Shown piece after piece: positions 1 to 64,000 of a stretch of DNA of 64,000 nt. This stretch comes from Salegentibacter mishustinae (GTDB lineage: Bacteria > Bacteroidota > Bacteroidia > Flavobacteriales > Flavobacteriaceae). Where the stretch lies: contig NZ_LLKN01000001.1 in the NCBI RefSeq assembly GCF_002900095.1, positions 496,001 through 560,000 on the forward strand, in the 5' to 3' direction. Below the pieces are notes generated by a model. That model did not search any database and was not told where the DNA came from. It saw nothing but the letters and a program-made list of their open reading frames with translations. The number at the start of each line of letters is the position of its first letter. Position 1 is the first letter of the stretch. A program made the position numbers and the translations under genes.

Positions 1-554
1 ATAGAATTCATTTGATCGACTTTAGCCTCAAAATCACCTTTAATATTACTTCGGTATTCATTTAAATTTTCTACCATTTGGTTTACATTTTCGGGAATTA
101 CTTCTTCAAAAAATTGCCGTAAACGTTTTGCCGCGGTGGGCGATTTGCCGTTGGTGGAAATCGCGATTTTTACGTGACCTTTATTCACAATTCCGCCCAT
201 ATAAAAATCACAGAGTTCGGGCGTATCGGCGATATTGGCCAATAAATAACGTTTTTTGGCGTGTTTGTAAACGCGTTTATTCAATTTTGCATCGTTAGTG
301 GCAGCAATTACAAAATGCCTGTTTTTAAGGTATTTTCTTCTATACCTGCCTTTAGTCAATTTTGCGCCGTGTTTTTTTGCCAGTTCTTCTGTTTCCGGTA
401 AAAACCATTTAGCTACCACTTCCACCTTGGCATTCGGGCTCGATTTAAACAGAAAATGTAGTTTTTCGTGACCTACCTGTCCGCCTCCAACTACAAGAAT
501 ATTCAGTTTATTTACTTTTAAAAAGACCGGGTATAATTCGTTTCTTTCTTCCAT
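1..554 (-). CDS. Siroheme synthase: precorrin-2 dehydrogenase / sirohydrochlorin ferrochelatase (partial, 3' end outside window)
   Basis: This CysG-N/Met8-type enzyme oxidises precorrin-2 and inserts iron to make siroheme, the cofactor of the sulfite reductase encoded just upstream in the same operon. The 184 visible residues show a nucleotide-binding glycine motif VVGGGQVGHEK (residues 21-31) and the family signature STNGKSPTAAKRLR (133-146). The frame is open to the window edge, so the C-terminus is missing. The start is the ATG at 554, 10 bases after the cobA stop, and the gap is filled by a C-rich palindromic repeat. With cobA it supplies the whole uroporphyrinogen-III to siroheme branch. 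Identity is firm; only the missing end is unknown. Confidence 0.93.
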   Translation of the reverse strand, partial: MEERNELYPVFLKVNKLNILVVGGGQVGHEKLHFLFKSSPNAKVEVVAKWFLPETEELAKKHGAKLTKGRYRRKYLKNRHFVIAATNDAKLNKRVYKHAKKRYLLANIADTPELCDFYMGGIVNKGHVKIAISTNGKSPTAAKRLRQFFEEVIPENVNQMVENLNEYRSNIKGDFEAKVDQMNS

Positions 555-558
555 AAGC

Positions 559-582
559 CAGCCCCTAGCCCCCAAAGGGAGA
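559..582. repeat. C-rich palindromic repeat at the cobA stop codon
   Basis: The segment reads cccctagcccccaaaggga on the plus strand. It folds as a short CCC/GGG hairpin and resembles the insert found inside thyA at 43429-43455. On the minus strand it encodes the last residues of CobA (SPFGG) and its TAG stop, so the repeat has set the C-terminus of that protein. Confidence 0.55.
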
Positions 583-1350
583 ATTTATAATTACTGATTC
601 TTGAATTGAATTTTCCAGAACCGCTTTAAGTTGTCCGCTTTCACGAACTACTTCGCCAATCACGATAATTGCCGGGGCGGTAAGTTGTTTTTCAGCTACT
701 ACTTTTTCTATACTTTTTATCATTCCAAAGCCTGACTTTTCATTATTGGTAGTTCCATTCTGAATAATTCCAACCGGAGTATTTTCTTTTCCGTAGTAGC
801 TAAAAATATCCACGATTTCAGGGAGTTTTGCCATTCCCATTAGAATCACTACCGTAGCCGTAGATTGTGCCGCGAGCCGAACATCTTCTGAAAGTTTCTT
901 TTGGGTGGTGGTTCCTGTAATTACCCAAAAACTCTCGGAAGTTCCTCGTTGGGTAAGCGGAATTCCAATATTTGCAGGAACTGCTATTGAAGACGTAATT
1001 CCTGAAACAACTGCAGTTTCCAAGCCTTTACTTTTGGCATAATTAATTTCTTCAGATCCTCTGCCGAAAATAAAAGGATCGCCTCCTTTTAACCGAACCA
1101 CGTGCCCTCTTTCCAAAGCATATTTCACAATAAGCTCGTTGATCTCATCTTGAGAATACCTATGCTTATCTTTTCGTTTTCCAACAAAAATATGCTCGGC
1201 TTGAGGCGCATATTCCAGTAATTCGCGGTTAATAAGCGCATCAAAAAGCACAACTTTGGCATCTTTTAAAGTATTTAATGCTTTAAGTGTTATCAATTCC
1301 GGGTCTCCGGGACCAGCGCCTACCACGCTTAGTTTTGGTGAATTATACAT
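565..1350 (-). CDS. cobA: Uroporphyrinogen-III C-methyltransferase (SUMT)
   Basis: This enzyme transfers two methyl groups from SAM to uroporphyrinogen III to give precorrin-2, the first step of the siroheme branch. The protein has the tetrapyrrole methylase fold, with VVGAGPGDPELIT near the N-terminus, VVRLKGGDPFIFGRG in the middle and GITSSIAVPANIGIPLT after it, all standard SUMT motifs. I place the start at ATG 1350, not at the ATG 27 bases upstream, because a strong Shine-Dalgarno sequence AAAGGAGGT sits 5 bases before it, which is rare in this window. This start overlaps the sulfite reductase stop by 8 bases, giving translational coupling. The length is 261 residues, normal for the family. 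The final residues derive from a palindromic repeat. Confidence 0.95.
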   Translation of the reverse strand: MYNSPKLSVVGAGPGDPELITLKALNTLKDAKVVLFDALINRELLEYAPQAEHIFVGKRKDKHRYSQDEINELIVKYALERGHVVRLKGGDPFIFGRGSEEINYAKSKGLETAVVSGITSSIAVPANIGIPLTQRGTSESFWVITGTTTQKKLSEDVRLAAQSTATVVILMGMAKLPEIVDIFSYYGKENTPVGIIQNGTTNNEKSGFGMIKSIEKVVAEKQLTAPAIIVIGEVVRESGQLKAVLENSIQESVIINSPFGG

Positions 1351-3436
1351 TTTGTACCTCCTTTGTTCTAAATGCATCTACCCTTTTTAGGAATAGTTGC
1401 GCGTCTTCTAAATATTTATTGGCAAAAGCTTCGGTTGGCTCTTGCTCGTTCATTTGATAAGCGAATTCTTTGAAGGAAGTCGATAATTCGATTTTACCGG
1501 TGTCTACAAACAACTCGTCAAACTGTGCAATTATTCCTGCTTGCGTATTGGTTTTCAAATCTTCGGCCAACAACAATGCTTTAGCCGAATTCACTATTGA
1601 AGTATAGGAATGATAAATACTATCTGCCCAGGCTTTTCTTTCCTGTGCACTTTTGGCATTATCTATTTTCTCTTCGCTTTCAAATAATAAGGTAGCGATA
1701 AGATCTATTACCACGCCGGCACACTCGCCCACTCCCACTGCTTTTATATAAGGTTTTTCGTGACCCCAATCCACAAATTCATTTTCTGTTAGGTTTGAGG
1801 TATCGGCCAAATCTTTTAGCAAATCGTAGAAATAAGTTTTTCCCTGGCGATCGTAATATTCGGCGAATTTCTCTTCGGAATTTGCTTTCGCTTCAAAATC
1901 GTTAAGTAACAATCGTAAAGCTTGCGGCCCGCGTTTACTGGGCACTTTTATCACTTTATCGGCAAAGCGGCCTTTTCCATTTCCCAGCGTTCCACCGCCA
2001 AGTAAAACCTGAAGCGCCGGTGCCACGGTTTTACCAACTTTTACCGACATTCCCTGGAAACCGATCTCGGCCATATTATGCTGCCCGCAGGCATTCATAC
2101 AACCGCTAATTTTTATGGTAATATCCTTCCCGTTTATAAATTGCGGATATTCTTCTTTTAAAACATCTTCCAGCACATCGGCAATTCCGGTACTACTGGC
2201 AATTCCAAGATTACAGGTATCTGTTCCCGGGCAGGCCGTAATATCTACGGTTTTATTATACCCGGTTTCGGCATAACCCAGCTTTTTTAATTCTGAATAG
2301 AAAAATGCTAAAAACTCTTCCCGAACGTGACGAATTAAAATATCCTGTCTTAAACTTAACCTAATCTCATTTCCGGCGTATTCTTTCACCAAATCGGCTA
2401 GTTTCCTGGCGCCACCTGTATAAAAATCACCTAACGGAACCCGAATTCCGATAGCAAATAATCCTTCCTGTTTCTGCGGAATTACATTCGTGCTTTTCCA
2501 GGTTTCAAAATCCTTTTGATCTTCAATTTCTACTGAAGGTACCTCAACTTCCTGAAGCGGTGGTGCTACTTCAAACTTTTCAACCTCAAATTCCGGATGA
2601 TTTTTAGAAAGTGCGGTGCTTTGTTCAGAAACCAATTCCATAAAGGCATCTTTACCAATATCTTTTATTAGGAATTTCATCCTGGCTTTTAAGCGTTTTG
2701 CACGTTCGCCGTGACGATCAAAAACCCGCAAAACACCTTCTATTAGCGGCAGTAATTCTTCCGCAGGAAGAAAATCGTACAGTTCATCGGCGTGTCTAGG
2801 TTGCGAACCGAGTCCGCCGCCTAGCATTACTTTAAATCCGCGCTTTCCATCTTTTAATTTTGCGATAAAGCCAAGATCATGAATATAACTTAGCGCCGTA
2901 TCATCATCCGACGAAGAAAAGGATATCTTGAACTTTCTTCCCATTTCCTGGCAAATAGGATTTCGAAGAAAAAATTGGAAAGTTCCGTGTGCATAAGGAG
3001 AGACATCAAAAGGTTCATTTTTATCGATTCCAGCCGTTGGGGACGCAGTTACATTTCGCACCGTGTTTCCGCAGGCTTCACGCAAAGTAATATCATCCTT
3101 TTCCAGTTGCGCCCAAAGCTCTGGTGTTCTATCTAAACTCACGTGGTGAATTTGGATATCCTGGCGGGTGGTGATATGCAAACGCCCTTTAGAATATTCA
3201 TCTGAAACATCAGCAATTCTATGCAGTTGTTCTGAGGTTACTTTTCCAAATGGCAGTTTTATACGAACCATTTGTACACCAGCCTGTCTTTGGCCGTAAA
3301 CCCCACGTGCTAAACGCAGACTTCGGAATTTTTCTTCATCGGCTTTTCCCTCTCGAAACAACCTGATCTTCTTTTCCAGATCCAGGATATCTTTCTCTAC
3401 AACTGGGTTTTCAATTTCGGTTCTAAAACTTTGCAT
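1343..3436 (-). CDS. Assimilatory nitrite/sulfite reductase hemoprotein with C-terminal helical extension
   Basis: This siroheme-[4Fe-4S] reductase converts sulfite to sulfide in the cytoplasm. Two ferredoxin-like half-domains and two siroheme domains occupy about residues 30-560. The cluster ligands are visible as CPGTDTC (C402, C408) and SGCMNAC (C446, C450). The last 130 or so residues form an extra helical region beyond the usual reductase core; flavobacterial homologues are often named HEPN-domain proteins, and I cannot confirm that fold by eye. No flavoprotein subunit is adjacent, so the electron donor (ferredoxin or NADPH reductase) is encoded elsewhere. Sulfite rather than nitrite as substrate is inferred from the cysH-cobA-siroheme context. 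Expression is probably gated by the Cys/Met leader at 3542-3601. Confidence 0.92.
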   Translation of the reverse strand: MQSFRTEIENPVVEKDILDLEKKIRLFREGKADEEKFRSLRLARGVYGQRQAGVQMVRIKLPFGKVTSEQLHRIADVSDEYSKGRLHITTRQDIQIHHVSLDRTPELWAQLEKDDITLREACGNTVRNVTASPTAGIDKNEPFDVSPYAHGTFQFFLRNPICQEMGRKFKISFSSSDDDTALSYIHDLGFIAKLKDGKRGFKVMLGGGLGSQPRHADELYDFLPAEELLPLIEGVLRVFDRHGERAKRLKARMKFLIKDIGKDAFMELVSEQSTALSKNHPEFEVEKFEVAPPLQEVEVPSVEIEDQKDFETWKSTNVIPQKQEGLFAIGIRVPLGDFYTGGARKLADLVKEYAGNEIRLSLRQDILIRHVREEFLAFFYSELKKLGYAETGYNKTVDITACPGTDTCNLGIASSTGIADVLEDVLKEEYPQFINGKDITIKISGCMNACGQHNMAEIGFQGMSVKVGKTVAPALQVLLGGGTLGNGKGRFADKVIKVPSKRGPQALRLLLNDFEAKANSEEKFAEYYDRQGKTYFYDLLKDLADTSNLTENEFVDWGHEKPYIKAVGVGECAGVVIDLIATLLFESEEKIDNAKSAQERKAWADSIYHSYTSIVNSAKALLLAEDLKTNTQAGIIAQFDELFVDTGKIELSTSFKEFAYQMNEQEPTEAFANKYLEDAQLFLKRVDAFRTKEVQNV

Positions 3437-3478
3437 TGCTAATAATTTTTAAAAATGGCGCCTAAAACAGGCATTAAT

Positions 3479-3518
3479 AAAAAAGGTCCTTTTTGAGTTT
3501 TCACTTAAAAGGACCTTT
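3479..3518 (-). terminator. Intrinsic terminator acting as attenuator before sulfite reductase
   Basis: On the minus strand a perfect 12-bp stem (AAAAGGACCTTT at 3507-3518 on plus, its complement at 3482-3493) with a 13-base loop is followed by a run of six T. It lies after the Cys/Met leader ORF and before the reductase start at 3436. The alternative antiterminator pairs 3539-3549 (end of the leader ORF) with 3501-3511 (loop and inner stem): 10 of 11 positions pair. Confidence 0.8.
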
Positions 3519-3541
3519 ATAATTTTTATAAAAAGATACTC

Positions 3542-3601
3542 TTAGGTGACAGAATCACACATACAACGGCACATCATAATATTTAAATTTTGCTTCTTCA
3601 T
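3542..3601 (-). CDS. Cys/Met-rich leader peptide (19 aa), attenuation of sulfite reductase operon
   Basis: A 19-codon ORF starts at ATG 3601, only 10 bases after the cysH stop, and ends with TAA at 3542-3544. Residues 9-15 are MMCRCMC, so six of seven central codons are Cys or Met. The terminator at 3479-3518 follows. The bases of the last two sense codons and the stop (3539-3549) are complementary to the inner part of the terminator hairpin. A ribosome stalled at the first Cys or Met codons would leave that strand free to form the antiterminator; a ribosome reaching the stop would mask it and let the terminator form. This predicts induction of sulfite reductase, cobA and siroheme synthase when charged tRNA-Cys or tRNA-Met is low. 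Translation of the ORF is inferred. Confidence 0.72.
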   Translation of the reverse strand: MKKQNLNIMMCRCMCDSVT

Positions 3602-3611
3602 TTCTTCAAAA

Positions 3612-4241
3612 CTAAGCGTGGAGGCCACATTCGCGGTTTTCCAAAACCTTGGTAGGATCAAAATATTTAAACTCATTTGGCAGGGCATTTTCTTCTAAAT
3701 AAGCATCCAGTTTTTCATCACTCCAATGGTAAAACGGACTCACTTTTAATATTCCGTCTTTACTATAGCTTAAAATATCTATGCTATTTCTAAAACTGGT
3801 TTGGCCCTTTCTAAGATTTGTAAACCAAACATCAGGGTTTTGCTGCTCCATGGCTCGTAGGAAAGGTTCCAGTTTTACCTGCCGGGTAAACTCTTCGTGC
3901 TGCGGATTATTGATATCGGGAATGCCTCCAAAAAGCGCATCACGATAAGCCGCCGTTTCCTTTGGCGTGTATAGCTTTACATTCAGTTTTAATTGATCAA
4001 TTACCTGCTTTGCGTGCCTGTAAGTTTGAGGTGTATTATAACCGGTATCACACCAAATTACTTTCATTACCGGGTCTATATCTGAAACTGCGTGCAGAAT
4101 TGCAGCCTCATAAGGTCTAAAATTGGTAGTAACCACCGGTCTTGCCGCATTAGAGACTACCCATTGCACGATCTCAGCCGGGGTTATTCCCTTAAACTGC
4201 TGGTTGAGAATCTTTAATTCTTTTTCGCTGTACCGTTTCAT
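3612..4241 (-). CDS. cysH: Phosphoadenylyl-sulfate (PAPS) reductase
   Basis: This thioredoxin-dependent reductase makes sulfite from activated sulfate. At 209 residues it is a short member of the family. It has the C-terminal catalytic motif RECGLHA and only one other cysteine (in VIWCDTGYNTPQTY), so it lacks the paired cysteines that bind an Fe-S cluster in APS reductases. By family rules that predicts PAPS as substrate and a need for an APS kinase. No ATP sulfurylase (cysD, cysN) or kinase gene is next to it in this window. It sits between DUF2061 and the Cys/Met leader of the reductase. Confidence 0.93.
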   Translation of the reverse strand: MKRYSEKELKILNQQFKGITPAEIVQWVVSNAARPVVTTNFRPYEAAILHAVSDIDPVMKVIWCDTGYNTPQTYRHAKQVIDQLKLNVKLYTPKETAAYRDALFGGIPDINNPQHEEFTRQVKLEPFLRAMEQQNPDVWFTNLRKGQTSFRNSIDILSYSKDGILKVSPFYHWSDEKLDAYLEENALPNEFKYFDPTKVLENRECGLHA

Positions 4242-4308
4242 TTTTCACAAATTTTCTGGCTCTTCCCGAGCCTAACTATACTCTATATACTTTTCTAAAA
4301 AAATATTC

Positions 4309-4560
4309 TTATTCTTTTCCGAAACTGATCATATTCCATAGTCGCTCGTGCCCAAAGTAAAGGATCATTTTAGTCACTAATTCTACAGATCCAATGGCAA
4401 GTGCAGTTTCAATCTCTCCTGTAAGCAACCAGGAAATCGCAATGGTATCTACAGTTCCCACAATTCTCCAGCTTACCGTTTTCAATATACTTCGTAAAGG
4501 TTTCTCTGAAGTAGTGTCCTTTTTATAAGTGCTTTTAGATTTTACCTGATCCAGTATCAT
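4309..4560 (-). CDS. DUF2061 small membrane protein
   Basis: This 83-residue protein matches the DUF2061 pattern: an SILKTVSWRIVGTVDT segment, one or two hydrophobic segments (about residues 35-70), and KMILYFGHERLW near the C-terminus. The family is often found beside or fused to sulfate-activation genes, and here it lies between an Rrf2 regulator and cysH, in the same orientation. A membrane role in sulfate assimilation is plausible from context but has no assigned biochemistry. Confidence 0.85.
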   Translation of the reverse strand: MILDQVKSKSTYKKDTTSEKPLRSILKTVSWRIVGTVDTIAISWLLTGEIETALAIGSVELVTKMILYFGHERLWNMISFGKE

Positions 4561-4688
4561 ACTGCTTTTTCATTTATTTCTATTAACCTATCGGATTACT
4601 AGGTTATAAAACAAAAATAACTTTGTTTTTTTACCAGACCAATTAATAGTGGCCTAATTTCCGGTTTTTAACATTTAAAATTTGATCT

Positions 4689-5105
4689 TTATTTCTTAGC
4701 AGAAATATCGGCTAAGGTATTATCGCCCAGTACTTTTAAGGTGCTATCCCTAACCTGTATCATTAAACTATGAACCGAACAGGTTTCCTCGCTGGGACAA
4801 TCATCACACTTTTCGTAATAATTAAGGCTAACGCAAGGCACCATAGCGATAGGACCTTCCAGTACCCGAATTACCGCCGTCATTTGAATTGCTTCGGGTT
4901 CTTTAATTAGATAATAACCACCGCCTTTTCCTTTTTTAGATCCTAAAAATCCCGATTTTCGTAATTCCAGAAGAATGCTTTCGAGGAATTTTTGCGAGAT
5001 ATTTTCACTTTTTGAGATCTCTGAAGTTTGCACGGGTTTTCTATCTTCCCTTTTTGCTATGAATGCGAGGGCTTTAATTCCGTATTTAGTCTTTTTTGAA
5101 AGCAT
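4689..5105 (-). CDS. Rrf2-family transcriptional regulator with four clustered cysteines
   Basis: The start is placed at ATG 5105, because the protein then begins MLSKKTKYGIKALAF, the usual Rrf2 N-terminus, giving 138 residues; the longer frame to 5198 has an atypical 31-residue prefix. A winged helix covers about residues 1-80, with SEISKSENISQKFLESIL as recognition region and KKGKGGGYYL as wing. Near the C-terminus there is a C-x8-C-x2-C-x5-C cluster (from PCVSLNYYEKC onward), which could bind an Fe-S cluster as in IscR or NsrR, although the spacing differs. Its position between metZ and cysH suggests a CymR-like or redox regulator of sulfur genes; this role is inferred. Confidence 0.9.
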   Translation of the reverse strand: MLSKKTKYGIKALAFIAKREDRKPVQTSEISKSENISQKFLESILLELRKSGFLGSKKGKGGGYYLIKEPEAIQMTAVIRVLEGPIAMVPCVSLNYYEKCDDCPSEETCSVHSLMIQVRDSTLKVLGDNTLADISAKK

Positions 5106-5200
5106 ATGGCGAATATACTTAAATATTGACTTTTTCGCATTTATTATTGATTTCTCTACGGAAAGATCAAAAAGTCCGATTCCTGCTGAAATTACCATAA

Positions 5201-6364
5201 CTAAATTGAATTTAAAGCCTGTTTTAAATCATCTATTACATCATCTACATGCTCCAAACCTACTGAAACTCTTACCAAACCGGGTTTTATGCCAACTTCC
5301 AGCCTATCTTCCTCACTTAATTTACTGTGCGTAGTAGAAGCAGGATGGGTTACAATACTTCTAGTGTCTCCCAGGTTTGCCGATCTTGAACAAAGCTTAA
5401 TCGCGTCTATAAATTTTCTTCCCGCTTCAACTCCTCCTTTAATCTCAAAGGCGACGATATTTCCGCCCTTTTTCATCTGCTTTTTCGCAATTTCGTATTG
5501 TGGATGCGATTTGAGAAAAGGGTATTTTACATTTTCAGCATTGGCTTCGGTCTCTAAAAATTCGGCTACTTTTTCGGCATTTTCGCAATGCTTGTCCAGC
5601 CTTACCGAAAGTGTTTCCAAGCTTTTAGAAAGCACCCAGGCATTAAACGGCGACAAAGCCGGTCCCGTATTCCTTGAGAACAGGTAGATTTCCCGAATTA
5701 AATCGGCATTCCCAACTGTCACACCGCCCAGAACACGGCCCTGCCCGTCTATTAATTTTGTAGCCGAATGTATTACCAAATGCGCGCCGAATTTTATAGG
5801 GTTTTGCAGCCAGGGCGTGGCAAAACAATTATCAATTATTAAAATAAGATTATGCTTTTTCGCAATTTCCCCCAGCAATTCTAAATCCAGAACATCTACA
5901 CCGGGATTTGTAGGTGTTTCGGCAAAAATAATTTTTGTTTCAGGCTTTATTAAACTTTCAATTTTATCAACTTCATCCACATTAAAATAGGAATGAGAAA
6001 TATTCCATTTGGGAAAAAACTTGGTAAACAAACTATGCGTAGAACCAAAAACCGACCTCGCCGAGATTATGTGATCTCCACTATTAAGCAACGCAGCAAG
6101 GCTTGAGAACACGGCACTCATTCCCGTTGCAAAAGAAAATCCGGCCTCTGCCCCTTCCATTTTTGCGATTTTCTCGGTAAATTCTGAAGTATTAGGATTA
6201 GTAAATCTGCTATAAATATTACGTTCTTTTTCTTCAGAAAAGGAAGCCCGCATATCTTCGGCATCATCAAAAACATAACTGGAGGTTAGGTACAGGGGCG
6301 TAGAATGCTCCTGGAATTGCGTGCGCTCGTTTTGCGTTCTTATGGCTTCGGTTTCGAAATGCAT
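5201..6364 (-). CDS. metZ: Trans-sulfuration PLP enzyme, O-succinyl/O-acetylhomoserine sulfhydrylase (MetZ-like)
   Basis: This Cys/Met metabolism PLP enzyme has 387 residues. The PLP-binding lysine lies in HSATKLIDGQGRVLGG; the GQGR version of this motif is typical of O-succinylhomoserine sulfhydrylase (MetZ) rather than cystathionine lyase or synthase. Because the operon encodes a homoserine O-acetyltransferase, the natural substrate here may be O-acetylhomoserine with sulfide or cysteine. It is the second sulfhydrylase-type enzyme in the operon after MetY, so the two may differ in sulfur donor. The gap to homoserine dehydrogenase is 19 bases. Confidence 0.88.
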   Translation of the reverse strand: MHFETEAIRTQNERTQFQEHSTPLYLTSSYVFDDAEDMRASFSEEKERNIYSRFTNPNTSEFTEKIAKMEGAEAGFSFATGMSAVFSSLAALLNSGDHIISARSVFGSTHSLFTKFFPKWNISHSYFNVDEVDKIESLIKPETKIIFAETPTNPGVDVLDLELLGEIAKKHNLILIIDNCFATPWLQNPIKFGAHLVIHSATKLIDGQGRVLGGVTVGNADLIREIYLFSRNTGPALSPFNAWVLSKSLETLSVRLDKHCENAEKVAEFLETEANAENVKYPFLKSHPQYEIAKKQMKKGGNIVAFEIKGGVEAGRKFIDAIKLCSRSANLGDTRSIVTHPASTTHSKLSEEDRLEVGIKPGLVRVSVGLEHVDDVIDDLKQALNSI

Positions 6365-6383
6365 AATTGTTTAGTTTAATTTT

Positions 6384-7457
6384 TTAATTAAGTCTTTGTG
6401 ATAATTTAAGCACGTCGCTTGCCACGCCTCGAGCAGTAACCGCTGCTCCTGCCCCAGCTCCCTGGATCACCAGCGGTTGGTCTCCGTAAGATTCGGTATA
6501 AATTTCAAAAATGTTATCGGCGCCTTTAATTTGGCCCAAAGCGGTATTTTTGGGTTCAGAAATAAGTTTGGCTTCCAGGGTGGCTTTTTCTACCTCAATT
6601 TCTCCAATATATCTTAATACGTGCCCCTGATCTTGCTGTTTTTTATGCTGATTAAAAATCTCATCCAGTTCACTAATTCTTTTCTGAAATTCTTCTGCGG
6701 AAGTCTCGCCGTTTAATTTCTCGAGAATTAAAGATTGAATTTTCACCTCCTGGAATTCTTTATCTAGCTGAAGCTCGCGTGCCAGGATCAATAATTTTCT
6801 ACCCACATCGTTTCCGGAAAGGTCTTCCCGGGCATCGGGCTCGGTGTAACCCAGGTTTCCGGCTTTCTTCAAAACATCAGAAAACTTCTCTTTATTTTCA
6901 GAAAAAGTATTGAAAATAAAACTCAAAGAACCGGAGAATACCCCTCGAATTTTAGTGACTTTTTCTCCTGCCTGGTGCAAACCCCTTACCGTTTGTACAA
7001 TTGGTAAACCTGCGCCTACATTTGTTTCATAGAAAAAATGCTTCCCGTGATATTCTAATTCCTTACGTATTTTCTTATAAAAATCTGCCGATAGAGTATT
7101 AGCCACTTTATTGGCCGCTACCAGGTTAAAGCCGTTTTGGATTAAGCGGATATAGATCTCTACAAATTCTTTACTCGCCGTCGCATCTATAGCAATAAGA
7201 TGTTCAAGATCCTGCTCTTTAGTAAAATCGAGAATGTCTTCCAGTTTATATTCTTTAGCCGATTTTTTGAAATCTTTTTCCCAGTTTTCAGTAATTCCTT
7301 CAGCAATAAGTAGCGCTTTGGTGGAATTAGCGATTACCGGAACATTGACCGAAACTCCCGAATTCTCTTCCCACTGCTTTTTTGCAGTTAATAATTGCTC
7401 GATTAAAGTCTTGCCAACGTTTCCTATTCCAAATAAGATGATATTTACTTTTTTCAT
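6384..7457 (-). CDS. hom: Homoserine dehydrogenase, stand-alone
   Basis: The enzyme reduces aspartate semialdehyde to homoserine, the backbone for Met and Thr. The 357-residue protein has an N-terminal Rossmann motif FGIGNVG, then GAGLPIVQTVRGL, GVFSGSLSFIFNTF and GYTEPDAREDLSGNDVGRKL, which resemble the homoserine dehydrogenase half of ThrA/MetL. It has no aspartokinase half and no ACT domain, so feedback control by threonine is unlikely. It is placed between metX and metZ with short gaps, so supply of homoserine is coupled to Met demand. Confidence 0.95.
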   Translation of the reverse strand: MKKVNIILFGIGNVGKTLIEQLLTAKKQWEENSGVSVNVPVIANSTKALLIAEGITENWEKDFKKSAKEYKLEDILDFTKEQDLEHLIAIDATASKEFVEIYIRLIQNGFNLVAANKVANTLSADFYKKIRKELEYHGKHFFYETNVGAGLPIVQTVRGLHQAGEKVTKIRGVFSGSLSFIFNTFSENKEKFSDVLKKAGNLGYTEPDAREDLSGNDVGRKLLILARELQLDKEFQEVKIQSLILEKLNGETSAEEFQKRISELDEIFNQHKKQQDQGHVLRYIGEIEVEKATLEAKLISEPKNTALGQIKGADNIFEIYTESYGDQPLVIQGAGAGAAVTARGVASDVLKLSQRLN

Positions 7458-7468
7458 TTAAATATATT

Positions 7469-8533
7469 CTAGATCCCGACCCGGGAATTTGAAACAGCCC
7501 AATTTCCATTGGCCTGAGTATTAAAAATTTCAGTTTCCAGTTTCGCTCTGGTTTCAGCTTCTTTATTAATGCTACCGAATACTGGTTTTAAAAACCTGGC
7601 CAGTTGTGCAGCTTCAATTAAAAAAGCATCGTGCCCGTGAATTGATCGTATTTCGTGAATACTCACATTATTTTTTACCAGCGAAAGGTTTACATAAGTA
7701 TCCCAATTTTCATCGGCCAGAAAAAACCAATCGGAATTCACCGTAACAATGTGGATGTTTCCCTCTATTTTTTTTGCCGTTTCCAGGTAGTTTTCGCTGC
7801 CTTTGCTAATATCTATAGTGGTTAGCAAATGATTCATCAACTTATAAGAAGCGAGCTGAAAACGCTCTTCCAGTTTATCTCCGTGATATTGCAACCAGCC
7901 TTCTACTTTATAACAAGGTTTTACTTCTTCTTTTGTACGATTAAATTTCTTACTTAAAGATTGTGGCGTGCGGTAGAAAGTCATCGCGTGCATTCTCGCA
8001 TCTTTTACCGGCTCTTTGGAATTATTTAGAATTTGCTCCTGTACTTTACAATTTGCCAACACCCAATCGGTTGCTTTATAATCTGTTGCGATGGGCATAA
8101 TATTTTCAGCTAAATCAGGTTTAAGAGCCGCGAGTTCCCAGGCTAAAGCTCCACCTATGGAACCTCCAATTATTGCAAAAAGCTTTTCAATTTTTAATTG
8201 CTGAAGTGCCAGTGCCTGAATTTTAGCTATATCTGCAAGCGTAAATTCTTTATAATTATCAATTAAATGTTCCTTTTTTCCGTTAAAACCATTCCCCGGA
8301 ATATTAAAAGCCAGGATGCTGAATTTTTCGGTATCTATACATTTTCCGGGGCCAACAATATTAGTCCACCAACCTAATTTTCCTGTAATTTGGGAATTCC
8401 CGGTAAGCGCGTGATTTATTAAAACCACCGGTGCAGTATCCGGATTTTGCCCAAATTGCTGAAAGCTTAAATAGATATCCTGAACCGTTCCCGCAGAATT
8501 TTCAAAATCTTTTAAACAGAGTTCCTGTAGCAT
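7469..8533 (-). CDS. metX: Homoserine O-acetyltransferase
   Basis: This alpha/beta-hydrolase fold enzyme activates homoserine with acetyl-CoA. The 354-residue protein has NHALTGNSQ, the nucleophile elbow GGSIGG and the catalytic His in SIHGHDAFLIE near the C-terminus. It lies 11 bases upstream of homoserine dehydrogenase and downstream of metY. An 11-bp stem-loop is found in the 84-base gap to metY. Acetyl rather than succinyl transfer is inferred from similarity to MetX; MetX-fold enzymes can differ in acyl donor. Confidence 0.93.
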   Translation of the reverse strand: MLQELCLKDFENSAGTVQDIYLSFQQFGQNPDTAPVVLINHALTGNSQITGKLGWWTNIVGPGKCIDTEKFSILAFNIPGNGFNGKKEHLIDNYKEFTLADIAKIQALALQQLKIEKLFAIIGGSIGGALAWELAALKPDLAENIMPIATDYKATDWVLANCKVQEQILNNSKEPVKDARMHAMTFYRTPQSLSKKFNRTKEEVKPCYKVEGWLQYHGDKLEERFQLASYKLMNHLLTTIDISKGSENYLETAKKIEGNIHIVTVNSDWFFLADENWDTYVNLSLVKNNVSIHEIRSIHGHDAFLIEAAQLARFLKPVFGSINKEAETRAKLETEIFNTQANGNWAVSNSRVGI

Positions 8534-8561
8534 ATTCTTCTTTTTTGATTTAGAAAGAGCA

Positions 8562-8597
8562 AAAGGAAAAAGACTTAACCTGGCTGCTTTTTCCTTT
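8562..8597 (-). terminator. Intra-operon stem-loop between metY and metX
   Basis: AAAGGAAAAAG at 8562-8572 pairs perfectly with CTTTTTCCTTT at 8587-8597 around a 14-base loop. On the minus strand the stem is followed only by TTTTGC, so it would be a weak terminator or an RNA-processing or stabilising hairpin that sets unequal metY and metX levels. Confidence 0.5.
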
Positions 8598-8617
8598 GTC
8601 TTTCCACCAACAATAAA

Positions 8618-9910
8618 TTATACCAATGCTTTTTTATGAATTTTGGCAAAAGCCTCTTTTAGATCTGTTTTTAGATCTTCCACATCTTCAAGGCCTACCG
8701 AAAGGCGAATAAGATCTTGTGTAACTCCGGTAGTAGCTTGTTGCTTTTCGTCCAGCTGCTGATGCGTAGTGCTCGCAGGGTGAATAATCAGGGATTTCGT
8801 ATCACCAATATTAGCAACGAGTGAGAAAAGTTTTGTTTCATCGGCTACAACTTTAGCCGATTCAAAGCCACCTTCAACTCCAAAAGTTACTACGCCACTT
8901 TGGCCTTTTGGGAGATATTCTTTGGCAAGTTTATTATACTTACTGCTTTCTAAACCGGGATAATTAACCCATTTTACTTCTTCCTGCTGTTCTAGCCATT
9001 TCGCAAGATTTAAGGCATTTTCGCTATGCTGCTTTATCCTGATGTCTAGAGTTTCTAAACCTTGTAAGATTTGAAATGCGTTATAAGGACTTAGAGCCGC
9101 ACCGTGATCACGAAGCCCTTCAATTCTAACCTTGGCAATAAATGCTGCTTCTTTTAAAGCTTCGTGGTAAACAAGTCCGTGGTAGCCCGGTGAAGGTTCT
9201 GTGAATTCAGGGAACTTGCCATTCGCCCAGTTAAAATTCCCGGCATCTATGATGGCTCCACCAAGCGAAGTACCATTTCCGCTTATATATTTAGTAAGGG
9301 ATTCAATAACAATATCGGCGCCGTGCTCTATAGGTTTTAGCAAAGAAGGTGTGGCAACGGTATTATCCACTATAAAAGGAACTTTAAGCGCATTTGCTTC
9401 GGCAGAAATTGCTTTTAGATCTAAGACGTCCAGCTTTGGATTTCCCAGCGATTCTACAAAAACTGCACGTGTATTTTCTTTTGCAGCCTTTTTAAAGTTT
9501 TCAGGATATTCGGGGTCTACAAAAGTAGTGGTGATTCCAAATCTAGGTAGCGTTACACTTAGCAAATTGTAAGTTCCACCGTATAAACTACTGGAAGCAA
9601 CAATATGGTCTCCGGCTTTTAATAGCGTGAGAAGCGTAGTATTAATGGCCGCAGTTCCTGATGCGGTTACTACCGCAGCAATTCCACCTTCCAGTGAAGC
9701 AAGGCGTTGTTCCAAAATATCGTTAGTAGGATTATTCAAACGAGTGTAGATATAACCAGGTTCTGCAAGTGAGAAAAGATTGGCAGCGTGATCTGAATTA
9801 TTAAAAACATAAGAAGTTGTTTGGTAAATAGGTACCGCTCTTGTTCCTCCGTTAGCTTTAGTATCGTGACCGGCGTGTAATGCGTTTGTTGAAAATTTTT
9901 GAGTACTCAT
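8618..9910 (-). CDS. metY: O-acetylhomoserine sulfhydrylase
   Basis: This PLP enzyme joins sulfide to O-acetylhomoserine to give homocysteine, linking sulfate reduction to Met. At 430 residues it has the longer MetY length. The PLP lysine is in ESLTKYISGNGTSLGG, and the N-terminus HAGHDTKANGGTRAVPIYQT is typical of the family. It is the first structural gene after the two Met-rich leader peptides, so it would be the most directly attenuated gene. The ATG at 9910 begins a canonical MSTQKFSTNALHAGHD start. Confidence 0.96.
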   Translation of the reverse strand: MSTQKFSTNALHAGHDTKANGGTRAVPIYQTTSYVFNNSDHAANLFSLAEPGYIYTRLNNPTNDILEQRLASLEGGIAAVVTASGTAAINTTLLTLLKAGDHIVASSSLYGGTYNLLSVTLPRFGITTTFVDPEYPENFKKAAKENTRAVFVESLGNPKLDVLDLKAISAEANALKVPFIVDNTVATPSLLKPIEHGADIVIESLTKYISGNGTSLGGAIIDAGNFNWANGKFPEFTEPSPGYHGLVYHEALKEAAFIAKVRIEGLRDHGAALSPYNAFQILQGLETLDIRIKQHSENALNLAKWLEQQEEVKWVNYPGLESSKYNKLAKEYLPKGQSGVVTFGVEGGFESAKVVADETKLFSLVANIGDTKSLIIHPASTTHQQLDEKQQATTGVTQDLIRLSVGLEDVEDLKTDLKEAFAKIHKKALV

Positions 9911-9967
9911 AATTTCTAGTTTTTTAAAGTTGCTTCTAATTTTCGAAGCTTGATTTTTTGTATTTGG

Positions 9968-9987
9968 ATTTCCGCCTTTGCGGAAAT
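9968..9987. repeat. Short palindrome ATTTCCGC/GCGGAAAT
   Basis: A perfect 8-bp inverted repeat with a CTTT loop lies between the first attenuator and metY. Related palindromes occur at 10181-10200, 10215-10228, 10259-10278 and 39411-39455, suggesting one dispersed intergenic repeat family. Confidence 0.55.
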
Positions 9988-10002
9988 GACGATTTAATTA
10001 AT

Positions 10003-10044
10003 AAAAAAGTCCCCTTAAGTAGCTATTACCAAGGGGACCTTTTA
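10003..10044 (-). terminator. Attenuator terminator 1 before metY
   Basis: GTCCCCTT (10009-10016) pairs with AAGGGGAC (10031-10038), with an A/T extension past one bulge, and a run of six T follows on the minus strand. The loop strand 10022-10032 can instead pair with 10079-10089 inside the leader ORF (11 bp, one G-U), which would break the terminator. Confidence 0.85.
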
Positions 10045-10066
10045 ATTGAACTCTAAACAAACTAAG

Positions 10067-10165
10067 TTAAATCCGGTTTTGGCAATAGCGTTTCATGTGT
10101 CGCATAGACATACACATCATCATAGTGCGCATCATCATGTTATTTATTGCCTTAATATTTTTCAT
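10067..10165 (-). CDS. Methionine-rich leader peptide 1 (32 aa), attenuation of the met operon
   Basis: A 32-codon ORF starts at ATG 10165 (MKNIKAINN) after an A/G-rich stretch and stops at TAA 10067-10069. Residues 10-21 read MMMRTMMMCMSM, and ten residues in all are Met. It lies about 155 bases before metY and directly before the terminator at 10003-10044. Bases 10079-10089 (codons 26-29) are complementary to the terminator loop and inner stem at 10022-10032. A ribosome stalled on the Met clusters would expose this antiterminator strand; one that finishes the peptide would cover it. An internal ATG at 10138 is an alternative start that keeps the Met block. Low charged tRNA-Met should therefore raise transcription of metY and the genes beyond. 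Confidence 0.8.
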   Translation of the reverse strand: MKNIKAINNMMMRTMMMCMSMRHMKRYCQNRI

Positions 10166-10180
10166 CTTTTCTTTTTTGTC

Positions 10181-10278
10181 ATTCCCACAAACTCGGGAAT
10201 CTAATTTTCTTTATTTCCGCCTTCGGAATTTAATTTTCTATTTCAATTATTTTTCTGGATTTCCGCCTTCCCGGAAAT
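10181..10278. repeat. Cluster of three short palindromes between the two leader peptides
   Basis: ATTCCC/GGGAAT arms at 10181-10200, TTCCG/CGGAA at 10215-10228 and ATTTCC/GGAAAT at 10259-10278 lie in the 130 bases between attenuator 2 and leader 1. They belong to the same palindrome family as 9968-9987. They may be inert insertions or may insulate the two RNA switches. Confidence 0.55.
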
Positions 10279-10294
10279 GAACAATTTATTGCAT

Positions 10295-10327
10295 AAAAAA
10301 AGCCGCTGCGGTTGGCAGCGGCTTTTT
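10295..10327 (-). terminator. Attenuator terminator 2 (upstream of leader 1)
   Basis: A perfect 13-bp stem pairs 10297-10309 with 10315-10327 around the 5-base loop GGTTG, and a T tract follows on the minus strand. The leader-2 bases 10364-10369 duplicate part of the terminator's right arm (CCGCAGCG is shared), so they can pair with its left arm (6 GC-rich bp) as an antiterminator. Confidence 0.85.
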
Positions 10328-10348
10328 GCAATTTATATCTTTTCAGAA

Positions 10349-10420
10349 TTAAGCAATAGAGCGCGCTGCGGAAGTTCTCCACATCATCATACGCATCATA
10401 TTGCAAATTACCTGGTACAT
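10349..10420 (-). CDS. Methionine-rich leader peptide 2 (23 aa), first Met attenuator of the operon
   Basis: A 23-codon ORF starts at ATG 10420 about 14 bases after the predicted transcription start and stops at TAA 10349-10351. Residues 8-13 read MMRMMM. It is followed within 22 bases by the strong terminator at 10295-10327. Codons 18-19 carry the GCAGCG that can pair with the terminator left arm. The ORF is unrelated in sequence to leader 1 outside the Met block, so it is not a recent duplicate. Together the two would act in series before metY. Confidence 0.75.
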   Translation of the reverse strand: MYQVICNMMRMMMWRTSAARSIA

Positions 10421-10439
10421 TTCGTTGTTTTGTTGGTTA

Positions 10440-10472
10440 CAAAGATAAGGGCAGAATTTTTTAATATCCAAA
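10440..10472 (-). promoter_or_regulatory. Bacteroidetes-type promoter of the met/sulfur operon
   Basis: On the minus strand the -7 element TATCTTTG (10440-10447) matches TAnnTTTG. A TTTG (10469-10472) lies 21 bases upstream. The predicted start near 10434 leaves a very short 5' region before leader peptide 2. Confidence 0.7.
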
Positions 10473-10687
10473 CCAAAACTTCATTTTTACGAAAAATAAA
10501 TTTTAAAGCTCGTAAAATGAATAATAAGGAATTGGATTACATTAAAAATGATTATTATTTAATTTTTAACCTATTAAACATTATAAAATGCTAAAAAACA
10601 ATAGATTATAAATCATCCTGATTATAAACTTCTTCTCTATTCAATATAAAGCTTCTTCAACCTATTAAAAAAGAAAGTTAAAGCAAG

Positions 10688-10716
10688 TTTGAGTTCTGCA
10701 TATTTTTATACATTTG
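10688..10716 (+). promoter_or_regulatory. Bacteroidetes-type promoter of metK
   Basis: TTTG at 10688-10691, a 17-base spacer and TACATTTG at 10709-10716 match the consensus exactly. The predicted start is about 10722, just before the riboswitch aptamer. Confidence 0.8.
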
Positions 10717-10730
10717 TAACCGAATTATTT

Positions 10731-10836
10731 AAAGGGAAGGATTTGACTGATTGCAACCCTTTTATACTTTTAAAAAGTATAAGAAAAATGCTAAAGCAGT
10801 ATCACTACTTCCTTAGCTCCCCGTCAAATTCAACCC
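10731..10836 (+). ncRNA. SAM-II-like riboswitch upstream of metK
   Basis: Stem P1 is AAAGGG (10731-10736) with CCCTTT (10757-10762). The loop contains GATTTGAC and ATTGCAA in the order known for SAM-II, and a later GCTAAA (10790-10795) matches the conserved 3' element. ACTG (10746-10749) can form the pseudoknot with CAGT (10797-10800). An extra 9-bp stem (about 10762-10783) lies between P1 and GCTAAA, so this is a variant form. Downstream, 10823-10836 is complementary to 10734-10747 (12 bp around a 2x2 internal loop), a good anti-aptamer strand. SAM binding would free that strand; how it then lowers metK expression is not visible, as there is no clear terminator before the ATG. Confidence 0.68.
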
Positions 10837-10864
10837 GTATTTTTTAAAAAACTAATTTAAAAAT

Positions 10865-12121
10865 ATGGCTTATTTATTTACTTCAGAAAGTGTATCTGAA
10901 GGACACCCAGATAAAATCGCAGATCAGATTAGCGATACTTTACTAGATAATTTCCTTGCTTTTGATGAAAATTCTAAAGTTGCCTGTGAAACATTGGTTA
11001 CTACAGGCCAGGTGGTTCTTGCCGGCGAAGTTAGAAGCGACACTTATATTGATGTACAAAATATTGCCCGCGAAGTAATAAACGAGATTGGTTATACCAA
11101 AGGAGCTTATAAGTTTAGTGGTGATTCTTGTGGCGTGATCTCTTTAATTCACGAACAATCCCAGGAAATTTACCAGGGTGTAGATCGGGAAAACAAAGAA
11201 GAACAGGGCGCCGGAGACCAGGGTATGATGTTTGGTTATGCCACCAACGAGACCGAAAATTATATGCCCCTGGCACTAGATATTTCTCACAAAATCCTTA
11301 TTGAATTGGCAAAATTAAGGCGTGAAGGTAAGGATATCCCCTATTTACGTCCCGATTCTAAAAGCCAGGTGACCATAGAATATAGTGACGATAATGTTCC
11401 GCAAAAAATTGTGGCCATTGTGGTTTCTACCCAGCATGATGAGTTTGATGAGAATGATGATGAAATGCTGAAAAAGATCAAGAAAGACATTCTTGAAATT
11501 CTTATTCCACGAGTAAAGGAACAGTTACCTGAATATGTTCAGAAACTATTTAACGATGATATTACGTATCATATAAACCCAACCGGAAAGTTTGTTATTG
11601 GTGGGCCTCACGGCGATGCCGGACTTACAGGAAGAAAAATTATCGTAGACACCTACGGTGGTAAAGGTGCTCACGGTGGTGGTGCATTCTCAGGAAAAGA
11701 CCCCAGTAAAGTTGATAGATCTGCCGCTTACGCATCGCGGCACGTTGCCAAAAACCTTGTTGCAGCAGGCCTTGCAGATGAAGTTTTAGTGCAGGTTTCT
11801 TATGCGATTGGGGTGGTGGAACCTACTTCTATTTCAGTAGAAACTTATGGGACCGCAAAAGTAGATATGAAGGATGGGGAAATTGCTAAAAAAGTAGCCC
11901 AAATATTTGATATGCGCCCCTGGGCCATTGAAGACAGGTTGAAACTGAGAAATCCTATCTATCGGGAAACTGCAGCCTACGGCCATATGGGCAAAGAACC
12001 AAGAACGGTAACTAAAATCTTTAAAAGTCCTTATTCCGGAGAGGTAAAAAAAGAAGTGGAATTGTTTACCTGGGAAAAACTGGATTATGTAGATAAAGTG
12101 AAGGAAGCTTTTAAGCTTTAA
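10865..12121 (+). CDS. metK: S-adenosylmethionine synthetase
   Basis: This enzyme makes SAM from Met and ATP. The 418-residue protein has [20 protein letters not shown] at the N-terminus, the ATP-binding [12 protein letters not shown] (about residue 117) and the P-loop-like [19 protein letters not shown] (about 268). It is divergent from the met operon and controlled by its own promoter and riboswitch. A strong terminator follows at 12144-12179. Confidence 0.98.
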
Positions 12122-12143
12122 ACTGAAAACCCTATAATTATTT

Positions 12144-12179
12144 AAAATACCGCTGAAATCAGCGGTATTTTTTTTTGAC
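12144..12179 (+). terminator. Terminator after metK
   Basis: AAAATACCGCTGA and TCAGCGGTATTTT form a tight near-perfect hairpin followed by a long run of T. Confidence 0.85.
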
Positions 12180-12254
12180 GTTTTCTTCGGAAACCTTTAA
12201 CAACGCGACGCAGTTTTAATTCCTAATTTTAGAATTCCACCAATCAAACACCTT

Positions 12255-13619
12255 ATGTCTGTTTTTAAAAAAGTAAGAAACACTATCAACCTATTGAAGT
12301 CGGTTGATATGGATCAATTAGCGAAAATAAATCAGCAAATAGATCTTTCGGAAGCGATGAAAAGTTTGGGCCAGCTCGATGAGCGACAACTTAAGGGTTT
12401 GATGAAAATGTTAAAAACCAAACGTAAAAAAGGTCAAAGTGACCTTCCTCCAATAGACGGAGATTTTTACAATTTGGATCTTAAATTAACCGAGGAGCAA
12501 CGAAAGTTGCAGATGGATGTGCGAAATTTTATGGAAGATGAAGTAAGACCTTTAGTAAATGACCATTGGAATCGCGCTAAATTTCCGCACGAGATCATAG
12601 AGAAATTCAAGAAATTAAATATTACCGGCGTGCCTTACGAAGGTTACGGTTGCCCTAATCTTCCGTTTCTAATGGAAGGTATTATCGCACAGGAAATTGC
12701 CCGTGTAGATGTTTCCATTTCAACCTTTTTCGGAGTGCATAGTGGCCTGGCCATGGGATCTATTTATTTATGCGGAAGTGAAGAGCAAAAGCAAGAATGG
12801 CTTCCGAAGATGCAAAAATTAGATGCTATTGGCGCCTTTGGACTTACAGAACCAAATGTAGGTTCTGGAGTTGCCGGCGGTCTTGAAACCACCTGTAAGT
12901 TTGATGGTGAAAACTGGATATTAAACGGACAGAAAAAATGGATAGGGAACGCAACCTTTGCCGATGTGATTATTATTTGGGCACGCGACGAAAATAGCAA
13001 CCAGGTAAAAGGTTTTCTTGTTAGAAAAGGAAATCCGGGTTTTAAAGCCGAAAAAATGGAAGACAAAATGGCGCTTAGAATTGTTCAAAACGCCCTTATC
13101 ACCCTAACCGATTGTAAAGTGCCCGAAAGTGATAGACTGCAGAAAGCAGATTCATTTAAAGATACCGCAAAAGTGCTTCGGATGACGAGAGCTGGTGTGG
13201 CCTGGCAGGCTGTTGGTTGTGCTCGTGGAGCTTATGAGAGTGCTTTAAAATATACGAGAAAAAGAGAACAATTTGGGAGGCCAATTGCTTCTTATCAATT
13301 AATTCAAAATCATTTAGTAGAAATGGTTTCTAATCTTACCGCGATGCAAACCCTGGTTTTTAGACTCTCTGAAATGCAAGATGCCGATTTACTTACAGAT
13401 GAACACGCTTCTCTGGCCAAGGTATTTTGTAGTATGCGAACCAGAGATGTGGTAAGCCGGGCCCGTGAGGTTCTTGGCGGTAACGGTATTTTATTAGAAC
13501 ACGATGTAGCGCGGTTTGTTGCAGATGCAGAAGCCATTTATAGTTACGAAGGAACAAAAGAAATAAATTCACTGATTGTAGGCCGTGCAATTACCGGTTA
13601 CAGTGCATTTGTGAGTTAA
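12255..13619 (+). CDS. Acyl-CoA dehydrogenase (glutaryl-CoA dehydrogenase-like)
   Basis: This FAD enzyme oxidises an acyl-CoA at the alpha-beta position and passes electrons to ETF (etfBA is at 38.6-40.4 kb). Of 454 residues the first 75 or so are a charged extension, and the ACAD fold follows. FGLTEPNVGSG is the FAD/substrate segment, and the catalytic base is E432 in YSYEGTKEINSLIVG, as in glutaryl-CoA dehydrogenase and isovaleryl-type relatives. The active-site arginine of glutaryl-CoA dehydrogenase (in YRSAMSVQSS) is replaced by Ser in RVDVSISTFFGV, so glutaryl-CoA may not be the substrate. The exact acyl chain is unresolved. Confidence 0.88.
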   Translation: MSVFKKVRNTINLLKSVDMDQLAKINQQIDLSEAMKSLGQLDERQLKGLMKMLKTKRKKGQSDLPPIDGDFYNLDLKLTEEQRKLQMDVRNFMEDEVRPLVNDHWNRAKFPHEIIEKFKKLNITGVPYEGYGCPNLPFLMEGIIAQEIARVDVSISTFFGVHSGLAMGSIYLCGSEEQKQEWLPKMQKLDAIGAFGLTEPNVGSGVAGGLETTCKFDGENWILNGQKKWIGNATFADVIIIWARDENSNQVKGFLVRKGNPGFKAEKMEDKMALRIVQNALITLTDCKVPESDRLQKADSFKDTAKVLRMTRAGVAWQAVGCARGAYESALKYTRKREQFGRPIASYQLIQNHLVEMVSNLTAMQTLVFRLSEMQDADLLTDEHASLAKVFCSMRTRDVVSRAREVLGGNGILLEHDVARFVADAEAIYSYEGTKEINSLIVGRAITGYSAFVS

Positions 13620-13647
13620 TATTAACCATACAAAAAATAGAAAAAGA

Positions 13648-14577
13648 ATGTCATTATTAGTAGTTAGTCCGGGGAAAGACCCGAAAGCCTGGGTTGAAGC
13701 CTTAAAAGAACAACATCCAGGTTTAAATATCTATGTTTACCCAGAAGACCACGACAAAGAAGAAGTAGAATTCGCCTTAACGTGGAATCACCCCCGCGGG
13801 ATTTTTCAAAATTATCCAAACCTAAAAGTTATTGCTTCTATGGGCGCTGGTGTAGACCATATTACCAGTGACGAAGAACTTCCGGAAAATGTAAAAATAA
13901 CCAAAGTAGTAGATGAGCGTTTAGAAGAAGATATGGGAACGTTTGTGTTAAGCCTTGTTTTAGCGCATCAGAGAAACCTATTACACTACCGCGAAAGTCA
14001 AATAAACGAAAAGTGGGATCCTGTTTCCTATACTCGCAATAACGATGTTAAAGTTGGGATCTTGGGAATAGGTAATCTTGGACAAAGTGTAGCCAATAGC
14101 CTACTAAAAAACGGCTTCCAGGTTATAGGGTTTTCAAAGCATAAAAAAGAATTTGAAAATGTAGAAAGCTTTGCTGGAGAAGATGAATTAGATGATTTTC
14201 TTGGGCAGTCAGATATTTTGGTAAATATGCTACCCCTAACTCCGGATACCGAAAAAATTCTCAACAAAGAATTATTCGAAAAACTACCTGAAGGAGCTTA
14301 TGTAATAAATGTTGCCCGAGGTGAACATTTAGTGGAACAGGATCTATTGGCTAAAGTAGACGACGGCCATCTTTCTGGTGCGGCGTTAGATGTATTTTGG
14401 GAAGAACCTATTAGAGATGAACACCCATTTTGGAAACATCCAAAAATTAGAGTAACCCCACATATTGCAAGTGTTACCCATCCAAACTCTGTGGTACCTC
14501 AAATTATTGAGAACTACGAAAGATTACAGGAAAATGAAGAGCTTAAAAATGTAGTTGAAAGAGATAAAGGATATTAA
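13648..14577 (+). CDS. D-2-hydroxyacid dehydrogenase, glyoxylate/hydroxypyruvate reductase A type
   Basis: This NAD(P)-dependent reductase of 2-keto acids has 309 residues. The Rossmann motif is GILGIGNLG (about residue 135). The catalytic triad residues appear as Arg in INVARGEHLV, Glu in DVFWEEP and His in TPHIASVTHP. The spacing and the HPFWKHP segment resemble GhrA rather than SerA. It follows the acyl-CoA dehydrogenase by 28 bases and precedes a UspA gene by 16 bases, so the three may be co-transcribed. Substrate is inferred from family only. Confidence 0.88.
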   Translation: MSLLVVSPGKDPKAWVEALKEQHPGLNIYVYPEDHDKEEVEFALTWNHPRGIFQNYPNLKVIASMGAGVDHITSDEELPENVKITKVVDERLEEDMGTFVLSLVLAHQRNLLHYRESQINEKWDPVSYTRNNDVKVGILGIGNLGQSVANSLLKNGFQVIGFSKHKKEFENVESFAGEDELDDFLGQSDILVNMLPLTPDTEKILNKELFEKLPEGAYVINVARGEHLVEQDLLAKVDDGHLSGAALDVFWEEPIRDEHPFWKHPKIRVTPHIASVTHPNSVVPQIIENYERLQENEELKNVVERDKGY

Positions 14578-14593
14578 ATAAAAAATTCAGCGT

Positions 14594-15046
14594 ATGAAAA
14601 TCTTCAAAAATATTCTTGTAGCAGTAGATTTTAACGATGCTGTGGGGGAACTGATGGCTTATGCTGAAAGTATTGCTGAAAAATTCGGAGCAAAGGTCTG
14701 GGTGGTCCACGTGGCTGCCCCAGATCCCGATTTTGTAGGCTATGATACCGGCCCGCAGTATATTAGGGATATGCGCGCCGATGAACTTAAGACTGAACAT
14801 AAAGAATTACAGCAAATTTGCGAAATGTTCCTGAGCAACAAAATAGAATCTGATGCACTATTAATCCAGGGATCTACAGTGGAAACAGTGCTTGAAGAAG
14901 CCAAAAAATTAAAAGCAGATATGCTAATTGTTGGCACTCACAAACACAGCTTTTTCTATAATCTTTTTGCAGAAAGCGTAGCGGTAGAACTATTTAAAAA
15001 TGCTGAAATCCCGGTACTTTCCGTTCCTATTGAAAAAGAAAAATAA
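14594..15046 (+). CDS. Universal stress protein (UspA family)
   Basis: This 150-residue single Usp domain opens with KNILVAVDFNDA and ends with the beta strand EIPVLSVPI. The usual ATP-binding pattern G-2x-G-9x-G(S/T) is not kept: GTHKHSFFYNLFAESVA lacks the second and third glycines. It is therefore likely of the non-ATP-binding type. It sits directly after the hydroxyacid dehydrogenase gene. Confidence 0.9.
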   Translation: MKIFKNILVAVDFNDAVGELMAYAESIAEKFGAKVWVVHVAAPDPDFVGYDTGPQYIRDMRADELKTEHKELQQICEMFLSNKIESDALLIQGSTVETVLEEAKKLKADMLIVGTHKHSFFYNLFAESVAVELFKNAEIPVLSVPIEKEK

Positions 15047-15055
15047 GAAATTACC

Positions 15056-15150
15056 CAAGCTTACATTTTAATTTTACACGATAATCGAGATTAAATATTC
15101 TCGGGCTTGTCTCGAAATTATATTTTTCAATAATAATGCTAGTAAGCTTG
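15056..15150. repeat. Palindromic intergenic element with 9-bp terminal inverted repeats
   Basis: CAAGCTTAC (15056-15064) and GTAAGCTTG (15142-15150) bound a 95-base segment. Its core contains imperfectly paired ATAATCGAG and CTCGAAATTAT type arms. It encodes nothing and may be a MITE-like relic between the Usp gene and the dehydratase. Confidence 0.5.
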
Positions 15151-15207
15151 TCCCAAAGTTATTTACTGAATAATTTGCACTAATTTTATTAGCAGAAACC
15201 GGTTATA

Positions 15208-16146
15208 ATGATAAGTAAAGAGGAATTCACAACACTACACTCAGAAATTGCAACCTATATTAAGCGTACGCCTATAATGCGGTCACGTTTGTTAAATGGT
15301 CTTGCCGAAACCGAAGTGTATTTTAAGTGTGAAAATTTTCAAAGAATGGGCGCATTTAAAATGCGTGGTGCTACTGCCGCAATTTTAGCGCTAAGCGCAG
15401 AAGAGCGGGCAAAAGGCGTGGTTACGCATTCATCAGGCAACTTTGCGCAAGCGGTTTCCCTTTCCGCAAAAAGCCTTGGAATTCCGGCCTATATCGTGAT
15501 GCCCTCCTCTGCCCCTCAAGTTAAAAAAGATGCTGTAAAAACTTATGGTGGCCAGATTACCGAATGTGAACCCACTATAAAAGCCCGGGAAGCGGCCGCG
15601 GCAAAAATAGAAGAAGAAACCGGTGCTACTTTTCTGCATCCTTCCAACGATCTTAATGTGATCTATGGACAGGGAACCGCGGCAAAAGAATTTCTCGAAG
15701 ATTTCCCCGAACTTGATGTGATCATTACTCCTGTTGGCGGCGGCGGACTTTTAGCCGGAACCGCACTGGCAGTAGATTTTTATGCTGAAAAGTGTAAAAC
15801 CATAGGCGCAGAACCTTTTGAAGTTGATGATGCTTATCGCTCCCTGGAAAGCGGAAAAATAGAGTTCAACAAAACTACCAATACTATCGCAGATGGGTTA
15901 AAGACAAATTTGGGCGACAAAAACTTTCCTATTATTAAAGATAAAGTTTCCGAAATTATCCGAGTAGAAGAAGAGGAAATCATTACGGCTATGAAACTCA
16001 TTTGGGAACGAATGAAGATTGTAGTTGAACCCTCTGCGGCCGTAGCATTTGCCGCTGTTCTAAGGGAAAAAGAAAAATTTCACGGTAAAAGAGTGGGAAT
16101 TATCATTTCTGGAGGTAATGTAGATCTAAGTAATTTACCCTTTTAA
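15208..16146 (+). CDS. Threonine/serine dehydratase or serine racemase (PLP fold type II)
   Basis: This 312-residue enzyme lacks the C-terminal ACT domain of biosynthetic threonine deaminase, so a catabolic or racemase role is more likely. The PLP lysine is K51 in MGAFKMRGA, preceded by Ala instead of the usual Ser. SSGNFAQAVS and the phosphate-binding glycine loop GGGGLLAG are intact. It ends 4 bases inside the convergent DinB gene. Reaction type (dehydratase or racemase) cannot be told by eye. Confidence 0.88.
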   Translation: MISKEEFTTLHSEIATYIKRTPIMRSRLLNGLAETEVYFKCENFQRMGAFKMRGATAAILALSAEERAKGVVTHSSGNFAQAVSLSAKSLGIPAYIVMPSSAPQVKKDAVKTYGGQITECEPTIKAREAAAAKIEEETGATFLHPSNDLNVIYGQGTAAKEFLEDFPELDVIITPVGGGGLLAGTALAVDFYAEKCKTIGAEPFEVDDAYRSLESGKIEFNKTTNTIADGLKTNLGDKNFPIIKDKVSEIIRVEEEEIITAMKLIWERMKIVVEPSAAVAFAAVLREKEKFHGKRVGIIISGGNVDLSNLPF

Positions 16147-16670
16147 ATTTCCCTGTTCTCCATTAAAAAACTCACCGTTACCAAAAGTTGCCCCACGTGC
16201 CGCTGACTATGTTCTGCTGCGTGAAAAAGCAAGCCGATTACAGTTGAAGGCAGTTCCTTTCTGCCTACCGGTCTATATTCGGTTAAAATTTTTTCAGGTG
16301 TATCTTTCAGAAAATCGATTGCTTCATTTACTTTTTCCTGGAAATTTTTCACGAGAAATGCAGGCGAAATTTCTTGATCAGGTTTTCCTTCATTTTTTAA
16401 ATACTGAAACTGATTTTCCGATAATTTTTCGGCTTTGGCGTAAGTCAGCATTCTATCTATTACTCCGGTTAAATGTTGCAGATGAAATCCCACTGAAGCA
16501 CGACCGGCAGGCTTTTCCCAAAGCAATTCTTCTGGAAAATCCTTCATATATTTTTCAACCTCTTCGCAAGATTGTAATAAAGCGTGAGCGGCGGGCTGCA
16601 ACAAATTAGGAACACCTTCTACTTTTCCGCGCAACCAGACTTCGGGTTTATTAGTCTTCATTTTCAACAA
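16143..16670 (-). CDS. DinB-family metal-dependent protein
   Basis: This 175-residue four-helix DinB/YfiT-type protein has the expected three metal histidines: one in GFHLQHLTGV and two in FHAAEHSQRHVGQ. Members of this family include thiol S-transferases and hydrolases using divalent metal. The ATG at 16661 (MKTNKP) is an equally good start. It converges on the dehydratase gene with a 4-base overlap. No substrate can be assigned. Confidence 0.87.
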   Translation of the reverse strand: MLKMKTNKPEVWLRGKVEGVPNLLQPAAHALLQSCEEVEKYMKDFPEELLWEKPAGRASVGFHLQHLTGVIDRMLTYAKAEKLSENQFQYLKNEGKPDQEISPAFLVKNFQEKVNEAIDFLKDTPEKILTEYRPVGRKELPSTVIGLLFHAAEHSQRHVGQLLVTVSFLMENREI

Positions 16671-16846
16671 ATTTTATTCAGAAAAATATTCAAATCAAAC
16701 TTAATAGAAAAGATAATTCTATGGGATAACATCGTCACAAAATCCTGCAAAAATTTAAATAGATAATCACTTTTCTACTTTTTAAGCATTTCATAGTATA
16801 TTTAGCCTCGTTAATAAAGTTTCTGATTGAGCATTTTCACGGCTAC

Positions 16847-16962
16847 GTCAGTTCGAGTAGGTTTTTTTAGCGATAGCATTAAAACCGTATCGAGAACAGA
16901 TTGAAAGAAATTAACACTTCTCGATACGGTTTCGATTATCATTGGAAACCACTCGAAGTAAC
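16847..16962. repeat. Long imperfect palindrome (REP/MITE-like), 116 bp
   Basis: Outer arms (near 16847-16865 and 16946-16962) carry TTCGAGT and ACTCGAA. Inner arms AAACCGTATCGAGAA (16882-16896) and TTCTCGATACGGTTT (16918-16932) are perfectly complementary over 15 bp. It occupies much of the 323-base non-coding gap before the large amidohydrolase gene; I see no gene in the rest of the gap. Confidence 0.65.
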
Positions 16963-16993
16963 AGCTATTACAAATATTCATTAAAATCACGCT

Positions 16994-19900
16994 ATGCTTA
17001 GAAAATTCCTCCCGGCTATTATTTTACTTATGACCGTTCCAAACCTTTTTTCTCAAGAAAAGGAAAAAGAAGAAGAAAAGAAGTGGGACGTAAATGATCC
17101 CTATTCTGACGATTGGAATATTAAAGAAGTACCTCTTAAAACGGATGAAGGCACCTGGATGAATCTTGATGTTTCTCCAGATGGAAAAACCATTGTTTTC
17201 GATCTTTTAGGTGATATATATAAAATGCCAATTAGCGGCGGAAAAGCAGAACTTTTAAGAAGTGGAATGGCTTATGAAGTTCAGCCGCGATTTAGCCCAG
17301 ATGGTTCTAAGATATCCTTTACCAGCGATGCCGGTGGAGGCGATAACATCTGGATTATGAATACGGATGGTGAAAACGCAGAACAACTTACCAAAGAAGA
17401 CTTTAGGTTATTGAACAATGCGGTTTGGACACCGGACGGAAATGCCATTGTAGCCAGGAAACATTTTACTTCTGGCCGTTCTCTTGGGGCCGGCGAAATG
17501 TGGTTATATCACATTGGCGGCGAAGGAGGCTTACAACTTACCGAGCGTAAAAACGATCAACAAGATGTAAACGAACCAAGCATTTCTCCAGATGGTCGCT
17601 ACCTTTATTACAGCGAAGATATGTATCCCGGCGGAATGTTTCAGTATAACAAAGACCCTAACAAGCAGATCTATGTTATAAAAAGATACGATTTTGAAAC
17701 CGGTGAAAATACTACAATTACCGGTGGCCCAGGTGGAGCAGCGAGACCACAAGTTTCACCCGATGGAAAGAAACTTGCTTTTATAAAACGCGTTAGAACC
17801 AAGTCGGTTTTATTTATTCACGACCTGGAAACCGGCGAGGAATGGCCGGTTTACGATAAATTGAGTAAAGATCAGCAAGAAGCCTGGGCAATTTTTGGGG
17901 TTTATCCAGGATTTAGCTGGATACCTTCAGGAAAAGAACTCGTTTTCTGGAGTGAAGGAAAAATCAACAAAGTAAATATTGAAGATTATTCGTCTGAAAT
18001 TATTCCTTTTGAAGTTGAAAATACTATAGAGATCGCTGAAACCCATAAAAGTGAACACCAGGTATTTTCCGAAGAATTCAATCCTAAAGTGATTCGTCAC
18101 GCGGTGACTTCCCCTAACGGAAAAACACTTGTTTTTAATGCAGTAGGTTATTTATGGAAAAAATCTTTACCAAACGGAAAACCTCAGCGTATCACCAATG
18201 GCGAAGACTTTGAATTTGAACCTGCATTTTCACCTGACGGAAAAGAGATCGTTTATGTAACCTGGAGCGATTCAAAAATGGGTGCATTAATGAAAGTAGG
18301 TTTAAATGGAAGAAATCCGCAAAAACTCACTTCAGAAAAAGGTATTTATAGAAATCCGGCGTTTTCAAACGATGCTAAGCAAATTGTTTTTGTAAAAGAA
18401 AAAGGCAATAGCGACCAGGGACAAACCTTTAGTAAAGAACCGGGAATTTATACGATTAGTGCTTCAGGAGAAAATAAAAAGAAAATCCACGATTCCGGAG
18501 ATTTCCCAATGTTCAGCAAAGACGATTCCCGAATTTTCTTCCAAACCGGTGGCGCGCTAATGGGCAGTTTGGAAAAGAGTTTAAAAAGTATTGATCTAAG
18601 CGGAAATGACGAGCGAACGCATATCAATTCAAAACATGCAAATCGTTTAGTGCCAAGCCCAGATAATAAATGGGTAGCATTTAGTCATTTGCACCAGGCC
18701 TATTTGGCTCCCCTAACTTTAACCGGCAGGCCGCTGGATTTAGATAATAACACTAAAAGTATTCCGGTAACACAAATTACCAAAGATGCCGGGATGAACC
18801 TGCATTGGTCGAACAACAGCCAAAATGTACACTGGACGTTGGGTGATGAATATTTTACCAATAAAGTTTCAGAGCGTTTTAATTTTCTGAAGAACTCACC
18901 CGATTCTATTCCTGATATCACTGAGGAAGGAACCAAAATAGGGTTGCAACTAAAAACCGATGTTCCGGAAGGGCAAATTGCCTTTACGAATGCCAGAATT
19001 ATCACTATGAATGGCGATAAGGTAATTGAAAATGGAAGTATTGTAATTAAGGAAAATAAAATTGTTTCAGTAGGGGAAGCTTCCGAAGTTAATATTCCGA
19101 ATAATGCGAAAGTTTATGACCTGGAAGGAAAAACAATAATGCCGGGTATTGTAGATGCCCACGCCCATATTGGTGCTTTTAGATATGGCTTAACACCAGA
19201 AAAGCACTGGCCGTTATATGCAAATATGGCTTTTGGAGTTACTACTGTTCACGATCCTTCGGCCTTAAGCGAAAGCATTTTTAGCATGGCAGAAATGGTG
19301 AAAGCCGGTGAAATGGTAGGCCCAAGAATTTATTCAACTGGAATTATTTTATACGGGGCTGAAGGCGATTTTAAAGCCGTAATTAATAGCCTGGAAGATG
19401 CTAAATCGGCTTTAAGAAGAACGAAAGCCTTTGGAGCGACTTCGGTAAAAAGTTATAATCAGCCGCGCCGTGAACAGCGCCAGCAAATAATGCAGGCGGC
19501 AAAAGAACTGGAGATGAATGTGGTTCCCGAAGGTGGAAGTACTTTTTTGCATAATATGAATATGATTGTAGACGGGCACACCGGGATAGAACATAATATT
19601 CCCGTAGTACCTGTGTATAAAGATGTAAAGACACTTTGGGGCAATAGCAACACCGGTTACACCCCTACTTTAATTGTAAATTATGGCGGAATAAACGGTG
19701 AATATTACTTCTATGAAAAAGATAATGTGTGGGAAAATGAACGTTTGCTGAATTTCATGCCACGACAAATTGTAGATTCCAGATCAAGACACCGTACTAA
19801 ACTTCCTGAAGAAGAATATAGAAACGGACCTATTTTGGTTTCAGAAACAGCCAAAGAACTTTCAGACATTGGCGTAAAAGTTAATCTTGGGGCGCACGGA

Positions 19901-20293
19901 CAGTTACAGGGACTCGGTGCTCACTGGGAACTGTGGTTATTGCAAATGGGCGGAATGACCAATATGGAAGCTTTACAAGCGGCAACAATTAACCCTGCTG
20001 AATATATAGGAATGGGTAACGAAATTGGATCTTTGGAAGAAGGCAAACTAGCCGACCTGATTGTTCTGGAGGAAAACCCTTTGGAAGATATTCGTAATTC
20101 TGAATCGGTTATTTATACGATGGTAAACGGTAGATTATATGATGCTGAAACTATGAACGAAATTGGAAATAACCCGAAAGAACGCGGCGAATTCTATTGG
20201 GAAGACAATAAATACAATGCAGCTTTCCCATGGCACGAAAGCACACAAAGCTTTACAGCACCCGGTTGTACCTGCCATAGGTTGACTAATTAA
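16994..20293 (+). CDS. Secreted TolB-propeller/amidohydrolase fusion
   Basis: This 1099-residue protein begins with a Sec signal (about residues 1-20, LPAIILLMTVPNLFS then Q). Residues 50-640 hold repeated PD40/TolB-like blades (for example VSPDGKTIVF, FSPDGSKISFTS, FSPDGKEIVYVTW). Residues 665-1080 are a metallo-dependent amidohydrolase with the metal ligands H723 and H725 in VDAHAHIG. Such proteins are periplasmic peptidase or hydrolase-like enzymes of unknown substrate in Bacteroidota. The C-terminus ends in a small cysteine motif, PGCTCHRLTN. A second, shorter amidohydrolase lies at 51.7-53.0 kb. Confidence 0.9.
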   Translation: MLRKFLPAIILLMTVPNLFSQEKEKEEEKKWDVNDPYSDDWNIKEVPLKTDEGTWMNLDVSPDGKTIVFDLLGDIYKMPISGGKAELLRSGMAYEVQPRFSPDGSKISFTSDAGGGDNIWIMNTDGENAEQLTKEDFRLLNNAVWTPDGNAIVARKHFTSGRSLGAGEMWLYHIGGEGGLQLTERKNDQQDVNEPSISPDGRYLYYSEDMYPGGMFQYNKDPNKQIYVIKRYDFETGENTTITGGPGGAARPQVSPDGKKLAFIKRVRTKSVLFIHDLETGEEWPVYDKLSKDQQEAWAIFGVYPGFSWIPSGKELVFWSEGKINKVNIEDYSSEIIPFEVENTIEIAETHKSEHQVFSEEFNPKVIRHAVTSPNGKTLVFNAVGYLWKKSLPNGKPQRITNGEDFEFEPAFSPDGKEIVYVTWSDSKMGALMKVGLNGRNPQKLTSEKGIYRNPAFSNDAKQIVFVKEKGNSDQGQTFSKEPGIYTISASGENKKKIHDSGDFPMFSKDDSRIFFQTGGALMGSLEKSLKSIDLSGNDERTHINSKHANRLVPSPDNKWVAFSHLHQAYLAPLTLTGRPLDLDNNTKSIPVTQITKDAGMNLHWSNNSQNVHWTLGDEYFTNKVSERFNFLKNSPDSIPDITEEGTKIGLQLKTDVPEGQIAFTNARIITMNGDKVIENGSIVIKENKIVSVGEASEVNIPNNAKVYDLEGKTIMPGIVDAHAHIGAFRYGLTPEKHWPLYANMAFGVTTVHDPSALSESIFSMAEMVKAGEMVGPRIYSTGIILYGAEGDFKAVINSLEDAKSALRRTKAFGATSVKSYNQPRREQRQQIMQAAKELEMNVVPEGGSTFLHNMNMIVDGHTGIEHNIPVVPVYKDVKTLWGNSNTGYTPTLIVNYGGINGEYYFYEKDNVWENERLLNFMPRQIVDSRSRHRTKLPEEEYRNGPILVSETAKELSDIGVKVNLGAHGQLQGLGAHWELWLLQMGGMTNMEALQAATINPAEYIGMGNEIGSLEEGKLADLIVLEENPLEDIRNSESVIYTMVNGRLYDAETMNEIGNNPKERGEFYWEDNKYNAAFPWHESTQSFTAPGCTCHRLTN

Positions 20294-20306
20294 AAACTAA
20301 ATGCAC

Positions 20307-20385
20307 AAACTGGATAGTTGAATTTAAGTTCTTGCTTAAACAAACCGAATTTGGTAACTTTTAAAGCAAATTAACTATCCAGTTT
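20307..20385. repeat. 79-bp element with perfect 13-bp terminal inverted repeats
   Basis: AAACTGGATAGTT (20307-20319) and AACTATCCAGTTT (20373-20385) are exact complements, extended by five more pairs after one bulge. There is no T run, so a simple terminator is unlikely. It fills most of the gap between the amidohydrolase and the DUF202 gene. Confidence 0.6.
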
Positions 20386-20407
20386 CTATGCTGAAATATG
20401 AAATTTT

Positions 20408-20749
20408 ATGAGAAGGGTTAAATTTGGAAAGCTTTTTACTCACAGAAAGATAGATGAAAGTATTATTCGTGAACATCTAGCGCTGGAAAGAACTAAGCTC
20501 GCCAATGAACGTACGTTGTTGTCCTACACCCAAGCGGCTATGTATTTTCTGCTGGGTGGTTTGGCTTTAATTCAACTCAAGGAATACCAGGAGATGCATT
20601 ATATTGGCTATCTGGCCCTGGTCATTTCTGTATTGTTCCTTACTATTGGTATTTGGCGATTCATTGTACTAAAAAATAAGATGAAGGATCTGTTAAAGGG
20701 CAAAATAGAGTCTTCAGCTGAAGAGGAAGAAGAGCCTGAAAACAACTAA
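20408..20749 (+). CDS. DUF202 small membrane protein (YidH family)
   Basis: The 113-residue protein carries the DUF202 signature HLALERTKLANERTLLSYTQ (about residues 21-40), followed by two hydrophobic segments (about 45-60 and 70-90) and an acidic tail. Function of the family is unknown; it is an inner-membrane protein. It is followed closely by another small membrane protein. Confidence 0.88.
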   Translation: MRRVKFGKLFTHRKIDESIIREHLALERTKLANERTLLSYTQAAMYFLLGGLALIQLKEYQEMHYIGYLALVISVLFLTIGIWRFIVLKNKMKDLLKGKIESSAEEEEEPENN

Positions 20750-20808
20750 TAAGTTTATTGAGATCCAGGGTTCGATATTTTTTAAGCTCCAATTTTTAAA
20801 AATTTCAA

Positions 20809-21177
20809 TTGCAAACATTCACGCATTATTTTCTTCATTTTATAGCTATTGGTGCTATTGCCTGGTTTTACGATAAAAAGAACTGGAAAAAGAACTGGCT
20901 TATCTTACTCGCCACTATGGCTGTAGATCTTGATCATGTTTTTGCCTCTCCATTATTTGATCCCATGCGCTGCGGAATTGGTTATCATCCCCTGCATTCT
21001 CATTATGCTATTATCGGCTATATTTTTGGGGTGTTTTTTATTAAAAACAGAGTCTTAAAATTGATATTCATAGGTCTACTATTTCATATGCTTACCGATT
21101 TTATAGACTGCCTGTGGATGTTTTCTAAATGTGGGGAATGCTATACTTCTTCTGAAATCTATAAGTGGTTTAATTAA
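20809..21177 (+). CDS. DUF6122-like membrane protein
   Basis: This 122-residue protein has three or four hydrophobic segments and His/Asp-rich motifs (FTHYFLHF, MAVDLDHVFA, HPLHSHYA, FHMLTDFIDCLW), as in the flavobacterial DUF6122 family. The pattern of histidines and aspartates at membrane edges recalls YdjM-type membrane metal-dependent hydrolases, which is only a resemblance. The only suitable start in frame is TTG at 20809. Confidence 0.78.
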   Translation: MQTFTHYFLHFIAIGAIAWFYDKKNWKKNWLILLATMAVDLDHVFASPLFDPMRCGIGYHPLHSHYAIIGYIFGVFFIKNRVLKLIFIGLLFHMLTDFIDCLWMFSKCGECYTSSEIYKWFN

Positions 21178-21246
21178 ATTTTTTAGAAAAATTTAAACAT
21201 CAAATTTAAGGAAAAGCCTCGGAGCATTAAATCTCGATTATCGAGT

Positions 21247-21294
21247 AAAAAAGCCTGAAAAACTGAATATTTAGGGTATATCCAGCTTTCAGGC
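21247..21294 (-). terminator. Terminator between convergent genes
   Basis: GCCTGAAA (21253-21260) and TTTCAGGC (21287-21294) form the outer stem, with further pairing inside. On the minus strand a run of six T follows, so it ends the DUF779/aldehyde dehydrogenase transcript. Confidence 0.65.
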
Positions 21295-21311
21295 ATTGCT
21301 TAAGCAACAAT

Positions 21312-21671
21312 TTAAGGGTTTAGATTTTTGTTTTCTTCGTCATTCAGCATTCTTGATTTTATAAGAAATCGGTATCCGGTAGGGATATCTAGCGAAAAAC
21401 TTCCGCCTCTACCTTTGATAATATCTACGGTTAAGTGAGTGTGTTTCCAATACTCAAATTGGTCGTGGCTCATATAAAATTTTACACCGCCAACTTCACC
21501 CAGTAGAATATCATTATCATCAATATAAAAATCCTCTTTTGGCAGCAACATAGGCGAAGACCCATCGCAACAGCCACCGCTTTGGTGAAAAATCACCTCC
21601 CCGTGCTGTTGCTTAAGTTCTTGCAACAGTTTTTCTGCTTCAGGAGTTATATCTACTCTTTTATAGTCCAT
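21312..21671 (-). CDS. DUF779 protein
   Basis: This 119-residue protein matches DUF779, a family nearly always next to acetaldehyde/aldehyde dehydrogenase genes, as here (2-base gap). HQSGGCCDGSSPML is its conserved Cys-rich motif. Its biochemical role is not established; an accessory role to the dehydrogenase is inferred from linkage. Confidence 0.92.
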   Translation of the reverse strand: MDYKRVDITPEAEKLLQELKQQHGEVIFHQSGGCCDGSSPMLLPKEDFYIDDNDILLGEVGGVKFYMSHDQFEYWKHTHLTVDIIKGRGGSFSLDIPTGYRFLIKSRMLNDEENKNLNP

Positions 21672-21673
21672 TT

Positions 21674-23173
21674 CTAAAAGAATCCCAGTTTATTCTTATC
21701 ATAAGAAATTAGCATATTCTTGCTTTGTCTATAATGATTAAGCATCATCAAATGATTTTCTCGTCCGAATCCAGATTTTTTATAACCTCCAAACGGTGCG
21801 TGTGCAGGATAATCGTGATAACAATTTACCCAAACCCGCCCGGCTTTTATTGCACGTGGAATTTGATATAATTGATGCGCATCTCGCGTCCAAACTCCGG
21901 CGCCAAGACCATACATCGTATCATTTGCAATTTCAATGGCTTCGGCTTCATCTTTAAATGTGCAAACCGCAACTACAGGTCCAAAAATTTCTTCCTGGAA
22001 AACCCTCATTTTATTATGTCCTTTTAGGATAGTCGGCTGAATGTAAAATCCGTTGGCCAAATCTCCATCAAGTCCTGCTGCACCACCGCCAGCTAAAACC
22101 TCGGCGCCTTCATCCTTGCCTATCTTAATATATTCCAGGATTTTCTGATGCTGATCACTGGAAGCCTGCGCTCCCATCATCGTAGACTCCTCAAACGGAT
22201 TACCCATTTTTATAGCCTTGGTACGCTCTATCACCCGCTTAATGAATTCGTCGTAAATATCTTCCTGAATTAAGATCCTGGATGGTGCGGTACAAACTTC
22301 ACCCTGGTTAAATGCGAAAAGCACAGCGCCTTCAATACATTTATCAAGGAAAGCATCATCGTGATCCATAATACTATTAAAGAAAACGTTGGGCGATTTT
22401 CCTCCCAGTTCCATGGTTACCGGGTGCAGGTTTTTTGAAGCATACTGCATAATTAATTGTCCGGTAGTGGTTTCTCCTGTAAAGGCCACTTTATCTACAT
22501 TTGGGCTGGAGGCCAAAGGTTTTCCTGCCTCAGGACCAAAACCGTGAATAACATTAAAAACTCCCGGAGGTAAAAGATCTGCAATCTTTTCAGCTAAAAA
22601 TGTTGCAGAAGCAGGCGTCTGTTCCGCAGGTTTTAAAACTACGCAGTTTCCTGAAGCTAATGCGGGCGCCACTTTCCAGGCAAGCATCAATAATGGAAAA
22701 TTCCATGGAATAATTTGAGCAACCACGCCAAGTGGCTCGTTGATAATTAAGGAAAGGGTATTTTCGTTAAGTTCTGTTGCCGATCCTTCTTCTGCTCTTA
22801 TCGCTGAAGCAAAATATCTAAAATGATCTACTGCCAGGGGAACATCGGCATTCATTGTTTCACGAATGGATTTCCCGTTATCTGCCGTTTCCATTTGCGC
22901 AAAAGTTTCCAGGTTTTCGTGAATCACATCAGCTATCTTATGTAGAATCGCAGCTCGCTCTGAGGCGGACGTTTTGCCCCATTCATGTTTTGCATTATTA
23001 GCAGCTTCAATGGCGCTTTTTACATCTTTCTCGTTAGATCTTGGATATTTGGCCAATAACTTATTATCTACCGGCGAATGATTTTCAAAATACTTTCCGT
23101 CTATAGGATCCTGGAATTTCCCATTAATAAAATTGCCATATTTTTCCTTAAATTTTGGTGCTGAGTAGCTCAT
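21674..23173 (-). CDS. NAD+-dependent aldehyde dehydrogenase (AldB/acetaldehyde type)
   Basis: This 499-residue ALDH oxidises aldehydes to acids. The catalytic Cys is in [12 protein letters not shown], the general base Glu in [10 protein letters not shown], and the cofactor region is [20 protein letters not shown]. It forms a two-gene unit with DUF779 and is divergent from an AraC-type regulator, which probably controls it. Alcohol or acetaldehyde detoxification is inferred from the DUF779 pairing. Confidence 0.95.
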
Positions 23174-23286
23174 AGAAGTAAATTTTATAATTTATCATTC
23201 CAATATCTTTAATTTTAAGATTAATTAATTGAACTTTTCTACAAATAAATACTACATTACTACTATGTTATTAAATTAATTAGGTT

Positions 23287-24204
23287 TTGAATACTAATTT
23301 ATCAAACTATAATCGCAATTTGAAGTTAAAAACTTCAATCGAAAACAGGACGATCTACAGTGCTGATTATGCTGAACTAAACGTTTTTGAAACCCGGCAG
23401 GTAGCAGAAAGTGTAAACCTTCAGTTTAGCTTTCCAATTATTGCAAGTATGCTTACGGGTAAAAAAATAATGCACCTGGAAGGAATGAAATCTTTTGATT
23501 TTTTCCCGGGAGAATCTGTAGTGTTACCTTCAGATAAAAAGATGGTCATAGATTTTCCGCTGGCCAATTCAAAAAATCCTACGCGCTGCCTTGCCCTGGG
23601 AATTGATCCCGATAAAATAAAAGAAACCGTAGAAATCTTTAATGAAAATACGCGTATAGATTTTGAAAACGATCAACATAGCTTTGATGCCAGTGCAGTA
23701 CACCTGGCCAATAACCAACAGGTACAATTTGTGTTAGATCGTATTTTTAGTACTTTCTTGGAAGATGATAAAGCTAAAGATGCGTTGTTAGATTTAATGG
23801 TAAAGGAACTTATTATAAGGTTACTTCAAACTAAAGCAAAAGTAATGCTTCTGGACAATGAAACGCTTTTTGACAATAATAGAATGGCGTTTATCGTAAA
23901 GTATATGCGAGAACATCTTACCGAAAATATTCAGGTAGATAAACTCGCAGATAAAGCCTGTATGAGTACTTCAAATTTTTACCGGAGCTTTAAAAATACG
24001 CTTGGAGAAAGCCCTATAGATTACTTAAACGGAGAACGTATAAAATTTGCGAAGAAGCTTATTCAGAGAACAAATGATAAGTTTGCCGATATAGCTTATA
24101 AAAGCGGATTTAACAACACTAGCTATTTTAACCGCCAATTTAAACGCTTTGAAAAAATTACGCCTAATCAATACAGAAAGTTGGTTAATGATAATATTTC
24201 CTAA
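23287..24204 (+). CDS. AraC-family transcriptional regulator of the aldehyde dehydrogenase operon
   Basis: This 305-residue protein has an N-terminal AraC_N-type sensor region (about 15-170) and a C-terminal double helix-turn-helix (about 205-300), with ADKACMSTSNFYRSFK and AYKSGFNNTSYFNRQFKRFE as the two recognition blocks. The start is a TTG at 23287, and no ATG lies nearby in frame. It is transcribed away from aldehyde dehydrogenase across a 113-base AT-rich gap, the usual arrangement for a regulator and its target. It converges with the DUF302 gene with a 4-base overlap. Confidence 0.9.
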   Translation: MNTNLSNYNRNLKLKTSIENRTIYSADYAELNVFETRQVAESVNLQFSFPIIASMLTGKKIMHLEGMKSFDFFPGESVVLPSDKKMVIDFPLANSKNPTRCLALGIDPDKIKETVEIFNENTRIDFENDQHSFDASAVHLANNQQVQFVLDRIFSTFLEDDKAKDALLDLMVKELIIRLLQTKAKVMLLDNETLFDNNRMAFIVKYMREHLTENIQVDKLADKACMSTSNFYRSFKNTLGESPIDYLNGERIKFAKKLIQRTNDKFADIAYKSGFNNTSYFNRQFKRFEKITPNQYRKLVNDNIS

Positions 24205-25094
24205 TATTTTGAAGCATTCCTACTAAGATTCTCCAAAGTATTTTTCATTGTTTCCAACTCGGGAATATTGTTGGTAATTTTAAACCTTTCTGCTAAAAAT
24301 ACAGGATCGTTATAAGAAATTTTCACCACGCCGGCTTCATCACGCCATACCAGAAATTTAACCGGCAACTCCAGGGCTATTTTTGCATTTTGCTGCATAA
24401 TTGGAGTGCCAATTTTTGGGTTTCCGAAAATTATTAATCGGGTTGGGCGCAATCCCAGGTTTATCTCTTCAGCATTTTTAAAATGATCTATTTCTGAAAA
24501 GATCTTTAGATTAGGATTAGTTTCAATCGCAGACACCAACCGCTCGTAGGTAGTATTAAAATCAAACTCACTAATTTCTGAAATAATCCCCTGGTGCTTC
24601 TCCAGCTTAAACTTGCCAGACTTTTTAACCCTGTTTCCCGAAGCTTTTGAGGCAATTTTTTTTAATCCCTTATTGATCAGTCTAAGATTCTTTGCTTTTT
24701 TAAGCTCGTATCTTTTTTTTAAATAATTAATACTACTATAGGTAATGTGTGTTTCATCATCTTTTGTATAAACTAATATTTTAAGCGGAAGATCCAGACC
24801 TGCCAATTGATCACATTGCATCAACAAAGTACCCTGTTTGGGATTTCCGAAGATAAACAGACTTTTATCTGAAAGTTCTAAACCGGCTTCTGCAGCTTTT
24901 TCCGAGTGTCGAATTTCGGTAAAAAGAGTAATAGAATTATTTTGTTTTAAGGTTTTTGCCAGTCGTAAATTGGTCTCATCAAAACTATAATCACTGCGCG
25001 TAAGCATCAGGTGATCTTTATCTTTTTCCTGCGCCATTGCTAATTGAATTCCGCAGAAAAAAACCAAGAAAAAATATTTTAACAGGGATTTCAT
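24201..25094 (-). CDS. Secreted protein with two DUF302 domains
   Basis: This 297-residue protein starts with a Sec signal ending in QLAMAQ. It then contains two similar halves (about 35-130 and 165-270). Each has the DUF302 pattern: a sensitive Y-F/T-segment, a hydrophobic strand LFTEIRHSEKAAEAGLELS or IFSEIDHFKNAEEINLGLR, and FGNPKxGTxxMQ. DUF302 proteins are small and of unknown function, some linked to thiol or redox stress; duplicated domains in one chain are less common. Confidence 0.85.
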   Translation of the reverse strand: MKSLLKYFFLVFFCGIQLAMAQEKDKDHLMLTRSDYSFDETNLRLAKTLKQNNSITLFTEIRHSEKAAEAGLELSDKSLFIFGNPKQGTLLMQCDQLAGLDLPLKILVYTKDDETHITYSSINYLKKRYELKKAKNLRLINKGLKKIASKASGNRVKKSGKFKLEKHQGIISEISEFDFNTTYERLVSAIETNPNLKIFSEIDHFKNAEEINLGLRPTRLIIFGNPKIGTPIMQQNAKIALELPVKFLVWRDEAGVVKISYNDPVFLAERFKITNNIPELETMKNTLENLSRNASKY

Positions 25095-25273
25095 AGCCTT
25101 AAATTCTACTTTAAGTTAATCAATTTTAGGGAGATATAGAATCAAAAACTTTAGCTTTTCAAGATTTATGAGTATTTTGACAAGGTGTAAAAATTCAGGG
25201 AATCTTAATTCATGTATCTTTACATCCTCGCTTTTTAAAGCGGCCCTAACAACTATCTAATTATAACGAATTT

Positions 25274-25888
25274 ATGCACGTAGCGATTGCAGGGAACATT
25301 GGCGCCGGAAAAACCACCCTCACTAAATTATTAGCAAAACATTACAACTGGGAAGCACAGTATGAAGATGTTTTGGAAAACCCCTATCTCGAAGACTTCT
25401 ATAATAAAATGGAGCGTTGGTCTTTTAACCTCCAGATATACTTTTTAAATAGTAGGTTTCGGCAAATACTCCAAATACGCGAAAGCGGAAAGAAAATTAT
25501 TCAGGATAGAACGATCTACGAGGATGCGCATATTTTTGCACCCAACCTGCACGCGATGGGTTTAATGACCAATAGAGATTTCGAAAACTATAGCTCCCTT
25601 TTTGATCTTATGGAAAGTGTAGTACAGGGACCCGATCTTCTTATTTATTTGAGAAGTAGTATTCCAAACCTGGTTTCCCAAATTCATAAAAGAGGACGCG
25701 ATTACGAAAACTCTATTTCTATAGACTATTTAAGCAGGCTAAATGAACGCTATGAAGCCTGGGTACATAATTACAACAAAGGCAATCTATTGATCATTGA
25801 TGTAGATAATATTAACTTTGTAGATGATCCTGAAGACCTGGGAAATATTATAAACCGTATTGACGCTGAGATTCACGGATTGTTTTAA
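25274..25888 (+). CDS. Deoxynucleoside kinase
   Basis: This 204-residue kinase phosphorylates deoxynucleosides for salvage. It has the P-loop GNIGAGKTTLTKLLAKHY at residues 7-24 and the QDRTIYEDAHIFA segment (DRT in place of the usual ERS), which together define the dNK family. RGRDYENSISIDYLSRLNE is the lid region. It precedes a fatty acid hydroxylase by 12 bases. Confidence 0.93.
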   Translation: MHVAIAGNIGAGKTTLTKLLAKHYNWEAQYEDVLENPYLEDFYNKMERWSFNLQIYFLNSRFRQILQIRESGKKIIQDRTIYEDAHIFAPNLHAMGLMTNRDFENYSSLFDLMESVVQGPDLLIYLRSSIPNLVSQIHKRGRDYENSISIDYLSRLNERYEAWVHNYNKGNLLIIDVDNINFVDDPEDLGNIINRIDAEIHGLF

Positions 25889-25900
25889 AAACTCGAAAAT

Positions 25901-26566
25901 ATGGAATCAACAAAACTTAAACGGCCAAAGCACAAGGGTTCTCCAAAGTTATTTGACAACCCAATTTTAGAAAAACTTACCCATACACATATTTCACTTC
26001 CTTTAATTATTTTTGGAGTAATTGCAGTGGCTTTAATCTACTACGGAATTATCGAAAAAGGTTTTGAAGCACCAATAATGGTAGGGCTATTCGTAGCCGG
26101 ACTTTTCTTTTTCACTTTCGTAGAATATATTATGCACCGTTACCTCTACCATATTCCTGCTACCAGTGAAAGAAAGAAAAAGATCTCTTACACCATGCAC
26201 GGCGTGCATCACGATTACCCTAAAGACAAATCGAGATTAGCAATGCCACCGGTTTTGAGTTTAGTTGTTGCTACCGTACTTTTTATAATTTACCGGGCGG
26301 TTCTGGGGGATTATGTCTTTGGATTCCTGGCAGGATTTTTAATAGGATATGCCGCTTATCTGGCAGTACATTATTCGGTACATGCTTTTAAAGTTCCTAA
26401 CAACTTTCTTAAGATTTTATGGCAACATCACAGCATTCACCATTATCGAGAATCAGACAGAGCTTTTGGTGTTTCTTCACCCCTATGGGATCATATTTTT
26501 GGAACAATGCCCAGAAAAACCAGGGCAAGTAAGAAAACTGCCGTTGGAAATAGTATTGATGATTAA
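25901..26566 (+). CDS. Fatty acid hydroxylase (membrane di-iron)
   Basis: This 221-residue integral membrane protein has four hydrophobic segments. Its histidine boxes are typical of the fatty acid hydroxylase superfamily: YIMHRYLYH, HGVHHDYP, HYSVHAF and HHSIHHYRE. The final FGVSSPLWDHIFGT resembles the Scs7/FA2H 2-hydroxylase group. In Bacteroidota such an enzyme could hydroxylate acyl chains of sphingolipids or sulfonolipids; this is inferred. Confidence 0.9.
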   Translation: MESTKLKRPKHKGSPKLFDNPILEKLTHTHISLPLIIFGVIAVALIYYGIIEKGFEAPIMVGLFVAGLFFFTFVEYIMHRYLYHIPATSERKKKISYTMHGVHHDYPKDKSRLAMPPVLSLVVATVLFIIYRAVLGDYVFGFLAGFLIGYAAYLAVHYSVHAFKVPNNFLKILWQHHSIHHYRESDRAFGVSSPLWDHIFGTMPRKTRASKKTAVGNSIDD

Positions 26567-26568
26567 CC

Positions 26569-27603
26569 TTATATAAATCCGTGTTCCTTTGCGTGTGCCA
26601 CGGCTTCTTGTGAAGATTCTACCATAAGCACCGGCGTGGTTTCAAAATTATCTATAATACTGCGCACGCGGTTCATTTGCTTTTTATGATTTACACTTCG
26701 TAGGTAGATTGCCAGGATCCTATCTGGATGTTGCGCTGCAATTTCAGTATAAATAGAAGCATCGTGTTCGCCACTGTCTCCAATTAGAATAAATTCCATA
26801 TTTGGATAAGTTTGCAAGATATTATTGATTTCCTTCTGTTTATGCGGCTTTTCAGGTTTTATACTGCCATCAAATGGCGTTCTGAATTTCCGAAGTAAAA
26901 TTGGCCCTTTCGGGAAAGCGTTGTGATCTAAAAAAAGTTTGAGATATTCATATAAATTCCACGGACTGTTACTTAAATAGAAAATTGGATTATTAGGCGT
27001 ACCGTCGCGGCCTTCGTGCAATTTCTGATAAAACTCGGCAGCTCCCTTCAGTGGAATTCTATCATAGGCATTGGTTAATAATGAATTTTTAAGCAATCTA
27101 AGTTTTAAAAATGAAGTAACACCGGTATGTAAAATGGTATCATCTATATCGCTAATTACCCCATATTCTGCTTCAGGATGCGGAATTAAAAAACTACCGG
27201 TAAAAGGATCTTCCAGTAATTCGGTTTTCTTGCCCATTGGGCCTTTGTAGTAAAGATCGTAATCTAACCAACCTTCTTCATCTGAGTGTTCTGCCAGGTT
27301 TTCCTTTACTTCATCTTCAAATAAAAAATAACCTTCAGCATTGGTTTCTGTACTCGTTTGCACTTTTCCGGGTAGGCTTAAATCTACTTTTGCCTCTGGA
27401 ATTTCGAACGTATCAAACTGCTTATAAGTTGTTTTTATGGTTTTAAAAAAATTAGCTTCCTGCGTTATTTTTAGGGGTTCGTTATCCAAAACACGCCCTT
27501 TAATATATAAGTGCGAATGCGTGCCATAGCTTCTATAAGGAGTAATTAAAACCTGATCAATTAATTTGTACCTACCGGCAAGCTTGCGTATTCTTTTCTT
27601 CAT
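26569..27603 (-). CDS. App1-like phosphatidate phosphatase domain protein (DUF2183)
   Basis: This 344-residue protein carries a HAD-type catalytic block VISDIDDTILHTGVTSFL (about 143-160), then FYLSNSPWNLYEYL and LIGDSGEHDASIYTEIA. These match the DUF2183/App1 domain, which in yeast dephosphorylates phosphatidate. The N-terminal 130 residues look like a beta-rich accessory domain (KGRVLDNEPLKI). It is transcribed after ligD with a 63-base gap. A lipid phosphatase role is inferred from the family. Confidence 0.88.
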   Translation of the reverse strand: MKKRIRKLAGRYKLIDQVLITPYRSYGTHSHLYIKGRVLDNEPLKITQEANFFKTIKTTYKQFDTFEIPEAKVDLSLPGKVQTSTETNAEGYFLFEDEVKENLAEHSDEEGWLDYDLYYKGPMGKKTELLEDPFTGSFLIPHPEAEYGVISDIDDTILHTGVTSFLKLRLLKNSLLTNAYDRIPLKGAAEFYQKLHEGRDGTPNNPIFYLSNSPWNLYEYLKLFLDHNAFPKGPILLRKFRTPFDGSIKPEKPHKQKEINNILQTYPNMEFILIGDSGEHDASIYTEIAAQHPDRILAIYLRSVNHKKQMNRVRSIIDNFETTPVLMVESSQEAVAHAKEHGFI

Positions 27604-27666
27604 TAATTTCCGCTTTTGGTCAAGTTAAAAATTATCAGGAAGTCGCGCCTTGCTTTTAATTAAACT

Positions 27667-30123
27667 TTAGGAAGATTCTAAGCTTTGCATAGCCTGCTCC
27701 ATATCGATTCCCTTTTGGAGTACTTTTTTAAATAGATCACCTTTTTTCTGAATTCGTTGCGACATATTTTTAATGTTGAAATCCAGAATTTTGAGTCCGC
27801 TTTTTACTTCTTTCCATTCTAGTGGAGCGGAAACCGGCGCACCGGGTTTTGGGCGAGCACAATAGACTGAAGCCAGGGTTTGACCTCTTCTATTTTGCAA
27901 ATAATCGAGATATATCTTGTCTTTTCGCTTCTTTTTAGCGCGATCCATACTGGTTATTTTCGGAACTTTTTCTGCAATATAATAGCACAGCAATTTGGTG
28001 AAGTCACGTGCCTCTTCATAATTATAATTTCCGCCTAGCGGAATATAAATATGAAGTCCGCTGGAACCGGAAGTTTTACAGAAACCCTCAATTTTGGCTA
28101 AATCCATGACTTCTTTCGCGGCCTGGGCAACTTCAATCACTTCATCAAAAGTATTTTTATCTGAAGGATCTAAATCTATCACCGTATAATCTGGATTATC
28201 CAGGTTATCAATCCTTGAATTCCATGGATTGATCTCTATACAACCCAAATTCGCCATATATAAAAGCGTAGCCTCGTTCTGGCAAAGCAAATAGTCGATG
28301 TCTTTTTCTGAAGATTCCGAATAAATTTCAGTAGTCGCTACCCAATCGGGTAAATTTCCTTCGTTATCTTTCTGGTAAAAGCCTTGTTTTTTGATTCCAT
28401 TGGGATGCCGATGTAGATTTTGTGGCCTGTCTTTTAAATAAGGCAACATCACTTCTGAAACCTGTATATAATAATCTATTAAATCGTATTTTCTAAACCC
28501 GGAATCTGGCCAATACATTTTATCTAAATTGGTAAATGGCACTTCTATACCATCTATTTCCAGGATTTCGGCAGATTTCTTTGAAGAAGTTTTTTTTGTT
28601 TGCTTTTCTTTTGAAGTTTTATTTTCAATAACTTCTTCCGCTGAAATTTCTTCGGGATCTTTATCTTTTCGGAGCGCTTTAAAAACTGGATGTCGTAGTT
28701 TTCCTGTTTTTGTAATTTCCGAATACTTTACCTCAGCAACCAAATCGGGGCGCATCCAAACCGGCTCTCTCCCTTTTAAATTTATTTTTTCTGAAAAAGG
28801 AGAGGTTTTACGTTCCCTACTTTTAAACTTTTTCAACAATTCTTTCTGTTCATCATTTGAAAAACCGGTCCCGCAGTTCCCTATATATTTTAGCTCATCA
28901 TCTTCATAAGCGCCCATAATCAAGGAACCAAAAACAGCACCTTCTGAAGTGGTGTATCCGCAAATAAGCACTTCTCGTGAATTCTCATCCTTTATTTTTA
29001 ACCATTTTTCAGTTCTATAGCCTGGAGAATAGGTAGCATCTGCTTTCTTAGCGATCACCCCTTCCATGCCTGAATCTATGGCTTTTTTATAAAAGGCCGT
29101 TCCCATACCTTCAATATGGTCACAATATTGAACCATGTCCAGGTCTTCAATAACTTCAGGAATTAAACTTTTTCGTTCTAAAAGCGGCAGATCTAACATA
29201 GAATGCCCGTTGAGAAAGAGCATATCAAAAACATAGAAACGCAAGCTTCCGCGAGTATTTTCATCGTAATTTTGTAAAGCCTGAAACTGTGAAATTCCAT
29301 CTTTATTCAAAACCACAATTTCACCGTCTAAGATCACATTATTTTCAACCTGCTCTAAATCCTCTACCAGTTTTGGAAATTTAGAATTAAAGGAAATCCC
29401 ATTGCGGGAATAGAGATCAACCTTGCCGTCTTCAATATGAGCCAGGGCACGATAACCATCCCATTTTAACTCGTAAATCCAATCGGGGTCGTTAAAAATT
29501 TTCTTGCCGGTGGTAGCGAGCATTGGCTTTATAAATTCTGAAGGGTTTATTTTTCTAACTTTCCCTTCTTGCTTTTTATCGGCTTTATTTTGGCCTATTT
29601 TTTCGGTAAAAACTTCCGCATCATAATCCAGATCGGTAGAGAAATCATCGTTTTTTTTAATAAGTAGCCACTGGTTCTTTTTATCTCCTCGCTTAGTTTT
29701 TACCAAAGCGAATTCACCTTTAATTTTGCTACCGGTAAAAACGATTTTCAGGTTACCATCTTCCCATTGTTCTTCCAGGTTATCCTTAGTTTTCGCAGCA
29801 GCTTTAAAAGTGCCTTTATCCCAAATCTGCATTTCCCCCGCTCCATAATTTCCTTTTGGGATAGTACCTTCAAAATCTAAATATTTAACGGGATGATCTT
29901 CGGTTTCAATCGCCAGGCGTTTATCTTTCGGATTCATCGAAGGTCCTTTAGGTACGGCCCAGCTTTTAAGAACGCCATTCATTTCCAGGCGTAGGTCATA
30001 ATGCAAGCGGGTAGCTTCGTGCCGCTGAATAACAAACCGGCCGCGATTTTCGGTAGAAAAATCGGCGCCGGGTTCTGGCGTGTTTTTAAAGTTTCGCTTT
30101 TTTTTATAATCGGCTAAACTCAT
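27667..30123 (-). CDS. ligD: ATP-dependent DNA ligase D (PE-LIG-POL)
   Basis: This multidomain NHEJ enzyme has 818 residues. An N-terminal 3'-phosphoesterase (about 1-160; RFVIQRHEATRLHYDL, TEDHP) is followed by the ATP-dependent ligase (about 195-490) with nucleotidyl lysine K220 in ELKWDG. The C-terminal primase-polymerase (about 530-815) has the metal pair in DLDPSD and SGSSGLHIYIPL. A Lys-rich linker (KEKQTKKTSSKKSA) precedes the polymerase. The start is 3 bases after ku. It repairs double-strand breaks with Ku. Confidence 0.97.
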   Translation of the reverse strand: MSLADYKKKRNFKNTPEPGADFSTENRGRFVIQRHEATRLHYDLRLEMNGVLKSWAVPKGPSMNPKDKRLAIETEDHPVKYLDFEGTIPKGNYGAGEMQIWDKGTFKAAAKTKDNLEEQWEDGNLKIVFTGSKIKGEFALVKTKRGDKKNQWLLIKKNDDFSTDLDYDAEVFTEKIGQNKADKKQEGKVRKINPSEFIKPMLATTGKKIFNDPDWIYELKWDGYRALAHIEDGKVDLYSRNGISFNSKFPKLVEDLEQVENNVILDGEIVVLNKDGISQFQALQNYDENTRGSLRFYVFDMLFLNGHSMLDLPLLERKSLIPEVIEDLDMVQYCDHIEGMGTAFYKKAIDSGMEGVIAKKADATYSPGYRTEKWLKIKDENSREVLICGYTTSEGAVFGSLIMGAYEDDELKYIGNCGTGFSNDEQKELLKKFKSRERKTSPFSEKINLKGREPVWMRPDLVAEVKYSEITKTGKLRHPVFKALRKDKDPEEISAEEVIENKTSKEKQTKKTSSKKSAEILEIDGIEVPFTNLDKMYWPDSGFRKYDLIDYYIQVSEVMLPYLKDRPQNLHRHPNGIKKQGFYQKDNEGNLPDWVATTEIYSESSEKDIDYLLCQNEATLLYMANLGCIEINPWNSRIDNLDNPDYTVIDLDPSDKNTFDEVIEVAQAAKEVMDLAKIEGFCKTSGSSGLHIYIPLGGNYNYEEARDFTKLLCYYIAEKVPKITSMDRAKKKRKDKIYLDYLQNRRGQTLASVYCARPKPGAPVSAPLEWKEVKSGLKILDFNIKNMSQRIQKKGDLFKKVLQKGIDMEQAMQSLESS

Positions 30124-30126
30124 CTT

Positions 30127-30906
30127 TTAGGATGCTTTAGACTTTTTCTTTTTATCAAGACTGGCTTTTAATTTAGCCATAAGATCTTTTGCCTCGGTAG
30201 GCTCATCTTTAAATTTCTGTGGTTTAGGTTTTTTCCCGGTACTTTTAGATTCAATAATTTTCATTAATTGATCATTATAAACATCTTTATATTTATCGGG
30301 ATCAAACTTTGTAGTGTACTGATCTATTAACGAAATTGCCATATCAACCTCTTTCTTGGCAACTTTGGTTTTGGGAAGTTTAATATCTTTTGTCTCCCTA
30401 ATTTCTTCCGCAAATCTTATTACGTGTAAAACCAAGGCTTTATCGTAGACTCCAACCAAACTCAAATGTTCTTTTTGCCGCATCACAAAAGTAGCCACAC
30501 CTAACTTTCCGGTTTTTTTAAGCGCATCACGAAGTAGATTATAGGATTTACCACCCTCTTTTTGCGGCTCCAGGAAATAAGGTTTTTTATACAGAACCTC
30601 GGCCACCTCATCCTCTTCCACAAATTCTTCAATATCTATGGTTTTACTTTTCTTAAGGTTGGCATTTTCAAAATCTTCTTTCTCTAAAACCACGTAATCC
30701 TCATCGTCCTGCTTAAAACCTTTTACAATATCTTTCCACTCCACTTCTTCTCCGGTATCTTCATTTACTCTTTTGTAACGAATACGTGCATTATCATGCC
30801 GATCTAACATATCGAGATCGAGCTTTCTGCTTTCTGAAGCCGAGTATAATTTTACCGGGATAGAAACCAGTCCGAAGCTAATAGAGCCATTCCATATAGA
30901 TCTCAT
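30127..30906 (-). CDS. ku: Ku protein, NHEJ end-binding
   Basis: This 259-residue bacterial Ku forms a homodimeric ring on DNA ends and recruits LigD. It opens with the family signature MRSIWNGSISFGLVSIPVKL and has RHDNARIRYKRVNEDTGEEV and the Lys-rich tail LKASLDKKKKSKAS. It lies between the SAP-like small gene (1 base away) and ligD (3 bases), a tight operon. Confidence 0.98.
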   Translation of the reverse strand: MRSIWNGSISFGLVSIPVKLYSASESRKLDLDMLDRHDNARIRYKRVNEDTGEEVEWKDIVKGFKQDDEDYVVLEKEDFENANLKKSKTIDIEEFVEEDEVAEVLYKKPYFLEPQKEGGKSYNLLRDALKKTGKLGVATFVMRQKEHLSLVGVYDKALVLHVIRFAEEIRETKDIKLPKTKVAKKEVDMAISLIDQYTTKFDPDKYKDVYNDQLMKIIESKSTGKKPKPQKFKDEPTEAKDLMAKLKASLDKKKKSKAS

Positions 30907-30907
30907 T

Positions 30908-31156
30908 CTAGTGGTTTCTAAGGGCTTTAATCAATTCATCCTTGCTCATATTGCTCCGACCTTCAATCCCTATCTCCTGGGCTTTCTCATAGAGTTCCTC
31001 TTTGGTACGCTCTTCATATTTGTCGGCCTTCCCCCCTTTCTTGCCCGATTTTGAATCATTGGCAATTCTCGCAGCTTTAGATTTGCTCATTCCTTCATCA
31101 CGAAGTTCCTCGTATTGTTCATCGTTTTTAATTGATGGTCCATGATCTTTAGCCAT
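30908..31156 (-). CDS. Small SAP/Rho_N-like DNA-binding protein in the NHEJ operon (DUF7218-like)
   Basis: Starting at ATG 31156 this is an 82-residue basic protein (MAKDHGPSIKND). The N-terminal half has GMSKSKAARIANDSKSG. The C-terminal half, RTKEELYEKAQEIGIEG then MSKDELIKALRNH, is a helix-loop-helix of the Rho_N/SAP type, which binds nucleic acid. It ends one base before ku starts. Some Ku proteins carry a C-terminal SAP domain, so this gene may supply that module separately; that role is inferred. The longer frame begins at TTG three codons upstream and is less likely. Confidence 0.85.
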   Translation of the reverse strand: MAKDHGPSIKNDEQYEELRDEGMSKSKAARIANDSKSGKKGGKADKYEERTKEELYEKAQEIGIEGRSNMSKDELIKALRNH

Positions 31157-31365
31157 AATATTCAATTTTAATTTAGATTTCTTTTCTATTTAAAATTAAA
31201 GGAATTAACGTGGAAGCTTAGTTGTAGCTTTGTTAAAATTGAAACACCCTTAAACTTCAAACTGAATTAAAAAATTTCTGGTAAGCTCAGCTTAAGGCAC
31301 CGAAACCTTATGTGCAAGAATAGAGAAATAAAAAAGAGGCTTCAGCCCCTTTATATATAAAGAAA

Positions 31366-31491
31366 GAGACTGTTTGAAAAACCTCTTTTTCATCAAGCTG
31401 TCCCGAAGTGTCGGGATTCTTTCAGCTTCTAACTTATTAGATCCTGAAATAAATTCAGGATGACGGTTTTCAGAAAAAATCAAACAGTCTC
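31366..31491. repeat. MITE-like element, 126 bp with 12-bp terminal inverted repeats
   Basis: GAGACTGTTTGA (31366-31377) and TCAAACAGTCTC (31480-31491) are exact complements. The interior contains two nested palindromes: TCCCGA..TCGGGA and TCCTGAA..TTCAGGA (31442-31460). A diverged copy with the same interior lies at 51465-51560. It fills the 360-base gap 31157-31516 downstream of hppA; its hairpins may also end that transcript. I see no gene in the gap. Confidence 0.75.
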
Positions 31492-31516
31492 CTTTATTTT
31501 CTAAAACCTGAAATTA

Positions 31517-33952
31517 TTAGGCTTTATCTTTTAAATCCTGTACCTGTTTTTCAACTTCAGCTTTAGTACCCGTAAAGGTTTTTTGCTGAACTGTGGTTTT
31601 TCCTTTTTTAGTAGTGGTAATTCTTACTTTAGCGATAGTTTCACCTCCTTCTGAAGTCATATTCACCTGAACTTCTTTTGAAATATCTTCAGCTATGGCT
31701 TCAGTATTCATAGTGTTTTCCATTTCTACAGAAATATCTTCATTAGGAATATCGCCTTCGGTATGGCCACCAAGAATTGGGGCAATCACCAAACCAATTA
31801 AGCAGGTTAATTTTATTAAAATATTCATCGAAGGACCTGAAGTATCTTTAAAAGGATCACCAACCGTATCTCCGGTTACCGCCGCTTTATGGGCCTCAGA
31901 ACCTTTGTAAGTCATTTCCCCATTAATCATTACTCCTGCTTCAAAAGATTTTTTAGCGTTATCCCAGGCGCCTCCGGCATTATTCTGGAAAATTGCCCAA
32001 AGCACTCCGCTTACCGTAACCCCGGCCATATAACCGCCAAGCATTTCAGCAATTAACACATTTTCATATCCAAAAAGCATCGGAATCAGGGCGATCGCGA
32101 TAGGGAAACCAATGGTTAAAACTCCTGGAAGCAGCATTTCTTTTAAAGCCGCTTCAGTAGAAATCGCCACACATTTATCATATTCAGGTTTCGCGGTTCC
32201 TTCCATTATCCCGGGAATATTTTTAAACTGTCGTCTAACTTCTTCCACCATTTTCATGGCTGCTTTCCCAACAGATTTCATTGCTAATGCTGAAAAAACA
32301 ACCGGCACCATACCGCCGATAAATAACATTGACAAAACCGGTGCTTTAAAAATATTGATCCCATCAATCCCAGTAAAGGTTACATACGCGGCAAAAAGCG
32401 CCAGAGAAGTAAGCGCTGCTGAAGCGATCGCAAAACCTTTTCCTGTGGCTGCCGTGGTGTTTCCTACAGAATCCAGGATATCTGTACGTTCTCTAACCTC
32501 AGCTGGAAGTTCGCTCATTTCAGCAATTCCACCTGCATTATCGGCAATAGGGCCAAAAGCATCGATTGCCAACTGCATTGCCGTAGTCGCCATCATTGCT
32601 GAAGCCGCAAGGGCAACGCCGTAGAATCCCGCGAAAGCGTAAGATGCCCAAATAGCAATTGCAAATAATAATACTGAAAGAAATGTTGAGATCATTCCGG
32701 TAGCGAGACCGGCAATAATATTTGTTCCTGCCCCTGTACTTGAGTTTTGCACGATAGAAAGCACCGGTTTTTTACCGAGGCCTGTATAATATTCTGTTAC
32801 TGCTGAAATCACCCCACCAACAACAATTCCTACTAGACAAGCGTAAAACACCCTGATGGATGAAATATCCATATATTCAAAACCTTCGGCCCCGCCAACA
32901 AAAAAGCCCATCGTTAGGGTTTCTTTAGGAAGCATCCAGGTTACCAAAAAATAACTGGCAACTGCTACAAGAATTATAGCGGTCCAGTTTCCAATATTTA
33001 AAGCTTTTTGAACTTCAGCTTCTTTAGCCGAGTTACTGCTAATTTTAACTAATAAGGTTCCGATTATGGAAATTATTATACCCGCACCGGCAATAGCCAT
33101 AGGCAGTAAAATAGGGCCAATTCCGCCAAATCCGGCATCGACGATATTTCCACCCATATCTTCGATAATATAGTTTCCCAAAACCATCGCGGCAAGAACG
33201 GTGGCCACATAACTTCCAAAGAGATCGGCACCCATTCCGGCAACATCCCCAACGTTATCACCCACGTTATCTGCAATGGTTGCAGGGTTTCGAGGATCGT
33301 CTTCAGGAATTCCTGCTTCAACTTTACCTACTAAATCGGCTCCAACATCGGCCGCTTTGGTATAAATTCCGCCACCTACACGGGCAAACAAAGCTATAGA
33401 TTCGGCTCCAAGGGAAAAACCGGCAAGGGTTTCCAGGACTACCGTCATTTGTGTAGTATTGGTCCATTCACCTCCCATAAAATAATGAAAGAAAAGAATA
33501 AAAAAACCGGTAAGCCCCAATACGGCAAGACCGGCAACGCCAAGCCCCATAACGGTACCGCCACCAAAAGAAACTTTTAATGCCTGGGGCAAACTTGTCC
33601 TGGCCGCCTGTGTGGTTCTAACATTAGTTTTTGTAGCGATTTTCATTCCCATGTTTCCGGCAAGGGCAGAGAAAAACGCACCAAAAATAAAAGCAACGAC
33701 AATAAGGTAATGCGTGGTTGGCACTATATAGGCAATTGCAGCTAGTGCAATACTGGCTCCTACCACAAAAAAACTAAGTAATTTATATTCTGCATTTAAA
33801 AAGGCGAGCGCCCCTTCGTAGATGTGTGAAGAAATATCTTTCATCTTGCCGTCCCCGGCATCCTGTTTAAGTACCCAGGAACGTTTGGCCCACATAAAAA
33901 TGAGGCCAACGACTGCAAGTATTGCAGGCATATAAATCATCATTGATTCCAT
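31517..33952 (-). CDS. hppA: Membrane-bound proton/sodium-translocating pyrophosphatase
   Basis: This ion-pumping PPase hydrolyses PPi. Of 811 residues, about 735 form the 16-helix core with [40 protein letters not shown] and related acidic sites. [10 protein letters not shown] has Ala where K+-independent enzymes have Lys, so it should be K+-dependent; Na+ or H+ transport is not resolved by eye. After the last core segment ([10 protein letters not shown]) there is an extra soluble tail of about 70 residues (acidic, then [17 protein letters not shown]), not part of the usual enzyme. A soluble pyrophosphatase gene is next upstream. Confidence 0.95.
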
Positions 33953-34005
33953 ATTAATTGTTAAGTTTTAGTTAATATGGCTAATGTAGTAAATCAATGA
34001 TAATT

Positions 34006-34040
34006 AAAAAAGCAATAACTTTTTAAGGTTATTGCTTTTA
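34006..34040 (-). terminator. Terminator between ppa and hppA
   Basis: AAAAGCAATAAC (34008-34019) and GTTATTGCTTTT (34028-34039) form a perfect 12-bp stem with A/T tails on both sides, so it can end transcription in either direction. Confidence 0.8.
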
Positions 34041-34065
34041 AATCATCAAAATTATATGATTGAAA

Positions 34066-34584
34066 TTACGGTTGTATTCCAAATTGACCTTTATCACCAT
34101 CAAAATTCTCAAAACGCTCTACACACTGCTTTATAATTTCACGAGCTTCAGTGGCATCTCCCCAACCACCAACATCAACTTTCTTCTTTTCAAGATCTTT
34201 ATAAACCTTAAAAAAGTGTTCAATTTCTTTAATCATATGGCCGTTTAATTCTTTTAGATCATTCAATCTATTCCAAATTGGATCTGAAACCGGCACACAA
34301 ATAATTTTTTCATCCGGTCCTTTTTCATCGGCCATGTGGAAAACGCCAATTGGCTTAACTTCCATCACAACACCAGGGAAAGTTGGCTCACTTACCAATA
34401 CCAAAACGTCTAATGGATCGCTATCCTGCGCAAGGGTATTTGGAATAAAACCGTAATCGGCCGGGTACATCATTGAAGAAAAGATCATCCTATCGTAACG
34501 GACTTTCTTCAATTTAAAATCGTACTCATATTTGTTTCTACTCCCTTTCGGGATCTCTATTAATACATCAAAACTATCTGACAT
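34066..34584 (-). CDS. ppa: Inorganic pyrophosphatase, family I
   Basis: This 172-residue soluble enzyme hydrolyses PPi in the cytoplasm. It has the metal-binding aspartates in DSDPLDVLVLV, the Lys/Tyr residues in NKYEYDFKLKKVRYDR, and KVDVGGWGDATEA near the C-terminus. It is transcribed in the same direction as hppA and separated from it by a terminator, so soluble and membrane PPases are linked but probably not one mRNA. Confidence 0.97.
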   Translation of the reverse strand: MSDSFDVLIEIPKGSRNKYEYDFKLKKVRYDRMIFSSMMYPADYGFIPNTLAQDSDPLDVLVLVSEPTFPGVVMEVKPIGVFHMADEKGPDEKIICVPVSDPIWNRLNDLKELNGHMIKEIEHFFKVYKDLEKKKVDVGGWGDATEAREIIKQCVERFENFDGDKGQFGIQP

Positions 34585-34613
34585 TTTCTTTCTTTTTTCT
34601 CATTTAAGGGCGG

Positions 34614-34621
34614 CAAATATA
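34614..34621 (-). promoter_or_regulatory. -7 promoter element of ppa
   Basis: TATATTTG on the minus strand matches TAnnTTTG, 30 bases before the ATG at 34584. No good TTTG upstream partner is visible. Confidence 0.45.
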
Positions 34622-34648
34622 GTGAAAATCAATATTAATTCGGCGTAT

Positions 34649-37150
34649 TTAGAAGTGAAAACCAAAGGAAGCTGTTACCGCAAAAGACCGCGACTCTGGA
34701 ACATCGAAATAGTTTCCTCTAAAATGGGCTTCAATACTTAGAAATTTAAGAATATTTCCTACTCCTATACTATACTCGTAATATGGTGCTCTACTTGGTG
34801 CCCGCAGCGGAATTCCAGAAGCATTTAAAGCTTTATTTTCTTCTGAAATTTCTCCCCAAACCGCTCTGGCGCCTATTAATTCCCGTAAATTTAATTCTCG
34901 TAAAAGCGGAATTCGGGCAAATAATCGTCCATTGAAATTATGATCAAAATGCGCTGAAACATAAGTATCGGTTACAAATTCATAGAAATTAAGGACGGGA
35001 AATGAATTATACATAGCGAAATAAGTTTGGTTTCCCGGCACCACGTTTAAGAGTCCCAATGGAACTTCGCCAAAAGTTTTACCAGCTTCCAAACTGGCAT
35101 TCGCTCTTCCAAATCCGCCAATTCTAAGCGGCTGATCGTAAAAAAATTGCACTTTCTTATAATTGAAATCGCTATTAAAAACGTTTTTTAAACCCAAGGT
35201 GTAATTAAAGAAAAAAGTAGGAAACTCCTCTTCATTCACTACATTTCGTTCAACTCCAAATCCAGAAGTTTGCCTACCGGGAGTATAAGTTAAAATGGTA
35301 GAAATTTCGGTTTGCTTTATGGTTGAAGCAGTTTCGGTTTGAGCTTCATTAGTATAATAATCTAGACTAAATGCCGGGGAGGCCGAACTTAACTCGCGAT
35401 ATGAAACGCCAAAACGGACATTAAAATTATACCAGGGCTCAATTTCGAGATTTACGGTACTTAAATCTATATTACTCAATTTATCGTTATCGCCCACGCT
35501 TACCAAGCCAGATGATGCTAAGCTACGCCCTAAAACATCTGTAGTATTAGTGGTTAAACTTGCGCCCAGTTGTTCTATATCGCGTCTTTTTCCGCCAGAA
35601 ATAATTAAACGTGACCTGGAATCTAAAAGCCATTTCCCCGAAATTCCATATTTAAATTTATCGTCTTTAAAACCATAGGCTAAATACCCTTCAATTCGCC
35701 AGGGATCGTGTTGCCCAAAATAAGTTCTACCGCCCACACGGGTTCTAAATCCTTCTACTTGATTATAGTCAAATAGCGAATACACAGGGCCAAAATCCCA
35801 ACCGTCAAATTCTACATAACCAGATTCTGCGATGGTGGCGATATCGTAAATTCTATTAAAGGCGGGAACCCTGGTTAAGCTATCCAGCATCACATAAACA
35901 TCTTCCTCTTCTCTATTGAGCTCTTCCAAACGATTTTCTTTCCAAAACTGTTTATCCCGTATATAAACTTCTTCGTTGAATTTATAAGCTCGCTTATCGT
36001 AAAAATCTTCTGCTTTCTTTATGTTGAATTGATATTCATCAAAAACCCGAGTACGTTTTGCGTAAACTCCTTTTGAATTTTCTTTCTTGGTTAAGGAGAA
36101 ATTAGCCTGGAAATAATCTTTGGAAATTAAAAAAACAGAATCGTTAAGCACTTCAAATTCCTGTTCTATATAAAGTTCTTTTACCCAGTTTATATTGGTA
36201 TCACGGGAAGCTTCAAGATTAATTTTCTTTACCGCCCAGGTAGTATCGTTTACCCAAAAATCTCCTTTAAAAGTTAATTCATTCTCGCGACGCGGATAAT
36301 AAATAATATTGTAGCACCATTTATCTTCTATATACGTACTATCGCTTAATACATAATTGTAATTGTTGATGCCTGTTGTAGAAAGCGGACTTACAAAGCT
36401 CTTGTCAAAAACCTTGATATAATTGTTGTAGACATTATATTCATCATACACATCTTTTACCGCAGCGATTAGGTTTTGATTTTGCTCAAATCCAGAATTC
36501 TTATTTCCTAGAAGATCTTCGCGTTTTTCATTTTCAATATTATCTCCGTAAACCATAGAAACCGATTCATTAATGAAAACAGGTAGAATAGTTTTTCCCG
36601 AAATTCTATTGGTATCAGAATAGTCAAAAATAAATTCCATACCATTAAAAATCGGGTTTTTCACTACAGAACTATCAATCCCGTCTAAATCGAATTCCAG
36701 TTTTTCGTATTTTTTGTACTGATATTGTTTAAAGGCAGAAACGCCATTATCGCGTTTATTTTCCCATATCTTCTTTAGAATATCTATAGCGGGATTGTTC
36801 TTTTTTGAAGTTTTACCCCTAACAATTTTAACCTCACCTAGACTGGAAGTCTCTTCCTGTAATTCAATTTCAAGAGATAGATTGGTTTTTTGCTGAAGCG
36901 GGATTATTTCCGTTTTATAACCGATAAAAGAAACTTTTAGTTCGGTATGGTTATTTTCACTTTGTAAATAGAACTTCCCGTTTTCCCCCGAAGTGGTTCC
37001 TTCCGAAGAATTATTAAAGATCACATTTACAAATGGAAGCGCTTCGCCGTTTTGGTCTTTAACCACACCGCCAACTTTGGTTTGTGCCATAAGCATGGTA
37101 CAGCACATTAATAAGAATAGGGAAAGAAAATTTGCTTTCGTCATCTTCAT
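34649..37150 (-). CDS. DUF5686 outer-membrane protein with carboxypeptidase-like regulatory domain
   Basis: This 833-residue protein starts with a Sec signal ending in MLMAQT. A CarboxypepD_reg-like beta-sandwich follows (residues about 24-110, VGGVVKDQNGEALPFVNVIF). A large DUF5686 region then contains many aromatic beta strands and ends in SFGFHF, a typical outer-membrane barrel C-terminus. Such proteins are thought to be surface-associated in Bacteroidota; the function is unknown. It is preceded on its strand by pdhB and a strong terminator. Confidence 0.9.
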   Translation of the reverse strand: MKMTKANFLSLFLLMCCTMLMAQTKVGGVVKDQNGEALPFVNVIFNNSSEGTTSGENGKFYLQSENNHTELKVSFIGYKTEIIPLQQKTNLSLEIELQEETSSLGEVKIVRGKTSKKNNPAIDILKKIWENKRDNGVSAFKQYQYKKYEKLEFDLDGIDSSVVKNPIFNGMEFIFDYSDTNRISGKTILPVFINESVSMVYGDNIENEKREDLLGNKNSGFEQNQNLIAAVKDVYDEYNVYNNYIKVFDKSFVSPLSTTGINNYNYVLSDSTYIEDKWCYNIIYYPRRENELTFKGDFWVNDTTWAVKKINLEASRDTNINWVKELYIEQEFEVLNDSVFLISKDYFQANFSLTKKENSKGVYAKRTRVFDEYQFNIKKAEDFYDKRAYKFNEEVYIRDKQFWKENRLEELNREEEDVYVMLDSLTRVPAFNRIYDIATIAESGYVEFDGWDFGPVYSLFDYNQVEGFRTRVGGRTYFGQHDPWRIEGYLAYGFKDDKFKYGISGKWLLDSRSRLIISGGKRRDIEQLGASLTTNTTDVLGRSLASSGLVSVGDNDKLSNIDLSTVNLEIEPWYNFNVRFGVSYRELSSASPAFSLDYYTNEAQTETASTIKQTEISTILTYTPGRQTSGFGVERNVVNEEEFPTFFFNYTLGLKNVFNSDFNYKKVQFFYDQPLRIGGFGRANASLEAGKTFGEVPLGLLNVVPGNQTYFAMYNSFPVLNFYEFVTDTYVSAHFDHNFNGRLFARIPLLRELNLRELIGARAVWGEISEENKALNASGIPLRAPSRAPYYEYSIGVGNILKFLSIEAHFRGNYFDVPESRSFAVTASFGFHF

Positions 37151-37160
37151 TCTTCAGGGC

Positions 37161-37198
37161 AAAAAAAAACTTCACCGAATCAGCATCCGATGAAGTTT
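37161..37198 (-). terminator. Terminator after pdhB
   Basis: 37167-37179 pairs with 37186-37198 (13 bp including two G-U pairs), and nine T follow on the minus strand. It separates pdhB from the DUF5686 gene. Confidence 0.85.
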
Positions 37199-37314
37199 CA
37201 AATTTATAAGGAATTTCTATCTATTTGTAAGTTTATTCCAATAATGGAATTACTCACAGACTTATAATTAACTGACTGTTTATTACTAATTTTTGCGTCC
37301 AGCATCCTGCTGGT

Positions 37315-38295
37315 TTAGTCAATATACATAACCTGCTTCACTGCTTTAATAACATCGTCGCTGTTTGGCAACCATTCTTTAAGCAATACAGGAGAATAAG
37401 GTGCCGGAGTATCGGCAGTGTTTATTTTTACTATTGGCGCATCTAAATAATCAAAAGCTTTAGATTGTACCTGGTAAGTAATTTCAGTAGAAATATTTCC
37501 AAAAGGCCATGCTTCTTCTAAAATCACCAAACGATTGGTTTTCTTAACCGATTCGATAATGGTTTCATGATCCATAGGACGAATTGTTCTAAGATCTATG
37601 ATCTCACAAGAAATATCGTCTTCAGCCAACTTATCAGCTGCCTTGTAAGCTTCTTTTATAATTTTTCCGAAAGAAACAATTGTTACATCGCTACCTTCTC
37701 TTTTAATATCGGCTTTACCAATTTCAATTACATACTCTTCTTCTGGCACTTCACCTTTATCACCATACATTTGCTCGCTTTCCATAAAGATTACAGGATC
37801 GTCATCTCTAATTGCAGCTTTAAGCAAACCTTTAGCATCATAAGGATTAGAAGGAACAATAACTTTTAGACCCGGGCAATTGGCATACCAGCTTTCAAAA
37901 GCCTGGGAGTGCGTTGCACCTAACTGACCTGCTGAAGCGGTTGGCCCTCTAAAAACGATAGGGATATTAAATTGCCCACCACTCATTTGGCGCATTTTGG
38001 CCGCGTTGTTTATTATCTGGTCAATTCCAACTAAAGAGAAGTTAAAGGTCATAAATTCAATGATTGGTCTGTTACCATTCATTGCTGAACCCACACCAAT
38101 TCCAGAAAAACCAAGTTCTGCAATTGGAGTATCTATTACACGATCAGGGCCAAATTCGTCCAACATACCTTTAGAGGCTTTGTAAGCACCATTGTATTCT
38201 GCTACTTCCTCGCCCATTAGATAAATAGACTCGTCTTTTCGCATCTCTTCGCTCATCGCTTGCTGAACGGCTTCCCTAAATTGAATTGTCTTCAT
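37315..38295 (-). CDS. pdhB: Pyruvate dehydrogenase E1 beta subunit
   Basis: This 326-residue transketolase-like subunit makes the alpha2beta2 E1 with PdhA, which is not in this window. The N-terminus TIQFREAVQQAMSEEMRKD, the GEEVAEYNGAYK segment and DTPIAELGFSGIGVGSAM are typical. The C-terminal half (ILEEAWPFGNISTEI) is the domain that binds E2. It is monocistronic, ended by the terminator at 37161-37198. In many flavobacteria pdhB is encoded apart from pdhAC. Confidence 0.96.
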   Translation of the reverse strand: MKTIQFREAVQQAMSEEMRKDESIYLMGEEVAEYNGAYKASKGMLDEFGPDRVIDTPIAELGFSGIGVGSAMNGNRPIIEFMTFNFSLVGIDQIINNAAKMRQMSGGQFNIPIVFRGPTASAGQLGATHSQAFESWYANCPGLKVIVPSNPYDAKGLLKAAIRDDDPVIFMESEQMYGDKGEVPEEEYVIEIGKADIKREGSDVTIVSFGKIIKEAYKAADKLAEDDISCEIIDLRTIRPMDHETIIESVKKTNRLVILEEAWPFGNISTEITYQVQSKAFDYLDAPIVKINTADTPAPYSPVLLKEWLPNSDDVIKAVKQVMYID

Positions 38296-38605
38296 TATAT
38301 GCTATACTATTTAATATATCTTGAAAGAACAAAAATAGTAATTCAATAAAGTTTTCCCCACTAATAATCCACAAAAATTTACAGGTGAGCTGCAGGCGTA
38401 GCATAAAGCGCTATTCCAATTAATAAATAACCAATTTTTAGCATTATTTCGAGATTTAAATTGTGATTATTACGGTTTATTTAAGGATTCAATAAAATTT
38501 AAGGAAATAAAAAACCTGAAATTTATTATGCGTGCATAGCATTTTTTGAATTAAATTATGTAACTTCGTGAACGAAATCGTTATAAATTTTAAAAACTCG
38601 CTATA
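38296..38605. other. 310-base divergent intergenic region between pdhB and etfB
   Basis: This AT-rich spacer has no ORF I can support. A minus-strand TATTTTTG (38330-38337) could be the -7 element for pdhB. For etfB no convincing promoter pair is seen, although TAACTTCG (38561-38568) is a near match. No repeat or RNA motif was recognised. Confidence 0.5.
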
Positions 38606-39352
38606 ATGAAAATATTAGTATGTATTAGTCACGTTCCTGATACTACCTCAAAAATCAATTTTACCGACGGCGATTCGAAATTCGATACCAACGGAGTGAA
38701 TTTTGTGATTAACCCAAATGATGAATTTGGACTTACTCGTGCTATGTGGTTTAAAGAAAAACAAGGCGCAAGTGTAGATGTGGTAAATGTAGGTGGTGCT
38801 GAAACTGAACCAACTTTAAGAAAAGCCCTGGCCATTGGAGCCGATAATGCTATAAGAGTAAATACTCCTGCAACCGATGGTTTCCAGGTAGCAAAACAAT
38901 TAGCAAAAGTTGCTAAAGATGGTGGTTACGACCTAATAATCGCCGGCCGCGAATCTATTGATTATAACGGAGGAATGGTACCGGGAATGCTTGCCGGAAT
39001 TCTTGACGCTAATTTCATTAATACCTGTATAAGTTTAGAGGTTGAAGGTGATAAAGCTACAGCAATTAGAGAAATAGATGGTGGTAAAGAAACCTTAACC
39101 GCTTCCCTTCCGTTAGTAATTGGAGGACAAAAAGGTTTGGTTGAAGAGAGCGACCTTAAGATCCCAAATATGCGAGGAATTATGCAGGCTCGTAAAAAGC
39201 CGCTTAATGTTGTAGAACCCGATGAGGCAGCTACTCATACCGAAGCTGTGAAGTTTGAAAAACCAGCTCCAAAAGGAGATGTAAAACTGGTAGACCCAGA
39301 AAATCTAGATGAATTAATAGATTTACTTCACAACGAAGCCAAAGCAATATAA
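38606..39352 (+). CDS. etfB: Electron transfer flavoprotein beta subunit
   Basis: This 248-residue subunit accepts electrons from acyl-CoA dehydrogenases and passes them to ETF-quinone oxidoreductase. The protein begins KILVCISHVPDTTSKINF and has the AMP-binding region AGRESIDYNGGMVPGMLAG. It is followed by etfA after a 121-base gap that contains a palindromic repeat. Confidence 0.96.
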   Translation: MKILVCISHVPDTTSKINFTDGDSKFDTNGVNFVINPNDEFGLTRAMWFKEKQGASVDVVNVGGAETEPTLRKALAIGADNAIRVNTPATDGFQVAKQLAKVAKDGGYDLIIAGRESIDYNGGMVPGMLAGILDANFINTCISLEVEGDKATAIREIDGGKETLTASLPLVIGGQKGLVEESDLKIPNMRGIMQARKKPLNVVEPDEAATHTEAVKFEKPAPKGDVKLVDPENLDELIDLLHNEAKAI

Positions 39353-39410
39353 AAGGAAAATCGTTTAGGTTTTAAAAACCTTTAAAGGCTATTAAAGAAT
39401 TAAAAATTAG

Positions 39411-39455
39411 ATTTTCCGCTTCTGCTGAAATAAATTCAGTCCAAGCCGCGGAAAT
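39411..39455. repeat. Palindromic repeat between etfB and etfA
   Basis: ATTTTCCGC (39411-39419) and GCGGAAAT (39448-39455) enclose CTGAA..TTCAG (39425-39439). The outer arms match the palindromes near the met leaders, and the inner arm matches the MITE core at 31442-31460. Confidence 0.55.
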
Positions 39456-39473
39456 GAATAAAAAAATATAAAT

Positions 39474-40436
39474 ATGTCAGTTTTAGTATATACAGAAACC
39501 GAAGATGGCAAGTTTAAAAAAGCTGCTTTTGAAGTTGCTTCTTATGCAAAAGAAGTAGCCGGCGGCGATGAAGTGGTTGCAGTAAGTTTTAAAGCTACTG
39601 ATGCTTCTGAACTTGGAAAATATGGTGTTAGCAAAGTGCTTAACATCCAAAACGATAAATTAGGCAAATTCAACGCTGAAGCTTATGCTGATGCCTTAAC
39701 TCAAGCCGCAAAGAAAGAAGGAAGCAAAATAATTGTGGTAAGCCAAAGCGCGAACAGCAAATATGTGGCTCCACTTTTAGCTGTGGATTTAGAAGCCGGT
39801 TACGCTTCTAACGTAATGGCAGCACCAGAAAGCACAGATCCTTTTACAGTAAAAAGAAGCGCTTTCACCAACAAAGCTTTTAATTTCACTAAGATCACTA
39901 CCGATGTGAAAATTGTGGGATTATCTCAAAATGCTTTCGGTTTAAAAGAAAATGAAGCTGAGGCTACAGTAGAAGATTTCTCTCCTGAATTAAAAGATGA
40001 AGATTTTTCAGTAAATGTTGAATCTGTAGACAAAGCCAAAGATAAAGTAACTATCGCCGATGCTGAAGTTGTTGTTTCTGGTGGTCGCGGACTTAAAGGT
40101 CCGGAGAACTGGGGAATGATAGAAGAAATGGCAGATATTCTTGGCGCAGCTACCGCTTGTTCTAAACCTGTTAGTGATATGGGTTGGAGACCGCACAGCG
40201 AACACGTTGGGCAAACAGGAAAACCTGTAGCATCTAATCTGTATATCGCTGTAGGTATTTCGGGAGCTATTCAACACCTTGCAGGAATCAACGCTGCCAA
40301 GACTAAAGTTGTAATCAACAACGACCCTGAAGCGCCTTTCTTTAAAGCCGCAGATTACGGTGTAGTAGGTGATGCTTTTGAAATCGTTCCTAAACTAAAC
40401 GAAAAACTAAAGGAATTTAAAGCGAAAAACGCATAA
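39474..40436 (+). CDS. etfA: Electron transfer flavoprotein alpha subunit
   Basis: This 320-residue FAD-binding partner of EtfB has the FAD motif near the C-terminus: GWRPHSEHVGQTGKPVAS, YIAVGISGAIQHLAG and VINNDPEAPFFKAADYGVVG. It provides the electron acceptor for the acyl-CoA dehydrogenase at 12.3 kb and others. A strong terminator follows. Confidence 0.97.
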   Translation: MSVLVYTETEDGKFKKAAFEVASYAKEVAGGDEVVAVSFKATDASELGKYGVSKVLNIQNDKLGKFNAEAYADALTQAAKKEGSKIIVVSQSANSKYVAPLLAVDLEAGYASNVMAAPESTDPFTVKRSAFTNKAFNFTKITTDVKIVGLSQNAFGLKENEAEATVEDFSPELKDEDFSVNVESVDKAKDKVTIADAEVVVSGGRGLKGPENWGMIEEMADILGAATACSKPVSDMGWRPHSEHVGQTGKPVASNLYIAVGISGAIQHLAGINAAKTKVVINNDPEAPFFKAADYGVVGDAFEIVPKLNEKLKEFKAKNA

Positions 40437-40457
40437 TTTTTATAACTTGCACCCCTT

Positions 40458-40507
40458 AAAAGGGCTGTCTAAAATACGGTGAAAGTCCTGCTTTAGACAG
40501 CCCTTTT
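40458..40507 (+). terminator. Terminator after etfA
   Basis: A perfect 16-bp stem (40458-40473 with 40492-40507) surrounds an 18-base loop, and a T run follows at the start of the next gene's leader. Confidence 0.88.
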
Positions 40508-40520
40508 TAATTGATGATAT

Positions 40521-41144
40521 ATGAGTTTAGTGCGCCTTAATATAAAAGGAATTTCTTATAGTCAAACCCAAAACGGAGCCTACGCTTTAATCTTAAGCGA
40601 GGCAGATGGAGAACGTAAACTTCCCATAGTTATTGGAGCTTTTGAAGCGCAATCTATTGCCATTGCTTTAGAAAAAGAGATCAAACCTCCACGCCCGTTA
40701 ACCCACGACCTTTTTAAAAATTTTGCTGATAGGTTTGAGATCACCGTAAAACAAGTGATTATTCACAAACTCGTAGATGGTGTTTTTTACTCCAGTCTTA
40801 TTTGCGAACGCGATAAGATCGAAGAAATTGTAGATGCTCGTACCAGTGATGCAATTGCGCTTGCCTTAAGGTTTGACGCTCCTATTTTTACTTACAAGAA
40901 TATTCTTGATAAAGCGGGGATTTTCCTGAAAGGAGACGAAGCAGAACAGGCACCTTCAGAAAAGCAAGAAGAAGAAATAATTTCAGAAGAATTACTTCCT
41001 GACGATATTGATATAAAATCTGACGACACCAATTACAAAAAATTGTCTTTAGACGAACTAAAAACTTTGCTCTCCCAGGCCGTAAATAATGAAGATTACG
41101 AGAAAGCGGCACGCATAAGGGACGAAATTTCCAAACGCAAATAA
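40521..41144 (+). CDS. Bifunctional nuclease family protein (DUF151) with UVR motif
   Basis: The 207-residue protein has a DUF151/BFN domain (about 1-130; PIVIGAFEAQSIAIALE, ARTSDAIALALRFDAPIF) and a C-terminal UvrB/UvrC-interaction motif (about 172-206; LLSQAVNNEDYEKAARIRDE). It starts just after a terminator and ends with TAATG, so its stop overlaps the ATG of the nucleoside transporter by one base. Nuclease activity is inferred from the plant BFN founder. Confidence 0.9.
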   Translation: MSLVRLNIKGISYSQTQNGAYALILSEADGERKLPIVIGAFEAQSIAIALEKEIKPPRPLTHDLFKNFADRFEITVKQVIIHKLVDGVFYSSLICERDKIEEIVDARTSDAIALALRFDAPIFTYKNILDKAGIFLKGDEAEQAPSEKQEEEIISEELLPDDIDIKSDDTNYKKLSLDELKTLLSQAVNNEDYEKAARIRDEISKRK

Positions 41145-42856
41145 TGCCCTCATTTATGAATAAAACCTGGTTTTGCCTGATTTTAGTTCTTTTAAGTGTT
41201 ACCAGCACTTTTTCTCAAAACATTTCAAAAACCTGGACCCTAGACCAAGAAAAGGGAAATCCTGATCAGGAAATTTTTGCTGATGGAAATACCTTAAGTT
41301 TGAATGAGGGACTTTTTAGTATAAGCAAGGCCAAAGATACCCTGGCAAAGGGAGATTATATCTTCCAGAATAAGCTTCTTGTACTTTTCTACAATACTCC
41401 ACAAGACAGTATAGTAAATTACAGGGTTTCTGCCCTTACTGATTCTAGCATGGCTATAAACCAGGCTAATCGGAAATTCCACTTTAAAGCTGAGGCTTTT
41501 AACGATCCCGAAGAGGTTATTCCGGCACCTATAGTAAAGGAAATGATACCCAGTGCGGGGATTTCTTTTAGTAGCATTTGGCGCGGAGTCTTGGGAATGT
41601 TCACTTTGTTAGTTATCGCTTTTTTATTTAGCAGTAACCGCAAAGCGATTAATTGGAAAACCATTGGGATTGGCCTTGGCGCACAATTAATGCTCGCCTT
41701 CGGTGTCTTAAAGATTACTTTTGTTCAGAATATCTTTAATTTTATAGGAAAAGGTTTTGTACTTATTTTAAATTTTACCGCCGCGGGAAGCGAATTCTTA
41801 CTTGGTGATATGATGAATGTGGAAAGTTTTGGCTTTATCTTCCTTTTCCAAGTACTACCTACAATAATTTTCTTTTCTGCCCTAACTTCGGTTTTATTTT
41901 ACCTGGGGGTGATACAAATTGTAGTAAAGGGATTAGCCTGGGTGCTTACCAAATTATTAGGTATATCTGGTGCGGAGAGTTTAAGTGTAGCAGGAAATAT
42001 TTTTCTTGGTCAAACAGAGGCTCCACTTATGATCAAGGCCTACCTGGAACGTATGACGCGTTCAGAAATTCTATTGGTTATGATTGGTGGAATGGCCACG
42101 GTTGCCGGTGGTGTTTTAGCCGCATATATAGGATTTTTGGGTGGCGATGATCCCGAATTAAGGCTTCAATTTGCCAAACACCTGCTGGCAGCATCAGTAA
42201 TGGCTGCACCCGGCGCAATTGTAGTTTCAAAGATATTATACCCACAACAGAATAAGATCAACACTAACGTTGATGTTTCTTCAGATAAAATTGGCTCGAA
42301 CATTCTTGACGCCATTGCCAATGGTACTACCGAAGGTTTAAAACTTGCAGCCAATGTAGCGGCAATGCTCTTAGTTTTTATAGCATTTATTGCTATGATA
42401 AATTACGTGTTAAACTGGACAGGATCCTGGACAGGCCTAAATGCGCTTTTAGCCGAAAACACCCCATATTCAGGCTTCTCCCTGGAGTCTATTCTTGGAA
42501 TTATTTTCGCTCCACTTATGTGGCTTATTGGTGTTGCAAAAGAAGATATGATGCTTATGGGACAACTGCTTGGTATTAAATTGGCAGCCAGTGAATTTGT
42601 AGGATACGTTCAGTTGGCCGATCTTAAAAATACGGCAAACGCACTTAGTCTTAATTATGAAAAATCGGTAATTATGGCCACTTATATGCTTTGCGGATTT
42701 GCAAATTTTGCATCAATAGGAATCCAAATTGGAGGAATTGGCTCCCTTGCTCCCGGCCAGAGAAAAACTTTATCTGAATTTGGAATGAAAGCTTTAATTG
42801 GCGGAACTATCGCTTCTTTGCTTTCTGCTACCCTTGCTGGAATGATAATTGGATAA
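41144..42856 (+). CDS. Concentrative nucleoside transporter (NupC) with secreted N-terminal domain
   Basis: The core (about residues 150-570) is a CNT nucleoside:cation symporter with GQTEAPLMIKAYLERMTRSE, GMATVAGGVLAAYIG and VMAAPGAIVVSKILYPQ. Before it lies a signal peptide (TWFCLILVLLSVTSTFSQ) and about 115 residues of beta-rich sequence (TWTLDQEKGNPDQEIFADG), which looks like a small lipocalin-like domain. The typical transporter has no such domain. It is likely co-translated with the nuclease gene, suggesting uptake of nucleosides released outside. Confidence 0.92.
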   Translation: MPSFMNKTWFCLILVLLSVTSTFSQNISKTWTLDQEKGNPDQEIFADGNTLSLNEGLFSISKAKDTLAKGDYIFQNKLLVLFYNTPQDSIVNYRVSALTDSSMAINQANRKFHFKAEAFNDPEEVIPAPIVKEMIPSAGISFSSIWRGVLGMFTLLVIAFLFSSNRKAINWKTIGIGLGAQLMLAFGVLKITFVQNIFNFIGKGFVLILNFTAAGSEFLLGDMMNVESFGFIFLFQVLPTIIFFSALTSVLFYLGVIQIVVKGLAWVLTKLLGISGAESLSVAGNIFLGQTEAPLMIKAYLERMTRSEILLVMIGGMATVAGGVLAAYIGFLGGDDPELRLQFAKHLLAASVMAAPGAIVVSKILYPQQNKINTNVDVSSDKIGSNILDAIANGTTEGLKLAANVAAMLLVFIAFIAMINYVLNWTGSWTGLNALLAENTPYSGFSLESILGIIFAPLMWLIGVAKEDMMLMGQLLGIKLAASEFVGYVQLADLKNTANALSLNYEKSVIMATYMLCGFANFASIGIQIGGIGSLAPGQRKTLSEFGMKALIGGTIASLLSATLAGMIIG

Positions 42857-42936
42857 TTTTATATAAATTTCCGCCAGAAATTTAATTGAGAAGCTTTTGT
42901 TATTTTAGCAAAGCTAATTTTCTGCACCTTAGACTT

Positions 42937-43785
42937 ATGAAACAATACCACGAACTTTTACAACATATTTTAGACAACGGAACCGACAAAGGCGATAGAA
43001 CCGGCACTGGCACCAGGAGTATTTTTGGCCATCAGTTACGGTTTGACCTTAGCGAAGGTTTCCCAATGGTTACTACCAAGAAACTGCATTTAAAATCTAT
43101 TATTTATGAATTGCTGTGGTTCTTAAAAGGTGATACTAACGTAAAATACCTGCAGGAAAACGGAGTTCGAATTTGGAACGAATGGGCCGACGAAAATGGC
43201 GATCTTGGTCCTGTTTACGGGAAGCAATGGCGTAACTGGAATAATGAAGACTTAGACCAGATAAAAGAGATTATAGAAACTCTTAAGAAGAACCCGAATA
43301 GCCGTAGAATGTTGGTTTCGGCCTGGAATCCTTCGGTATTACCAGATTCTTCTAAATCCTTTTCAGAGAATGTAGCGAATGGAAAAGCGGCACTTCCGCC
43401 CTGCCATGCATTTTTTCAATTCTATGTGAGCCCCCCAACCCCCAATGGGGGAGGAAAATCAAAATTATCCCTTCAGCTTTATCAAAGAAGTGCAGATGTT
43501 TTTCTTGGTGTACCTTTCAATATCGCTTCTTATGCGCTTTTAACTATGATGATGGCACAGGTTTGCGGCTACGAAGCAGGAGATTTTATTCACACATTTG
43601 GCGACGTTCATATTTACAGCAACCATATGGAGCAGGTAAAACTGCAGCTTTCCAGGGAACCCAGAGCTTTACCAAAAATGACGATCAACCCTGAAATAAA
43701 AAATATTTTTGATTTCGACTATAAAGATTTTAAATTAGAAGATTATAATCCGTATCCCGGCATAAAAGCCAGGGTTGCGGTCTAA
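42937..43785 (+). CDS. thyA: Thymidylate synthase with in-frame repeat insertion
   Basis: This enzyme methylates dUMP to dTMP using methylene-THF. The true start is ATG 42937 ([20 protein letters not shown]); the longer frame begins at TTG and adds 17 unlikely residues. The catalytic Cys is in [12 protein letters not shown], and [19 protein letters not shown] follows. Between FQFYV and KLSLQLYQ there is an extra proline/glycine-rich run [11 protein letters not shown] that replaces a 3-residue loop, encoded by a C/G-rich palindrome. Length is 282 residues instead of about 264-274. folA is 5 kb further on the same strand. Confidence 0.95.
43429..43455. repeat. Palindromic repeat inserted in frame in thyA
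   Basis: CCCCC AAT GGGGG (43439-43451) with flanking C and G runs forms a hairpin. It is similar to the repeat at 559-582 and encodes the extra loop of ThyA. Confidence 0.6.
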
Positions 43786-43814
43786 ATTAAATCAATAATT
43801 AAAATTTTAAGTTT

Positions 43815-44192
43815 ATGAAAAAGTTAATGCTTATCGCATGTTTTGTAGTTGGAGGATTTGCTACCGCACAAGCCCAGCAAACTTCGCCGGTTTGGCCAGG
43901 TTGTGAAGACGCCGAAGACGTAAAAGCCTGTTTTAATCAGAAACTATCTCAACACGTAAGAGAAAATTACGAATATCCACAAACCGAAGATGGCGATTAT
44001 GTTCGCGGAAAAGTAGAAATTTCTTTTACAATTACTGAAGAAGGAAAAGCCGTAGTGAATTCGGTTAAAGGCCCTGAGCCAAAAGTAAACGCCGCAGCTA
44101 AGGAAATGATACAGAAAATTCCTGATATGAAACCTGGAACTTTACAAGGCGAGCCAGACGATCGTAACTTTACCGTTCCTTTCAATTTCTAG
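43815..44192 (+). CDS. Secreted stand-alone TonB C-terminal domain protein
   Basis: This 125-residue protein has a signal peptide (LMLIACFVVGGFATAQA) and a TonB-C-like domain (about 40-125; YVRGKVEISFTITEEGKAVV), with no membrane anchor or proline-rich linker. Two cysteines in VWPGCE and KACFNQKL could form a disulfide. The next gene is a paralogue 32 bases downstream. It may bind an outer-membrane receptor plug, but this is inferred. Confidence 0.82.
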   Translation: MKKLMLIACFVVGGFATAQAQQTSPVWPGCEDAEDVKACFNQKLSQHVRENYEYPQTEDGDYVRGKVEISFTITEEGKAVVNSVKGPEPKVNAAAKEMIQKIPDMKPGTLQGEPDDRNFTVPFNF

Positions 44193-44224
44193 AGAACACG
44201 CCTAAACAACTTAACACCCCAGCT

Positions 44225-44638
44225 ATGAAAAAATTAATGTTTTGTTTTTTTCTTTTAACCGGCACTTTTGCTTTTGCGCAAGAGGATGACGTGAGTATTG
44301 AAGGAAACACGGTTACTGTGAAAGAGAAAGCACCGGTATGGCCGGGATGTGAATCCAGTGTAAATACAAAAGACTGTTTCGATCAAAAATTGATGGAACA
44401 CGTTAAGAACAATTATAAATATCCTCGTAATGATAAAGGGGAGTTTATAAGAGGAAAGGTAGTGGTAAAAATGCATATAGACGAAGAAGGCAAACCAGTA
44501 GTAACCTCGGTAAAAGGAGATCAAAAACCTGTGATTGCTGCAGTAGAAACTATGCTAAAAAAAATGCCGAAAATGAAACCCAGCACTCGTGGTGGAAAAC
44601 CTACAAAAATAAGTTACACCCTTCCTTTAAATCTATAG
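44225..44638 (+). CDS. Secreted stand-alone TonB C-terminal domain protein, paralogue
   Basis: At 137 residues it repeats the layout of its neighbour: a signal peptide ending FAFAQ, then WPGCESS..DCFDQKL with the same two cysteines, and RGKVVVKMHIDEEGKPVV as the TonB-C strand-turn-strand. The tandem pair probably arose by duplication and forms one transcript ended by the hairpin at 44709-44741. Confidence 0.82.
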   Translation: MKKLMFCFFLLTGTFAFAQEDDVSIEGNTVTVKEKAPVWPGCESSVNTKDCFDQKLMEHVKNNYKYPRNDKGEFIRGKVVVKMHIDEEGKPVVTSVKGDQKPVIAAVETMLKKMPKMKPSTRGGKPTKISYTLPLNL

Positions 44639-44701
44639 GAAGCAAGCTATACTTTAACTTGCCGTTAACTACCTAAGGTTTCAGACCGAACGAAAAAATT
44701 G

Positions 44702-44709
44702 TAAATTTG
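44702..44709 (+). promoter_or_regulatory. -7 promoter element of egtB
   Basis: TAAATTTG matches TAnnTTTG. It abuts the terminator stem, so predicted transcription starts near 44715 inside the hairpin, giving a 5' region of under 30 bases before ATG 44742. Confidence 0.5.
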
Positions 44710-44741
44710 AGTGGTACCCAAAAAAGTACCACTCTTTTTTT
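44709..44741 (+). terminator. Terminator of the TonB-C pair, directly abutting the egtB start codon
   Basis: GAGTGGTAC (44709-44717) and GTACCACTC (44726-44734) form a perfect 9-bp stem followed by seven T, with the egtB ATG at 44742. Confidence 0.85.
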
Positions 44742-45905
44742 ATGCAATCACAAGAACAATTACTCGATTTTTTTAATGAAACCAGAGCGCATTCTGAACT
44801 TATTTGTTCCTTTCTGGAAACTGAAGATTATGTGGTTCAGCCAATAGAAGATGTTTCACCCCCAAAATGGCATCTTGGCCACACCACCTGGTTCTTTGAA
44901 GAATTCGTACTAAAACCTAACGTAAATAACTATCAACTTTTTGATGAAAACTCGGCTTACGTTTTCAACAGTTATTATGAAAGTGTAGGCGATAAAGTGA
45001 TTAGAACCAATCGCGGTAATTTATCGCGCCCAACGGTTGCCTGGGTTTACGAATACCGTAATTATGTTTCTAAAGCGATGCATGAATTTCTAAAAAATGA
45101 AAAGATTTCAGATGACTTATGCGGCGTTGTAGAAATTGGTTGCCACCACGAAAAACAACACCAGGAACTTCTTTTAACCGATATTAAATATATCCTCGGG
45201 AATAATCCTTTATTTCCTGAATATAATGATCAATTTAGAGAAAACCCTATCCAGGATTTTAAACAGGAATGGATTTCTATTTCTGAAGGCGTTTACGAAG
45301 TAGGCCATAAATTTGATGACTTTTGTTATGATAATGAGCAGGGCGTCCACAAGGTTTACCTAAATGATTATAAAATTTCGAATAAACTGGTTACCAATGC
45401 CGAGTTTATAGAATTTATTGAAGCTGGAGCTTACAAAGATGTATTGCTATGGCATGCTGAAGGCTGGGATTGGGTAAACTCTAATAACATAGAAGCACCA
45501 TTTTATTGGCATAAAGTTGATGGAGAATGGCATCAATACACACTAAACGGACTTAAAAAACTAATCCCTGAAGCCCCGCTAAGTCACATTTCTTATTATG
45601 AAGCTTTTGCCTTTGCACAATGGAAAGGTTTAAGATTACCTACAGAATTTGAATGGGAAGCAGCACAGCAATATTTTAAATGGGGAGACCGCTGGGAATG
45701 GACAGAAAGTGCATATTCCCCCTACCCTAATTACACAAAGCCCGAAGGTGCACTTGGCGAATACAACGGCAAATTTATGGTAAACCAAAAGGTGCTAAGG
45801 GGAGCTTCAGTAGCAACTTCTAAAAACCATACCCGCCCAACCTATCGCAATTTTTTTCATCCGCATTTACGCTGGCAATTCACAGGACTAAGACTGGCCA
45901 AATAA
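44742..45905 (+). CDS. egtB: Ergothioneine biosynthesis sulfoxide synthase EgtB
   Basis: This non-heme iron enzyme joins a Cys-type thiol to N-alpha-trimethylhistidine with O2. An N-terminal DinB-like domain gives the iron triad H47 (WHLGHTTWFFEEF), H136 and H140 (CHHEKQHQELLL), with the spacing known from EgtB. The C-terminal FGE-sulfatase-like domain (about 180-387) includes LRLPTEFEWEAA and RGASVATSKNHTRPTYRNFF. At 387 residues it is a compact form. The co-substrate (cysteine or gamma-Glu-Cys) cannot be told by eye. egtD follows 13 bases later. Confidence 0.92.
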   Translation: MQSQEQLLDFFNETRAHSELICSFLETEDYVVQPIEDVSPPKWHLGHTTWFFEEFVLKPNVNNYQLFDENSAYVFNSYYESVGDKVIRTNRGNLSRPTVAWVYEYRNYVSKAMHEFLKNEKISDDLCGVVEIGCHHEKQHQELLLTDIKYILGNNPLFPEYNDQFRENPIQDFKQEWISISEGVYEVGHKFDDFCYDNEQGVHKVYLNDYKISNKLVTNAEFIEFIEAGAYKDVLLWHAEGWDWVNSNNIEAPFYWHKVDGEWHQYTLNGLKKLIPEAPLSHISYYEAFAFAQWKGLRLPTEFEWEAAQQYFKWGDRWEWTESAYSPYPNYTKPEGALGEYNGKFMVNQKVLRGASVATSKNHTRPTYRNFFHPHLRWQFTGLRLAK

Positions 45906-45918
45906 TCAATATACTTAA

Positions 45919-46887
45919 ATGAAAACCACACCAACTACGTTTCAAACGGCTTTTGAGGAAGACGTTTATAAAGGCCTAACCAGCTTTCCTAAATATCTGC
46001 TTTCCAAATATATTTATGATCAAAAAGGCGATAAGCTTTTTCAGCAAATAATGGCCATGCCGGAGTATTACCTCACCAATTGTGAGCTAAATATCCTAAA
46101 ACATCATAAAGCAGCAATTGCCGATATTATTAACAAAGAAGGCGGCTTTGATCTTATTGAACTTGGTGCCGGGGATGGTAAAAAGACGAAGGTCCTTCTC
46201 CAACATCTGGTAGATAAACAATACGATTTTAATTATTTACCTATTGATATTAGTCAGAATGTTTTGGAAGAGCTGGAAAGCTCTTTAAAGAATGAGATAC
46301 CCGAAGTGAATGTAAAAATTCAACAGGGAACTTATTTTAAAACCCTGGAAAACCTAGCCGATTACAGCAATCGCAGAAAAGTGATCTTAGTACTGGGTTC
46401 TAACATTGGTAATCTTTTACACGAAAATGCCATTGAATTTCTTAAGAATATTCAGGAAGCAATGACTGTTGAAGACAAGCTTTTCATGGGCTTTGACCAG
46501 AAAAAAGATCCACAAAAGATTCTGGACGCTTATAATGATGAAACAGGTATTACCGAAGCTTTTAATAAGAATTTACTGGCTAGAATAAATAAAGAACTAG
46601 ATGCCGATTTTAATTTAGAAAATTTCAAACACTGGGAAGTTTACGATCCCGAAAGTGGAACTGCCAAAAGCTACCTGGTAAGCAAGGTTCAGCAAAAAGT
46701 AGCGATCAATAAGTTAGAGCTGGAAGTGCATTTTGATGCCTGGGAAAGCATACATACCGAAATTTCACAGAAATACGATGATGCCGTGGTAGAATGGCTG
46801 GCCGAAGAGGCAGGACTAGAAATTCAAACCAGTTTTCAGGATAATGAGAACTGCTATAAAAATTATATTTTCAGGAAGAAAAATTAA
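45919..46887 (+). CDS. egtD: L-histidine N-alpha-methyltransferase EgtD
   Basis: This SAM-dependent enzyme trimethylates histidine, the first step to ergothioneine. The 322-residue protein has MPEYYLTNCELNILKHHK, the SAM-binding LIELGAGDGKKTKVLL (about 75-90) and LVLGSNIGNLLHENAIEFL, all typical of EgtD (DUF2260). It is co-transcribed with egtB and its stop overlaps the convergent aminotransferase gene by 4 bases. It consumes SAM made by metK. Confidence 0.95.
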   Translation: MKTTPTTFQTAFEEDVYKGLTSFPKYLLSKYIYDQKGDKLFQQIMAMPEYYLTNCELNILKHHKAAIADIINKEGGFDLIELGAGDGKKTKVLLQHLVDKQYDFNYLPIDISQNVLEELESSLKNEIPEVNVKIQQGTYFKTLENLADYSNRRKVILVLGSNIGNLLHENAIEFLKNIQEAMTVEDKLFMGFDQKKDPQKILDAYNDETGITEAFNKNLLARINKELDADFNLENFKHWEVYDPESGTAKSYLVSKVQQKVAINKLELEVHFDAWESIHTEISQKYDDAVVEWLAEEAGLEIQTSFQDNENCYKNYIFRKKN

Positions 46888-47969
46888 ACACCGAATTTCT
46901 TTAATTCCTTTATCAGAAAATCCAGTTCCTTTTCAGTATTAAAATAGTGAAAACTAACACGTATGCCCTCTCCTCGCTGGGATATAATAATGTTTTTACT
47001 CTTTAAATATTGGAATAACTTTTCTCCTCCTTTGATGTTAAAGATAGAAGAATGTGTTTTTCGTTTTATCACGCTTTCTTCTAATAAATTCATTTTTTTG
47101 AATTCACTTTTCGCCGTGACACTTAAAGATTCAATTGTTGAGGAAATCTCACCTATCCCAATTTTTTTCATCAATTTTAAAGCTTCGGCTAAGCTTCCGT
47201 AGTTTAAAGTGTCCTGGTGCCCGGGTTCAAATTTTTCGATAAAATTACCTTGATGAGCCTTATATTTCCCCTGTAACGAACCAAATCCGAGCGCTTTTGG
47301 CGCTATTTTGCCTTCCACTTCCTTTTTAAACAGCATAAAGGCATTCCCATACCCGGCGTTCAACCACTTATAAGTACTGCAAATAAGCACATCAAGTCCG
47401 CTTTCTTCAAAATTAAATTCTTCGGTGCCGCAAAACTGGGTTCCGTCAGCGAAAAATAAAGTTTCGGGATATTTTTGCTTTAGCTTTTTTATAAAATCAA
47501 GGTCTATTTTTATACCGTTGATATACTGCACAATGCTAAAAGCAAAAAAATCGGGTTGTTGATTTTCGAAAGCTTCAGCTATATTTTTTTCCAGATTTTG
47601 GTCAATTTCAGCATAAGAAATTTCAAAATTTCTGGATTCCATGGCCCAGTTTAGCGAGGGATAATCATTTTTTAGCAATAGTGCTTTTTGAGGTTTATCA
47701 AGTCCTTCTAATAAGGTATTAAATCCGTAGGAAAAATTGGGTACCAAAGCCACCTGAGACGGTACACAGTTAAAAAATTCTCCAACCAATTCACGTGTTT
47801 CGGTTAAAATATCTGCTTGTTTCTCTTTAAATACACTTCCGCCAAGTAGAAAATCAAGGTCATGATTTTGTCTGAACTCCCAAACCGATTCTGGCAGTAA
47901 ACCCGAAGCAGCCGTATTTAAGTAAGTATACTGCTCTAAAACGGGAAAGCCTTTTCTTAAATTCTCCAT
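46884..47969 (-). CDS. Class V PLP aminotransferase (cysteine desulfurase-like), possible EgtE-type C-S lyase
   Basis: With the start at ATG 47969 (MENLRKGFPVLEQYTYLNTA) it is a 361-residue enzyme of the class V fold. The PLP lysine is in ICSTYKWLNAGYGNAF, and FFADGTQFCG holds the Asp that contacts the cofactor. It is convergent with egtD. EgtE, the C-S lyase that finishes ergothioneine, belongs to this fold, so this is the natural candidate, but selenocysteine-lyase or kynureninase-like roles cannot be excluded. Confidence 0.85.
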   Translation of the reverse strand: MENLRKGFPVLEQYTYLNTAASGLLPESVWEFRQNHDLDFLLGGSVFKEKQADILTETRELVGEFFNCVPSQVALVPNFSYGFNTLLEGLDKPQKALLLKNDYPSLNWAMESRNFEISYAEIDQNLEKNIAEAFENQQPDFFAFSIVQYINGIKIDLDFIKKLKQKYPETLFFADGTQFCGTEEFNFEESGLDVLICSTYKWLNAGYGNAFMLFKKEVEGKIAPKALGFGSLQGKYKAHQGNFIEKFEPGHQDTLNYGSLAEALKLMKKIGIGEISSTIESLSVTAKSEFKKMNLLEESVIKRKTHSSIFNIKGGEKLFQYLKSKNIIISQRGEGIRVSFHYFNTEKELDFLIKELKKFGV

Positions 47970-47998
47970 AATCCTGTGCAAATTGTTAACGAAAACTG

Positions 47999-48006
47999 TA
48001 AATTTG
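47999..48006 (+). promoter_or_regulatory. -7 promoter element of the 2TM-folA operon
   Basis: TAAATTTG matches TAnnTTTG, 27 bases before ATG 48033. No clear -33 TTTG is found at the right distance. Confidence 0.45.
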
Positions 48007-48032
48007 GAATAGACACTAAAGTACTTCTAATT

Positions 48033-48530
48033 ATGTTTTCTAAAAAGAAAAACACTTCCAAACTCGATGCAGAACAGCGCGAACTCTATGAAAATGCTCG
48101 TAAACGTACCCTCCAAAAAAAGAGGTTGTTCCAGCATTTTATTATTTTTCTTATTGGCGCCGTATTCTTCATTGTTTTGAACGTAGTGATTGGTTACCAG
48201 GAAAATTTTATGCCTCTGGGCTATAATTGGTTTGTCTGGGCAGTCTTAATCTGGGCCTTTATACTGCTGGCCCACGTTTTTAATGTTTTTGTTACCAATA
48301 AATTTTTAGGAAAAGAATGGAAAGACAGGCAAATGGCTAAACTGGTGCAGAAGCAAAAGGAAAAAATCGCTGAAATGCAAAAGCAGGTAGAGAAAGATTT
48401 TCCTGCAAATACACCTCAGAAAAAAACTACGTCGGAACCGGCAAATAATCCTGAATTAAAATCAGGAAACGAGCGATTTAAACCTAAAACCAACGATCCA
48501 GACAAACCGAATCAACCTTACAATACTTAG
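48033..48530 (+). CDS. 2TM-domain membrane protein
   Basis: Starting at ATG 48033 (MFSKKKNTSKLDAEQRELYE) it has 165 residues. Two transmembrane helices (about 36-56 and 66-90) are flanked by RTLQKKRLFQHF and FLGKEWKDRQMAKL, which matches the 2TM domain (PF13239). A Lys/Glu-rich coiled segment and a disordered Pro/Asn tail follow. It is just upstream of folA (4 bases), a linkage common in flavobacteria. The function is unknown. Confidence 0.85.
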   Translation: MFSKKKNTSKLDAEQRELYENARKRTLQKKRLFQHFIIFLIGAVFFIVLNVVIGYQENFMPLGYNWFVWAVLIWAFILLAHVFNVFVTNKFLGKEWKDRQMAKLVQKQKEKIAEMQKQVEKDFPANTPQKKTTSEPANNPELKSGNERFKPKTNDPDKPNQPYNT

Positions 48531-48534
48531 ATAT

Positions 48535-49017
48535 ATGATTACAATGATTGCCGCTGCAGCGGAAAATAATGCCCTTGGAAAAGACCAGGATCTGGTTTGG
48601 CACTTACCGGACGATTTTAAACGTTTTAAAAAACTTACTACGGGGCATCATATAATAATGGGTAGGAAAACCTTTGAAACTTTCCCAAAACCACTTCCAA
48701 ACCGCACACATATTATAATTACAAGAAAAGATAATTACCTAAAAAAGGACGCTACGGTTGTTTCTTCGTTAGAAAAAGCACTGGAATTTGCTAAAAATGA
48801 TGAGCAGCCTTTTATTATTGGTGGTGGAGAAATTTATAAATTAGGAATGGAAGTAGCTGATAAAATTGAACTTACCAGGGTTCACGGGACTTTTGATGCC
48901 GATACTTTTTTTCCTGAAATAGATGAGGAAAAATGGAAATTAGTAGCTGAAGAATTTCACCCGAAAGACGAAAAACACGATTACGCCTTTACTTACCTTA
49001 CCTATGTTAGAAAATAA
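48535..49017 (+). CDS. folA: Dihydrofolate reductase
   Basis: This 160-residue enzyme reduces dihydrofolate to tetrahydrofolate, regenerating the cofactor used by ThyA. It has AAAENNALGKDQDLVWHLPD at the N-terminus with the catalytic Asp in LPDDFKRFK, and IIMGRKTFETFP and FIIGGGEIY at the NADPH site. The end overlaps the fructosamine kinase gene by 14 bases. Confidence 0.97.
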   Translation: MITMIAAAAENNALGKDQDLVWHLPDDFKRFKKLTTGHHIIMGRKTFETFPKPLPNRTHIIITRKDNYLKKDATVVSSLEKALEFAKNDEQPFIIGGGEIYKLGMEVADKIELTRVHGTFDADTFFPEIDEEKWKLVAEEFHPKDEKHDYAFTYLTYVRK

Positions 49018-49855
49018 CATTCTCAATAAAATAGCTGAAGAAAATAACCTAAACAACACAAAATTTAGCCGACTAACCGGTGGGGATATCAATGATGTTT
49101 TCCTAATTACCTCGGAAGAGAAAAAGCAGGTAGTAAAAATAAATAATGCTGAAAAGTTCCCTGGAATGTTTGAAGCAGAAAAAGCCGGTCTGGAAGCTCT
49201 TCAAAAATCAAAAGTAATTGATGTTCCTAATGTTTTGGGAATGGGTGAAATTGAAAATACTTCATATTTACTTTTGGAATATAAAGAGAGCGCCGTCAAA
49301 TCCTCTACTTTCTGGACAGATTTTGGTAAGCAAATGGCTAATTTGCATAAAACCACTTCAGAAGAATTCGGATTTCATCAGGATAATTACATTGGTAGCC
49401 TTCCACAACAAAATAATGCTTCGGCCTCAGCAGCCGACTTTTATATTTCTGAACGTTTGGATCCACAGTTAAAAATGGCAAAAGATAAAGGCTATGATCT
49501 TGGTGTCACTAGATCTTTTTTCAGCAATATTTCAGCAATAATTCCAGATGAAAAACCCGCGCTAATTCACGGTGATCTTTGGGGCGGTAATTATTTAGTT
49601 AATGGAAATGGCGATCCCTGCCTAATAGATCCTGCTACAGCTTTTGCTCCGCGTGAAATGGACCTTTCAATGATGCAACTTTTTGGCGGATTTGATAAGG
49701 AATTATTTAATAGCTACAAAAAGGAATTTCCTTTAGAATCGGGTTTTGAAGAACGAATTCCGCTTTGGCAGCTTTACTATTTATTGGTTCATCTTAATCT
49801 TTTTGGTGCCGGATATAAAGCGCAGGTGACCAGTATTATTAAGCAATTCAGTTAA
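49004..49855 (+). CDS. Fructosamine kinase family protein
   Basis: This 283-residue member of the fructosamine-3-kinase/aminoglycoside phosphotransferase fold has SRLTGGDINDVFLI, an ATP-binding KQVVKIN, the catalytic block LIHGDLWGGNYL (about 188-199) and LIDPATAFAPREMDL as the metal site. Family members repair glycated proteins by phosphorylating fructosamine. The start overlaps folA, so translation is probably coupled. Confidence 0.92.
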   Translation: MLENNILNKIAEENNLNNTKFSRLTGGDINDVFLITSEEKKQVVKINNAEKFPGMFEAEKAGLEALQKSKVIDVPNVLGMGEIENTSYLLLEYKESAVKSSTFWTDFGKQMANLHKTTSEEFGFHQDNYIGSLPQQNNASASAADFYISERLDPQLKMAKDKGYDLGVTRSFFSNISAIIPDEKPALIHGDLWGGNYLVNGNGDPCLIDPATAFAPREMDLSMMQLFGGFDKELFNSYKKEFPLESGFEERIPLWQLYYLLVHLNLFGAGYKAQVTSIIKQFS

Positions 49856-49957
49856 TTTCACAATTCTTAACAGGACACTTTATTCTTTTAGGAGTTTATT
49901 AGCGCAGATAGGCGTGGATACTCATTAAATTCAAACTTCCAACTTAAACTAAAAACA

Positions 49958-50458
49958 ATGAGTACTGAAAATTTGAATAAAGACGAAGCTTTAGATAAAA
50001 TGAAGTCAATGGTAAAAGACATACAAACCTGTATGTTCGTTACAGATTTTGGCAACAAACCCTTAAGTGCCGTACCAATGACTACTAAAGAGGTAGATAA
50101 AGAAGGAAATATCTGGTTCTTTAGCAGGCTGGATAGCGACCATAATGGAGATATCGCCAAAGATAATGATGTTCAACTTCTATATAGTGATACTTCAGAT
50201 ATGGAATTTATAAGTATCTATGGTAAAGCGAGCATTGAAACCAATGAAGGGGTATTAAAAGAATTTTACCATAAAATGGATGATGCCTGGTTTGATGGCG
50301 TAGATGACCCTAATTTAACCGCTATAAAAGTAGTTCCTAAAGAAGCTTATTTTTGGGATAATAAGCAGAACAAATTTGTGACTTTCCTAAAAATAGGAGC
50401 CTCAGCAGTAACTGGAGATAAAAAAGATATTGGAGAAAAAGGTAAACTAAATCTTTAA
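49958..50458 (+). CDS. Pyridoxamine 5'-phosphate oxidase-like (general stress protein 26 family)
   Basis: This 166-residue split-barrel flavin-type protein has SAVPMTTKEVDKEGNIWFF and YSDTSDMEFISIYGKASI, as in the GSP26 family. A strong terminator follows, and a 102-base gap precedes it. The ligand (FMN, F420 or PLP) is not determinable by eye. Confidence 0.88.
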   Translation: MSTENLNKDEALDKMKSMVKDIQTCMFVTDFGNKPLSAVPMTTKEVDKEGNIWFFSRLDSDHNGDIAKDNDVQLLYSDTSDMEFISIYGKASIETNEGVLKEFYHKMDDAWFDGVDDPNLTAIKVVPKEAYFWDNKQNKFVTFLKIGASAVTGDKKDIGEKGKLNL

Positions 50459-50477
50459 AATCCTGTATTTGTTAATG

Positions 50478-50519
50478 AAAAGACCTCGTAACAATGCATT
50501 TGTTATGAGGTCTTTTTTA
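50478..50519 (+). terminator. Terminator upstream of fabD
   Basis: A 16-bp stem (50478-50493 with 50501-50516, one G-T) with a 7-base loop has T or A runs on both sides. Confidence 0.88.
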
Positions 50520-50556
50520 TTATTTCTATTTTAGCCGAATCTAAATTGAAAAAATT

Positions 50557-51438
50557 ATGAAAGCATATATTTTCCCAGGTCAGGGAGCGCAGTTTTCAGG
50601 GATGGGGTTAGACCTTTTCGAAAATTCTGCTGAAGCACAGGAACTTTTCAAGAAAGCCAATGCAATTTTAGGCTTTTCAATTACCGATATAATGTTTGAA
50701 GGCTCTGCAGAAGACCTAAAACAAACCAAAGTTACTCAACCGGCGGTTTTTCTTCATTCGGTTATTTTGAGTAAAGTTATGGGCGAAGATTTTAAACCTG
50801 ATATGGTAGCGGGTCACTCGCTAGGTGAATTCTCAGCACTTGTAGCAAACAATACGCTTTCTTTTGAAGATGGTTTGAAATTAGTTTATAAACGTGCTAT
50901 GGCTATGCAGCAGGCTTGCGAATTAGAACCTTCTACAATGGCCGCCGTTCTTGGTCTTGAAGATGAAGTTGTAGAAGCCGTTTGTGCTGAAACAGAAGGA
51001 ACCGTAGTGGCTGCAAATTATAACTGCCCCGGGCAATTAGTAATTTCGGGTGACGTAAAATCTGTGGAAGCGGCCTGCGAAACCTTGAAAGAACGCGGAG
51101 CAAAACGAGCTATGATCCTGCCGGTTGGAGGTGCTTTTCATTCCCCTTTAATGGAACCTGCCAGAAAAGAATTAGCTGCAGCTATAGAGAACACTACCTT
51201 CCATACACCTACCTGCCCTATTTACCAAAACGTAAGTACGTTTGCGGTAACCGATCCAGAGGAAATAAAGAAAAACCTTGTTTTTCAATTAACAGCACCG
51301 GTAAAATGGACACAAAGTGTTCAAAATATGATAATAGATGGCGCTACCATTTTTACTGAAGTAGGCCCCGGAAAGGTTTTACAAGGTCTTGTAAAGAAAA
51401 TAGACCGAAAGATGGAGACTGCTTCAGCTTCTATATAG
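50557..51438 (+). CDS. fabD: Malonyl-CoA:ACP transacylase
   Basis: This 293-residue enzyme loads malonyl groups on ACP for fatty acid synthesis. It has FPGQGAQFSGMG (residues 6-17), the nucleophile S88 in VAGHSLGEFSALV, the His in GAFHSPLMEPA and the ending EVGPGKVLQGLVKK. It is monocistronic, with terminators on both sides. Confidence 0.97.
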   Translation: MKAYIFPGQGAQFSGMGLDLFENSAEAQELFKKANAILGFSITDIMFEGSAEDLKQTKVTQPAVFLHSVILSKVMGEDFKPDMVAGHSLGEFSALVANNTLSFEDGLKLVYKRAMAMQQACELEPSTMAAVLGLEDEVVEAVCAETEGTVVAANYNCPGQLVISGDVKSVEAACETLKERGAKRAMILPVGGAFHSPLMEPARKELAAAIENTTFHTPTCPIYQNVSTFAVTDPEEIKKNLVFQLTAPVKWTQSVQNMIIDGATIFTEVGPGKVLQGLVKKIDRKMETASASI

Positions 51439-51464
51439 GACTGAGAAAAACCAGAATTATAGGA

Positions 51465-51560
51465 GATTTTTTGAATAACCAGCTTTCGTCAAGCTGAACT
51501 AGTTTGAGCTTCTAATACGTTAGATCCTGAAATAAATTCAGGATGACGGTCAAAAAATAG
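51465..51560. repeat. Diverged copy of the 31366-31491 MITE-like element
   Basis: The interior shares with the first copy the TCAAGCTG segment, AGCTTCTAA and TTAGATCCTGAAATAAATTC, then AGGATGACGG. The ends (ATTTTTTGA and TCAAAAAAT) differ from the first copy. It lies downstream of fabD. Confidence 0.65.
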
Positions 51561-51592
51561 ATTTCAAGAAACCAAAGAAATCCCTAAAAATA

Positions 51593-51630
51593 AAAAATCC
51601 TGAAGCTATAAACTTCAGGATTTTTATTTT
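51593..51630. terminator. Bidirectional terminator between fabD and amidohydrolase
   Basis: AAAAATCCTGAAG (51593-51605) and CTTCAGGATTTTT (51613-51625) form a 13-bp stem with a 7-base loop and A/T tails on both strands between two convergent genes. Confidence 0.88.
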
Positions 51631-51687
51631 TATGTGATTACAGATAACACTTCTCGATTCCGCTCGAAGTGACAAAGACAAAGAGGT

Positions 51688-52968
51688 TTACTTTTTATAG
51701 ATCTTTCCTTCTTTCATCACGAATTTTACATCTTTTAAAGTTTCTATATTTTCGGTTGGATCTTCATCTACTGCAATGATATCGGCATAAAAACCTTCAG
51801 CGATCTGGCCGATCTCATTTTCTTTCTTTAAAATTTTAGCAGCGGTAATTGTAGCACTTTGGATGGCTTCCATAGCTGGCATTCCGGCTTCCGTCATATA
51901 AACGAATTCCCGGGCATTTTCTCCGTGTTTAAACACTCCGGCATCGGTACCAAACGCGATTCCCACACCTCTTTTATAAGCGCGCTCAAACATACCCTGA
52001 ATTTGCGGCCCAATCTCCCTGGCTTTCGGTACAACGAGTGCCGGATAATAGTTTTCAATTTCAGCATTTTGCGTCACTTCTTTCCCCGCTGTAATAGTAG
52101 GCACCAAATAAGCATCATATTCTTTCATCAAATCCATTGTTTCTTCGCTCATTTTCGTACCATGCTCAATAGTTTTCACGCCGGCTCTAATAGCACGTTG
52201 CATTCCCTCATCGCCGTGAGCGTGGGCAGCAACGTGAAAATCATAATCATTAGCTGTCTTTACGATAGCTCTTATTTCTTCTTCGGTAAACTGTGGATTA
52301 GAACTGCTTTTCGCAACACTCAAAACTCCGCCCGTAGCTGTAATCTTTATTAAATCGGCTCCATTTTTATAACGCTGGCGTACCGCCTTAGCCGCATCTT
52401 CCGGCCCGTTCACCACCCCTTCTTTTGGCCCTGGATTTCCGGTTAGTTCACTATTCATCCCGTTTGTAGGATCGGCGTGACCTCCGGTTGTAGCCAGGGA
52501 TTTTCCCGCAGTAATGATTCTAGGCCCGGGAATTTTTCCCTGATCAATTGCATCGCGAAGCGCAATATTTACGCCACTACCTCCTAATTCTCTCACTGTG
52601 GTAAAACCAGCCATTAAGGTTGTTTTAGCAAAGCCTACCGAGTTAAAGGCGGCATCTACCGGATCATTTATAAACCGCTCCATATATTTTTGAGGATTGG
52701 TTTCACTTTCCAGGTGAACGTGCATATCTGTTAATCCCGGTAGCACTGTTTTATCACGAAGATCGATTACAGAGTCTTTTTCGCTTTTCGGATTCACAAA
52801 TCCATTCTCCACACTTTTAATCCTTTCTTCAGAAACGATAATAGTTTTTTCCGTTAAGACTTTCCCAGATTTGGTGTCTACCAACTTCCCGGTCTGTATA
52901 TATAAATCCTGAGCCTGAAGCCCGGCAGATAATAATATTCCGAAGCAAAAGATTAAAAGTTTTTTCAT
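51688..52968 (-). CDS. Secreted amidohydrolase (imidazolonepropionase-like/Xaa-Pro dipeptidase type)
   Basis: This 426-residue metal-dependent hydrolase has a signal peptide ending AGLQAQ. Metal ligands appear in GLTDMHVHLES (HxH), the His of HAHGDEGMQRAI and TIEHGTKM, and the Asp in AFGTDAGVFKHG. Such enzymes act on dipeptides or other amides in the periplasm; the substrate is unknown. The DegT gene is next upstream on the same strand, 9 bases away. Confidence 0.9.
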   Translation of the reverse strand: MKKLLIFCFGILLSAGLQAQDLYIQTGKLVDTKSGKVLTEKTIIVSEERIKSVENGFVNPKSEKDSVIDLRDKTVLPGLTDMHVHLESETNPQKYMERFINDPVDAAFNSVGFAKTTLMAGFTTVRELGGSGVNIALRDAIDQGKIPGPRIITAGKSLATTGGHADPTNGMNSELTGNPGPKEGVVNGPEDAAKAVRQRYKNGADLIKITATGGVLSVAKSSSNPQFTEEEIRAIVKTANDYDFHVAAHAHGDEGMQRAIRAGVKTIEHGTKMSEETMDLMKEYDAYLVPTITAGKEVTQNAEIENYYPALVVPKAREIGPQIQGMFERAYKRGVGIAFGTDAGVFKHGENAREFVYMTEAGMPAMEAIQSATITAAKILKKENEIGQIAEGFYADIIAVDEDPTENIETLKDVKFVMKEGKIYKK

Positions 52969-52977
52969 TTTTAAAAT

Positions 52978-54111
52978 TTAAGAGTTTAAAAATTCTTTGA
53001 TTGTTCCCGTAATATAATCAATTTGTTCATTATCCAGTTCGGTATGCATAGGAAGGGAAAGCACTTCCTGAACCAGTTGATTAGTTACCGGGAAATCGGC
53101 CTCATTATACCTGGAATCTACATAAGCCTTCTGCTGGTGTAATGGGATTGGATAGTATATTCCGAAAGGGATGCCTTTCTCTTGCAGGTGCTTTGCCAAA
53201 GCATCACGCTTTCCATTTTTAATCTTTAAAGTATATTGATGATAAACGTGTGTATCACAATCTCCTATTCTGTATGGAGTTTCTATATGAGCTTCATCTT
53301 TGAAGGCATCATTATAAAGATTAGCCGCTTTTTTACGGGCCTCGTTGTATAAGTCTAGTTTTGGAAGTTTTGCTCGTAAAACAGCTGCCTGTAAACTATC
53401 TAATCGAGAATTTACTCCTACTACATCGTGATGATAACGCTCGTACATTCCGTGATTTACAATACCTCGAATAGTATGCGCCAGTTTATCATCGTTTGTA
53501 AAAATCGCACCGCCATCACCGTAACAACCTAAATTTTTAGACGGAAAAAATGAAGTGGCACCAATATGGCCAATAGCTCCCGTTTTATAAGTTTTTCCGC
53601 TTTTAGCGTGATAATTTCCACCAATGGCTTGTGCATTATCCTCTATTACATATAAGTTATGTTCTTCGGCAATCTCCATGATTGCATCCATATTAGCAAC
53701 CTGGCCAAAAAGATGAACAGGAACGATTGCTTTGGTTTTAGGAGTAATTGCTTTTTTAATCGCTTCCGGATCTATGTTGAAGGTATCTGGTTCCACATCT
53801 ACCAAAACCGGTGTTAGTTGAAGAAGCGCTATCACCTCAACGGTTGCCGCAAAAGTAAAATCGGCGGTTATAACTTCGTCTCCCGGTTTTAAACCAAGAC
53901 CCATCATTGCTATTTGCAGGGCATCGGTACCATTTGCACAGGGAATAACATTTTTAACCTGTAGATAATCTTCTAAATCTTTCTGAAATTGCTGAACTTC
54001 AGGACCATTAATAAATGCTGCATTCTCTATAACTTCCTGAAAAGAAGTATTCACCTGATCTTTTATGCCCTCATATTGACCCTTAAGGTCAACCATTTGT
54101 ATCTTTTTCAT
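52978..54111 (-). CDS. DegT/DnrJ/EryC1/StrS family sugar aminotransferase
   Basis: Starting at ATG 54111 (MKKIQMVDLKGQYEGIKD) this is a 377-residue PLP enzyme. The PLP lysine lies in GATSFFPSKNLGCYGDGG, and VHLFGQVANMDAIMEIAEEH is typical of nucleotide-sugar 3- or 4-aminotransferases. It is divergent from waaA, so a role in surface polysaccharide or LPS sugar synthesis is likely. The exact sugar is not known. Confidence 0.92.
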   Translation of the reverse strand: MKKIQMVDLKGQYEGIKDQVNTSFQEVIENAAFINGPEVQQFQKDLEDYLQVKNVIPCANGTDALQIAMMGLGLKPGDEVITADFTFAATVEVIALLQLTPVLVDVEPDTFNIDPEAIKKAITPKTKAIVPVHLFGQVANMDAIMEIAEEHNLYVIEDNAQAIGGNYHAKSGKTYKTGAIGHIGATSFFPSKNLGCYGDGGAIFTNDDKLAHTIRGIVNHGMYERYHHDVVGVNSRLDSLQAAVLRAKLPKLDLYNEARKKAANLYNDAFKDEAHIETPYRIGDCDTHVYHQYTLKIKNGKRDALAKHLQEKGIPFGIYYPIPLHQQKAYVDSRYNEADFPVTNQLVQEVLSLPMHTELDNEQIDYITGTIKEFLNS

Positions 54112-54206
54112 CTGTTTTTTTTGAGTAGCACGAAAATACGAAATAAGCTTCCTATTGCCAATCAATTTTAATTAAAGGCCTATTTTCGCATTAGAAATCA
54201 CTTAGT

Positions 54207-55454
54207 TTGAAACCACTTTACAACATAGCGACGAAAATTGCCGAAAAAGCCCTCCCTTTGGCCGGCAGATTTAATGAAAAGCTCAAATTATTTACCGAAG
54301 GCCGTAAATCGGTTTTTAGTGAACTGGAAGAGAAAATCAATCCTAACAAAGAATATCTTTGGTTTCATGCTGCATCGTTGGGAGAGTTTGAACAGGCTTT
54401 GCCTATTATTGAAGAGATAAAAAAAGAATTCCCAAAATGTAAAATCCTGGTGACTTTTTTTTCTCCTTCGGGCTATGAAAACAAGAAGAACCATCCGCTG
54501 GCAGATGTCATCACCTATCTCCCGCTGGATACCAGGAAGAATGCAAAACGATTTCTGGAGCTTGTAAAACCAAAAATTGCATTTTTTATTAAATATGAAA
54601 TCTGGCCAAATTTTATGGCCGAGATAAAAAAGCAAAACATTAAAAGCTTATTGATCTCTGGAGCTTTTAGAGAAAACCAGATCTATTTTAAGCCTTATGG
54701 CGGTTTTATGCGAAAAGCCCTCCAAACTTTTGATCATATTTTTGTACAAAATGAAGCATCAATCGCGCTTCTTAAAAATATTGGCTTCAACAATACTACA
54801 CTAAGTGGTGATACGCGGTTTGATCGGGTTTCGAGACAAATTCAGTATGACAATAAACTGGAATTTGCTGAAAATTTTATTGATAAAAAAACCTGCTTAG
54901 TAGCCGGAAGTACCTGGCCGGAAGATGAAGAAATTATAGTTCCTTTTATTAATCAAACTTCAGAAAAATTAAAAGTTATCATCGCTCCACACGAAATAAA
55001 AGAAGAAAAGATAAATGCGCTGGAGCAAAAAATTAAAAAGAAAGCTATTCGCTATTCTCAAAGAGAAAGTCGAGACCTGGAAAGTTATGATGTATTAATA
55101 TTAGATACTATTGGGCTGCTGGGGAAAATATACAGTTATGCGAATATTGCATATGTAGGCGGTGCCGCCGGTACTACCGGGCTTCATAATATCCTGGAAC
55201 CTGCTACTTTTGGAATTCCGGTGATAATAGGAGAAAATTATAAAAAATTCCCTGAAGCTGCCAGGCTCCGGCAACTAGCCGGCTTATATTCGGTAGCTAA
55301 TGCTGAAGAATTTTCTAGCATCACTAATAAACTCATTACCGATAAACATTTTAGAGATAAAACAGGAATGATCGCCGGGCATTTTATTAATAGTAATACC
55401 GGAGCTACCCGCAGCGTAATGAATTACTTAAAGACTTTACCTGACTTTATCTGA
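54207..55454 (+). CDS. waaA: 3-deoxy-D-manno-octulosonic acid (Kdo) transferase
   Basis: This 415-residue GT-B glycosyltransferase adds Kdo to lipid A at the inner membrane. It has YLWFHAASLGEFEQALP with the catalytic Glu, KYEIWPNFMAEIKKQ, VAGSTWPEDEE and YVGGAAGTTGLHNILEPATFGIPVI with the nucleotide-sugar site. The start is TTG at 54207; no better ATG is in frame. It confirms a Gram-negative envelope. Confidence 0.95.
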   Translation: MKPLYNIATKIAEKALPLAGRFNEKLKLFTEGRKSVFSELEEKINPNKEYLWFHAASLGEFEQALPIIEEIKKEFPKCKILVTFFSPSGYENKKNHPLADVITYLPLDTRKNAKRFLELVKPKIAFFIKYEIWPNFMAEIKKQNIKSLLISGAFRENQIYFKPYGGFMRKALQTFDHIFVQNEASIALLKNIGFNNTTLSGDTRFDRVSRQIQYDNKLEFAENFIDKKTCLVAGSTWPEDEEIIVPFINQTSEKLKVIIAPHEIKEEKINALEQKIKKKAIRYSQRESRDLESYDVLILDTIGLLGKIYSYANIAYVGGAAGTTGLHNILEPATFGIPVIIGENYKKFPEAARLRQLAGLYSVANAEEFSSITNKLITDKHFRDKTGMIAGHFINSNTGATRSVMNYLKTLPDFI

Positions 55455-55535
55455 TTTTGCTAAAGTTTCTTAAAAAAGAAAAATCGCCAGACTTTATATT
55501 GTAATTTCGATCTTTTAATCAATAATTATAAAGAT

Positions 55536-55766
55536 ATGAAACGAGTATTTATTACAGGAGTATTGTTGTTGAGCATTATAAGCTTAACCTCCTGCCGGGA
55601 AACCGCAGAAGAAAAAACCGTGGTAAAGGAAGTTGAAGTAGAAAAAGAAGAACCGGAAGTTGAAAAGGAAGAACAAAAGGGAATCTTAGAACGCGCCGGG
55701 GAAAAAGTAGATAATAAAGTAAATAAAGAGATTGACGAAGAGATAGATAAAATTGACGATAATTAA
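55536..55766 (+). CDS. Small acidic lipoprotein (lipoprotein 1 of 3)
   Basis: This 76-residue protein has a lipobox ISLTSC followed by RETAEE. The mature part is Glu/Lys-rich (VEVEKEEPEVEKEEQKG) and probably helical or disordered. It is the first of three small lipoproteins in a row that share SCRE at the acylated cysteine. The function is unknown. Confidence 0.8.
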   Translation: MKRVFITGVLLLSIISLTSCRETAEEKTVVKEVEVEKEEPEVEKEEQKGILERAGEKVDNKVNKEIDEEIDKIDDN

Positions 55767-55833
55767 ATTTCGCTCAGTCAATTAGCGTTTACCACAATCG
55801 AATTATTTGTTTTTTAAGAAAATTTTAATGCTA

Positions 55834-55869
55834 TTTGTGTTAAAATACACATTTACATCTGTAATTTTG
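55834..55869 (+). promoter_or_regulatory. Putative promoter of lipoproteins 2 and 3
   Basis: TTTG (55834-55837) and TAATTTTG (55862-55869) match the consensus, but the 24-base spacer is one longer than usual. Confidence 0.5.
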
Positions 55870-55896
55870 TTTTAGCAAACTAGAAACAACCAAATT

Positions 55897-56196
55897 ATGA
55901 AAAGATCAATTTTAATGCTCGCTATGTTTTTTACCCTTAGTACAGCTTTTACTTCTTGCCGTGAGGTAAACGAAGAAGAAGACGAAATGGAAATGGAGGG
56001 CGAAGAAATGGAACGTGAGATGGAAGGCGAAATGCAGGAAATGGATGATGATATGGACAATGTTGAAGAAGACATTGAAGATGCAGCTAACGACGCCGGT
56101 GATGCTGTAGAAAATGCGGCGAACGAAACTGGTGACGCAGTTGAAGATGCTGCAAACGAAGTTGAGGAGGAAGTTGAAGGAGACGACGACTATTAA
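55897..56196 (+). CDS. Small highly acidic lipoprotein (lipoprotein 2 of 3)
   Basis: This 99-residue protein has a lipobox AFTSC then REVNEEEDEMEMEG. The mature part is almost all Glu, Asp, Met, Ala and Asn, ending in repeated DAVENAANETGDAVEDAANE units. The Cys-proximal acidic run resembles lipoprotein surface-export signals of Bacteroidota. Lipoprotein 3 starts 27 bases later and carries the same DA-rich repeats. Confidence 0.82.
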   Translation: MKRSILMLAMFFTLSTAFTSCREVNEEEDEMEMEGEEMEREMEGEMQEMDDDMDNVEEDIEDAANDAGDAVENAANETGDAVEDAANEVEEEVEGDDDY

Positions 56197-56223
56197 TCCC
56201 TTTTTATCACTAAACTTAAAACT

Positions 56224-56379
56224 ATGAAAAAATTAATTTTAATGCTGGCTCTTACCTTTAGTACCGCCGCGGTTTTCACTTCTTGTAGAGAAGAAAAATC
56301 TGGTGTGGAACAGGCAGCCGACGATGTAGAAGATGCGGCTGAAGATGCAGGCGACGAAATTGAAGATGCTGTAGATTAA
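56224..56379 (+). CDS. Very small acidic lipoprotein (51 aa, lipoprotein 3 of 3)
   Basis: A 51-residue ORF starts ATG 56224 (MKKLILMLALTFSTAAVF), has the lipobox FTSC at C21 and then REEKSGVEQ, and ends with VEDAAEDAGDEIEDAVD. It is a short paralogue of lipoprotein 2. The codon pattern, signal peptide and lipobox make a real gene likely in spite of its size. A terminator follows. Confidence 0.8.
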   Translation: MKKLILMLALTFSTAAVFTSCREEKSGVEQAADDVEDAAEDAGDEIEDAVD

Positions 56380-56409
56380 ACAGTAGATTTAAGAATTAAC
56401 CAACCAAAG

Positions 56410-56447
56410 AAAAAATCCTTTTTGATTAAATTCAAAAAGGATTTTTT
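56410..56447. terminator. Bidirectional terminator after the lipoproteins
   Basis: 56410-56425 pairs with 56432-56447 over about 16 bp around a 6-base loop, with A and T tails on both strands between convergent genes. Confidence 0.88.
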
Positions 56448-56450
56448 TAT

Positions 56451-57224
56451 TTATGCTTGTTTTTTGAATGTTCTAAGCTCACGCTTAAGATCTTCCATAG
56501 ACTGTTTTAATTCTCTGAAAAGTCCACTTTCTGAAGGATTATCCAGGTTAAAAGTAAGCTTTGAATTTACCTGCCAGATCTCCTGAATTTCGTTTATATT
56601 AACTTCGATAGGAAGATATTCTTCATTTAGAGAGATCAACAAAACTTTCGAAGAATCGGGTAATTTTTGAAGTTTTTTGACCAATACAGAATCCTGTAAA
56701 ACCACTACATAGATCTTATTATTACTGGCCTGATCCAGGTCTGGCACAGCTTTAGCCAAAACCCATTCGTTTGGATAATAATTTGGCAACATACTATCTC
56801 CTTCAATTTGAAAACCACGATAAGTAGCATTTCTAAATTCAGGGAGTGGAATATCAAAAGCAGGTAATTGCTGGTACCATTCTACATCCTGTACATTGTG
56901 AGGGTAACCGGCAGCAGCTTTCTGGTTTACCATTACCATATTCTCATTATCTGAAGAATCTACGGTAACCACCTTTGGGCTAACATCGCCTTTGCTAAGC
57001 TGTAAAAACTTTTGCCCGCTTTGCCCAAACAGCCATAAAGGATTAATCCCAAATTGACTTAAGAGTTCGGCCACTACTTTTCCAGAAAGTTTTGTACGAC
57101 CACGCTCAATATCTGCCGTAGAATTTTTAATTCCTAAAAGATCGGCGAATTCAGATTGAGTGAAGTTATTTTCTTCCCTAACTTCTTTAAAATGCTTAAT
57201 TTCAATAGATGGTGGTTGCCCCAT
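56451..57224 (-). CDS. XRE-S24 (LexA/CI-like) repressor
   Basis: This 257-residue protein has an N-terminal XRE helix-turn-helix (about 10-65; FTQSEFADLLGIKNSTAD) and a C-terminal S24 peptidase domain. The catalytic Ser is in IEGDSMLPNYY, the Lys in VLVKKLQKL, and an Ala-Gly cleavage site in QKAAAGYPHN. A short coiled tail follows (LFRELKQSMEDLKRELR). It could self-cleave upon RecA activation; this is inferred. Its own promoter overlaps a dyad (57247-57273), so autorepression is likely. Confidence 0.9.
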   Translation of the reverse strand: MGQPPSIEIKHFKEVREENNFTQSEFADLLGIKNSTADIERGRTKLSGKVVAELLSQFGINPLWLFGQSGQKFLQLSKGDVSPKVVTVDSSDNENMVMVNQKAAAGYPHNVQDVEWYQQLPAFDIPLPEFRNATYRGFQIEGDSMLPNYYPNEWVLAKAVPDLDQASNNKIYVVVLQDSVLVKKLQKLPDSSKVLLISLNEEYLPIEVNINEIQEIWQVNSKLTFNLDNPSESGLFRELKQSMEDLKRELRTFKKQA

Positions 57225-57246
57225 AATTTCTAATGTTTAGGAATTT

Positions 57247-57291
57247 ATCCAATGATAGTCAAATTTATTGGATTATTTCCATATTCACAAA
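57247..57291 (-). promoter_or_regulatory. Promoter and dyad operator of the XRE-S24 gene
   Basis: On the minus strand TTTG (57288-57291), a 20-base spacer and TAAATTTG (57260-57267) form a consensus promoter. ATCCAAT (57247-57253) and ATTGGAT (57267-57273) form a 7-bp dyad with 13-base spacing around the -7 element, a good operator candidate. Confidence 0.6.
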
Positions 57292-57302
57292 ATATTATGC
57301 TG

Positions 57303-57677
57303 CTATTCTTTATCTGCAAGTATTTTTTCAATTCTTTCGGTAAGATCTTCCACCTCAAATGGTTTTGCTATAAAATCGTTAGCTCCTGCTTTTTTACATT
57401 TTGGCCCGGCATCGTGTAGTGCCGACATCATAAGGACAGGAGTTTCTGAAATTTCAGGATTTTGGCGAATCCCGGCACAAACATCGGTACCATCAACACC
57501 AGAAATAAGCATATCTAAAAGCACAATATCTATATTTTTCTCCTGAATTAATTCTTCTGCTTTAAGTGGTTTTTCGGTAACATCTACTTCATAACCGTAA
57601 AATTCCAGCAATGTCTTTAACATTTCCCCAATTCCCGAATCATCATCTACCACCAGAATCTTTGTAGTTTTCTCCAT
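57303..57677 (-). CDS. Single-domain response regulator, partner of the PAS kinase
   Basis: This 124-residue receiver domain has the phosphoacceptor D55 in IVLLDMLISG, the acidic pair in VVDDDSG and the Lys in DFIAKPFEVED. There is no output domain. It lies 11 bases after the kinase gene in the same direction, so it is the likely cognate partner. Confidence 0.93.
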   Translation of the reverse strand: MEKTTKILVVDDDSGIGEMLKTLLEFYGYEVDVTEKPLKAEELIQEKNIDIVLLDMLISGVDGTDVCAGIRQNPEISETPVLMMSALHDAGPKCKKAGANDFIAKPFEVEDLTERIEKILADKE

Positions 57678-57688
57678 ATAATTTTTAA

Positions 57689-60346
57689 TTAAGAAGTAAT
57701 TTGAGTTGCGTTCAAAATAAATGAAAATTCTGAGCCCTTACCCAATTCACTGTTCAGTTGTATTTCTCCGTTATGTCTCTCTATAATTTCGTTTGCCAAA
57801 TATAAGCCTATTCCAAAACCTGAATAGGTTTCTTCGCTTTTAACCCCAACGCGATAAAATCTTTTAAATATTTTTTTGTGGTTCTCCTGCCCTATTCCAA
57901 TTCCAAAATCTTTTACGCTTACGCGCACCTTATCTTTATCTTCTCTGGAGATTTTGACGTTTATTTCCTGGCTTCCAGGAGAATATTTAATAGCATTCAT
58001 CACAAAATTAATAACTACCTGTCCAATACGGTCGCGGTCTGCTATGATTTGACATTGCACTTCACTTTCTAAAGCTATTTTATGCTGAGTATTGGTATAA
58101 TTTATATCCTGAATAGTTTCGGCAAGCAACTCGTTCAAGTTGAATTCCTCGCTCTTCAATTCCAGTTGATTTTCCCTAATTCTGGAAAGATCAAGTATTT
58201 CTGAAATTAAACGTGTTAACCTGGTAACCTGATGATTTATGCGTTCTAATGAAGGTTGCAACGGTAGTTTTGATGCTTCTGCTGCTTCCTTTTGTTTCTT
58301 AAGAAGCGTCAGTAAGAGTTGAACGTATCCTTTTATAGAGGTCACAGGTGTTTTTAACTCGTGACTTACCATTTTTAGAAATTCCTCTTTGCGCTTTTCT
58401 TCTTCCTTAATTTTATCGATTTCAGTATTAGCTGCAATCCACATTTTTACAGAACCATCATCTTCTTTTACAGCTTCACACCGGGTTAAATGCCATATAT
58501 ATTTCCCCTCTTTATTTTTAAGGCGTAATTGCATTTCAAGATTACAACCAGTATTTAAACAATCTTCCCAGGCCTTTAAGAAAGTTTCTTTTTCATCGGG
58601 GTGAATAAATGATTCCCAACCAACCTCTTGTAAGTATTTACTTCCTTTTCCAGTAAAATCAAGCCAGTTTTTATTGAAATAAATATCATCTCCTTTAGCA
58701 TCGGTTTTAGATACCATTCCCGGCATTAAATCTGCCATTTGCCTAAAATGGAATTCGCTCTCTTTTAGCAACATCTTAGAAGTAACAGATTCAGTAACAT
58801 CTATGGCCATATTTAAAATTCCGTAGATATCTCCGTTCTTATCTCTAAGTGGTTTATAGGTAAAGTTGTAATAACCGGTTTGCATCTCCCCGTCTATCAT
58901 AAGATCTACCTTATCTTCTTTACCCCAGTATATTTCTCCTGTTTCCAGAACGTTTCTAAGCAAGCCTAAAAAAGGCTGGCCATCTAATTCTGGTAAAGCT
59001 TTATGAAGCGGGGTTCCTATAACCGAATCGTCTTTCCCCCAAAGTTTAATCATTGCATCATTGGCCAACTCGATATTCATTTCCCGGCCCGTATAAATTG
59101 CGGTAGCTACAGTGGCTTCTTTTACAATTCCCTGTAAACGGTGATCTTTTTCGCGAACAAGGTTTTCCTTTAATCTTTCCTCGTGAACATCTATCACGGT
59201 ACCTATCATCCCTTCGTAGTTACCATCGTCATCAAATTTAGGACTGGCTTTATCTAAGACCCAGCGATATTCTCCTTGCTTATTGCGTAACCTAAAGCTT
59301 ATACTGTAAGATTTTTTCTGATTGTGAGCATCCAGGAAAGCAAATTCAGCTTTCTTCCTATCGTCAGGATGTGTGGCATCCAGCCATCCCATTCCTTTTG
59401 CATCCTCGTTATTTTGCCCGGTATAGCTATACCAGTTTTTATTTAGAAAAACACTTTGCCCATCGGTATCTGTAATCCAAATAATAGCCGGCACAGTATT
59501 GATCACAGATCGCAATCTTGCTTCACTGTCTTCTACATTTTTACGGGCTACCACCTGTTCGCTAACATCTACAACGTGAACAAAAATTCCATCTATTTTT
59601 CCTTTTTTATTACGCGTAGGCTGATAAACAAAATTTAGATGAGAGTTTTTAAAATCATCTTTACCTACCTTAAGTTTTAAAGGTGTTTCATTTCCTATAT
59701 AAGGTTCCCCTGTAGAATAAACATGATCTAAAAGTTCAATAAACCCCTGGCTTTCTGCCTCGGGTATGGCTTCTTTTACTGTTTTACCAATAATATCTCT
59801 ATGCCCAATTAACTCTATATAATGCTCATTAGCCACCTCAAAAGTGTGCTCTTGCCCTCTTAAAATACAAATTGCCGCAGGAGCATTAGAAAGTATATTC
59901 TCTACTAATCTATTATAGACTTTTTCCTGCCGGGAAAGATCTCCAATATTTTTTAGCTTTTTAAAACTTAAAAGGATTATTGAATTTTCATCGGGCAATG
60001 GAAGTACAGATGCATTTACCGTAAACCCTCGTTTTCGTTTCTGCGGAAGCACTACCTGAATATCTCTTTCTGTAACGGTATTGCGCTCAGTTTGCAGGTA
60101 ATTAAGAACATCTCTAAATTCTGGGGTGTCCAGTTGCCCATTATTAAACTCAAATACCGAAACACGCTCTTCAAACTCCCCATTAATCTTGAATTTCTTC
60201 TTGAGATTACTATTTAAACCCACAACATTCCTATGCCGGTCTAAAACCAACAATGGTTCTCTAACAGTTTTAAAAAGACCTTCTGTGTAATTCTGGATAA
60301 TATTTAATTCCTTTTTGGAAAGTTTTGAGGTGTCAGATTCTAACAT
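57689..60346 (-). CDS. Soluble multi-PAS sensor histidine kinase
   Basis: This 885-residue kinase has no transmembrane segment. About five PAS domains (roughly 18-130, 145-265, 280-395, 400-515, 525-640) precede a HisKA domain with H662 in MVSHELKTPVTSIKGY and a HATPase with NFVMNAIKYSPG, DFGIGIGQEN and FGIGLYLANEI. It senses some cytoplasmic signal and phosphorylates the receiver encoded next. The signal is not known. Confidence 0.95.
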   Translation of the reverse strand: MLESDTSKLSKKELNIIQNYTEGLFKTVREPLLVLDRHRNVVGLNSNLKKKFKINGEFEERVSVFEFNNGQLDTPEFRDVLNYLQTERNTVTERDIQVVLPQKRKRGFTVNASVLPLPDENSIILLSFKKLKNIGDLSRQEKVYNRLVENILSNAPAAICILRGQEHTFEVANEHYIELIGHRDIIGKTVKEAIPEAESQGFIELLDHVYSTGEPYIGNETPLKLKVGKDDFKNSHLNFVYQPTRNKKGKIDGIFVHVVDVSEQVVARKNVEDSEARLRSVINTVPAIIWITDTDGQSVFLNKNWYSYTGQNNEDAKGMGWLDATHPDDRKKAEFAFLDAHNQKKSYSISFRLRNKQGEYRWVLDKASPKFDDDGNYEGMIGTVIDVHEERLKENLVREKDHRLQGIVKEATVATAIYTGREMNIELANDAMIKLWGKDDSVIGTPLHKALPELDGQPFLGLLRNVLETGEIYWGKEDKVDLMIDGEMQTGYYNFTYKPLRDKNGDIYGILNMAIDVTESVTSKMLLKESEFHFRQMADLMPGMVSKTDAKGDDIYFNKNWLDFTGKGSKYLQEVGWESFIHPDEKETFLKAWEDCLNTGCNLEMQLRLKNKEGKYIWHLTRCEAVKEDDGSVKMWIAANTEIDKIKEEEKRKEEFLKMVSHELKTPVTSIKGYVQLLLTLLKKQKEAAEASKLPLQPSLERINHQVTRLTRLISEILDLSRIRENQLELKSEEFNLNELLAETIQDINYTNTQHKIALESEVQCQIIADRDRIGQVVINFVMNAIKYSPGSQEINVKISREDKDKVRVSVKDFGIGIGQENHKKIFKRFYRVGVKSEETYSGFGIGLYLANEIIERHNGEIQLNSELGKGSEFSFILNATQITS

Positions 60347-60542
60347 AAATACATACTAAATTCTTTGGAACGAGTCCGCTAATTGAGGGCACTAAAATAC
60401 TATTTTTAAACACTAATTTACTTTTCATTTTCTTATGAAAATCATAAAGTTATGATTGTAAACGATAATGTGCATTTAAATTACTAAGCTGATAGATTTC
60501 ACGTTATCAGCTTAATTTATTCAATATTAAAGGCTGCTAATT

Positions 60543-61289
60543 CTACTGAGCCAGATAACCTCCATCTATTGGATAATAGGCACCTGTAGCAAATGAAGCC
60601 CTTTCGCTGGCCAGCCAAACAAAAAGCTGGGCAACCTCATCTGCTCCGCCTAAACGGCCAATAGGATGAACATTTACCAATTGAGACAATAGCTCTTCAT
60701 CAAGACCTTTTAGCAAAGGCGTTTTTATAAAAGCAGGGCCTACCGAATTTACCCTTATTCCTTTTGCTGAATATTCTAAGGCGGCAGATTTTGTTAAGCC
60801 CACCACCCCATGTTTTGCTGCTACATAGGCTGCTGAATTTGCGAATCCTACACTTCCTAGGATGGAAGCTACATTTATAATACTTCCCGAACCATTTTTA
60901 AGCATTGCAGGAATCTGGTAGCGCATGCCATAGAAAACTCCCGAAAGGTTGATACTTATCACCTTATCCCAGGCATCAATTTCATATTCACCCACGGGCT
61001 TCTGTGGCCCGCCAATACCGGCGTTGTTTACCGCAATATCTAATTTGCCGAACTTCTTTATTGCTTCAGCCACACTTTTTTCAGAATCTTCGGGTTGCGA
61101 AGTATCAGCTTTTAGAAAAGCAGCTTCTCCTCCAGATGCTTCGATTTTCTCCACCAGTGCTTTTCCATCCTTTTCATTGATATCGGTTAAAAAAACCTTT
61201 GCTCCTTCCTTTGCAAATAGCAAGGCTGTACTTTCTCCAATTCCAGATGCCGCGCCCGTAATAAGAGCTACTTTTCCTTTTAATTCCAT
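60543..61289 (-). CDS. SDR-family oxidoreductase
   Basis: With the start at ATG 61289 (MELKGKVALITGAASGIG) it is a classical short-chain dehydrogenase of 248 residues. It has TGAASGIG at the cofactor site, NNAGIGG, Ser in INVASILGS, YVAAKHG (YxxxK) and the C-terminal YPIDGGYLAQ. An ATG 24 bases upstream is also possible. The substrate is not determinable. Confidence 0.9.
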   Translation of the reverse strand: MELKGKVALITGAASGIGESTALLFAKEGAKVFLTDINEKDGKALVEKIEASGGEAAFLKADTSQPEDSEKSVAEAIKKFGKLDIAVNNAGIGGPQKPVGEYEIDAWDKVISINLSGVFYGMRYQIPAMLKNGSGSIINVASILGSVGFANSAAYVAAKHGVVGLTKSAALEYSAKGIRVNSVGPAFIKTPLLKGLDEELLSQLVNVHPIGRLGGADEVAQLFVWLASERASFATGAYYPIDGGYLAQ

Positions 61290-61400
61290 GACCTTTTTCT
61301 TTAAATTAATCATCTTAAAACTAAGACTTTACCAACCGATAAAATATGATGAAAATCAGAGAATAATATTTTAAGTAACTTGGCTTAAAATTCAATAGAA

Positions 61401-62078
61401 ATGAAAAGCTTAACCTACCTTTTACTTTTTCTAATTAGCATAAATACTGGACTTACCCAGGAAAAAAATCTACCCAAGGATTTTGTTTATATTAAAGAAC
61501 AAATCCCCGATATAAAACTTGATATTCGATATGCAGGCAGTAATAATTTTATTGGAAAACCAGTAAATTCTTACCAAAAACCCGTGGGTATTTTAAGCAA
61601 ACCTGCAACCGAAGCTCTGGAGAAGGTGCAAAACGACCTGATGTCACAGGGATATTGTCTTAAAATTTTTGATGCTTACCGCCCTCAAACAGCGGTAAAC
61701 CATTTTATTGAATGGGCCAGGAATCCAGCAGACACCCTCACCAAAGCAAAGTTTTATCCGGAAGTTGCTAAAAAAGATCTTTTTCAGCTAGGTTATATAG
61801 CCAGTAAATCCGGGCATTCTCGTGGGAGCACAATAGACCTAACAATTATGGATGCTAAAACCGGAAAGGAGTTAGATATGGGAAGTGGCTATGATTTCTT
61901 TGGGGATATTTCCCACCACAATACAGATAAGATCACAAAAGAACAAAAGGCAAATCGTTCTTTGCTGAAACGAATAATGATTAAAAATGGCTTTAGGCCT
62001 TATCCAGAAGAATGGTGGCATTATACCTTGAGAAATGAACCCTATCCGGAAACCTATTTTGATTTTCCGGTAAGGTAA
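61401..62078 (+). CDS. Secreted D-Ala-D-Ala dipeptidase (VanX-like, M15D)
   Basis: This 225-residue zinc peptidase has a signal peptide ending NTGLTQ. Zinc ligands and catalytic residues are in SGHSRGSTIDLTIMD and PEEWWHYTL, and CLKIFDAYRPQTAVN is typical. Most such enzymes in Gram-negative bacteria recycle cell-wall dipeptides rather than confer vancomycin resistance. No van genes are near. Confidence 0.93.
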   Translation: MKSLTYLLLFLISINTGLTQEKNLPKDFVYIKEQIPDIKLDIRYAGSNNFIGKPVNSYQKPVGILSKPATEALEKVQNDLMSQGYCLKIFDAYRPQTAVNHFIEWARNPADTLTKAKFYPEVAKKDLFQLGYIASKSGHSRGSTIDLTIMDAKTGKELDMGSGYDFFGDISHHNTDKITKEQKANRSLLKRIMIKNGFRPYPEEWWHYTLRNEPYPETYFDFPVR

Positions 62079-62081
62079 GTT

Positions 62082-62558
62082 TTAAGAGATAAAATCTAAG
62101 GTTTGATCGCAGGAAGTGTTTTCTCCTTCTTCTAATTCTTTAAATTCAAAATTAAAGGTGCTTTTTAAAACTTCCTGGTCTAAAATTTCGGAAAGCTCCT
62201 GAGTATCTAAAAATTTATCATAGTAACCAATTGCGCGGCTATATTTTAAGGCTCGCTTCTGGTCTGGCTCATACATAGAAGCACTTAGTACAATTACATA
62301 AATAGAATTTTTATATTCAAAATCTTCAAGAAAATCCAAAACATCCCAGCCATTCACCCGCGGCATATTTAGATCTAAAAAAATAAGTTTTAAATGCTCT
62401 GAATTTGCGGTTTGTTTTAAATGATCTATTAATTCGCCACCTTGCCAGAAGCCTTTTACTGGGCATTTCACTAGTCTCTTTAAACTTCTTAATTCCAGCT
62501 TTAGAATAAGTGAATTATCTTCAGCTAGTAAAATTTCATACTTGGGGGGATGCTGCAT
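62082..62558 (-). CDS. Single-domain response regulator
   Basis: Starting at ATG 62558 (MQHPPKYEILLAEDNSLI) the 158-residue receiver has D62 in LIFLDLNMPRVNG, the acidic pair in LLAEDN and the Lys in IGYYDKFLDTQ. Its tail is acidic. No kinase is adjacent on this strand. It converges with the VanX-like gene with a 3-base gap. Confidence 0.88.
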   Translation of the reverse strand: MQHPPKYEILLAEDNSLILKLELRSLKRLVKCPVKGFWQGGELIDHLKQTANSEHLKLIFLDLNMPRVNGWDVLDFLEDFEYKNSIYVIVLSASMYEPDQKRALKYSRAIGYYDKFLDTQELSEILDQEVLKSTFNFEFKELEEGENTSCDQTLDFIS

Positions 62559-62744
62559 ATACTCGCTTTTGGAGCCAAAGTTTACAGGTAACTTTAACGC
62601 CTTAAAGGTAAGCGGGTAAAGCTTCTGCCACAATTATGAAACGGCAATATTTTCAAGTTTAACATCGGGAAAATAGTTAGGCACATTTCTTAAACAAAAG
62701 TTCACTGTAAAATTCATTACATTTACTAAAATTCTACTAAGCCA

Positions 62745-63143
62745 ATGAAGATAAAATTGGACGAGGAAAACAAGCAGCTAAAAATTGATGATAATATCAA
62801 AATCACCTATTTGATGCTAAAATTCGTGATGATTTCAAATATATTTCAAATGCTAATTCGGATTTTCAATACTCCGGTAGCCAATTGGGATCTTCTCACC
62901 TGGCTTTGGATTCCCATAGGTCTCGCATCATTTCCTATATTGTATTATTTCACTAGACTTAGCACTAAAGAAGTGATTCCTTTAGATGAAATTCAACATC
63001 CTGTTCCGAAAAATTTCTTCGGAAGAAAACGTTTAAGCCTGAAGCTTAAAAACGGAAAAACAAGACATATTCCAACCAATTCGATTAAAGAAATGGAACA
63101 AATTCAGAATTTTATAAACTCACCACAGAAAGCAACAACTTAG
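62745..63143 (+). CDS. Hypothetical membrane protein with two helices
   Basis: I do not recognise this 132-residue protein. Two hydrophobic stretches (about residues 20-40 and 48-68) are followed by a basic cytoplasmic tail (FFGRKRLSLKLKNGKTRH). A PH-like or YdbT-like fold is possible from the KLKNGKTRHIPTNSI segment. It stands alone between an RR gene and a terminator. Confidence 0.65.
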   Translation: MKIKLDEENKQLKIDDNIKITYLMLKFVMISNIFQMLIRIFNTPVANWDLLTWLWIPIGLASFPILYYFTRLSTKEVIPLDEIQHPVPKNFFGRKRLSLKLKNGKTRHIPTNSIKEMEQIQNFINSPQKATT

Positions 63144-63149
63144 ATTCTG

Positions 63150-63174
63150 AAATAATCCCGAAGCATCGGGACGG
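63150..63174. repeat. Fragment of the dispersed palindromic repeat
   Basis: TCCCGA AGCA TCGGGA, next to TTCTGAAATAA, matches the inner palindromes of the MITE-like element at 31366-31491. Confidence 0.4.
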
Positions 63175-63189
63175 AATGAATAAAAAATA

Positions 63190-63223
63190 AAACCCCGAAA
63201 AACATCCTTGCTTTTCGGGGTTT
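63190..63223. terminator. Bidirectional terminator
   Basis: AAACCCCGAAAA (63190-63201) and TTTTCGGGGTTT (63212-63223) form a perfect 12-bp stem between convergent genes. Confidence 0.85.
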
Positions 63224-63243
63224 CTATTGATTTCCTGCTAAAA

Positions 63244-64000
63244 TTAAGGCTCTACATCTAACGCAGCATCTATCCTGGCGATTAGATCTTCCCAGTGATA
63301 TTGGGTCAACGAATGATTTGTTCCCGCTTTTCTTCGGTTTATTTCTCGCTTTAAAGTTTTCATTTCACCGCGCATAAGAGGTAAAATATCAGATTTCAAT
63401 AAAGCATCGTTATCTTCAGCATTTAATTTCATAAGATATTCTGAAGCAATATCTACATAAGAACGCTGAAGATTTCTACGGTAAGCATCAACTTTATTTC
63501 GATTATAAAGTTCGCTAAAAATCCCTTTTCGTAAATCGCTCATTAAATTTACCGCGGTATAGGCTTTATCACCATTTACTTCTTCATTAGCGATCATTCT
63601 GTTTAAGCGGTCTTCATCCAGCAAACTGTTTAAGGCACGAGTTTGTAAGCCCTGCACTCGTTCTATAGCTCCCGAAGCTTCAATTCGGTTTAAAATTTCC
63701 TGGTTAAGCAACCAATCGGGCGTAGTAAAAGCTTTTTCTACCAGGAAGTCAACTGCCTCTTCCTGCTTTTTCTTCGGTACATTTTCATAAACCACACCAT
63801 CCTGATTAGAGGTTTTACGAGTTTCATAAACCCCGCCAACATTGGTAACCACGTGCGACACATAACCTCGCCACATATAAGTTAACTCCCTGTACACTTC
63901 TTCAAGATCGTCATAAGCATAACCATCTTTAGAAGTCCATTCAATTAAGTTTGGAACTACTTTTTTAAGATTCGCCAATCCATATTCACTGGCTTTTACC
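63244..64000 (-). CDS. C-terminal part of a DUF5117/DUF4953 zinc-dependent metalloprotease (partial)
   Basis: The frame is open to the right edge of the window (the codons before the TTG at 63978 read VKASEYG), so this is the last 251 residues of a longer secreted protein. EYGLANLKKVVPNLIEW, ELTYMWRGYVSHVVTNVGGV and VPKKKQEEAVDFLVEKAF match the C-terminal region of the DUF5117-DUF5118-DUF4953 protease family of Bacteroidota. The zinc motif would lie upstream, outside the window. Confidence 0.82.
   Translation of the reverse strand, partial: VKASEYGLANLKKVVPNLIEWTSKDGYAYDDLEEVYRELTYMWRGYVSHVVTNVGGVYETRKTSNQDGVVYENVPKKKQEEAVDFLVEKAFTTPDWLLNQEILNRIEASGAIERVQGLQTRALNSLLDEDRLNRMIANEEVNGDKAYTAVNLMSDLRKGIFSELYNRNKVDAYRRNLQRSYVDIASEYLMKLNAEDNDALLKSDILPLMRGEMKTLKREINRRKAGTNHSLTQYHWEDLIARIDAALDVEP

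Follow-up and report, generated by a model that had tools for sequence, protein, structure and literature searches.

A predicted ribosome-mediated Cys/Met attenuator inside the met/cys operon of Salegentibacter mishustinae, upstream of a putative sulfite reductase gene

In trp/his-type attenuators of enterobacteria, a leader ORF carries the regulatory codons, and the antiterminator and the terminator share one strand. An attenuator that combines Cys codons with a terminator has been predicted before cysS in Rhodobacterales, where it was named the uORFC-8-2 motif (PMC8632094, accessible text), and this is a closer precedent for the locus described here than the poly-Cys leaders of mycobacteria. 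In Actinobacteria, Cys leader peptides precede cys and cbs operons, and the accessible part of that report found no terminator (PMC1262725). Mycobacteria possess poly-Cys leaderless ORFs, one of them a candidate before nirA (PMC4633059, accessible text), and the Cys leaders of M. smegmatis are termed translation attenuation in the accessible portions of two reports (PMC13236596, PMC9031893). Transcript maps of Flavobacterium psychrophilum and B. thetaiotaomicron contain, as far as their accessible texts describe, short ORFs and structured leaders that were read as leader-peptide attenuation (PMC9723704, PMC7366714), and the accessible text of the former already suggests this mechanism for flavobacteria generally (PMC9723704).

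The window analysed here, a stretch of 64,000 nucleotides from S. mishustinae, carries on its minus strand a met/cys operon whose genes, through the siroheme gene, probably form one transcript. At the operon head lie two leaders, Met leader 1 (10349-10420; peptide MYQVICNMMRMMMWRTSAARSIA, then stop) and Met(/Cys) leader 2 (10067-10165; peptide MKNIKAINNMMMRTMMMCMSMRHMKRYCQNRI, then stop). They are followed on the same strand by an O-acetylhomoserine/O-acetylserine sulfhydrylase-like gene (8618-9910), a hydrolase-fold gene that occupies the metX position (7469-8533), a homoserine dehydrogenase gene (6384-7457), a gene for a second Cys/Met-metabolism PLP enzyme (5201-6364), an Rrf2 regulator gene (4689-5198), a DUF2061 gene (4309-4560) and cysH, encoding a (phospho)adenylyl-sulfate reductase (3612-4241; Pfam PF01507). 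Between cysH and the predicted gated gene, a NIR_SIR gene (1343-3436, minus strand; Pfam PF01077/PF03460), sits the internal leader, and downstream follows a gene for uroporphyrinogen-III C-methyltransferase of siroheme synthesis (565-1377, minus strand; NCBIfam TIGR01469 above cut-off). From its context, the NIR_SIR gene probably encodes a sulfite rather than a nitrite reductase; no NCBIfam equivalog matched it at cut-off. Beyond the two NIR_SIR halves, the C-terminus of its product also matches a HEPN domain weakly (residues 583-661, E 6.7e-5). We take the mycobacterial nirA mentioned above to be a sulfite reductase gene.

The two leaders at the operon head occur in tandem, with terminators, in all 15 Salegentibacter genomes, including 3 that have no sulfite reductase. 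In each, the ORF end pairs with its own terminator (p 0.007 for Met leader 1; 0 of 1000 shuffles for leader 2). Leader 2 often contains Cys too (MMMCMCMRHMKCYCQNRM) and may, like the internal leader, sense both Met and Cys. A SAM-II riboswitch (10727-10804, plus strand; Rfam RF01726, E 5e-9) points away from the met operon and precedes metK (10865-12121). The window was also scanned with a Bacteroidota-type promoter consensus (TTTG-N-TANNTTTG); it gave 8 matches against 5.6 expected, a weak signal when taken alone, and one of them (10440-10472, minus strand) is placed immediately 5' of Met leader 1. Scans for sigma-70-type promoters were set aside, that consensus being unsuited to the phylum. 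Near the internal leader there was no promoter-like match, the nearest upstream ones on the same strand being at 9538-9566 (intragenic) and 10440-10472, so that this leader is most likely transcript-internal.

The internal leader ORF (3542-3601, minus strand) has 19 codons plus stop and encodes the peptide MKKQNLNIMMCRCMCDSVT. Its ATG is located 10 nt downstream of the cysH stop, and its regulatory codons, MMCRCMC, occupy positions 3557-3577. The ORF is followed by an intrinsic terminator (3479-3518) with a 12-bp stem and U6, in which the 5' arm AAAGGUCCUUUU (3518-3507) pairs with the 3' arm AAAAGGACCUUU (3493-3482) and the U tract covers 3484-3479. The end of the ORF with its stop codon, UCACCUAAGAG (3549-3539), constitutes the 5' strand of a putative antiterminator, and pairs at 10 of 11 positions, one of them G-U, with CUUUUAAGUGA (3511-3501), which comprises the terminator 5' arm and loop; an A/U-rich inner hairpin between the ORF stop and the terminator (3514-3536) forms part of the antiterminator arm. 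ORF, terminator and pairing were thus found as the first-pass annotation had described them, and its remark that the architecture equals that of Met leader 1 agrees with the pairing found there. Within the window, the fold of the whole region was unremarkable (z -1.66) and the pairing of ORF end and terminator, when compared with letter shuffles, was borderline (p 0.015 and 0.057 for segments of 12 and 19 nt, respectively); for this reason the case rests on comparison with relatives, which supports the pairing. At the gathering score, no Rfam 15 family matched the element (3400-3700), and the whole window gave only the SAM-II riboswitch at 10727-10804.

Stretches of 7 residues with at least five Cys/Met were absent from the short ORFs (10-30 codons, counted from the first ATG) of 30 simulated 64-kb windows. 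By the same rule the real window has three, namely Met leader 1 and two out-of-frame intragenic ORFs; the rule skips the internal leader, whose reading frame continues without a stop back into cysH, so that the first in-frame ATG falls within that gene. Neither intragenic ORF was accepted as a leader: the one beginning MCMMNIMSTT... at 36391-36453 lies inside a coding gene, and the one at 11394-11471 within metK.

In order to follow the element among relatives, we used the sulfite reductase protein as a query against 249 family genomes, of which 134 had a match, and against GTDB contigs, from which 80 loci were kept. Reductase matches were present in 12 of 15 genomes of Salegentibacter, 6 of 6 of the genus of G100, 8 of 16 of that of G111 and 23 of 24 of that of G298, the Christiangramia group. 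We applied a strict rule that demanded, directly 5' of the gene, a leader with an ATG start and a length of about 10 residues or more, then a terminator with at least five T's running. By this rule, leader and terminator stood directly before the reductase in 43 of the 49 reductase-bearing genomes of these four genera, Salegentibacter and its relatives. At locus L113 a leader is present whose aligned start codon is not ATG (TTG, or an ATG further in, would have to serve), at L128 the U tract is broken, and at L133 the stop codon has moved and the antiterminator looks weak by eye; all three fail the strict rule. In the GTDB contigs, loci with the leader belonged to Salegentibacter (L032, L040), Gillisia (L038, L039) and Christiangramia/Gramella (L033-L037, L041).

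Two loci of the Salegentibacter group appear to be natural cases of a failing attenuator, and they too fail the strict rule: L120 retains the reductase with a shortened ORF and a broken U tract, and L116 retains it with an early in-frame stop in the leader. The sixth genome to fail the rule is G277 of the Gillisia group (L134, L135, L137), in which the reductase is interrupted and there is no leader, the adjacent cysH match being still full-length; among the failures of the strict rule, a stop within the matched reductase parts was reported for G277 only.

A model of the element matched all 12 reductase-bearing Salegentibacter genomes, from 11 of which it had been built, and none of the 3 genomes without reductase; each of the 12 had one site, and G252 had one extra weak match. 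The gene that precedes the leader varies, being cysH in the window and at L079 and cysN at L034 and L068 (order cysH-cysD-cysN), and since the leader precedes the reductase after either gene, the reductase is the likely target.

Terminators with a Cys/Met ORF were also sought in a wider scan of 214 upstream stretches, the 134 family matches plus the 80 GTDB loci, some species appearing twice. Outside the four genera, leaders were found at three Kordia loci (L068, L069, L079) and in one further genus (G079, L282). Most Flavobacteriaceae with this reductase have no leader: it was found in 4 of the 134 sampled genomes (G000, G100, G111, G079). G241, whose reductase shows 84% identity, has none either, its reductase starting about 31 nt after cysH. 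ORFs like MCSCMSGRLLCAR that precede the reductase in Tenacibaculum and Polaribacter were rejected, since by eye they read as a ferredoxin-like gene in a different frame.

A covariance model of the element, run over 299 genomes, returned five strong matches (E < 2e-7), none of them away from this site, and a further 24 elsewhere that were weak, from E 2.3e-4. Four of the weak loci (L176-L179) were examined as possible further leaders and not accepted; three resemble plain terminators at their match, and the fourth lies near a contig end with its matched part outside the inspected sequence. The exact antiterminator pattern, which misses variants including the window's own, occurred in 4 of 397 family genomes, in three of them at the leader (G100, G264, G298); the match in G052, put down to chance, falls inside what reads by eye as a coding gene. 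The pattern CAAAAGGA...GTCCTTTTG matched in 10 of 249 genomes. It recovered the G079 leader; the nine other matches were discarded, for no Cys/Met-rich ORF ends there.

The 60 leader loci yielded 48 distinct peptides; L116 and L133 were excluded from alignments and counts, L120 and L128 were included, and the compared sequences are related, so their counts are not independent events. A lack of conservation of the Cys run would, according to the first-pass annotation, have spoken against its proposal; Cys was present in all 48 distinct leaders, once in nine, twice in 23, three times in 13 and four times in three. This count is partly circular, because the leaders of three genera were chosen partly by Cys/Met content; the 23 leaders of the Christiangramia group, located by terminator and stop codon alone, all contained Cys (23/23). 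Cys made up 12.0% of leader residues compared to 0.54% in the window proteins (22-fold), random A/T-rich DNA being expected, by a hand estimate, to give more Cys than these proteins, about 3%; for Met the values were 14.1% and 2.0% (7-fold). An internal Met, besides the start, occurred in 48 of 48 leaders and the dipeptide MC in 45. Peptide cores were mostly MCM[CR] in the Christiangramia group, MCR..MC or similar in Salegentibacter, and CTCMCC or MCMCC in Kordia. Apart from the Cys/Met codons and the ORF end, the leader sequence drifts, with a weak excess of change at third codon positions compared to first and second ones, which is what one expects if the peptide matters through its codons.

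These compositions bear on what the leader would sense. The proposal of a Cys sensor stands in so far as every leader has Cys; pure Cys sensing does not agree with the nine leaders that have a single Cys, with the internal Met of all 48 or with the M-C core. A response mainly to Met-tRNA, as at the operon head, with the Cys codons secondary, would account for these same observations, for the slightly higher share of Met among leader residues and for the Met-rich leaders that head the operon throughout Salegentibacter. We consider it rather unlikely, since Cys is the more enriched of the two and missing from no leader, Cys occurs three times in the window leader and three or four times in two of the three from Kordia, both amino acids draw on sulfide, the product of the gated step, and two Met-rich leaders are already in place at the operon head. 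Sulfide feeds cysteine and, via O-acetylhomoserine sulfhydrylase, methionine. Given that the sulfide of the gated enzyme feeds both, dual Cys/Met sensing is the simplest reading of the M-C core, and the predicted sensed species are charged tRNA-Cys and, probably, tRNA-Met.

To study the pairing, the region that extends from the ORF end through the U tract was aligned; the 56 loci in the four genera gave 44 distinct sequences of it. The antiterminator helix was better than letter shuffles at p<=0.05 in 39 of the 44 sequences; in three of the five that failed (L121, L157, L164) the test had misplaced the terminator arm, which was later re-assigned without p-values. With its inner A/U hairpin, the antiterminator had 92.8% of cells paired compared to 35-64.1% when slid by 1-3 columns; the structure had been drawn from one of the aligned sequences, a choice that gives it an advantage over its slid versions. 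The inner hairpin by itself had 91.2% of cells paired, with AU:35/UA:6 at one pair. The antiterminator showed little both-side change, at 3 pairs (shuffled mean 2.9) and in 8 cells (4.0 in shuffles), since the stretch varies little among the four genera; the clearest covariation within them is ACUUA/UAAGU versus ACCUA/UAGGU in L163. For the terminator, 92.2% of cells were paired compared to at most 74.6% in slid versions, both-side changes occurred at 4 of 12 pairs, and the U tract was broken in L120 and L128.

Outside the four genera the alternative pairing is built from other letters. Two Kordia loci (L068, L079) pair the ORF end CAAAAGGA with UCCUUUUG, the third (L069) has a variant of it, and G079 (L282) pairs UUCAAAAGGA with UCCUUUUGAG; against shuffles, the p values were 0.027 (L068), 0.008 (L079) and 0.003 (L069), and 0 of 1000 shuffles equalled the pairing in L282. 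This bears on the notion of a structured RNA that senses a ligand or a protein and for which the ORF is incidental. Such an RNA could explain the strong nucleotide-level conservation of ORF end and terminator; we give it hardly any credence, because the element has no Rfam match, the frame stops within the antiterminator strand in the 44 aligned sequences with both TAA and TAG in use, and the Kordia and G079 versions have retained the Cys codons and not the letters. Nor do we favour a small functional peptide, for instance one that binds metal or sulfide through Cys/Met, with an ordinary terminator ending the upstream transcript. MC-rich cores such as MCMC do look like metal ligands. This reading is nonetheless highly improbable in view of the drift, by eye, in the remainder of the peptide, the frequent replacement of the second Cys by Arg (MCMR), the conservation of the ORF end as RNA able to pair with the terminator, and the absence of the element from the 3 Salegentibacter genomes without reductase.

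In simulated co-transcriptional folding, the medians were -12.7 kcal/mol with the ORF end free, -0.7 with it masked and -13.6 for the terminator alone. The position of the codons fits such masking by a ribosome. Half of the Cys codons (50/97) lie 13-21 nt before the antiterminator strand and 69 of 115 internal Met codons 14-24 nt before it; by plain count, at least one Cys codon lies 12-26 nt before it in 41 of the 44 sequences. A ribosome with a given codon in its A site extends some 12-13 nt further. With this spacing and this reach, a stalled ribosome would leave the strand free and a ribosome at the stop codon would cover it. A protecting 1:2 helix, in which the Cys/Met codons would pair with the ORF end, seemed appealing on visual inspection and was dropped, as it was better than shuffles (p<=0.05) in 2 of 44 sequences only. 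To our knowledge the 1:2 protecting hairpin is not universal among attenuators, so its lack here was not treated as defining.

The locus combines the parts of a trp-type attenuator, that is a short ORF with clustered codons for the products of the pathway, an intrinsic terminator, an antiterminator that excludes it and suitably positioned codons. We regard it as highly probable, from sequence comparison, that the element is a ribosome-mediated transcription attenuator inside the met/cys operon that gates the sulfite reductase and siroheme genes. The comparison supports the Cys/Met ORF, the terminator, the alternative helix that cannot coexist with it, the position of the codons and the association with the reductase. 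In the proposed mechanism, transcription from upstream would arrive at the leader ORF 3' of cysH (of cysN in some relatives), and the ORF is predicted to be translated. With plentiful Cys-tRNA, and probably Met-tRNA, the ribosome would reach the stop codon and cover the ORF end, the terminator would fold and transcription would end before the sulfite reductase gene. If Cys (or Met) were scarce, the ribosome would stall on UGY/AUG codons some 13-24 nt upstream, and the free ORF end would pair with the terminator 5' arm, so that no terminator would form and the sulfite reductase and siroheme genes would be transcribed. Termination, stalling, the amino acid sensed and the effect on expression are what we infer from these parts.

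The same parts could act at the level of translation, with leader translation controlling the access of ribosomes to the reductase start and the hairpin being no functional terminator. This has been described, in the accessible texts, for the Cys-rich leaders of M. smegmatis (PMC13236596, PMC9031893), and in some species the leader is indeed close upstream of the gene. It is very unlikely here, given a conserved hairpin with a U run and with alternative pairing in its 5' arm, and given that in one genus, where 21 of 23 loci were measured, the terminator 5' arm lies anywhere between 53 and 243 nt from the gene start, a variation which masking of a start site would hardly tolerate. In Christiangramia (L034-L037, L041 and others), CTGAA..TTTCAGCATCT-like repeats recur, by eye, between terminator and reductase, and the variable distance in this group is due to such intervening repeat-like stretches.

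Taking transcription attenuation as the preferred reading, we also consider, with slightly more doubt than belief, a wider one, in which three leader-peptide checkpoints (Met, Met/Cys and the internal Cys/Met) would act on one transcript, the internal one as an OR gate that opens the sulfide step if either amino acid is short, and in which, on three or more occasions in Flavobacteriaceae, such gates arose or were rebuilt with different letters in the antiterminator. The OR-gate part is suggested by the operon's own O-acetylhomoserine/O-acetylserine sulfhydrylase-like enzyme, which uses sulfide.

Compared with known systems, the element shares with uORFC-8-2 a predicted ribosome-mediated attenuation, Cys codons (tandem in uORFC-8-2) and an intrinsic terminator; uORFC-8-2 differs in having a cysteinyl-tRNA synthetase target, in belonging to Alphaproteobacteria and in carrying its Cys codons in the first stem, and the accessible text mentions no Met codons (PMC8632094). 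The flavobacterial element, in contrast, precedes a sulfite reductase gene, belongs to Bacteroidota, is operon-internal, mixes Cys and Met and has no supported 1:2 stem. With the actinobacterial and mycobacterial leaders it has in common Cys codons placed on sulfur-assimilation genes (PMC1262725, PMC4633059, accessible texts). The first-pass annotation had cited mycobacterial Cys-codon attenuators as precedent, which holds for the Cys-rich leaders but not for the mechanism: in the accessible parts of these reports, they act by translation attenuation (PMC13236596), without a terminator (PMC1262725), and with Cys runs near the stop and leaderless ORFs (PMC4633059). The flavobacterial ORF, by comparison, follows cysH or cysN, probably without a transcript start of its own, and a terminator is present. 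The F. psychrophilum and B. thetaiotaomicron cases, in their accessible texts, name neither a Cys leader nor an internal attenuator (PMC9723704, PMC7366714). In the literature covered, largely non-subscription and in the parts accessible without supplements, we found neither a Cys nor a Cys/Met attenuator reported for Bacteroidota, nor one with a terminator before a sulfite reductase gene, nor one that is operon-internal. The element would therefore not be the first Cys-codon attenuator; new are its lineage, target gene, internal position and mixed Cys/Met sensing.

Enterobacterial attenuators of the trp/his type differ in standing at operon heads, in usually having a 1:2 protecting hairpin and in sensing other amino acids. 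Beside them, the element would represent, for Bacteroidota, a cysteine(/methionine) attenuator that works through a terminator and whose anatomy is fully described by comparison. Its internal placement would gate the siroheme-dependent, sulfide-making step apart from the preceding ones and, together with the two Met-rich leaders at the operon head, would provide layered control, with the M-C codon pair serving, on dual sensing, as a compact sensor of two amino acids.
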